DNA from: Dysidea avara | Taxonomy: Eukaryota > Porifera > Demospongiae > Dictyoceratida > Dysideidae | Length of the DNA: 64,000 nucleotides | Direction: 5' to 3' | Assembly: GCF_963678975.1 (NCBI RefSeq) | Contig: NC_089276.1 | Location: 26,059,555 to 26,123,554 of the forward strand | Shown: piece after piece, positions 1-64,000 of the stretch | Layout of the letters: every line of letters begins with the position of its first letter | Position numbering within the stretch: the first letter of the stretch is position 1 | Position numbers and translations under genes: made by a program | Notes under the pieces: model-generated | Told to the model about the DNA's origin: nothing | The model's input: the letters and a program-made list of their open reading frames with translations, nothing else | Databases searched by the model: none

Positions 1-286
1 ACAAATGATGTAATGTAGTCATATGTAATTCAATATTCAGGTACATCCTAATGTGTAACACAGAATATGTGCAATTGCTGTATCCACTGGAACAACCAAA
101 TCACTGAAACTATACATTAATTTCTTATACAAAAGGAAAACAATAATGAGATATCCTATCTGCAAAGAAAGTGGTATAATAGACTATGACCTACATAACA
201 TAATAACATTCATTTATATGTAGGCGTTATAGTACTGAAGGATATGAATATAAGTGTATGGTTGACTAACACAGAAGTCGCATTGC
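1..286. other. upstream flank, no gene seen
   Basis: This AT-rich stretch precedes the first gene. I see no coding exon or recognisable repeat in it. It ends at the TATA box of the first secreted-protein gene. Confidence 0.5.
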
Positions 287-293
287 TATAAAG
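287..293 (+). promoter_or_regulatory. TATA box of secreted-protein gene A
   Basis: TATAAAG lies 64-70 bp before the ATG at 357. Paralogous genes B and C have a TATA motif at nearly the same distance. The 5' leader also contains TGCAAACAGT (about 320-329), which recurs in the leader of gene B, so the similarity extends into the untranslated region. This points to a short 5' UTR of about 35-40 nt and a focused, possibly inducible promoter; inducibility is inference. Confidence 0.6.
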
Positions 294-356
294 TTAACGA
301 CTCAATCAAACTGAGCTATTTGCAAACAGTACACGAATAAGATATTTTCAATCAAG

Positions 357-1334
357 ATGAACTTTATTTTCTTCACTACACTACTGATGCCATTGTTGAT
401 AGTTCATTCTCATCCAATCAATATGGTTTGTGTACCAGTTTGTGATACAAGTATTACAGCCAATGAGATACTCATTAATCACTGGTTGAACAATGATGAT
501 TCTACAGGAATAGACCAACTTCTGAACAAGGAGGGTACTGTAACTGAAGTGTTAATAAGATTATCATCTACTGATGTGAGTATACACAGCTCCATGCAAG
601 TAATGTAGTAGCTATATAATATACACACACAACTTTACTCACTGAACTTACTATATGTTCCACTATTTTTCTTCAGCTTAATGATTGTTCCGGTCAATAT
701 AACTTGCTCACAACAGTTGCCACCGATGCTGAAAATGTATCAATTAATTCTCTGGTGGAATTTTTCAATGCATACCTTGTGCATGAACTGTTTGTGGAGC
801 ACTTGATGAGTTTTTCAATTGATGAGCTACTGTTCAATGACTGGGTGAAACAAGCAAATGTTAATGAGCTGTACAATAATCTTCAAAATTTCCAAAACAT
901 TTTACAATACAACTTTAAAAATCTTGCTTATATGGTAAGAGGAATCAATACATTAACTGCATATACTAGGTCACTTTCTTTATTGATACATTAATGTTTG
1001 AGAATTGGTGACATATTGTAGCAATCTGTATGTGTAGTTATTTACTCACATGTGTGTATTTATCCAGCTCAATATTAATGGCACATGTGATGCTTGTAAG
1101 AGAAACTGTTCAAGATCAGATGAAGTCAAGGATTATTTTGTTCAAACTATGAACAGCTGCTCTAGTCCTATCCATCACTTCATTGTGACAGTGGTCAGTC
1201 ACTCACACAAACTGTCTCAAACTTTAAACAAGTTAAAAGAGACAATCACAAACAGTGGTGATATAGAAACAATGGATGTTACACCTCATGATGATATCAG
1301 TATTGATGAGCTCTGTTGGTGTGGTGGTGAATGA
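357..1334 (+). CDS. secreted helical cysteine-containing protein A (cytokine-like candidate), 3 exons
   Basis: The exons are 357-575, 677-934 and 1068-1334, and both introns are phase 0 with GT-AG ends (GTGAG, GTAAG donors; TTCAG, TCCAG acceptors). The product is 247 aa. Residues 1-18 form a signal peptide ending before the family motif SHPI. The mature part has a CVPVC pair, then long amphipathic stretches that read as helices: about 35-70 in exon 1, two in exon 2, one in exon 3. The exon 3 cysteine pattern is TCxxCxRNC, CSSPI and a terminal LCWC. N-glycosylation sequons occur at NVS, NGT and NCS. I do not recognise the family. Signal peptide plus predicted helices plus phase-0 introns are compatible with a four-helix-bundle ligand, but that is inference. 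Two paralogues lie downstream on the opposite strand. Confidence 0.85.
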
Positions 1335-1485
1335 TGACTTTATATAATTATAACTGACAAAAGTAGCAATCTTTGAAATGTAGAACATGTAGTCACTAAT
1401 TACTAGTAACATGTTACAGTTAGCACTAAATTATTGCATAGTGCATGATCAAATCTACACAGTATAGTGATTGTGTATTTGATTT

Positions 1486-1491
1486 AATAAA
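1486..1491 (+). terminator. polyadenylation signal of gene A
   Basis: AATAAA lies 152 bp after the stop codon of gene A, a usual place for a 3' end signal. Confidence 0.5.
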
Positions 1492-2026
1492 ATGCTTTAT
1501 TAATGCTTTATACTGCAATGTATAATTACACAATTACAGCCCACCTCTTTACTATACTGTCACTTGTCTGACCACTACATGCAGATGAAATAAAATACAC
1601 ACATATGCATATAAAGTAATGCTTAATGTTTGGTGTTGTCGACCAACTTTGCCTGGACATTTACAGATGAATAACTTAAAACAAGCACAGACTTGAATAT
1701 TAATTCATAGCTAGAGGTGGCGCCAAGTTTTTTCTGGATACAATTAATTGGTCTGCTTTAGCATATATAGCTATAATGCACAATGACATGTTTTAGGGTA
1801 AAACAACAATGTAGCACTCAGTAGACTCTATAGCTGTTGTAATTGTTCTACTGGAATCCGATCAGCTACAAAATGTATATTGCAAATAAGTACTATACTA
1901 ACAGCTGCATATATAACTACCCATTCCAATATCTTAAACTACGTACTTTGCTGTATTAAAATACAAGGGGATATACTTTGCATGAATTTATAAAAATGAC
2001 TATATATGGTATAAAATACATAGTGA
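1492..2026. other. intergenic between convergent genes A and B
   Basis: A+T-rich DNA separates the convergent genes A and B. No coding signal or repeat was recognised. Confidence 0.4.
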
Positions 2027-2032
2027 TTTATT
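2027..2032 (-). terminator. possible polyadenylation signal of gene B
   Basis: AATAAA on the minus strand lies about 214 bp beyond the stop of gene B. An A-rich plus-strand tract (2075-2220) lies between. Confidence 0.35.
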
Positions 2033-2245
2033 ATTAGTGTCACTTGTAAACATAATTACTGAGAACAATTACAAAAAATAAAAATAAATTAATTAAAAAA
2101 AACAACAAAAAACAATACACAATTCATCATTACTACCTATATAGACACACTTGAGCAATGTACAAACTGGATTGGTAAATTAATTGTAACAAAAAAACAA
2201 ACACACACACAAAAAAACAACAACTAAAACACAGTCATTGATCCA

Positions 2246-3221
2246 TCATTTACCACACCAACAGAGCTCATCAATACTGATATCATCATGAGGTGTAACA
2301 TCCATTGTTTGTATATCACCACTGTTTGTGATTGTCTCTTTTAACTTGTTTAATGTTTGAGATAGTTTGTGTGAGTGATTGACCACTGTCACAATGAAGT
2401 GATGGATAGGACTAGAGCAGCTGTTCATAGTTTGAACAAAATAATCCTTGACTTCATCTGATCTTGAACAGTTTCTTTTACAAGCATCACATGTGCCATT
2501 AATATTGAGCTGTAAAAACAGCATGCAGGCAGCACTAAAATTACTGGCAATATAAATTTAGTGAAAAGCTAAATACATGTAGAGATATTGCTTACCAAAA
2601 TTGCAAGGCTTCTTAGATTGTACTGAAGGATGAGTTTTAGCTTTGCAAGTTGCTTGTTCAAGTCATACACCTTTGTCTGATGTACCCAGCCATTGTACAA
2701 CAATTCACTAAGAGTAAACGTCATCAAATGCTCCACAAATAATTTGTGTACAAGATAAGCATTGAAAAACTGTCTGATAGCGTTGACTGACACATTAGTA
2801 TTTTTTGGAACTCTCACAATAGAGTCGTACTCAAGCAAACAATCATTGTGCTACAGAAAAAAAAACGATAATTGCAAATGTTTCAATATACTTATAGCAA
2901 ATATTTAACTATCACTACATGTGCTTTTAAAAGTCAATCTAATAATTAAACGCCTAATGCATGTTGCACATCACAACCACACTCTCTATGAAGTATACTC
3001 ACATCAGTAGATGATAAACTTATTAGTGTTCTAATCACTGTGCCTTTGTGATTTAGAAATTGGTCTATTCCTGTAGATTGATCATTCCCTAACCATCGAT
3101 TCAGTAGAGTCTCGTTGGCTGTAACATTTGGACTACAAACTGGTACACATATCATATTGATTGGATGAGAGTAAACAAGAAGCAATGGCAGTAGTGCCAC
3201 AGTATACAAAATAGTCTTCAT
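2246..3221 (-). CDS. secreted helical cysteine-containing protein B (paralogue of A), 3 exons
   Basis: The exons on the minus strand are 3221-3003, 2850-2596 and 2509-2246, with both introns in phase 0. The product is 245 aa and has the same plan as A: an 18-residue signal peptide followed by SHPI, CVPVC, the STGIDQ motif, the exon 2 start xNDC, the FFNAYLVHxLFVEHLM helix, and the exon 3 TCxxCxRNC/CSSPI/LCWC cysteines. Extra sequons NVT and NET occur in exon 1. Exons 1 and 2 have clearly diverged from A, whereas exon 3 is almost identical to exon 3 of A (5 differences in 258 nt). That unevenness points to gene conversion between the inverted copies. The function is unknown; a secreted ligand is the best guess. 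Confidence 0.85.
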
Positions 3222-3279
3222 CTTCTTTAAACTGTTTGCACTTGAATCAACTTAACTGAAGCAAGTAATATCGTCATCT

Positions 3280-3287
3280 CTTTTATA
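3280..3287 (-). promoter_or_regulatory. TATA box of gene B
   Basis: TATAAAAG on the minus strand lies 59-66 bp upstream of the ATG at 3221. The leader between them carries TGCAAACAGT, shared with gene A. Confidence 0.6.
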
Positions 3288-3654
3288 CTCTCTTTATTGG
3301 AGGAAACTGATCCACTGTTATCATATTCACAGATTATTTCTTGTACCCTAAGGCCGTGAATATTACTGAGTTTCATAATAGTCAAGTAATTCATTATATG
3401 GAGCTATGACATGATGAACAAGGATATTATGACATCATTAGGTAGTTTCAGACTCATCAAATTATCCATGCACTTGCTCACAGCTATAATAATATTATTG
3501 GGAGATGAGAAACTGATAATCAACTTTACATGAACTCAGTGTACATGTTATGTGCTAATGAGACCAACCAATATAGTACTTAACATGATTATATACCACT
3601 TTGACACCTCAGATCAAAGGAAATCACAGGGTTATATATCACATATCTCCCTGA

Positions 3655-3686
3655 CCACAGGGCAATATCTAGATATTGCCCTGTGG
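3655..3686. repeat. 32-bp perfect palindrome
   Basis: The palindrome runs from CCACAGGG to CCCTGTGG with centre ATCTAGAT. It is perfectly self-complementary over 32 bp and extends a few more bases with one mismatch. A related CAATATCATGATAT segment follows at about 3692. It could be a foldback transposon remnant. Confidence 0.7.
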
Positions 3687-3779
3687 TTAGGACAATATCA
3701 TGATATAGCCCTGACCACAACTGCCTTTGATGCTGAGGCAGCTACAAAGCATCAGTTCCCTTTGATTATTTATATAGAG

Positions 3780-3851
3780 ATGCTTAAAGTTTTGCATAGT
3801 GGGTTTGAATTAGAGCTGCTTAAAGTTTTGCATTGTGGGTTTGAATTAAAC
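3780..3851 (+). repeat. two-unit tandem repeat, 36-bp period
   Basis: Two adjacent copies of a 36-bp unit starting TGCTTAAAGTTTTGCA differ at a few positions. They create a small open frame with no family resemblance, so I do not call a gene. Confidence 0.65.
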
Positions 3852-4239
3852 ATGTTGATTTAGTCAGGGGCATTGTTGTGAAGTAAAAAGAAATGAGTGA
3901 GTCAGCATTGCATAGTTCAGTTACTAAGCATCACTAAATAATCATTTTTGCAATGTGGATTGTTTTTCTACAGAGTACATTTCAACTGCACGAAAAGATG
4001 CCTCAAACATTCACAACCTATATTTCTAAGTGTTTGTTTTAGCACCTTAGGTAACTTTATTCATCCACAAAGTGATTATTTGGTTTAAAATGGTATCACT
4101 ACAACCAGTGAAACCCACAATCATTTCTTTTTTGTGCCCACAATCGATTTTTACAAACCTCTGTATAAAAGTAATGTGGTGAATGCAGGTTTGTCTTCCT
4201 TCACCTATTAGGTGAGCATGCCAGAGTGGTATATATTAC

Positions 4240-4329
4240 TTATACCATGGCTACTCAGGATTTTCCTGATATATATGCCCTCGCCCTCGGGCATATACAT
4301 CAGGCAAATCCCTTGTGGCCATGGTATAA
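4240..4329. repeat. foldback element with TTATACCATGG ends
   Basis: The inverted ends TTATACCATGG and CCATGGTATAA flank an imperfect hairpin. Its core has CCTGATATATATGCCC facing GGGCATATACATCAGGCA. A sequence with the same ATCAGGCA core recurs at about 35,510-35,570 and 51,773-51,858, so this is a dispersed foldback family. Confidence 0.65.
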
Positions 4330-5253
4330 CTATTAAATGATCCCTTGCTGATTGAATTTTTAATTTTCCACAATAGATTTAGAAATAAATGTGTTAATTA
4401 ATCACTAACACTGTAATATGACAATCCCTTCTTTGTCTCAAAGATGCATCGTGAAGTGAGGATTCATAACATAAACTGCTGACTGTGGATATGATCACAG
4501 GTTCTTTAACATGTTTAGGGTAACACGGTTACTCCTCTACCTAAACATCCTACATATTTAATACCCTACCCCAGTCATACGTAGGATACAAAGTATTTGT
4601 TCATGTACACTAAGTAGTTGTTGTGCGATACCTTAAGTTAGTTACATGCATAACATGTTTATGCTTAATTCCATTTGAGTTACGTGAACATAACCTGGCT
4701 ATGTGATGACAAAGTCACTTATATGGACTTTATCCAACTGCTTGAGCAAGTTACATTCGGAACCGTAACAATGTACATTGTGTACATGTATGTATAACTA
4801 GTGTATTGAACAAGAATCATGTATATGGAACTCAAATTTTACATTATGGGAATGAATATGTACTTACTACCTTACACAAGTGAAAAGACCACACCAAATA
4901 ATTCTAATGCCACTTCTAATTATAGTGCATGGAATGCATCATGAAATGAAAGTGTTGCATGTCAACTATAGTAATGATAGAATTCAACGGTTTGGTTTGC
5001 ATGTGAATTAAGAATAAGTAAATGCATGCTAACATAATTTTTTTTTTATATGTACATGTTAGCACACGAGGCTTTGTTATATAGACAAACGACTAACCTA
5101 TTAGTTGAATAACACAAATAGCCATGCCATGCATCTCAATCAACGATGCAGGTACTTTAAATAGATTATTTTAAAAATCCAATAGGTATACATGTCTAAC
5201 GTAAGTACATGTGTATACATAATGAAGCACACACACAGCAAGCCATCAACCAT

Positions 5254-6137
5254 CTAGTTGCACCAACAAAGACTGTCAACATCTTCGGTTAGTGGATTGT
5301 TCATTTCTTTGTTACTACTTGATTGGTCATCAACCACATGTTTCAATCTTTTTACCACTTTATACAATTTCTCTGAGTGTGAAGTAATAGTAAATACTAC
5401 ACTGCGAATAGGACTAGAGCAGTGACTCATTTTAGAGATAAGTGATGCAACCATCTCAATTGATTTTGAGCAATTTCTTGTACAACCATGACAAGTTGTG
5501 TTCAGCTGTATAACAAAGAATTACACATAACTAGTAACACATAGTGTGTAATTATACCCTTACCAGTTGACCAAGGTTCTTGATATTGTAATTTAGAATG
5601 TTCAATAGCTTGGTAAGATTGGTATAAGTATCAACTGCAGTTGGCGGCTGTAGCCAATCCCTTACTAGTAGCTTAACCTCGCCTAGTCCAACTAGATGCT
5701 TAACATAAAGTTTATGCATCAAGTAAGCATTGAAGAAGTGTCTGATAGTAGTGATGGATGTGTCATTATAGCATGAAGAACTGTTACATGATGTCATATT
5801 TACATAATCCTCTAAGCAGTCATGAAACTATAGACAACAAAATGAATTTACTGTATACATGCAGATGGCAAAAGTTACATACCTTTATAGGGTTTTGGCT
5901 TTGTAGTGTAAGTATTATACTGGCCACACTGTTTCTACTACGACGACGAAGTTGATCAATTCCTTTAGAATTATCACTGAAATCCAACCACTTATCCAAG
6001 AACATCTTATCAGCAGTGATGTTATCAGTACAGAATTGATCCATCACACTAGCATTTTCACTACCTCCAGAAGTACATATAGGATGAGAATTCACTATTA
6101 GTACCAGCAACGAGACAGAAACTAAGACAGCTTGCAT
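5254..6137 (-). CDS. secreted helical cysteine-containing protein C (divergent paralogue), 3 exons
   Basis: The exons on the minus strand are 6137-5883, 5827-5564 and 5505-5254. Both introns are phase 0 at positions equivalent to A and B. The product is 256 aa. It keeps the signal peptide ending before SHPI, the GIDQL motif, the xHDC start of exon 2, the FFNAYLxHKL helix, TCxxCxRNCS, CSSPI and the terminal LCWC. Exon 1 is 36 nt longer because of an insertion between the two N-terminal cysteines, and exon 2 has an extra cysteine pair (SCNSSSC). The rest is strongly diverged from A and B, so C is the oldest branch. What survives is the cysteine pattern, helix pattern and exon plan, which argues for purifying selection on the fold. 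Confidence 0.83.
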
Positions 6138-6200
6138 CTTATTCCGATTTCAATTTATCTTGTTAAATCAGCTTTTGAGATCGTTACCTGTGCTGCCGTC

Positions 6201-6208
6201 GTTTTATA
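6201..6208 (-). promoter_or_regulatory. TATA box of gene C
   Basis: TATAAAAC on the minus strand lies 64-71 bp before the ATG at 6137, the same spacing as in A and B. Confidence 0.6.
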
Positions 6209-6603
6209 GACTATTGAACTTCCGGATTACCATGTAATGACCCATTTTCGGTTTGCACACATTAGCAACACTAATCATGTGTACCATAACGATAAATGCA
6301 TTCCATTCTTAATGTGTTGCAAAGTATCATTTAAAAATTCAATAACAGACAATCAACGTGAAAGTGTGACAACCAATTTGTACAAGTTATCACACTTAAT
6401 GATACAGTCAAATAGCTTTATGTGACTACAACCACACATCACATTTTCATAACCTACATATCAACTATATAGGTGAACTGCTTAAAGAAAAGGAATGATG
6501 ACAAAACTTTATATGAATGTATACTTGCTACGTGTCCTTCCAAAGAGAAAAAAATTGACTTTGTTTTTCTAATAGACTTTGAACCTTTTCAAAACTCAGG
6601 ATA

Positions 6604-6900
6604 GGTATAAACAGTGGACCCAGGACCAGGGGATCCACAAGGATCCAACTTTTTTTTTTGGAATTTTACACAATTCAATTTTAGTAGCTAGGCAACATAA
6701 TAGACTAGTATATGCACATTGTGCAGCAGGCAAGTGGCAATTGACACAAACATCGTGTGAGACACTGTGACAGGGAAAAAGTGGATTGGTCATGCAAGAC
6801 TACTCGGAACCTAGTACAAGTATAGAATAAAGTGAAGTGTATAAAATTCCAAAGAGAGCTGGATCCTCAAGGGTCTGGTACCGGGTCCACTGTTTATACC
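6604..6900. mobile_element. 297-bp MITE with TA target duplication
   Basis: The element starts GGTATAAACAGTGGACCC and ends GGGTCCACTGTTTATACC. The inverted repeat extends inward with mismatches through GGATCC and GGAATTTTA. TA flanks both ends (6602-6603 and 6901-6902), as in Tc1/mariner-type non-autonomous elements. No protein is encoded. Confidence 0.8.
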
Positions 6901-6902
6901 TA

Positions 6903-7116
6903 CCCCAAAATTCAAACATTACAAAAAACTAGTATTTCAGACAAAAAGTAAAGTCATTTTGTTAGTCATCATGCACCAAAATCAAAATGTTACTAATATT
7001 AGTGTGTAGCTAGTTAAGGTTGACTAAGTAAACTGATATCTGTAGTTATGATACTAAAGGTACAGTTACTGGCAGACCACATCAAACAACAATAGGAAGT
7101 ACACATTTAATGGTAT

Positions 7117-7155
<39 letters not shown>

Positions 7156-8084
7156 GTATATACAATGTGAGCCATACAGTTTCAGGAAAAGTGAATGCCT
7201 CCATCATTAAATGTTGCAAGTAAGCTACAGAATTAAAAATAACATTTTAACAGATAAAACTGAAAGTGTTTACATGGATACAAACTATGAGACTAGGGAT
7301 ATTTGGGCAGAACAGAAAATATTACATAACTCTGATGGACTCACATGCATAATAATTGGGAGTTTCAATCACAGAAGGGAGTAATACAAAATGTGTTAAA
7401 GGAAACTTTTATTTACATGAATCAATAACAGAACACATTTATGGTTAGCACACTTTATTTTGTATTTTCATGGAAAGAACTTTCCTTGTTTCTACATGAT
7501 TCATTTATTGATCCCTATATACTACAGTCCAGTTGGCCCCACACAGCAAATCATTTACAATGTACTGGCCTATATGTGGACTTGGTGATAGGCTTTGCTA
7601 GTGACTTAATTACCTAGCTAACCTACCAGAAGAAAGCTATTAGGATAAGGGAGGAAACTGGCTGCCCCTAGTAATAAAAGTCAAAGAGTAATTCACAGTA
7701 CAAACTAAAGATAAAGTCACAGGTTAGGTTTAAAAGTTAACTGAACACATACCTATACCAAAAGATAGCTACATATGAGACAGGGAAAATCAGTAAGTTC
7801 ATTTTAGTTTATAAATTTTTACAGTACCAAACTTTCCCTCCATGCAAAGATGTGTTTAATAACCAGTAGGGCCGGTACAGGGGTTTTAGTAACTTCTTGC
7901 AACACAGAAGGCAACATTTAAAAAAGCATAAGCATAATGTGGCTTCTTTAATTGACCAATGATAGTTATTCTACAGTCCATATTAGGAATGGTAAAAGTA
8001 AACAACTACCACGAACCATGTGTCTTTCAGGCTAGTTAACATGTAAGAAACCATACCATGCTCTACGCATTTTCAATGTTAGAG
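6903..8084. other. non-coding, includes (TA)n at about 7122-7151
   Basis: There is a short (TA)n tract near 7122-7151. Apart from that I see no gene, RNA or clear repeat. Confidence 0.4.
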
Positions 8085-8765
8085 ATCATGGAAGTTTGGG
8101 TTTTTCTGGCCAAAAATATCACCAAAAACCAGCTTCCCAATGCCACTTTGGCAGTATTAGTCAAGCCCAAAAGTGCCTTCAGTGCAACACTAAATGCTTC
8201 CAATAAATTGTTACACTAAAAAAAATTCATGGTTAATGGAATTCACTACTAACTGCCTGCCTGATGCCTTCAGGTAAATGTAACTTGATAACGGCTAAGG
8301 TTACAGGTTTGATTTTTCACTGTGCAACATGCTCCGTCCTAAGACGTGCCTTTTGGCATGCCACAGTACATACAATGCACGCTTACCTTTGTCCTCCTTT
8401 GTGCCCCATTTCTTTTTGCTGACAATCCAGTGTGTCGATTCATGGTAGCGCAATGGCTTCCCTATGTTTGTAATGGGAATTGTTCATATGTTATGTGGAT
8501 GATTGCAGAGCCACATGTCCTACTGTTCTTTGTTTCTAATGCTGTGAAACGGGCAGAACATATGAAGTGTAATGGCCTTTTTGCTTTGGAGTCAATAATC
8601 AATAGCTGGGGTGCACATTCAGATGAAAAAATTAACTCAGGTGCCATCCTTTCTTTTGATGTAGTATGTGCAGGTTCACCGGTCATAATAATGTCACAAA
8701 AAAAGGAAATAAACAAGTATATAAGAAAAATTAGAATTTTAAGTTTAAATAGGGATCATAGAAAA
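8085..8765 (-). mobile_element. copy of the GGGATCAT-ended repeat family (minus orientation)
   Basis: This stretch matches, in reverse orientation, the elements at 39,080-39,890, 39,955-40,715, about 23,640-24,365 and about 57,490-58,110. Shared landmarks are AAAATATCACCAAAAACCAGC near one end, CAGTACATACAATGCA in the middle and GGGATCATAG at the other end. An open frame at 8346-8876 runs through it, but it is not conserved between copies, so the element looks non-coding. Confidence 0.6.
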
Positions 8766-8879
8766 TTTCACTATTGCCCCCTTAGAACTTTTGGGAATGC
8801 GTGTTTACACAATCCAGGTATAAATGGAGACATTAAACAGGATATCCTGACTCTTCAGCCTAACACTACACATTGATTG

Positions 8880-10628
8880 AAAGCTGGGCTACATGGAGAA
8901 TGCACACTGTAACTGCAAAGGCTTATTTTGTTATGAAGCGCTGAACAAATCACAATGTTCTTGCCATGCGATTGTGTGGTTAAATCATGTGACTAATATA
9001 TAAATCTAATGGAAAATGAAATGGTGAAGTGAATGACACTTGATAAGAGCAGCCATCGGGGTATGCATCATCTTATAAAGTATAAAGGATTTGTATGCTT
9101 CTTTATCAAAAGGTTGCATGGAGAGTCGCAGCTCCACAATTAAGTGTTAGGGTAAAACCGTAGGTGTCGCTTCAATCCCACCAGTAGTAAACTGCATAGC
9201 GATAGGAAGTATACATCAAACGTTACAGTGCTTTGTTTAAGACAAGCATATTTTTTAAGTTTAGATCTGACCCTATAAATGCAGATATCATTGGGTTACT
9301 CCAGGCCATGACTGAGCTGGAATCATAGAAACTCATAGGAAGTGTATTACATTTACCTTTGAGCCATGCCTCAGCAAGTAGTAAGCTTAATAAATCGAAA
9401 GTGATGATGTGTGCCATGCAACACATGACTACATTTTGCAGCAATTTACTATGGTTATTCCTATGGTGCCAATATGCATATTCTCTTCTTATGTACATGC
9501 CCTAGACAGCACAAAATCAACCTTAACTGTTTCATAGAAAAAGATTGACTTATTGATTTTGGGGGCATCTACGTACGCATGAAAAAGTAAGTTACTGAGT
9601 TGTACATAACCCAAGCAAATTGTACATGGTGACTATGTCAGGACAGCACTGTAACACAAATGGGACAGATGAAGTATGTGATAGGATTTAATAGAATTAT
9701 TAAAATGGGGATTTCCAATTAGCAGATGGATAAATCTTCTGGTAGAGTGTACCAGTACAGAAAACAGATTTCTATAGTTGTCCATGAAAATATGACCTTA
9801 AAGGTTTACCTCTGTACATTTGCATCCTACTGATTGGCATTTTGTATATTGTACTCATATAAGTATGCAAACTTTCTTGTTTTTGTTACCAAGGTAAGCC
9901 CTTTACAAAAAGTTTAATCCCTTTTCTAGGAGGATTTCTGCATTCAGAGTTGTAATCATGAATGTATGGGGCTACACAAGCAGGCAATCTGATGTTACAT
10001 CAAATCAAGCTACTTAACTTCTGCATTCCATCTGAATGACTTCAGTCTGTCAGTTGTAAGTATAGGAAAACCTGTGGTTTAATAATTGCAGTTGATCACA
10101 CAAGATGTGTAGCTGTTCTATCACAACTTCCTCATTCCACTGTAGTTATGTACACTGAAATTACCAAAACTATTTTTGCTTTGAGAGTTTACAAATGGGA
10201 TTTTACAAGTGATGAACACCACCATTGAAAATACATTGCATGCAGGCCTATAGTATTCCACTTGGATAAAAAAAGTTATTAAGAGCATCATTGTGAAACT
10301 TCGGCAAGAGAGAGTTTACTTTCACTTACATTTTATCACCTAACTTAACTGCATTACTTTTTGCTGGGCAGTTGAAGTAACCTTTTGCTACAGAAAGAAC
10401 CAATCTGGTGGTGGAGTCATTCTGTAGTACAACAGCAGCCTAAATAGCTCTATAAACTGTTAAAGTACACACAGAAAACTATTAGCACATATCCTGGGTA
10501 AATACATACTTACAATGGTGTGAAACCTGTTAAACAAGACACTTAAAAAAGAGGACACCTGTATAATCTGAATACTTTGTAATGTTTTATACAGTATCCT
10601 TTAGCATTTAACTTGGAAAATTAGAACA
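8880..10628. other. non-coding stretch
   Basis: Only short, unrelated open frames occur here. No family, RNA gene or clear repeat was recognised. Confidence 0.4.
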
Positions 10629-11141
10629 CCCTGATAATAGACACATTCCAAAATTACATCACTGTCATAGTAACAGCCTTCCGCCATTTTGAATGGGGCC
10701 ACTGACAATAATCATGATTGCGCTACGTTAAAATATGATGATGAAAACAGCTTGAAAAAGTGGTGTTGTTGAATAACAGGCTACGGAAGCCTTCAAGGTT
10801 GCAAATTAATGTTTCTGGTCAGATGCAGATGGTTATCAGTGTTGAATAGGTGCGAAGTGTTGACAAGGATAGCACTTTTGTCTGGTAGTCATTATTGCTG
10901 TGTTAATGAAAGTGACAGCAATAGCAGCTGACCATCCAGATGCCTCCTTGTACTGGCAAACAAGGAAATTACTGTTATCAATGCTTCGCACTTGTTCAAC
11001 CCTGATAACCACCTGTGTCTAACCAGAAACATTCATCATGTTTCATCATAGCGCAATCATGATTATTGTCAGTGGCCCCATTCAAAATGGCGGAAGGCTG
11101 TTGCTATGACAGTGACGTAATTTTGGAATGTGTCTATCAGG
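10629..11141. mobile_element. 513-bp palindromic MITE with ~110-bp inverted ends
   Basis: The left arm contains GACACATTCCAAAATTAC, AACAGCCTTCCGCCATTTTG and GGGGCCACTGACAATAATC. The right arm carries the exact complements in reverse order. The interior is also largely self-complementary (a CAGATGxxGGTTATCAG segment pairs with CTGATAACCxxCTG), so the whole element can fold back. It has no coding capacity. Confidence 0.8.
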
Positions 11142-11742
11142 ACACTTTTGGTTGGTCCCAAGGTGCTTTTAATACAGAGTATTACTATAGCTATGCAAGT
11201 TTAGACTGGTGCATAAGATAGTGTATTCCAATTGCTGTTGAAAAAAATTGCTGAGTTGTATACTATTATAAGTATGTCAACTTGTACTTGCCTTTCATGA
11301 AGTTAATATATTAGTGCAACAAAAAATGCATCTATTTAGGTTACCTTTGACTTAGATTTGTCCCATTTTCCATCAGAGTTAACAAAAAAATCCCTATATT
11401 GTGGTTGGTTAAATAAGTTAGGGAGCTTAATAAGGAGATTACAAAGGCTTTATACCATTACCATTCTTCCATCTTGAGTGGGACTAGAACATAATGAGGT
11501 CATTGTGCAATGTGTAGGATAAGATTGTGTACTCAAAGCTCACAAAAGCCAGTGATGAGTGACAATTGAACATGTAGGCATGAAGTATGTATATTGACCA
11601 GGGAGTTACTTTATGTTTGTATTTTATGTGTTATCTACATTGATTTTAGCTGGTCTGTTTATTTTATCCTTATTAATGGCTTTATATGTTGTACTTAAAA
11701 CTACAGTGTGATGTTTCGTTTATAATTTTCATGTGTTTGCTG

Positions 11743-12316
11743 TAGTGTTGCACCGATAATCGGTTCAATAATCGGTATCGGGCGATATTGGCTACTAGTA
11801 TCGGGCGATATTGGCTACTAGCCGATTAATCGGTTTTGATTAAATCAAGGCCGATGTTAATCTCCACTGTGCTGTGTAGTATAATGATGTGGGGGAGGCT
11901 AGACATAAGTTATTTGGCATTTTAATTAAGTTATGTGTTAATGGTTTAGCGGTGACTACAAGCCATGCCCATAATAAACTGTCAGGTTTTAGGCCATGCC
12001 CAACAATAAATTGAGGTTTTTAGGTTTCTATGTAGTACCAGCCACTTGTCTCAACTGTATATAGCAGTAGTAAAATGTACTTAAAACCTGTTTACCATGA
12101 GTAACTTTTACTTGTGGTATACATCTAACTATACATTTTAGCCTAGAATGAGCTGTATATCAATGGTTATGTCACTAATATGAGCCATTTAATAATGATG
12201 AGGATGAGTGTTAGTGTTATTGGTGTACATCGGATCGGTTATCGGTATCGGCTAATTCTGTTGCTTAATATCGGTTATCGGAATAATCGGCTAATTTGGA
12301 TATCGGTGCAACACTA
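11743..12316. mobile_element. 574-bp hAT-type non-autonomous element, perfect 8-bp TSD
   Basis: The ends TAGTGTTGCACCGATA and TATCGGTGCAACACTA are exact inverted repeats. The 8-bp direct repeat GTTTGCTG flanks them at 11735-11742 and 12317-12324, the hallmark of hAT insertions. Subterminal CGATA/TATCGG motifs recur many times, as expected for transposase-binding arrays. There is no transposase frame. The intact TSD suggests a fairly recent insertion. Confidence 0.9.
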
Positions 12317-12324
12317 GTTTGCTG

Positions 12325-13395
12325 TAACCATCTTTACCAATGACTTCAGAGATATTGATCTTGAGTAATAAGTGTGTCAAACAGTACATCAATCCATGAT
12401 CCACGTATGTATAATGGAATTTTGAAATGTGCACATGGGCATGGATCTTAAATTGCTGTGTTGTTTAGCTGTGTAACATAACTCCAGGTTGCTCAAGGAA
12501 TGGTGGCACAAATGATCATGTTGCCACACCTTCAGGTTATCCAGTACCAGATGCCAGAACTATAATAATAGTCAATTCCCTTTTTAAAGGCTATTGTGTT
12601 TTTACTTGGTTTAGTCGCCGAGTCACAGCAACCTTTAATGGCAACGTAAACAAATGAAATCTGTGTAGATTCATACAGTTATTTTAGATAATACTTGATA
12701 CTCTGAGCATTATATCGAGTATTTAGTTAAACCGCGATATCTGTATTTGATAACGTCTAATTTCTTACTACTGCAATCAAGTGGATTGTAAAAGTCTTTT
12801 AAAGCTTTATTATTAGTATGAAAAGTGTACATAGGAAAAGATATGGACTGGTGTACAATAATATACTACAATCAGCTTGCCAACACAATTCTGTCTTGAG
12901 CAAATATGTTTAGAAACTGTACTTTTATATCTAGTAAAGGTCTAAAATGGCATCTAGCTAAGGCATACCGATAATATAGTTATACCGAAATATCAAGTAA
13001 CAATATCGTACCATTCATGAAATATCAAAACTGCTCTGCACTACTCTCAGTTACTATTACATACTCTTGCTAATACATACATGTATAGCTATGAAAGTGG
13101 CAATGCTCACATTCCCATTCTTGTACAGATAATAGAGTCATAACTGCTCCTTATAATTACCCTAGGCTAGAGATAAACAGTAATACATCTACAGTAATTG
13201 GGCAACCATAGAAGCTATCCAGAAGCCATATGTAAAGGAAATCAACTACCTGCTCTAATAACTTAAGAAGAATAGAACTGGAAAGTACTACTATAAATGT
13301 TATCATGAACAGGTTGCTAGGTTACTAGTCAATACCAACATAGAAAATCATAATATACACACAGTAATTAGAACTGATTACCACATAAGGAATAA
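12325..13395. other. non-coding stretch
   Basis: No gene, RNA or clear repeat was recognised here. Confidence 0.4.
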
Positions 13396-14049
13396 AATTG
13401 TGACCGGATCTGCGAAAACCCGACATAATGGCGCATTTTTCAAATCCTTTATTATTGAATATTTATAATCTACTTAGCTGAGTGTATGCTCTGGCCAAGT
13501 TTCAGCCTTGTATGCCAACAACTTTTGGAGTTACAGCCCTACAAAGTAGCAGCAACAGAAAGATCGATTTGTACAGCAAGTATTGGGAAAATATATTACA
13601 GCTGCTTACAAAAACGATTGTAACTTACAAACGCAATGCAGTACAGAGTTGTAACTTGCGCCATCGCGTTCACCATGAATAGGGGAGTCCATTACGTGGT
13701 AGGTTTTTCCACCTACCGCCTTTTTTCACTACATACAGAGACGAAATCAGTGAAGAAAAATTGGTCGCGTACGATTGCTTCGACGTGACGTAAACAAACG
13801 CCCATAACTCACGTATCCTTTAAGCTACATCTACGAAACAAAGAGTTTCGAACTCCCCTTGAGTAGGCGAATAAGATGATATCCATGTTTTTATCATTAC
13901 ACCCTTTCTTCACAAAGAACAAACCGTTTAAAAATTTTACGATTTTTTTTTTCATTTATGCAAATATTTTACCCATTGCAATCAATAGCCTATACTGAAA
14001 ATTTAGGTTTGCGCCATTATGTCGGGTTTTCGCAGATCCGGTCACAATT
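13396..14049. mobile_element. TGTGACC-family MITE, copy 1 (~654 bp, 40-bp TIR)
   Basis: The left end AATTGTGACCGGATCTGCG is matched by the right end CGCAGATCCGGTCACAATT. The inverted repeat runs about 40 bp through CCCGACATAATGGCGCA. The interior (GCCTTGTATGCCAACAACTT) is related to the other TGTGACC elements at 14,113, 16,466 and 35,446. The flanking octamers AATAAAAT and ATTAATAT are similar but not identical, so the TSD is uncertain. Confidence 0.85.
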
Positions 14050-14112
14050 AATATAGTAGGTAAATAAAGTAAAAATCAACATGTTATTTACTTTGATGAG
14101 GTCATTGACAAA

Positions 14113-14701
14113 TGTGACCCACTGAGTAAGATCTGCTGCCAACTTGTTTGCATAATTCTGTTTTTGAGATAAATGCTATTGAAATACCTACATAAATAAT
14201 TTTATGTATGTTTTAATCGCTTCAGTAAACAGTATGAATTGAAAATATCTAATATACCAATGGATACACCTCTTCATGGAGAGTAACAACATCATTGTTT
14301 TGTTTGTGTACCCATGAAGCAAACGTGAGCTACGTTTGTTTGCTTACATTGTGGTTTATTGTACCTGTTTCTACAGCCTCCTTGTTTGATAGCATGAACC
14401 AAAAACTACACCTTGATAAATGCCCCAGTTCAAGGCATAGAATGACACAAGTCCCAACTCTGTAGTCCATTGCACTCGAGACTTATGATCAATTAAACGA
14501 GTGCCTGTAAATGTTTTTCTGTATAGGCACTGTACAAATCGATTGTTTTGCTCTTCTTGTTGTCTATCGCTATAACTCCAAAAGCTCTTACCAGATAAGG
14601 CTAAAACTCTAACAGCCCATTGGGTTTTCCCTCTACACAACAAAATACTTTAAAGTTTGAGGAAAATGTGAACAAGTTGGGTTTTTGCTCAGTGAGTCAC
14701 A
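14113..14701. mobile_element. TGTGACC-family MITE, copy 2
   Basis: Ends TGTGACCCACTGAGTAA and TTGCTCAGTGAGTCACA form imperfect inverted repeats. The interior shares the segment around GACACAAGTCCCAACTC with the copy at 35,446-36,078. The open frame at 14,371-14,643 (minus) belongs to the repeat. Confidence 0.75.
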
Positions 14702-14942
14702 AATGTGATCAGGTATGTAAAAACCAGACAAACTTAAGAAAAAACTATATGTAGGCTATCTTTCTATCAGGATGCTATAACCATGCAAGTTTTATCCCTT
14801 ATTAAACTTTTACTGGTTTGGGACTATACAAGTTACAGAATACAGACATTCCTTGAGATCATTTGGTTCTACTTCGGGTACTTAGAGATAATGAGTTACT
14901 CTCTAAAATTCCTATGGATATAATTACATGAAAATAACAAGG

Positions 14943-15181
14943 AGAAAACATCCTGACCACCTGGTAGACTCCTGTAAGCTTTCGAGCGTAAATCGGATGG
15001 CTGCAGGTTCGAGGCTACCTAGGTCCAGTCATGGATTTTTTCTCCTCTCTCCAACTTTTCAAACACACCTTAAGTAGTAAAGTCTAAGTAGCTAAAGTCT
15101 TTGAGCAGGCTGTAGGACCAGGTGTCCTACAGACCTTCAGCACTTGTGCTGTAAAGCATTAATAAATAAATAAATAAATAA
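14943..15181 (+). mobile_element. tRNA-derived SINE with (AAAT)n tail
   Basis: A tRNA-like head contains a B-box-like GGTTCGAGGCT (15006-15016) and, about 40 nt upstream, an A-box-like TGGTAGACTCCTG. A non-tRNA body follows, and the element ends in a simple AATAAATAAATAAATAAA tail at about 15,160-15,181. The order of head, body and simple tail is that of a Pol III SINE. It lies just beyond the last recognised DIMT1 exon, in opposite orientation. Confidence 0.7.
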
Positions 15182-15288
15182 AAATCAGTATGGTCCATTC
15201 AGTACATGATCTGGTACAGTATCCCAATTAATGCTCACATGTCCAATTCTGCATGCCTGGTCACAAATAGTCTTCTAAGTGGTTACTG

Positions 15289-30848
<15,560 letters not shown>

Positions 30849-31039
30849 TGCTCCCACGTGTAGTTTAAAATTGTTAATTGTGGGTTTCGATTTTGTGGGA
30901 GCATTTATGATCTACAAATACAATCTTGGTGTCCATTTAAGGATTCCTCTCAGACTATATTCATACACATATAATTTGTACATATTTAAAAAATAGCATA
31001 CAGAAACATTTCAAATAATTAGTATTGTAGCCAGCTCAA

Positions 31040-32364
31040 TCAGTACAGAGCACTGTTGTGCTTGGAGAAGTGACTGGCATTAGGTTGGAAGTGTCTGGAG
31101 TAGCCAACAATGTGAGGATCAGTAGGATAGTCAGTGATACTGGTCCGTTCTGTAGTAAAGATAAGCAGTAATGAAATATCGAATCACCTGAATGGTCTAT
31201 TAGAGTATTCCACATGGGCCATATCATGTGCAATATAATTCTGACACTAATGCATGTATTGTTAATCTGCATATGAAAGCATGGAGCAATAGGTGGGCAA
31301 TTGCAAAGTTACGAATAAGTATTCAGGAACTAGCTACAACTGAGATAAATTCAATGACATTATCCTATGTATTGTGGCACTGAACTAAGTGCTATCTATG
31401 TAATGTTAGCTTGTAAACTATTCAGCTGTAGCTAAACGTGCATGATCTGATCTTGACAGTGCAATATTTCTTTGTTTGCCACATATAGGCAACATTGAGA
31501 TATGACAAGCAAGCGTATAATATAGGTGATCATTATCTCAAAAGAAATAAATACATGCCAGCTACAATATCCACAAATTTACCTTAATGCATGTCAGATA
31601 CCAGATATGTACATAATCTTACATATGCCAAAAATATGATTGCTCTATTAGAGTAGTTGACTCATTAATATAAGTAAAATTTTATTCACATCTTCAGGGT
31701 TTCAATCACACAGGTACAAGATGTGAAGGTGAGTGGTACATTAGGCCAGGTAAAGTTGATCGACAGCTTACCACCAAAGTCGTGTTTCATTATGAAGATG
31801 AAATAAGCTTCAGTGCCTATAGTTAGCTATTCTTTGTTTGTACCTAAGAGTCTATGTACAAGCCTAATAATAAAAGAGTACTATGATGCGTCCATTTGTA
31901 CTTCTATGATTTGCCTGACTGTTCCATTAGAGTATATATGACTGCTATACAGTCCCTTTACTTTGTTATGTACTGTATAGCACTACAAGACCTCTTGTAC
32001 ACTGTATGCGAAAATCCAAATAGAGTTGAAAGCAATAATATGATTGCAAGCAATGAATGCCATTACAAACCTCTGTTGTGGAAGAAATAGCTGTGATGTC
32101 CAGTCCATGTTGTAATACCAGCTAGCTTGCAATTCTGTATTAGCAACAACAAATTAGCTAAATACACAGAACTGTTATTCTCACATCAATGATCAACTTC
32201 CTGTTCTTCATGTCAGTCTGCCATTGTGGCACGTACCTCTTGGGGATCATTGGGTGGTAGCGTGAAAACACGTGAGTGGTTGTGATGGTGGGTGGAGACC
32301 CAACACCTATGGTTTTCCACAACTCGTAACTTGCTGGAGACGCTGGTGGAGATGCTACTGACAT
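31040..32364 (-). CDS. unrecognised 114-aa protein, 3 exons
   Basis: The proposed exons on the minus strand are 32364-32185, 31826-31772 and 31149-31040. Intron 1 is phase 0 and intron 2 phase 1, and the joins stay open to a TGA at 31042-31040. The product starts MSVASPPASPASYELWK and has HVFSRYHPMIPKRYVPQW, then ITDYPTDPHIVGYSRHF, and ends SKHNSALY. It is rich in Pro, Tyr and His, with no signal peptide or membrane segment. I do not recognise it. Short Pro/Tyr/His-rich proteins of this style occur among ciliary microtubule-inner proteins, but that is only a guess. The 3' end is 192 bp from the DIMT1 start. Exons 2-3 rest on splice sites and phase alone, and an antisense frame (31,696-31,827) is also open. 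Confidence 0.5.
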
Positions 32365-32654
32365 GTTCTTCCTATTGAACACTGATGCAGCAAAAATGAA
32401 TGGGTGACGCACATACAGAGTGGGATATAAAAATGGACAATTGGTTAATTGACACACAAGTAAGATCGAGAACACACCGAGTACAGTACCCAAGCAAAGG
32501 TGTGAGCACGTGTATCTACGATTATTTGTGGTGTGTGCTTTGCGCGAATTGGCTCACCTTTTACCGCAACAACTTGTTGAAGTCACTATAGCAACTGGTG
32601 CGCTTGAAATAGAACAATATCGCACGTGATCAGGTGGTTTCTCACTCGCAGGAC
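32365..32654. promoter_or_regulatory. 290-bp divergent promoter region
   Basis: The ATG of the 114-aa gene (32364, minus) and the ATG of NDUFA11 (32655, plus) are separated by only 290 bp, so both genes probably share a bidirectional promoter. CACGTG occurs at about 32,507-32,512 and a related CGCACGTG at about 32,621. No TATA box was seen in a convincing position. Confidence 0.45.
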
Positions 32655-35600
32655 ATGGGCGGTGATATAGAACACGAGCACGACGAGGCTGGTGAACACT
32701 GTGCGGAAAAGGTGCTGACTAGCACCGCGTATGGGAGCGGTGTAGGTGAGTACTAGTGGGCACTAATAGGAAACATATTAGAAAACCAGCTTATAGATAT
32801 TATAGCTCACGAAAGCACATCTTAAGTAGCAAGTAGTGCTGGTTGGCTGTCATAGCTTCTAAATCCCCACCTGGGTTAGATGGGGTGTGTGACCATAGAT
32901 CTATGGTTAAACCTTGATAGATGTATAAGGGGTGAATACTTTGGGATCCCTTATCTAACTGTCCAGACCATTTTTGTGCATTCACATAAGATTGTGCTAT
33001 TAAGTATGCTGGGTGTTTGTAAGCTTAGTGATGGACATTCAATGCAACAATCACTCTTCTGTAAAAGTACGGTTTCCAAGCTGCAGTGTGTAGTTAATTA
33101 ATTTTTGTTGAACTGTTTTGTTCATTTACTTGTGAACATTTTGTACCGCCTGTGCGTGGTGTGTCTTTAAACTCTTTATATGCACACGCACACACGCACG
33201 CACACTCCAGAGTCAAGATATAAGGTAAAGCTGCAACATAGGTAGTATATAGAAGTAATTATGTTTTACACAATAGGATTACTCCTTGGTGGCTCAGTAT
33301 ATGCAGCAGAGTTTGTGCTACATGAAGCATCATTTACAAGATTTGGTTTCAAGGTGATGGCCCATACTACAGGACTAATAGGTAAGGCTAAGTCACCTTC
33401 TCATCACCTCATGTGATGTGTGTTCTGCAGGCACAGCATCTGCAGTGGGTGCTGCCGCATCATGTGTGTCAGCTGGAATAAGAAAAAAAGATGATCATGT
33501 CAATGCTATGATTGGTGGTGCCTGTGCTGGCTTGATATTTGGATTTAGAAGTGAGTAAATATATGCACTGCACATCATTATGTAGCTCATTTGTAAATAC
33601 ATTCAACAATAGAACTTTTGTGATAACTGTTTCCTGTTAGTCCTTGCTGTTGCTGTTTCTTGCGTTAAGCAAAAAATGATGTTATATAGTGCCATGCTTT
33701 CTTGTTAAACCCGTCTATAAACGTAGCTTGAGACGCAATCTGGATTTTTGTAGAGCAAAAAAAAATCGGGAAAATCAATGTAGGGCAAACATTTTTGAAG
33801 TGTTTCTGAGCACTAGAATACTAATTACTACCTGAAATACAAACCCTGTAGGTCATACTTTATCAATACTTGGGATTTGCTGAAAAAGAATGATGGGGCG
33901 ACTTTTCTGAACAGCTGGTTTATGACCGCGAAATTTTAATTACCTCCTAAAAACTTACTTTAACGTCTGAAAGGTAACTTATTTTACCATACCTGGGTTT
34001 ATTAATGGTTTTAGTCCTCAAACTTTCATTCCTTGATTGATAAGTTCCGGTTGACATTGCTTTTCTTTTGCCCTTCAAAAATTGTTGTTAATTTGTGCAT
34101 GCGGCACATTTTTATGACCACACCTCTTCGTTGAACATGTCTATATCTAGAGTGATGTCCATGTACATGTTTCAGCACTACTACACTTCTAAAGAGTAGC
34201 GCACCACTGTGACAGCATTTGAAAAATGGACACCTCAATTCACTCTTGGCCTTCATGTTCAGTATCAATAAAGGCTCCACTTAGGTTGATATGCTGGAAA
34301 GAAAGTAGTAAACACTTAAATTTACATGCACGAGGGAGTATACAGGCACGACTTCAGGTACAGTAACTGAAGGTAGTGCGCATGTTACTTCAACAAGGCA
34401 ACAAATATGGCCAACTACACTATAATAACAAAAATTAGGAATTTTAGTTGGATTAGGGATCAAAGAAAGAAAAAGTAGTAAAACAAAGGGAGAAGCTTTT
34501 TAAAAAGTAGGGAAGCAAAAAGGGTTTCCTATACCTGCAAGTATATACTGGTGGACATTTAACCCTTAAACCCACATATGCCAGAAAACTGGCCCTAATG
34601 GGTGTGCCTTGCACAAAGTGTTCTAACTTTCAAAGCATCTATCCTATGGCTACACAATTTATGTCATTCTACTTGTGATATAACAAGGATTAAAATGATA
34701 CCAAGGGTTTTACCCTAACGCTTAACAGCGAGGTCAAAACTAGCCATGTAAATAGCTTTCTGGCAAGGAAAACACGCAAACCCTTTTCATACCTTATAAA
34801 ATGACCTATAACTCAGTGGTGATTGCTCCTACCAACTTGCAACAAGTTACGTTCGTTTCGCCATAAAATTTCTATCAGGCCATATACTGTATGACTCAGT
34901 AGAGTAAAAACTATTGATGTTACCAATCTAACATCAACAGCCAAAAACAAAACTAAAACAAGTCAATGGAGATGGGATTTGAACCCATGCGTGCAGAGCA
35001 CAATGGATTAGCAGTCCATCGCCTTAACCACTCGGCCACTCCACCGCTATGAACTGTTAATGCTACAAAACTCTATCTAACACAGGGGAGGTGGAAATAT
35101 AATATCCAATGTTAAATTGGTATCCAAAAAAACATAAACAAATAATTTATTGGTATGAATTACAATAATTGAAAAATTATGGAGAATTCTTCATTATTTA
35201 CATTTTGTGTATAGTGCGTCCATTCCACTGTTTTTACACCCCTGTGCTATTACATGAATGCAACTGCACCACTACGTTTGTTTGTTGGTGCTACAGAACT
35301 GGTAATGAGACATGAACCAGTCCAACTGTAAATCTGATTAGCACCTAATGTGTTTAGGTATGTCAACACAGCACTGAAATGGCTTATGACACTTGCATGG
35401 GTGCACCCACTTTGACAAGCATGAAAAAAAAACATTTTTGTATATTGTGACCCGCTGAGCCTCACTAGTTTGCATAATTCTGTTTGTGAGTTGGATTGTA
35501 AGTGAAGTGCGGCCCTCGGGCAGTCGGGCATACGTATCAGGCAAAGTCCTCATGCTTGTGTTAGAAAAATGAATGCTACAATAATAAATTGCTTCAGTTA

Positions 35601-36271
35601 ACAACAACAACAAAACAAATTGAAATATCTGACCACTGGATTTGGAAAGTAAGAATGAAGAATATATTTCTTTTGAACAAACATTAATTTGTGCGTGCGT
35701 GCGTGTGTGCGTGCGTGCGTGTGTGCGTGCGTGCGTGCGTGTGTGTGTGTACATAGACACCGTTATCATCACCGTTTCTTAGCTTGAACAACATTTTTAC
35801 TTGAAAGCATCTATAGGCCAAAAACTGTACCCCCAGTTCATGGTGAATACAGTGAGACAAGTCCCAACCCCATAGCCTGCTGCAATAGTGACATAATTAT
35901 CATTGATTAAATGAATGCCTGTAATTTATATAGTTGCTGTGCAATTTAGCTCTTTTACTGTTGTATATATAACTCCACCTAATAAAGTCTGAAACACTTC
36001 AACAGCTCATTGGGCTTTTTTCCCATTAAGTGAAGTTTGAAAAAATTGCTAACTCAGGATTTTGCTCAGCAGGTCACAGTATTGTATCACGTTTTATTGT
36101 GTCTATGTTGTTCATACAGGAAAAACATATAGACCTAGTACAGGGTTACCAATGGCAGGACTACTAGCTATTCTGCTTGGACTAAGCAAGGCTCGTTATG
36201 GGACATATATTCCTCCTCTTAAAGTTGAGCCTGGAAAGTACATGTATGATTACAGCAAGCTGGATAAATAA
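32655..36271 (+). CDS. NDUFA11: NDUFA11, mitochondrial complex I subunit B14.7
   Basis: This is a Tim17/22/23-fold accessory subunit of the membrane arm of NADH:ubiquinone oxidoreductase. The exons are 32655-32745, 33277-33381, 33431-33550 and 36120-36271, all introns phase 1, giving 155 aa (vertebrate orthologues are about 141). Exon 2 carries the first hydrophobic segment (GLLLGGSVYAAEF) and exon 3 the second and third (TASAVGAAASCVSAGIRKK, MIGGACAGLIFGFR). Exon 4 has the last one (GLPMAGLLAILLGLSKA) and a Tyr/Lys-rich tail. The order of segments and the basic/acidic loop IRKKDDH match the family well. Intron 3 is 2.6 kb, holds an antisense tRNA-Ser and a MITE, and ends only 41 bp after the MITE. 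UGCG starts 370 bp downstream in the same direction. Confidence 0.93.
34430..34595 (+). repeat. partial GGGATCAT-family repeat
   Basis: The segment has AAAAATTAGGAATTTTAG, GATTAGGGATCAAAG and CCTATACCTGCAAGTATAT, the same order as the starts of the copies at 23,640 and 39,955. The rest of the element is missing. It lies in NDUFA11 intron 3. Confidence 0.55.
34964..35045 (-). tRNA. tRNA-Ser (anticodon GCT)
   Basis: The 82-nt minus-strand sequence folds as a type II tRNA. The acceptor stem is GGTGGAG/CTCCATT (two G-U pairs) and the D-arm region is TGGCCGAGTGGTTAAGGCG. The anticodon arm GGACTGCTAATCC gives GCT (plus 35010-35012), the serine long variable arm follows, and the T-arm is ATGGGTTCAAATCCCAT. 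A and B box sequences are intact, and TTTT lies about 5 nt after the 3' end as a Pol III terminator. There is no intron. It sits antisense inside NDUFA11 intron 3. Confidence 0.93.
35446..36078. mobile_element. TGTGACC-family MITE, copy 4, adjoining NDUFA11 exon 4
   Basis: Ends TGTGACCCGCTGAGC and GCTCAGCAGGTCACA are inverted repeats. The interior shares GACAAGTCCCAACCCC with copy 2. It contains a nested piece of the ATCAGGCA foldback family (about 35,510-35,570) and a (GTGC)n tract. It lies 41 bp upstream of NDUFA11 exon 4, so the branch point of that intron must lie within the element's right end or the short remainder. Confidence 0.75.
35693..35750. repeat. (GTGC)n/(GT)n microsatellite
   Basis: About 58 bp of GTGC repeats mixed with GT lie inside MITE copy 4. 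Confidence 0.9.
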
Positions 36272-36640
36272 TACAGATATTGTAATACCAAGTTGTAACA
36301 TCATGATAATGAATGCATTCAAAATTGTGTGTTTGTGTCTGATTATTTATGCATGTGCATGCGTGTATGAATTACAGTAGATCTTTCTTCCGTTACAGAA
36401 TGAATTGCAATGTAGTATTTATGTATGATACAATGGAACCTGTTATAGTATACATACCCACCTGTTTTTTTGTTTTTTAAAACTTAAGTTTACATCATTG
36501 TATTGTTTGTACGTGAGAAAGTTTTGTCCGCGAAATTTTAATCTAGTAAATTAGTGGATGTCTCGAAATAAAAATCGTAAAGTTTATGCACGCAAAATAA
36601 GTATCTTAGCAGCAAGTGCGCCTTATTTAGATTTTCCATT

Positions 36641-45299
<8,659 letters not shown>

Positions 45300-45780
45300 T
45301 CATTCTTTGTAAAATTTTAATATATGAGCACTATAAGTGAATTGAGAAACTACAGGTAGTAAATCTTTATATGAGCTTTTCAGAACTGGAATTGGAATCT
45401 TGTATTTGTTTGCTAAAGGTTGATTTACTAATAGAATTTCTTTGTTAATGATAAGTCCTATTTTCATAATGTATTCATTGACCTGTTTTCATCATATTGG
45501 ATGAGACTCGATGTCTCCTGGCCATAACTAACATGGAAAGAGCTAGAATACAAGGAGGCAAGATATGTACACAGTGGTCGCTTAGATAAAAATCAAAAAA
45601 CTGTATACCAGTAAATCATATAGCCTCAATTGAGTCCTTACAGTACAGAATGGATTTGATTTTTTTTCAGTTGGAGTTGATTGTGGTTAATTGATTGGAA
45701 TCCACAGGGTCATGAGGCAGGGGAAAACTACACTACCTGTGAAAGAGCTAACAAATTTATGATGTGAAGCTAGACCTTGG

Positions 45781-46075
45781 TTTATAGTTTGTTGCACTGC
45801 AGCTTTTGCAGTTGGTTGATGTAGTTGTATGGAATTGCCATACTTGGAAAAAGACTTCTGCTCTAGAGAAAATACAAAATTGTGTTGCCTGCTGGGTTTG
45901 TGGAACTTACCAGACTTCGTTCTCACACCTTCAAAATTCAGGATTCTGTGTGAAAAGCTATCGCTCTCCACCCAACAGAAATTATCATTGCATATGATAT
46001 GTGCCATCAACATATATTCCTTCTTTTTTACTTGTTCTCCACTGCTCCAACTAGATCTCACTCACTATCTTATGT
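45781..46075 (+). pseudogene. possible non-LTR (LINE) reverse transcriptase 3' remnant
   Basis: In one plus frame the translation contains VVWNCHTWKKTSALEKIQ followed by ACWVCGTY. This resembles the C-terminal part of animal LINE reverse transcriptases (VWDPHxxxxxxxLEKVQxxAARFV). The frame changes within about 100 bp, so the fragment is broken. A minus-strand open frame over the same region is probably a shadow. Confidence 0.4.
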
Positions 46076-46500
46076 AAATTAACAGTCTTCCATAAACTCA
46101 TATTATTTCTTTTGTAAATAGTATTTTTCGGAACTCCGTCCCATTCAGCACTTTGTCCATTTCCTTGCAATGGCAGGCACGCCCCTTTTTAGGCAGCTTT
46201 TGTCACTTAATGCCATTTTGTAATTACCTTATGGTTAAACTAATAAGTATAAAGGACTTGATAAGGTTAAAGTGGTTCAGCTGTGCTGTCTACTGAGTGC
46301 TATATTAGAGTATTATATTAATTAATCGATTATGGGTTTGGGTTTATGTTGTGATAGTTGCATTTGTAGTCAGAGCAGGCAGCACAGTGTTTGCAATCAC
46401 AAGAAGTTTTGTTAAGTGTAAGTTATAGTGTTTATGCATGATTATTATAGATATGAACATCCTTACGTAGGCTTCGATCGGTAGAATTTCCACTGGTGGA

Positions 46501-49500
46501 ATGTCACAGTTCTACACGATAAAACCTCTGCCATTAGTGGGTGCAGAAATATTTGGGGTTGACCTCAAGCTGAATGTCAACGATGATGTTATCGCTCAGA
46601 TAAAGCTGGACGTCACAAAGTACAGGCTGCTTATATTTCGTGACCAAGGCATCATCTCAGGAGATAGACACGTGGAGATCAGTAAATGGTTTGGCGAGTT
46701 GGACTCCACATTCTACAATCATCCTCGGTCTCCACACCTGGATGTGTTCAGAGTGTCTAATAACGAAGAGGAAGGGTGTAGGGGGGTGGGGCGCACTGGA
46801 TGGCACATTGATGGTAGTTTTCAACCAGCACCATTTGGATATTCTTTGTACCACATTGTGTCTGTACCAACTAGTGGAGATACAGGTATTATATGCATGA
46901 ACACTGTACATAGTGTCTAAAACTTTACATGCAGCACAAGGTTAAAACCGGGTTAGTATCAAATGGACTCTTACCCCAGGTGGTGATCCAGCCGGATATA
47001 GTAATCCAGATTGATCAGACCTGGATCTGACCCGGTTTAATTAAAACAAAGGCGTGTGTCAAGAACCACAATATGGGCACTCCACTAGCTATAGTGTGTT
47101 AAGAAAATGGAGTAACTATATCAGAATAGCCACACTGAACACGGGTAAATTTTATCAGTGATTGATTAGTCAGCATGGCTACAGACACCAAACCTTAAAT
47201 AGGGTGTGGCCCGCAAAAGAAGCTGGGCTCTACAACTAGACTACTGTATGGCAGGAAAATTTCTAAAGGTGGAAAAAAAGTGCTTGATTGAAAGTTCAAA
47301 AAATACTTTCGAAACAGTTCCTCTTTACCACTCTGCACCATAGATAATTAACTAGAAAGATTCATGAAGTTAATTGGAGGAAGCTAACAATGGTTGTGTT
47401 GATCATGTACAGTAGAATTTGCTGCTTTGATTGTTCAACATAAAGAGTCCCATTTGGCTTTTGGTAGAATCGTGTCTAGCTACCTCTTCCTCTTTCGTAG
47501 CTTGAACCAACATGTTTGGCCTTAATCCAAGTGGCCTGCGGGTTGAGCCATGACTAGTTGGTGTTTTTTTTCAGCCCTTGCAGGTATTTGCTATCATTTC
47601 ACTTAGGCTAGGATATAATGAGCGCCTCAAGACTCATGGTATCACTCGTGGTATAACTTGAGTTGTGTTCGCCTTCCCATATGCATGGTGGCCCAGTGCC
47701 TAGCTTACTTATAAAGTAGAAAACATGCACTTGAACTTCATTTATATGCTTTCTTTGATTGTCACTTTTAAGATGTAATATTGGTCCTTGTAGCTAGCTA
47801 ACTATTTCTGATAAATTATGAAAGTATAGACGAAAATGCATTGTTATTTTTCGAAACTTTAACCTTTAGAATTTTTTAGAAATTTACTGCTTTACAGTAT
47901 GATGTGTACATACACTTCTACATTGTCAAGGTTTTCACAGTTGATCCAATCTGCCAGGTATATTTCTAAAAGGCAATTCAGGCCTGATTGACTGTGACCT
48001 GTAGCTAGTTGACCAACCCAATTTCAACCCTGATGCAGTAGGTAGGTACTTACGTAGGTGCAGTATACATACAGTACATGTATGAGGAGGGGTCTGCACC
48101 TCTCCTGCAGCTTGTTAAATCTAAGTTTGTGACAAATTTTGCATTTCCCTGATACAACATGTCATGTGATTCAAGGTAGTGTTCCAGATGCAAAAAAAAA
48201 AATTGCTCTGAAATGTTGAAATCATGCCATGATAATTATCTTGAAGAATCGATATGTCATGTAGGGTTTTCAGAACCTAACGGATTACTGCTGCTACAGC
48301 AATTCTGAGGTATTACACATATAAGTGTGGTACAGTCAACCTTTAAACAAAAGCAAGGAGTCAAACGCAAGAGAGTCCGAAACACTTAATCTTTGTTGTA
48401 GTGTCCTATTTGTGATGCTGAAAAAAAACCAGTTGAAGACAAATGATAAGTCCAAGCCCATGAGTCCTGTATTGCCCATGAGGATAGGGCTTTCATGCCA
48501 ATGTATTTAATATTTGTGACTAATATTGCTATTGTAGTGTTCAAAGGTGTAATTTTGCTATATTATTTTCATACTTGATAAATTGTGTCATTATGTAGAT
48601 TCTTAACATTGGATATAGAACTGTGTGGCAGTAGAGACTGTTGTATTTCCTGTTATATTATGTGTAGTGATCGTATATTCTCATCCACAGCATTTTCTCC
48701 ACTCAATGAGGTAGTACAGTCCCTTACACCAGATCAGTACACAAGATGGAACAAGTTATACATGATGTCTGATAGAAGGGGTAGTCTCACTCATCCTCTG
48801 ATATATCCTCATCCTTTGACTGGGAAAGAAGTAAGGAAGCATAAAATGATAATGCAAGCGTTGCTTACAGAATGTGTGTGCAAATTTATATTACAATAAA
48901 ACTGACCTGAGTGACTGTCACTACTTTTATGACAAATTCCAGTGAAGGTCTCACTGAAGACACTGATTGTTGACCTTAACTGGAATTTGCCATATAATGG
49001 TCTTTAAGTCTTTTTTTTACGGGAAATTTTTAGGTGATGTGATCATGGTTATGAAACCCCCATAGAAATTTACACAGTATGGAATTTGAAGAGTTTGAGA
49101 CTTAGACCTCCCAACTCAGGTGGATAAGGTCATCAAATAACAGTTCCCACCTAGGGATATGTAATAGTTACAAGTATAACAAAAATTAGGAATTTTAAAT
49201 TAGAGTAGGACAGTGTATAGTGCTGAAATAAAAAGTAGCACAGTAGGGATATTCACTTCTTATTGTTTTACAGTATTTGGACATTACGTACTACTCCGAT
49301 CCAGCTTGTTTCAGTACTTTTTATTACAGCACTATACACTGTCCCTACTCTAATTTAAAATTCCTAATTTTTTCTTATACTTGTTTGTGAAGTTTTTTTT
49401 ACAAGCTCATGACCACTAAATAGCCTGCTTTTCACAAAACCAGTCACAACATTTTAAAAGAGTTAATTACAGCACTGTTATACTAGATTATGACTCATAC

Positions 49501-52500
49501 AATAACAACTGATCAGTGGGCGTGGCTCTACATAAGCCTGCAGACAATAATGGATGTGAATTCGTGCATACCTACAGACTGATGAATGGGCGTGGCTACC
49601 ATATGTCTACAGACAGTAATTTACATAAGTGGGCGTGGCTCACGAAAGAAGCAGGGCTACGCTATGACGTGTAGTAACACGTCCACATTTAATTTAGCAT
49701 GTGGAGTCAGACCTGAACAATCTATAAAGCAGGACCTGGATGACCCAACTCAGTTTAACATTGTTACTAAATAAACTATATTTATTGACTTACACATTGC
49801 TATATAGCTTGCCTCGAGTTGCTCTCACTGTTCGATACCAACAGCAAGTTACGTACGCGTGTGTTCAAATAGTTTGGTGCAACCGGCGACCACGTGTATT
49901 CGAATAGTTTGATTATATACACTGGTAGATGGAAGCCGTACTGTGGTCTATTAACACTCAGCGGTAGTTCATTTCTAAGGTAGAATCTAAAGGAAAATGG
50001 ACATGTGGCAGTGGTGATGACCCTGGGTGCTAGGTGTGATGTGCCTGGTACCTGCCCTTTGATCCATATTGGGATTTTCCAGTGTTTTGTGCATATAGAC
50101 ACCACTGGGGCTGGGGATTTTTTTCTGCATTCCTCATGTTTCAGTTACATGTTTCTGACTCCCTGTATTCACAGGCTTTAAGCCTTCTCACAGGTCCCTA
50201 GTGGGATAGCATTCACAGAACAGAAAAGACTGTTTTATTAGAATATCTCAATTTTGTCTAATAACTAGCTACATGGTTATTTTGTTTACTTGACGAAAGG
50301 TATTAATGGTTAGCTCATACAGTACATATATATGTACAGAATCCCAAAGTAGTGTATCCTATAGGTGTAATAACAATCATTTGTTTTTGTCAATCGTAAT
50401 TGACAGATCTGTGAATGCTTATCAGATTCTTTATCCTCCCACCTTCCTTCCTGTGCATACAGTGTATATACCAATTTGAGGCATTTGAGGTACAAACTTG
50501 TGTTTTATAATGATGTTTGTAAGTGTGTGTGTAAAAAGAATTACAACAGAGAAATTGTAGGCTAGTACATATCTTAGTGAGTACTCAGTGAGTGTTTATA
50601 TTTGAATTTTTGAATTTGCAGGTTGAAAACTGTATGTATTTGTATTTAAATTTTAAATTCTTACTATTCTTTAAAGAGTTTTAGCGAACTAAAAATTGAC
50701 TCTTCGTTGGCAACATGTTCTGATTGTTTGAGGGCGTGACTGCTATGCAATCGTTTTATATTTGCAGCTATTGTACAGGTATCTAGCCCTCTTGCAGTAA
50801 CATAAACACTTGAAATAGTTTTGTGGCATGCATCTAAATAATTATGATCTTCTAAAGAGAGTGTCAATATGGAAAATTAATGCCTTCTATGCATGAAGAA
50901 GAAGACAATCATGTGATTGAAGATAAAACAAAAGTCAAAGCACTCATAAAAATAATCTGCTGTACAGTAGTGCACTTGACAAGTGAATCAACCACTGTAT
51001 CAAACAGCGGTGGTACTGTTTAGTAGAGTTCCCCCCTAAAATAAACAGTGCTTACCAAAATGGTGCCATTAAATACCACCCTAGAAATACTATACATGAC
51101 AAAATTACTTTTACGGAATAGTTTTAGTGTATCTAACATCAATCCAGTGTTAAAAACAAGAGAACACTTACAAAAGGCCAAAAAAAATTTTTAAAAAGTC
51201 AACTGATTACCTGTCTGCGAGCTGGACCACAGTTGCAAGGCTAGAAGCCACCATTACATACCACAATAACACACTTACTTGCGACATGTGTCTTTTCTGC
51301 TAGCGCCTGCCTTCTGAGGTCCAATTTTTTGTGAAGCTGTTAAAATAGCCTCCAGCATAAATTTCTGTGATTGTGAAATATGCGAGACACAAATGAGTCC
51401 TCCATAATTCTATGTATGCATCTCTTTGGATACTATGGCAAAGTTACAGCAACTTAAGAATACGGAAGGTTTAGGCAAAACTCTGCTCACTCGAAAATAT
51501 AAGAAATTCAATATGCCAGCAGAAAATTTTATGAGTTAAGCTTTGATTCATAAATTTTGGACCTCGCACACGTAACCCGCGGTATGGTACCTAATGAAAA
51601 CAAAGTATTTAAATTACTACAGTATTTTGTATTTGTACTTAAATGTTGCCCTTCTAAAAGTATTTGCAATTGTATTTGTATTATTCACAATATAAGAGTT
51701 TTTGCATTATAAAAATATTGTGCATTTTTTTGTCCCATGTAATATAGTATGCACAACCTTTGTGTAATAAATGTATCATGTGCCCGATTGACTTGCCTGA
51801 TATGTACACCCAAGAGCGTGAGTGTACATATCAGGCAAAACACAAGGGCACGTGATACAGGTGATATGTACCATGCCAATGTAGGCTAAGAGCCTGCGGG
51901 TGATCGATCACCCAAACCACCACTAAATTTATTATATAGACCAACTTGTGAAATTCGATCATGTGTAGAGACGTAGAACAATGACGTAACACTTATATCT
52001 GTATGTTAGGCCTTAATTAGAATATGGTATTGTAGATCACGTATGTATGATGAATGGTGTGCACGTGTACTGTATGAATCGCTCTGGCTTTCAGTGATCA
52101 TGACGAGGATCAAGTCGAGCCCATAACAGCTGCCTTCGTACATCCGTACATTATGGGACAGCAGCAACTAACATTGTGACTAATTTTGTTAACATGAACG
52201 GGCAAGTCATATCAGTATCATGGAAAAGTTCAATTATTTTACAAGTATTTTAAAGCCACTGCATCATTTTACAGACTGTTTACTAAACATCTATAGGGGT
52301 AAGCTTTACTGTAGAGTGTTTATCTCGTGTTACTCAAAAAGTGGGCGTGTCCATATTTTTAAAAATGTGGCAAACCGCTTGTGAATATGCTATACCACTA
52401 GTTCTCACCTTAAACCAATGTTTCTCAACTCATAGGATGGCAAGGGTGATAAATCATTTCCATCTGAGTGCTGTAGAATGCATGCTTCTTACAGGTGTAT

Positions 52501-53287
52501 GCCTTCATTTCAACATAATTTTAGCTCATTCATTCACTTTTTATTAATTAGCAAAGCCCATATTATATGTTTGTACTGATGAGCTGGATAGTAACATGTT
52601 CTGTGCTTGGAATGAACATTGTCATTACCAACATGAACCAAGTCAAAATACCTACCCACATCAAGGCCATGGTACATTTACAATGTACCATAGCTAGCCA
52701 TGGTTTAACTTAAATGTACCATGGCCAGCCAGGGTTTATAAGATATGTACCCTGAAATTTGCCTGAGTTAGGTGGCTTCATGGTTACGTTTCTGTGTATT
52801 GCAAGATGTAGTTCATTAATTATTGTTAGCACAACAATAAATAGAAAATTCACACTTCTAATAAATAGAAATGTTCCTTTTGCAGATACTTATAAGGTAT
52901 TTGTACTAACAAATATTTTGTTGCTGTAGACTCTTTGTTTTCACTTGGGAATGACAAGCTCATTTGTTTATGATTGGGATACACCTGAGGCAAGGTTTAC
53001 AGAGTGGCCAGAGACAAAGAAACTATTACAAGAAATTCATAATCAGGTTGTACGAGACAACAGGAAATATATCTACCAACATAAGGTACTGAATGTGAGG
53101 TTAATTATATATTTGTAAAGTACATATGGGTTGTCCCCTGCAGTGGACACAAGGAGATTTCATCATCTCTGATAACTTAGCAGTTGGACATGAGGCCTCC
53201 CCAGAAACACAATTACCTGAAGAACAAGTTGGACTAAGGATAATGCATAGAACTACAGTCAAGGGGCAATATACACCACAAAAATAA
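46501..53287 (+). CDS. TauD/TfdA-family Fe(II)/2-oxoglutarate dioxygenase, 4 exons
   Basis: The enzyme is a double-stranded beta-helix oxygenase that couples 2-oxoglutarate decarboxylation to substrate hydroxylation. Its substrate cannot be told from sequence. The exons are 46501-46885, 48691-48830, 52930-53085 and 53144-53287; the phases (1, 0, 0) agree and give 274 aa, the usual family length. The iron-binding HxD is in GWHIDGSF (His102, Asp104), the distal His is in NLAVGHEAS (about 243), and the 2-oxoglutarate-binding Arg is in RIMHRTTVKG (about 263). The N-terminal strand PLVGAEIFGVDL and the LLIFRDQ motif are typical of TauD. HPLIYPHPLTGKxTLCFHLGM matches the TauD-like subset in which the propeptide loop is short. 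There is no signal peptide. Four conserved ligands suggest an active enzyme. Confidence 0.9.
46935..47230. repeat. dispersed repeat with CCTGGATCTGACCC motif
   Basis: GACCTGGATCTGACCCGGTTT is shared in form with GACCTGGATGACCCAACTCAG (about 49,735) and CACCTGGATGAGACCCAGATT (about 63,881). All three are followed by TTAA/TTAC. The repeat lies in intron 1 of the dioxygenase gene. Its boundaries are approximate. Confidence 0.5.
49184..49374. mobile_element. ~190-bp foldback MITE
   Basis: The left arm AAAAATTAGGAATTTTAAAT plus GAGTAGGACAGTGTATAGTGC is mirrored by GCACTATACACTGTCCCTAC and TTTAAAATTCCTAATTTTT. The whole element is close to a single hairpin. It belongs with the foldbacks at 58,100-58,860 and 58,856-59,075. 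Confidence 0.8.
49490..49780. repeat. repeat region with three GGGCGTGGCT motifs
   Basis: TGGGCGTGGCT occurs at about 49,517, 49,588 and 49,632, embedded in related segments (CTACAGACAGTAAT/CTGCAGACAATAAT), so this looks like a decayed tandem repeat. It ends with the GACCTGGATGACCC repeat. Confidence 0.5.
50810..50960. repeat. repeat shared with 60,100-60,360
   Basis: ATATGGAAAATTAATGCC followed by GAAGAAGA and GATTGAAGATAAAA occurs here and at about 60,131-60,200. This is a dispersed repeat of unknown class. Confidence 0.5.
50961..51770. other. dioxygenase intron 2, no clear feature
   Basis: No exon or RNA gene is visible. Parts may extend the repeat at 50,810. Confidence 0.35.
51773..51858. 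repeat. 86-bp foldback of the ATCAGGCA family
   Basis: GTATCATGTGCCC pairs with GGGCACGTGATAC, and TTGCCTGATATGTACAC pairs with GTGTACATATCAGGCAA. The core matches the foldback at 4,240-4,329. Confidence 0.7.
51859..52900. other. dioxygenase intron 2, 3' part
   Basis: Repeated GTACCATGGCCAGCCA/GTACCATAGCTAGCCA phrases occur near 52,680-52,735. Otherwise no feature was recognised. Confidence 0.35.
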
Positions 53288-54040
53288 TATGTAGCTAACC
53301 TGTTTAATTGCTTTCAATTGTTGTTAACGTTCAATGTGACTGTGACATGTCAGAAAGATCTCACTGGACCTGGTCACCATAGATTGACTGAAAACATCAT
53401 TGTTTGCAATAGCTAATGAGAAGTGGTTAGCTAACTACACAGACAAATCTTTGGTCACATCATAGATATCATACATAACGTATTATACATATAATATCTG
53501 TGGTCACATGTACATGTGACATAGTCTATGCTTGCACCACTAAACAGAGTTAGGGAGCAACTCTGCAACTGTAGATGTAGGCATGCATATGGCAATGGTG
53601 TTGATGAGTACAAAAAAATTTATAAGCATGCAATCTAGTGGTGTGTCATTCCTCTGAAAAATATGAAGTTTAAGCCGATTAAGGTGCCAGGCCTGGTCTT
53701 CGCCACTCGCCTCTCTGCGAGGGGGCGGGAGGGACTAAATTAGCAGGAGGCGTGGTTTTAATTTAAAATCTTGATCGCGCTGCTGGGATTAGGGGCAGGA
53801 AGTAGCAATACACGTCTCAGGCTGACGTCTGGTCCTTATACAGTTATAGTCCTGAGGTATGTGTATGTAATAAGATCTATAAACCCCAGTAAGTTCAATA
53901 TAACTATGCTGTGATCTCACACCACGTGACTGACTACAAGCCTTGTAGTACATCAGTACATGTGATAGGGTATCAGCATTTTTGCTCGTTTTCACAGATG
54001 ACATGCATGTAGGTGGCAGATTCACTTCCTTACCGGAGAT

Positions 54041-57000
54041 ATGGATAGGCGTAGCGATACAATAAGTAGTACGGGAAGAGCAACTATGTTACTTATGACG
54101 TTGATGATGTTTAGTATCGTTTTAAAAGGTGAGGTCAACGTAGACACGTATACAGTTTCTTTTCGTAGTCAGAGTATTAATTATATATATCGTGATATAA
54201 TGTGTGATGATGGTATTGTAGCGACATATGTTCCACAAACGACTATCCATGCACATGCATACAGGGGCGGGGTTTCAAGTATCCACAATACAGTACTAAA
54301 GTCATGCCATTCGATTACTATTCAATTTATATCTGCTGTGGCCAACCCCACGGTAGTCAGACTGGTACGGAGAATGTACTGCCTCTTATTTGGTCTCTTA
54401 ATGTTCTGTCAGCTGGATTATATTATTGTGCCCATCTTAGGCTGTTAACGGGTTGTTCCAGCAGTCCACTAAATGTAAGCGAATTATCAAACACACTAAC
54501 TGTACGTAAGAAAGAAATTTTTCTTGATTAGGCCACTCCAAATAAATTCTCTGTTTCCTGTCCAATGCCCACATCTAGTTACTGTCAACTCTAAATATCC
54601 CATCATTCCGTATTCTTTCAGGTTGTCTATAGTAAAAGCGATCTTGTAGGCAAATACGACCACCTCAGAAAAAACATGTATATAGTTAGAATAATTTCCC
54701 AATTTGTCTCAATATTATCCATATAGCAATAGCTGTGTTTTGTGCAGCTGCTGTAGGCTTTACATACATACCTATGTGAGTTTATTCTTCTCAATTGTCA
54801 CATTTGTAGCATCATCAAGTGACCTACAAGTGAACATCACATCCAATGTCACATTGACTGATAGTTTAGTGTGTGAGAATGCACTGATTTCACTCACTTG
54901 TGATGCTGTTAATGCCACTAAGCCAGAGTACAAGTGGTTCCCTTTAGAGGAGACCAATAGAACTATTGTGGTAACAGTTACTGATGTATCCACAGAGTAT
55001 AATTGCACGGTTACTGATGTTAACCATAATACTGGATACTCTGCCATCAATGTTCTAAGTAATGGTGAGTATGTTATGTCTAAGGGGAAGTGTATTGAAT
55101 AGTATTGTGTATTTGATGCAGTATTAGATATGTGTTCTAGCATAGATATACTATACACATAGGGATTGGAAACGGAACTCGCGCACTATAACATCCGTGT
55201 TTCGGTTTGCATCATAGTGTGGTTGCTAAGGACGATGATGGCGAGCAGGTGTGTCCGTAGTTTATCTGTTTGTCGCTAACTTCACTTCAGGATGAAGCAG
55301 TTAAGTCTCCCAGGACAATAACAAAAGTTTGAAGAGTTTGCAAGAGCTGTATTTCGGCGAATTTTCGGTAGTGACACATTGGATGCTGTTGCATGATTTA
55401 TCCAGTTTGTTTAGTGACTGATTTCAACGACCCGTGACCTTGTACTGAGTCGTATATTTGAAAGAACGGACTTTAGATGTATTCCATACCGTACCATACT
55501 GTCCTGCAAGTGTGTCTGCAACTAGCTAATAGAACACTTGGTCCACCAGGCCACATTCTTCAATTCCCAGTCCAGGTCATTCTATGATTTCATAGATTTG
55601 CAGGAGGCCTGTATGGAAGCTTCAGTACTTACGTGGCATTATACTACAAAGTGGATAAACATGATTGATTGGTCCCAGTATGGCTTCAGTTAATTACACA
55701 AGCCATTCACCATTGCTACAGAGTTGGCTAAAGGTAGCTGCACCAGTACAGCCAGACTGTGTTAAGTCGACAATCCGTCACACTAACTAACAAAGAAACC
55801 ATACACTTTGAATATTTTAACTGTACAGTGTAATATGTGTACGTTGATTATGAATTATGTGTGCAATGTAGCTAGCTATAAATGTTTATGTCACTTCTTT
55901 TGAAAGTACACGTACTGTTTAAACATATAATTTGGTAGTGCATCTTGAGCTCTTGCTTGTTAGTCATCAGTACACTGTCATTTGGTGTTCTTTGATGGAT
56001 GTCTAATCATGTGGCTTGGATGATTTCTTCAAAATTTTGTGTCTTATTAGAAGATTGTGTCGTGCCATACAGCTTTGGTTTCAGAGCAATTCAACACACA
56101 CTTTACACCCCCCAAGTGTGGTAGTAGTTGATGGTATGGTAAATTGATATCTAGCATCGGTCATGGGCCTACTAAAAGTCCACAAGTGTAAAGTGGTAAG
56201 CAGTAATTTTATAAATATGACAATTGATACAATAACTCCAAGTTGCCTATTACACTACACACTTGATATAGATTTCAAAACAAAGCTACCTAAGCTGCTT
56301 CCCAACACAGAGAATCTGTGAAAAGTCTACAAAAATGAGACGGTGAGGCCATAACATAATTCGCTTACCTCTTGACATACTGGTGGCTTGTTTATTACGA
56401 ACAACAGTCTCTTGTGGTTGCACACGCATTCCTGTTATTGTGTACAAGGCTAGGTTAACCAATTCATCAAGTTAAAAGTCGACAAATTGCTAATAGTTGG
56501 CAAATAAAGCCATTAGAAATAATATCGCGCTCGTAACTACGGACAGTATCTATGGTGACTAACTAGCGCAAGCAAAACATGGATGATTTTTCGAGCTCAT
56601 TACGTCACATTGGGAATTTGTACAGAGACGTCACATGAGTTACTTCCGTTTCCAATCCCATTGTAAAGTGTAAAGGTTAGTATATCTATGGTTCTAGTGA
56701 TATTGTAGTTGCTAGGAGGTCCAAAACATGCTATACTGATCTATTGGAATCTGGCCTATGCACTGTTTACCTATTACTCCACCATCCATTAGGTAGCAAA
56801 TAAGCATATATGGTTTCTTATGTTGTAGCAATTACAATGTGAATATATGTACTAAAATGTATTTATCAGCGTCTTTATTTAATTTGTTTCTGTCACAGGC
56901 TCTGCTCCAGTATTATTTAAACACTTCCCTGATTATGCAGATTTATATTCTGGATATGCTGCTAATTTTACAGTAGAAATTGTTAGGAGCAGTCCACCTT

Positions 57001-60000
57001 TGGTTCATAGTAGTTGGTCAAGATTCCATGCTCCATTAAATGACAGTGGACGTGCATTTATCTTTAACTTCACTAGTGGTGGTAGTCAGTATAGCTCACT
57101 GGTAATCCATGATCTTTCCATAAGTTATGATTCAGGAAATTATACTTATTGTGCATCTAACAAATGTGGAGAGTCATGTGTGTCTGGTAATCTCAATGTA
57201 CTACCAGGTGTGTTTGTATGTATGTAAAATGTACACGCGTTCATATGTATTATAATTACGTATATGCATAAACTTGTACTTAACGGTGATGGGTGGGAGT
57301 CACCACTGGCTGGGGCATTTTGGACAGGTAAAACCAGGCCTACACCACTGGATACAGTATTGTAGCAGACGTGGGTTAACAAGGACCTGTTCCCAGTAGT
57401 TTTGTAGCTGACAGTTTACCTTTAACACTCAAATTGTTGCTGCCTTCTATTTATATATCATACAGTGCAATAGTACTGTTATCGTACTGTATAGTAGGGA
57501 CCACGCGGCCCATGAAAATACATCACCCAAAAACCAGCCTCACATTTCCCTGATGACAATGAAGTAGGCCCTAACAAGCCTTCAGATCGATCCAAAATAC
57601 TTTCAGCAAGTTATTAAACAGAATTTTCTGCTGACTGACTGATTCCTTCTGACAAGTGTAACTTGATAATGGCTAAGGATACAGGCTTGATTTTTTCACT
57701 GTTCCACGTCACTTCAGCTGGATATGTGCCTTTTGGTACACCGCAGTACATACAATGCATTCTTCATGGACTTACCAGTGTACATCTTTGTGTCCCATTC
57801 ATCTTTGCTGACAGCGAAAGGTGCCGATTTAGTGGTAGCATGTGCACTTCGTGAAATCATCCGTATTTTTCATAATGGCTACTTTGATTGCAGAGGTGCT
57901 TTTCAAACAGTTCTTGATTGTAATGCTGTGAAACAGGTTGAACATGGTTGACAATGAAGCATAATGGATACTTCACTTTTCAGGTGATAATTGATAGCTG
58001 GGGTGCATAGCACCATTTCTTTCTTTTGATGAGGTATGCGTGGGTTCAGTAGTCATAATTTTTATTTTACAAAAAAAGTTAACAAACAAGTACACAAAAA
58101 ATTGGAATTTTCAATTAGAGTAGGGACCTTAGCACATTGATAAAAAGTACTGAAACAAGCTGGAGTAGTGCATGATATTAAATTACAGTAAAATAAGAAG
58201 TGTTATATTCCTACTGTGCATTTCCATTATGGTATCTTGAGCACAGTAAGGATATAACACTTCTTATTGTTTACTGTGATTTAGTTATACCAAAAATACC
58301 GTATACTGCAGTATTTTCATCAAACCGTTTGAAAGGTACTGACTTTCAAATATACCAGTAATATTTGAATGAGTGTAGTGTGCTATGAGGGAAGCCAGAC
58401 ATCAGGTCTTGGCATTTAATTAAGTTATGTATTGATGGGGTTTGGATGTGACACAAGGCCAACCTAACAGTAAACTGTGATTACAACCTAGTACCAGCCT
58501 ACTTGTATCAACAACTGTATAGATGTTAGTAATATGCATTTAATACCTGTTAGTCATGAGTAACTTTTACTTGTGGTATATACCCAACTTTGTATAGTAA
58601 CTACAGATTAACACTTGATTGTTTTTATCACAAATAAAGCAATACCAGGTTGATTAAAAGTGCGTTATTTGTTGACTTCCAGGATACCATGAAATACTGG
58701 ATACTGGGGTATTTTCTCAATACCGAATACCAGTATTAAAAATGTCACGTACTGCCCAACACTAGATTTAGTATCATGCACTACTCCAGCTTGTTTCAGT
58801 ACTTTTTATCGATGGTCCCTACTCTAGTTATTTATACTGGTATTTAAAAATTTTAAAAATAAAGTAGGGATCTATGCAATAAAAAGTAATGAAACAGGAG
58901 ATAAATGATGGTATAACAACATAGCTTGGTGGGAAGTCTGTACTTTGGCATAGATTAAAACAATTGTTATAGCAGTAGGGACTTTCCCACCGAACTATGT
59001 TGTAATACCATCGTTCATCTCTTGTTTCACCACTTCTTCTTGCATAGATCCCTACTTCATTTTAAATTAACAATTTTTAGTTAGCACAGCTAGCTACAGT
59101 GTAACTTGTGACTGTTCTATTAGAATATCTGTTGTATGTAGAGTATTTCAAGTCGGCCAAGGGCTGTGCAGCTAGCTAGACCAATAGGTCATCTTGTTTA
59201 CTGTTAAGTAAATGGCTAGATTGTTAAGAGGTGTGGTCTCTGTTAGAGATGTACTGATTCAACTTTTCTGAACTTTACCAATACTGATCCGATCTAGGAA
59301 ATTTATTACCGATCTACCAATATTGTACCAATCTGATATCAGTTAACTAATATGATGACTGATCTTGTACAGGTAGTTCTTATAGCTTTCTAATTGGTCA
59401 ATTGTTAGCTGAATGATGATCACAGCATTGTTACTGAAGTCAATACCAATGGTGGTGTGGCCTCAATTACACCACCCAGTCAATCTGCAGTGACAGCACT
59501 CACAAATAATTATTTTAATGCATGCTCTATTAAGACTTGCCTGGTTTGTAGGCTGTTGTAGCAGAGATTCTAATAGTTTAGTCTATTTGATATGGTGTAG
59601 CACTATTCATTGTTTTCTGCCCAAGGACCTCTGGTAAGTTTAAGTGTAAGTTTCAGTAATCAAAACAGCTAACTTGCACATATTTGTATGGCTTCTCATA
59701 GTTTTAATGGGCACCAGGCAAAGAAATGGCACTGTACTTTAGCTTGTTTTGTAAATGGAGCAGAGAAATGAAAGAAGAAGTTTAGTATGTTTGAAGATAT
59801 GGTGATTAGAAAAATCGGTAGCATGAATCGGTGGTTTCAATAGAAAATCGATTCTACTGGTTTTGCTCAAATTGTCAAGATTGGTACTGATCTGATATTA
59901 GATTGATAGATTGGTACATCTCTAGTCTCTGTACTCTGTCGCTATTATCCAACCTAGACTTTTATTTGATATTTGATGGGTGTGGTCATGAACCTATCGT

Positions 60001-63000
60001 AAACAAGATCCCAATCATGAAGTTGCAGATATCTAGCTAGTATACCTCTTGCAGCGCCAGGACTGAAGCAATTCTGAAATCCAGTTCTGAAATAATTCTG
60101 AATAATTATGCTGTTGAAAAAAAGTGTTGATATGGAAAATTAATGCCTCAATATGGTTTCGTTGGATGAAGAAGATAAGCAGTTTGATTGAAGATAAAAG
60201 ACAAGGCACAGAGGGCCTACACTCATCGGAACCCCAAAAGGCACATCCCACTGGTGATTTTTTTTTAAATTGTGGCATAAAATGGTGACCGTATGCTGCT
60301 TTAGTTGGCGCGACTGTGGTGAGACAGTGAGACTAAAATTCAAGTTTTGACGATTTTAATAAAATTTCATATCTGGCCACGTGTAAGTGTTTTTGTTATA
60401 TATTAGTATTATTCTGTAAAGGTGATTTTTCATTGTGCAAGATGTCTCTGGGATGATTTTCAAAGGCCGAATTTTGGGAGGCGTGAAATTTTTCATTAAT
60501 TCCCTACTTAAATGGTACTACCGTACCGTTTGATATAAGTATGTGCAGGGGCTTCCCTAAAGAGTGGTAAAGTGGTTCACCCCTCTATTCAAAATTCTTT
60601 AGATGTGGTAAAAAGAATGTATATAATTAACAAATTGACTTTGTAGCAAGTGGCCAACTGACAATACTCAATGAACTGTATTAAATTGTACACAAGGTCA
60701 CCCACCAGTCATATCTGTACTACACATGCGTTATACAACAATAGCACTAAATAGAATACAATACACAAAATTAATAGTCCAATGTGTTACACTATTCCCT
60801 CCTTTAGAAGAACTCATCCCAAGTTCAGTGGCAAACAAAGTCAACAAGACGGGCAAGAGGGTGGTGTAAGTGTGCTGGGTACTTCTGTGTTTCTCCACAA
60901 GCCATAGGTAGACTGTCTCTATCTTCATTGTCATTGTGACCATCACTCATAATCTGCAAAGTTGGAGCTTGAAATTGAGTGGGACGAGAAGACTGAGTAG
61001 ATTGTTTGATGCTGTCTTTACATTGTAGTGGGTTCACTCTATTACATGCCTTCAGATGGTCACAATGTACAATACATCTCTTAGAATGGTGTTTAGTATG
61101 TTGAATTTGGTATGTTGAATCAGAGAGCTGCTTAACTATAGTGTATGGCCCAGTCCATGGTCTATGAAATTTCTTTGATTTTCCTAGTGGGACAACTGGA
61201 TTGAATAGCCAAACTGAATCCCCTTTGTGATAAGGACACCCATGAGATTTCTTATCATAGATCTCTTTCTGTTGATGCAGGTTGTTGCTTAGATTATCTT
61301 GCACAACTTTGTAAGATTCTTGTAGCGTTTGCTGAAGTTTAGCAACATAATCATTATGTAGTACAGGCTGCTTGTTGGGGAGCTAAAACGCTAAGTCCAC
61401 CAGAAGCCTAACTTGGCGTCCAAACATCAAGAAGAAAGGGATGTAACCTGTGCTTGCCTGTACACTAGAGTTGTAAGCACAACAAAGTGGGCATAAGTGG
61501 TCTTCCCAATCCCATGGATGATCTGCTACTACACTGGACAACATTGATAACAGAGTGCGGTTAAACCGCTTCACAAGACCATCTGATTGTGGACAATAAG
61601 GGGTCATCCTGGTCTCCCATATCTGTAGAAGGTTAGCAAGTTCTTTATTCAAATTGTCTTCCCTGGTCCGAATGGAGTTGGTCCAGTAGAGAAAACCTAA
61701 AAAAAAACTCATCCACCAGTTTTTTTGCAACTGTACCTGCTTCCTGATTGGGTGAAGCGTATGGTTCTGTCCAACAGGTAAAATAGTCAGAGAACACAAG
61801 GACATAGGAATTCTTCTGGGAGCTCTCTGGTAAGGGTCCTAGAAGGTCCATTGCTACCAACTGGAGAGGATAGCCAGGATAAACATTTATAAGCTGTGCT
61901 CTTTGTTTAGGGGCTGGGGTTTTCCCCATCACACAATCAGAGCATTGTTGGCACCACTTGTGGACATCTTCGGTATGACCAGGCCGGTAAAATCTCTCTC
62001 GTAACCGGTTAAGGGTTTTGTCTTCCCCCAGATGACCACCAACAGCCCCACTATGTAAATCATGTAAGATCTCCTGTAATACAAGTGGAACTACCAGCTG
62101 TGCCCATTTCTCTTCCCCATGGCAATCTTCATAGCGACGAAATAATAGTCCCTGCCGGATGTAAAGTTGATTCCACTGCTGGAGAAGTAGATGGAACTTT
62201 CTGTCCTTTTCTTGAGTCATGTTGGAAGATGGTCTTTTATTTTCAGTAACAGCCTTTAAGATAGGACCAACTACCTCATCAGCTTGCTGCAGTTGTTGTA
62301 AATCTGATGTAGTAAAATCGTCATTCATTTATGCACTAGTTACAACAGCTAGACTTGTGCATTCTAATAGAACATTCACTGTCTACAGGAACCTTGTTTG
62401 TAGCTGTACTCTGCATGGTCACTTGATTGTTGATTGTAGCTACACTCTCTACAGGATTATTTGCTACTTACTGAATATTATAATAGGGTGACTACATTAT
62501 TAGGATATCTTGATCGAGACTTTGTTACATCTTAATCTTGATTTCTTTTAAACCACCAATAGGCACTCCTACAATGGTTAATTTTACTATATACCAATTT
62601 TCAACTGATTACTCAAAGTGATTTACCCTGTAGGTGTGACAGGAGTTTGATCTTATTTTATTTACATGAATAATTGGTCATAACTTAGTGAATCTTGATT
62701 GGATTTCCTCCAAAACTGATATTGAGGTTCACTTTATTTATCCTTTTAAATCAGCTTGATTGGAATACGCACTTATGTTTTATGGTGGATTTTGAAAAGT
62801 GTGCAAAAAAGTAGTAGAAAAACTGAAGAAAATAACTTAATGCTGCTTGTATCTTGGAAATTACTTTGGTGATTTCTTTCAAATTTGGTATGTTGATTCC
62901 ACTATCTGGTAGACATATCTGCAGCAAAATTGGTTCCAGTTAATTGGGAGCTATGTATTACCGTATGTACAAATTAAAATTTTTGTTCCTGTCAATATAC

Positions 63001-63667
63001 TTACAGTATGGCTCGCCGAGTTCTTGGGCTACATGACACGGTACTGTGTGTCTTGATTAGTTTAGCTAGTTTTAGAGATTTGTAATATAACAGGTATGAT
63101 CAATTGTGCAGTTTTTGTATAATTAAGATAGCAGCATTGTTTTCATAAGTATACCACTGTATTGTATCTTCCATGATACTGTATACTGTCATACAGGGCT
63201 ACATGGAAAATACAGCACACTTTGATACTCCCACACAAAGTACAATATATATATATATATATAGGGATTATTATTGTGTTTTTGCTATGACACAGGCATT
63301 ATATGCTATGATGATAATATGCCATTGCCCATTACAAGTATCAGTGATAATCAGACAGCTGTTGAAGGTGGAAATGTAACTTATATGTGCTCATTTGGAG
63401 CTAATTATAATGATCATACTAGTGGAATATACTTTATTAATTGGATGATTCAAATCAAGGATGGAGACGTTATTTATGTGGATGATAAAACCTTTTCTGA
63501 TATGTATAAGGTAGATGCACCGTCACAGGATTGTCCACCTGGAAATTCTTCATGTTGTAACTTTATCAGCAAGCTACATATACACACCACAGTTGTGCTA
63601 GATCAAGCTGTTATTTCCTGTCATGTAAATGCGTACAGTTTGAATAATGAGAAAAATTCTTTGCTAA
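54041..63667 (+). CDS. immunoglobulin-superfamily secreted/surface protein, 5' part (continues past window)
   Basis: Exon 1 starts at 54041 (MDRRSDTISSTGRAT, then a hydrophobic signal segment) with a GTGAGG donor after 54128, phase 1. An Ig-like piece ending at 54505 has LSAGLYYCAH and a phase-1 GTAAGA donor; its 5' boundary is unresolved because the frame changes between 54,128 and about 54,300. Clear phase-1 Ig exons follow: 54810-55064 (SLTCDA, YKWF, TEYNCTV), 56899-57207 (SWSRF, DSGNYTYCA) and 63296-63667 (VTYMCSF, INWM, VISCHV). One domain per phase-1 exon is typical of IgSF receptors. The last donor (GTGAGT at 63668) shows the gene runs beyond the window, so a membrane anchor cannot be judged. 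The domain in 56899-57207 lacks an obvious first (B-strand) cysteine. Sequons are abundant (NIT, NVT, NRT, NCT, NFT). Confidence 0.8.
55162..56661. mobile_element. ~1.5-kb non-autonomous DNA element with 16-bp TIRs
   Basis: Left end GGGATTGGAAACGGAA and right end TTCCGTTTCCAATCCC are exact inverted repeats 1.5 kb apart. No frame above about 60 codons lies between them. It fills most of the intron between two Ig exons. No clear target duplication was found. Confidence 0.65.
57490..58110 (-). mobile_element. GGGATCAT-family copy, minus orientation, degraded
   Basis: The order of landmarks is reversed relative to 39,080: CCCAAAAACCAGCC, then CAGTACATACAATGCA, then TGTCCCATTC, ending with GGTCATAATTTTTATT-like sequence. 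The open frames at 57,663-57,951 come from the repeat. Confidence 0.55.
58100..58860. mobile_element. foldback element with GAGTAGGGACC ends and internal insertion
   Basis: The left arm AATTAGAGTAGGGACCTTAG, AAAAAGTACTGAAACAAGC and GGAGTAGTGCATGATA is mirrored at 58,770-58,835 (TATCATGCACTACTCC, GCTTGTTTCAGTACTTTTT, GGTCCCTACTCTA). The ~500-bp middle holds another element ending GTACTGCCCAACACTA, which looks like a hAT-type end. Confidence 0.65.
58856..59075. mobile_element. ~210-bp foldback MITE
   Basis: AAAGTAGGGATCTATGCAA with ATGATGGTATAACAACATAG is mirrored by CTATGTTGTAATACCATC and TTGCATAGATCCCTAC. It directly abuts the previous foldback. Confidence 0.75.
59244..59924. mobile_element. 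681-bp hAT-type element, perfect 8-bp TSD
   Basis: The ends TAGAGATGTACTGATT and GATTGGTACATCTCTA are inverted repeats. GTCTCTGT is directly repeated at 59236-59243 and 59925-59932. Subterminal ACCAATACTGATC/GATCTGATAT motifs recur at both ends. No transposase is encoded. Confidence 0.85.
60100..60360. repeat. dispersed repeat related to 50,810-50,960
   Basis: GATATGGAAAATTAATGCC, GAAGAAGATAA and GATTGAAGATAAAA are in the same order as in the 50.8-kb copy. Confidence 0.5.
60825..62328 (-). pseudogene. decayed Ty3/gypsy retrotransposon integrase region
   Basis: The minus-strand frames 62328-61645, 61805-61383 and 61304-60825 cover successive parts of one integrase, so the copy is broken by at least two frame changes (near 61,650 and between 61,383 and 61,304). 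The first part holds the zinc-binding region (HxxxxGGHLG, then CQQCSDC) and the start of the catalytic core with VAMDLLGPLP and HSDQG. The second has PYCPQSDGLVKRFNRTL, in which the third catalytic residue, normally Glu in this motif, reads Lys. The third resembles the C-terminal region after the core (KSKKFHRPWTGPY). No gag, protease or RT and no LTR pair were found. It lies antisense in an intron of the Ig gene. Confidence 0.85.
62330..63240. other. Ig gene intron, no clear feature
   Basis: AT-rich intronic sequence. A short (TA)n tract lies at about 63,246-63,263, just before the last Ig exon. Confidence 0.4.
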
Positions 63668-63854
63668 GTGAGTTACATGATATACGTATTTAGTAAATTA
63701 ATAGGCACCCCTCATTTGTCATATATTGAGTTCATATGTTTGTAACTTTTAGAGCAAGTATGTGCACTTGGCTATTACATATTTCACCCTATCATATTTA
63801 TATGTATTAAATATAGTAATTTTAACTCCGAAACGACTTCATATTGCATATTAT

Positions 63855-64000
63855 ATTGTAGCATCAATAGATTGGAGTAGACACCTGGATGAGACCCAGA
63901 TTAGTTAAAACTGAGGTGTGCACTAGGAGATTGCATTTCAGGTGTTTCACTAGCATATTAGACAAGTACACAGAAAAATTTGGAATTTTCAACTAGAGTA
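63855..64000. repeat. repeat copies at window end
   Basis: CACCTGGATGAGACCCAG (about 63,881) belongs to the dispersed repeat seen at 46,935 and 49,490. The last bases (GGAATTTTCAACTAGAGTA) are the left end of another GAGTAGGGA foldback, cut by the window edge. Confidence 0.5.

Follow-up and report, generated by a model that had tools for sequence, protein, structure and literature searches.

Early animals have been reported to possess many orphan receptors and few recognisable ligands. The ligands of sponge orphan receptor tyrosine kinases represent such a gap, which a family of the kind described here might fill. The closest described systems are the helical cytokines, namely the IL-10/interferon-lambda group, the long-chain class I cytokines and CSF1/IL-34. 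IL-10 and interferon-lambda genes are reported to have phase-0 introns, the genes for interferon-lambda 2 and 3 are mutually inverted with more than 97% identity in both human and mouse, and relationships among helical cytokines are hard to detect by sequence (PMC2654155). Our family resembles these cytokines in its leader peptide, helices (in low-confidence models), cysteines, phase-0 introns and clustered paralogues. It differs in the absence of any sequence or profile match to them, in more than four helices in the models and in a far larger array, and its fold is putative. Its genes have three coding exons as against five in the IL-10 group. Saposin-like and insect odorant-binding proteins are likewise small, secreted and helical and have six conserved cysteines, and the likeness of the present family to them extends to these features, helicity here being that of low-confidence models. 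However, neither saposin-like (SapB) nor insect odorant-binding (PBP/GOBP) families matched proteins A, B, C, D1 and D2 in Pfam, and the order and spacing of cysteines, CxxC...C...C...CxxC in saposins, differ from those of the six family cysteines in both cases.

Three genes of the family lie in the window, that is the whole 64,000-nucleotide stretch of DNA analysed (C5:26059555-26123554), on mixed strands and where the original prediction had placed them. Their features are as follows.

357-1334, + strand: gene A, 247 aa, 3 exons
287..293, + strand: TATAAAG, starting 70 nt before the gene A ATG
357..575, + strand: gene A exon 1, with leader peptide 1-18, putative mature N-terminus HPI, C29 and W43
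677..934, + strand: gene A exon 2, with C77 and the FFNAYLxHxLxVxHL motif; modelled at low confidence with two long helices
1068..1334, + strand: gene A exon 3 including stop, with TCxxCxRNC, CSSPI, a long amphipathic segment and LCWC
3221-2246, - strand: gene B, 245 aa, 3 exons
3281..3287, - strand: TATAAAA, starting 66 nt before the gene B ATG
3003..3221, - strand: gene B exon 1
2596..2850, - strand: gene B exon 2
2246..2509, - strand: gene B exon 3 including stop
6137-5254, - strand: gene C, 256 aa, 3 exons
6202..6208, - strand: TATAAAA, starting 71 nt before the gene C ATG
5883..6137, - strand: gene C exon 1
5564..5827, - strand: gene C exon 2, with two extra cysteines, C99 and C104
5254..5505, - strand: gene C exon 3 including stop

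The predicted arrangement of three exons with phase-0 introns at equivalent sites was confirmed, as all six introns of A-C were GT-AG, 55-152 nt long, in phase 0 and at aligned positions. Pairwise blastp E-values were 1e-132 for A/B, 3e-45 for A/C and 7e-43 for B/C, protein identity being 71% for A/B and 36% for A/C. These E-values, together with pN lower than pS in every A/B/C comparison, argue that the likeness of the three genes is not due to chance. Over the whole coding sequence, A and C differed with a pS of 0.735 and a pN of 0.41, which is the mark of a selected coding sequence. Proteins A and B have nine cysteines each and C has eleven, and TCxxCxRNC, CSSPI and LCWC are common to all three, as originally described. 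The mature proteins are about 230 aa long with pI values of 4.5-8.0. Profile searches of the window found no additional family exon below an E-value of 0.01 beyond those of A-C.

The family was then sought in the window's own genome (550.8 Mb, 108 contigs), which was also the sole animal sequence collection against which lineage restriction was judged. At least 44 exon-3-bearing loci were found, comprising 13 A/B, 8 C and 23 D loci as lower bounds, where D is a label for the remaining copies. Contig C5 carries at least 42 of these loci in a span of 519 kb, and contig C6 carries two. Thus the genes of the predicted three-gene cluster are real, but the cluster was incomplete, as A-C form the right-hand edge of an array that numbers at least 42 loci. 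Exon 3 of gene A retrieved at least 13 matches, all at 25.90-26.06 Mb of C5, and exon 3 of gene C retrieved at least 23 rows, made up of the 13 A/B loci and 10 rows that combine into 8 C-type loci, of which two are split. The first D copies were profile matches at 25.874 and 25.893 Mb. A D exon 3 query gave at least 23 loci, 21 on C5 (25.547-25.894 Mb) and 2 on C6 near 29.05 Mb, and a D exon 2 query gave at least 23 matches adjoining the 23 D exon-3 loci. D1 and D2 encode 271 aa in three exons, and their exon 2/3 border, L|LNIT, is the one found in A-C; D1 is 25% identical to C (E 1e-13). Over 190 kb read upstream of the window the order A(+)B(-)C(-) recurs, with A-type exon 1 near 25.950, 25.971, 25.988, 26.006, 26.024 and 26.060 Mb (steps of 17-36 kb) and with broken units and lone copies interspersed in the repeats. 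In a protein tree rooted on D, types A, B and C were each monophyletic and D was not.

DNA was read for 35 of the 44 loci (26 in C5 25.83-26.12 Mb, 7 single D loci and 2 on C6), nine D loci being left out. A script kept 24 intact models from them (4 A, 4 B, 6 C and 10 D); a 25th intact model, starting at 25992705, was set aside because both its start and the end of its exon 1 departed from those of the others. The remaining 10 of the 35 loci were either broken, with stops or split frames, or unresolved by the script, and some of them may be intact. In some D copies, D2 for example, the ATG picked by the script lies downstream of the one where translation probably begins, and the D copy at 25572968, counted as intact, has an altered C-terminus. 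A terminal LCWC had been proposed as part of a fixed pattern; it holds in A-C and does not extend to the whole family, as the C-terminus is WCHY in 9 of the 10 intact D copies. The best reading of these data is that the family is lineage-restricted, was amplified recently and evolves by birth and death in tandem arrays.

Exon 3 is nearly uniform between A and B, as in the tracts given below.

1059..1325, no strand assigned: exon-3 tract of gene A near-identical to gene B, 7 mismatches in 267, putatively by gene conversion
2252..2518, no strand assigned: inverted partner tract in gene B, from the same 267-nt comparison

Across 16 A-B pairs dS was 0.54 in exon 1, 2.03 in exon 2 and 0.105 in exon 3, and in the A/B pair of the window the synonymous deficit of exon 3 had a Fisher p of about 2e-10, calculated on rounded counts with sites taken as independent. 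When trees were built from the 14 intact copies of types A, B and C, exons 1-2 resolved separate A and B clades (support 0.96 and 0.98), whereas exon 3 sequences of the two types were intermixed. Separation by exons 1-2 with homogenisation of exon 3 points to gene conversion, and exon-3 conversion between neighbouring opposite-strand genes would be the simplest account of these sequences. An old exon replacement, predating growth of the array, might account for them instead.

A hydrophobic leader with V-x-S before HPI was read by eye in A, B and C, and the SHPI reported after the leader is present in all three. Judged by eye against the (-3,-1) rule for signal-peptide cleavage sites, the likely cleavage site is S|HPI in A-C and S|xPL in 9 of the 10 intact D copies. 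P20, the second residue past this putative site, is kept in 23 of 24 intact proteins. The A-C proteins are probably secreted, as judged from their sequences. Upstream of the genes, all 24 intact copies carry TATAWA no more than 150 nt ahead of the ATG chosen for them, although these copies, being related, are not independent; the TATAAAR motifs before the ATGs of A, B and C compare with a background frequency for TATAWAR of 0.00086 per base and strand. Such a motif does not prove that the genes are inducible.

AlphaFold, supplied with the three sequences, gave models of A and of mature C. Both were all-helical, with a mean pLDDT of 37.6 and pTM of 0.34 for A, and 42.9 and 0.39 for mature C; even in the latter, better model 83 of 239 residues reached a pLDDT of 50 and none (0/239) reached 70. 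The order of helices matched in the two models, with short helices in exon 1, two long helices in exon 2, and a cysteine loop with a short helix followed by a long last helix in exon 3. In a permutation test of hydrophobic periodicity on 24 members, two of six segments were significant at 0.05, namely 134-160 (p=0.015) and 193-219 (p=0.0002), the other four having p values of 0.057-0.16; on the three window proteins alone the test gave two of seven. The amphipathic helical segments of the original prediction are therefore borne out in part, by these two segments and the all-helical models, and not in the four non-significant segments, and at such pLDDT values prediction and fold search did not establish an up-up-down-down bundle. 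We consider the proteins probably helical on the strength of these models. The fold comparison returned weak rows, including fungal fatty-acid binding Mp1-type domains, and because of the low model pLDDT these matches carry no weight. They are nevertheless what could be expected of an extracellular carrier whose helical cavity would take up lipids or small molecules, resembling odorant-binding or Mp1 proteins in function. The helical models, leader, several cysteines and clustering would also suit such a carrier, an explanation that we regard as very unlikely.

Sixteen columns were invariant in all 24 intact proteins (gene A numbering: S18, C29, W43, C77, Y81, H109, L142, L149, N152, C166, C173, C190, P193, L208, L215 and C244), and they include the six family-wide cysteines C29, C77, C166, C173, C190 and C244. 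Omega within types, estimated by the Nei-Gojobori method on pooled pairs, was 0.33 for A, 0.42 for B, 0.47 for C and 0.46 for D, and 0.28-0.69 by exon, the highest value (0.69) being that of B exon 3. Selection is purifying, and omega over whole exons gave no sign of an arms race. These values bear on the main rival explanation, that of a secreted defence effector. In this view the helical, cysteine-linked proteins would themselves target microbes, parasites or competitors, in an antimicrobial, opsonin-like or toxin-like manner, and the genes would have multiplied because both dose and diversity count. The size of the array, its broken copies and the conversion of exon 3 are as compatible with effector or other birth-and-death families as with ligands, and an effector could also have the amphipathic last helical segment and the lack of relatives in the libraries searched that were observed here. 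However, within-type omega of 0.33-0.47 is not above 1, and a mature protein of about 230 aa with a pI of 4.5-8.0 is unlike short cationic antimicrobial peptides. We hold an effector to be somewhat unlikely. Large arrays with broken copies also suit antimicrobial, venom-like and reproductive proteins, and a protein of reproduction, allorecognition or the matrix that few cells express would match the rapid divergence, amplification, leader peptide and lack of known relatives; but no transmembrane stretch or repeat was noticed by eye in the spliced A-C products, and such an origin appears improbable.

No Pfam family reached the cut-off for A, B, C, D1 and D2 (E up to 10, HMMER filters dropping most matches above about 0.1), cytokine models included; NCBIfam gave no match for A-C and PHROGs gave weak matches only. 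Sequence or profile searches of solved structures (PDB), solved cytokines among them, gave no credible match, and a contig search found no relative. Clear homology to a known non-signalling family, which the original prediction had named among its refuters, was not found in Pfam, NCBIfam or PDB sequences. As an unrecognised candidate ligand family the genes retain a leader, phase-0 introns, marks of selection and the lack of recognisable relatives in the collections searched, while a four-helix fold is no more than possible on models this poor. Since helical cytokines diverge too quickly for sequence searches to relate them, lack of a match does not exclude cytokine identity.

A true helical cytokine from the class I/II or CSF1-like four-helix superfamily, acting via receptor tyrosine kinases or JAK-STAT, ranks third among the explanations and is distinctly unlikely. 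It would account for the leader peptide, the helical models and the long loop before the last helix, seen in both low-confidence models, and for introns in the phase reported for IL-10 and interferon-lambda (PMC2654155). Phase-0 introns, found in all six introns of A-C and all four of D1/D2, are an unspecific trait, and their placement relative to helices relies on poor models. The penultimate proline at the putative mature N-terminus fits the cleavage preference of DPP4, for which G-CSF, GM-CSF, erythropoietin and IL-3 are reported as substrates (PMC5104965). Four sites in a 119-kb part of contig C10 matched STAT_bind above its curated cut-off, each match being partial (42 of 133 positions), with controls silent. 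These matches and the I-set exon of the window are in keeping with an animal, and an early-branching one is plausible. Against a cytokine stand the lack of a match to any cytokine Pfam family or solved cytokine, and the class I receptor CRLF3, which was not found in Porifera (PMC6797617), a point that counts if the animal is a sponge. The class I receptor and JAK models EpoR_lig-bind and FERM_F2 (PF09067, PF18377) had no match in the window's own genome, the 14 control genomes being equally silent. The family may work like a helical cytokine but is not classed as one. The wider proposal of an unrecognised animal cytokine-like ligand family, with over 40 loci clustered in half a megabase of what may be a sponge genome, exon 3 as a common contact, diversified exons 1-2 and orphan Ig/FN3 receptor kinases or the STAT pathway as target, is in our view unlikely.

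We favour, at a probability of roughly 0.38, a secreted, helical, disulfide-held extracellular ligand of immunity or defence, in which exon 3 supplies a shared module and exons 1-2 a divergent one. A TATA promoter would drive expression of such proteins of about 230-250 residues, it may be on demand, and the leader would be removed at S|HPI in A-C and S|xPL in most D copies to release the mature secreted protein. Disulfides of the six invariant cysteines would hold an alpha-helical core, to which type-specific cysteines are added. Once outside the cell, the soluble ligand would bind a partner protein and so act in immunity or defence. The face formed by exons 1-2 would have diverged between A and B, and the exon-3 module (cysteine loop and last long helix) would be kept near-identical by conversion, while copies arise and die in tandem arrays. 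Diverged exons 1-2 with a uniform exon 3 suggest one contact common to A and B and a second that differs between them. A large family of intact, selected genes for leader-bearing and probably helical proteins, gathered in one cluster, offers concrete proteins to express, to solve and to pair with receptors. Even if it proved to be an effector family, a uniform exon 3 beside exons 1-2 divergent between A and B would make a neat case of part-wise concerted evolution. As a separate observation, the window also contains an Ig gene, whose I-set exon lies at 56883-57224.

The family of probably secreted proteins represented in the window by the paralogues A, B and C forms an array on C5, the contig holding the window, and has two further loci on C6, another contig of the same assembly:

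C5 25546674-26065691, array of at least 42 exon-3-bearing family loci
C6 29053738-29058638, two further family loci

Additional to the array loci, A-type exon fragments were present on C5 at 25.913, 25.914, 25.988 and 26.024 Mb, where exon 3 was not found. Two extra cysteines (CNSSxC) were carried in exon 2 by five of the six intact C-type proteins, including gene C itself (exon 2 at 5564-5827, - strand). This pair was absent from the sixth (25938551), and the intact A, B and divergent D proteins were likewise without it. Between genes B and C of the window lies one inverted repeat:

4231-4338, two 50-nt arms with 82% complementarity, separated by an 8-nt loop

Four STAT_bind matches above the Pfam cut-off, each covering 42 of 133 positions, occurred in a row on a third contig and may mark a tandem STAT cluster:

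C10 17768905-17887406, four STAT_bind matches

Elsewhere in the window, three exons on the + strand belong to one or more Ig-domain genes:

54695-55099, +, Ig_3 exon (E 0.003, under the Ig_3 cut-off)
56883-57224, +, I-set exon (Pfam E 7.5e-6)
63265-63690, +, third Ig-domain exon (identified solely by visual inspection; Pfam gave no match)

A scan of 88 ORFs in window 34-63.7 kb detected no kinase domain. Further features of the window were as follows:

34962-35046, -, tRNA-Ser(GCT)
46471-46917, +, exon of a dioxygenase of TauD/TfdA type (E 1.7e-13 in Pfam)
61648-62328, -, retroelement integrase ORF (H2C2 over its cut-off; rve E 1.2e-6, under its cut-off)

Further exons of the dioxygenase, extending to about 53284, were suspected by eye. 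An exon at 25237-25353 (- strand) resembles rRNA dimethyladenosine transferase DIMT1; among 119 other ORFs of window 6.2-33.6 kb, matches to RrnaAD (E 7e-11) and Tim17 (E 3e-5) were obtained.
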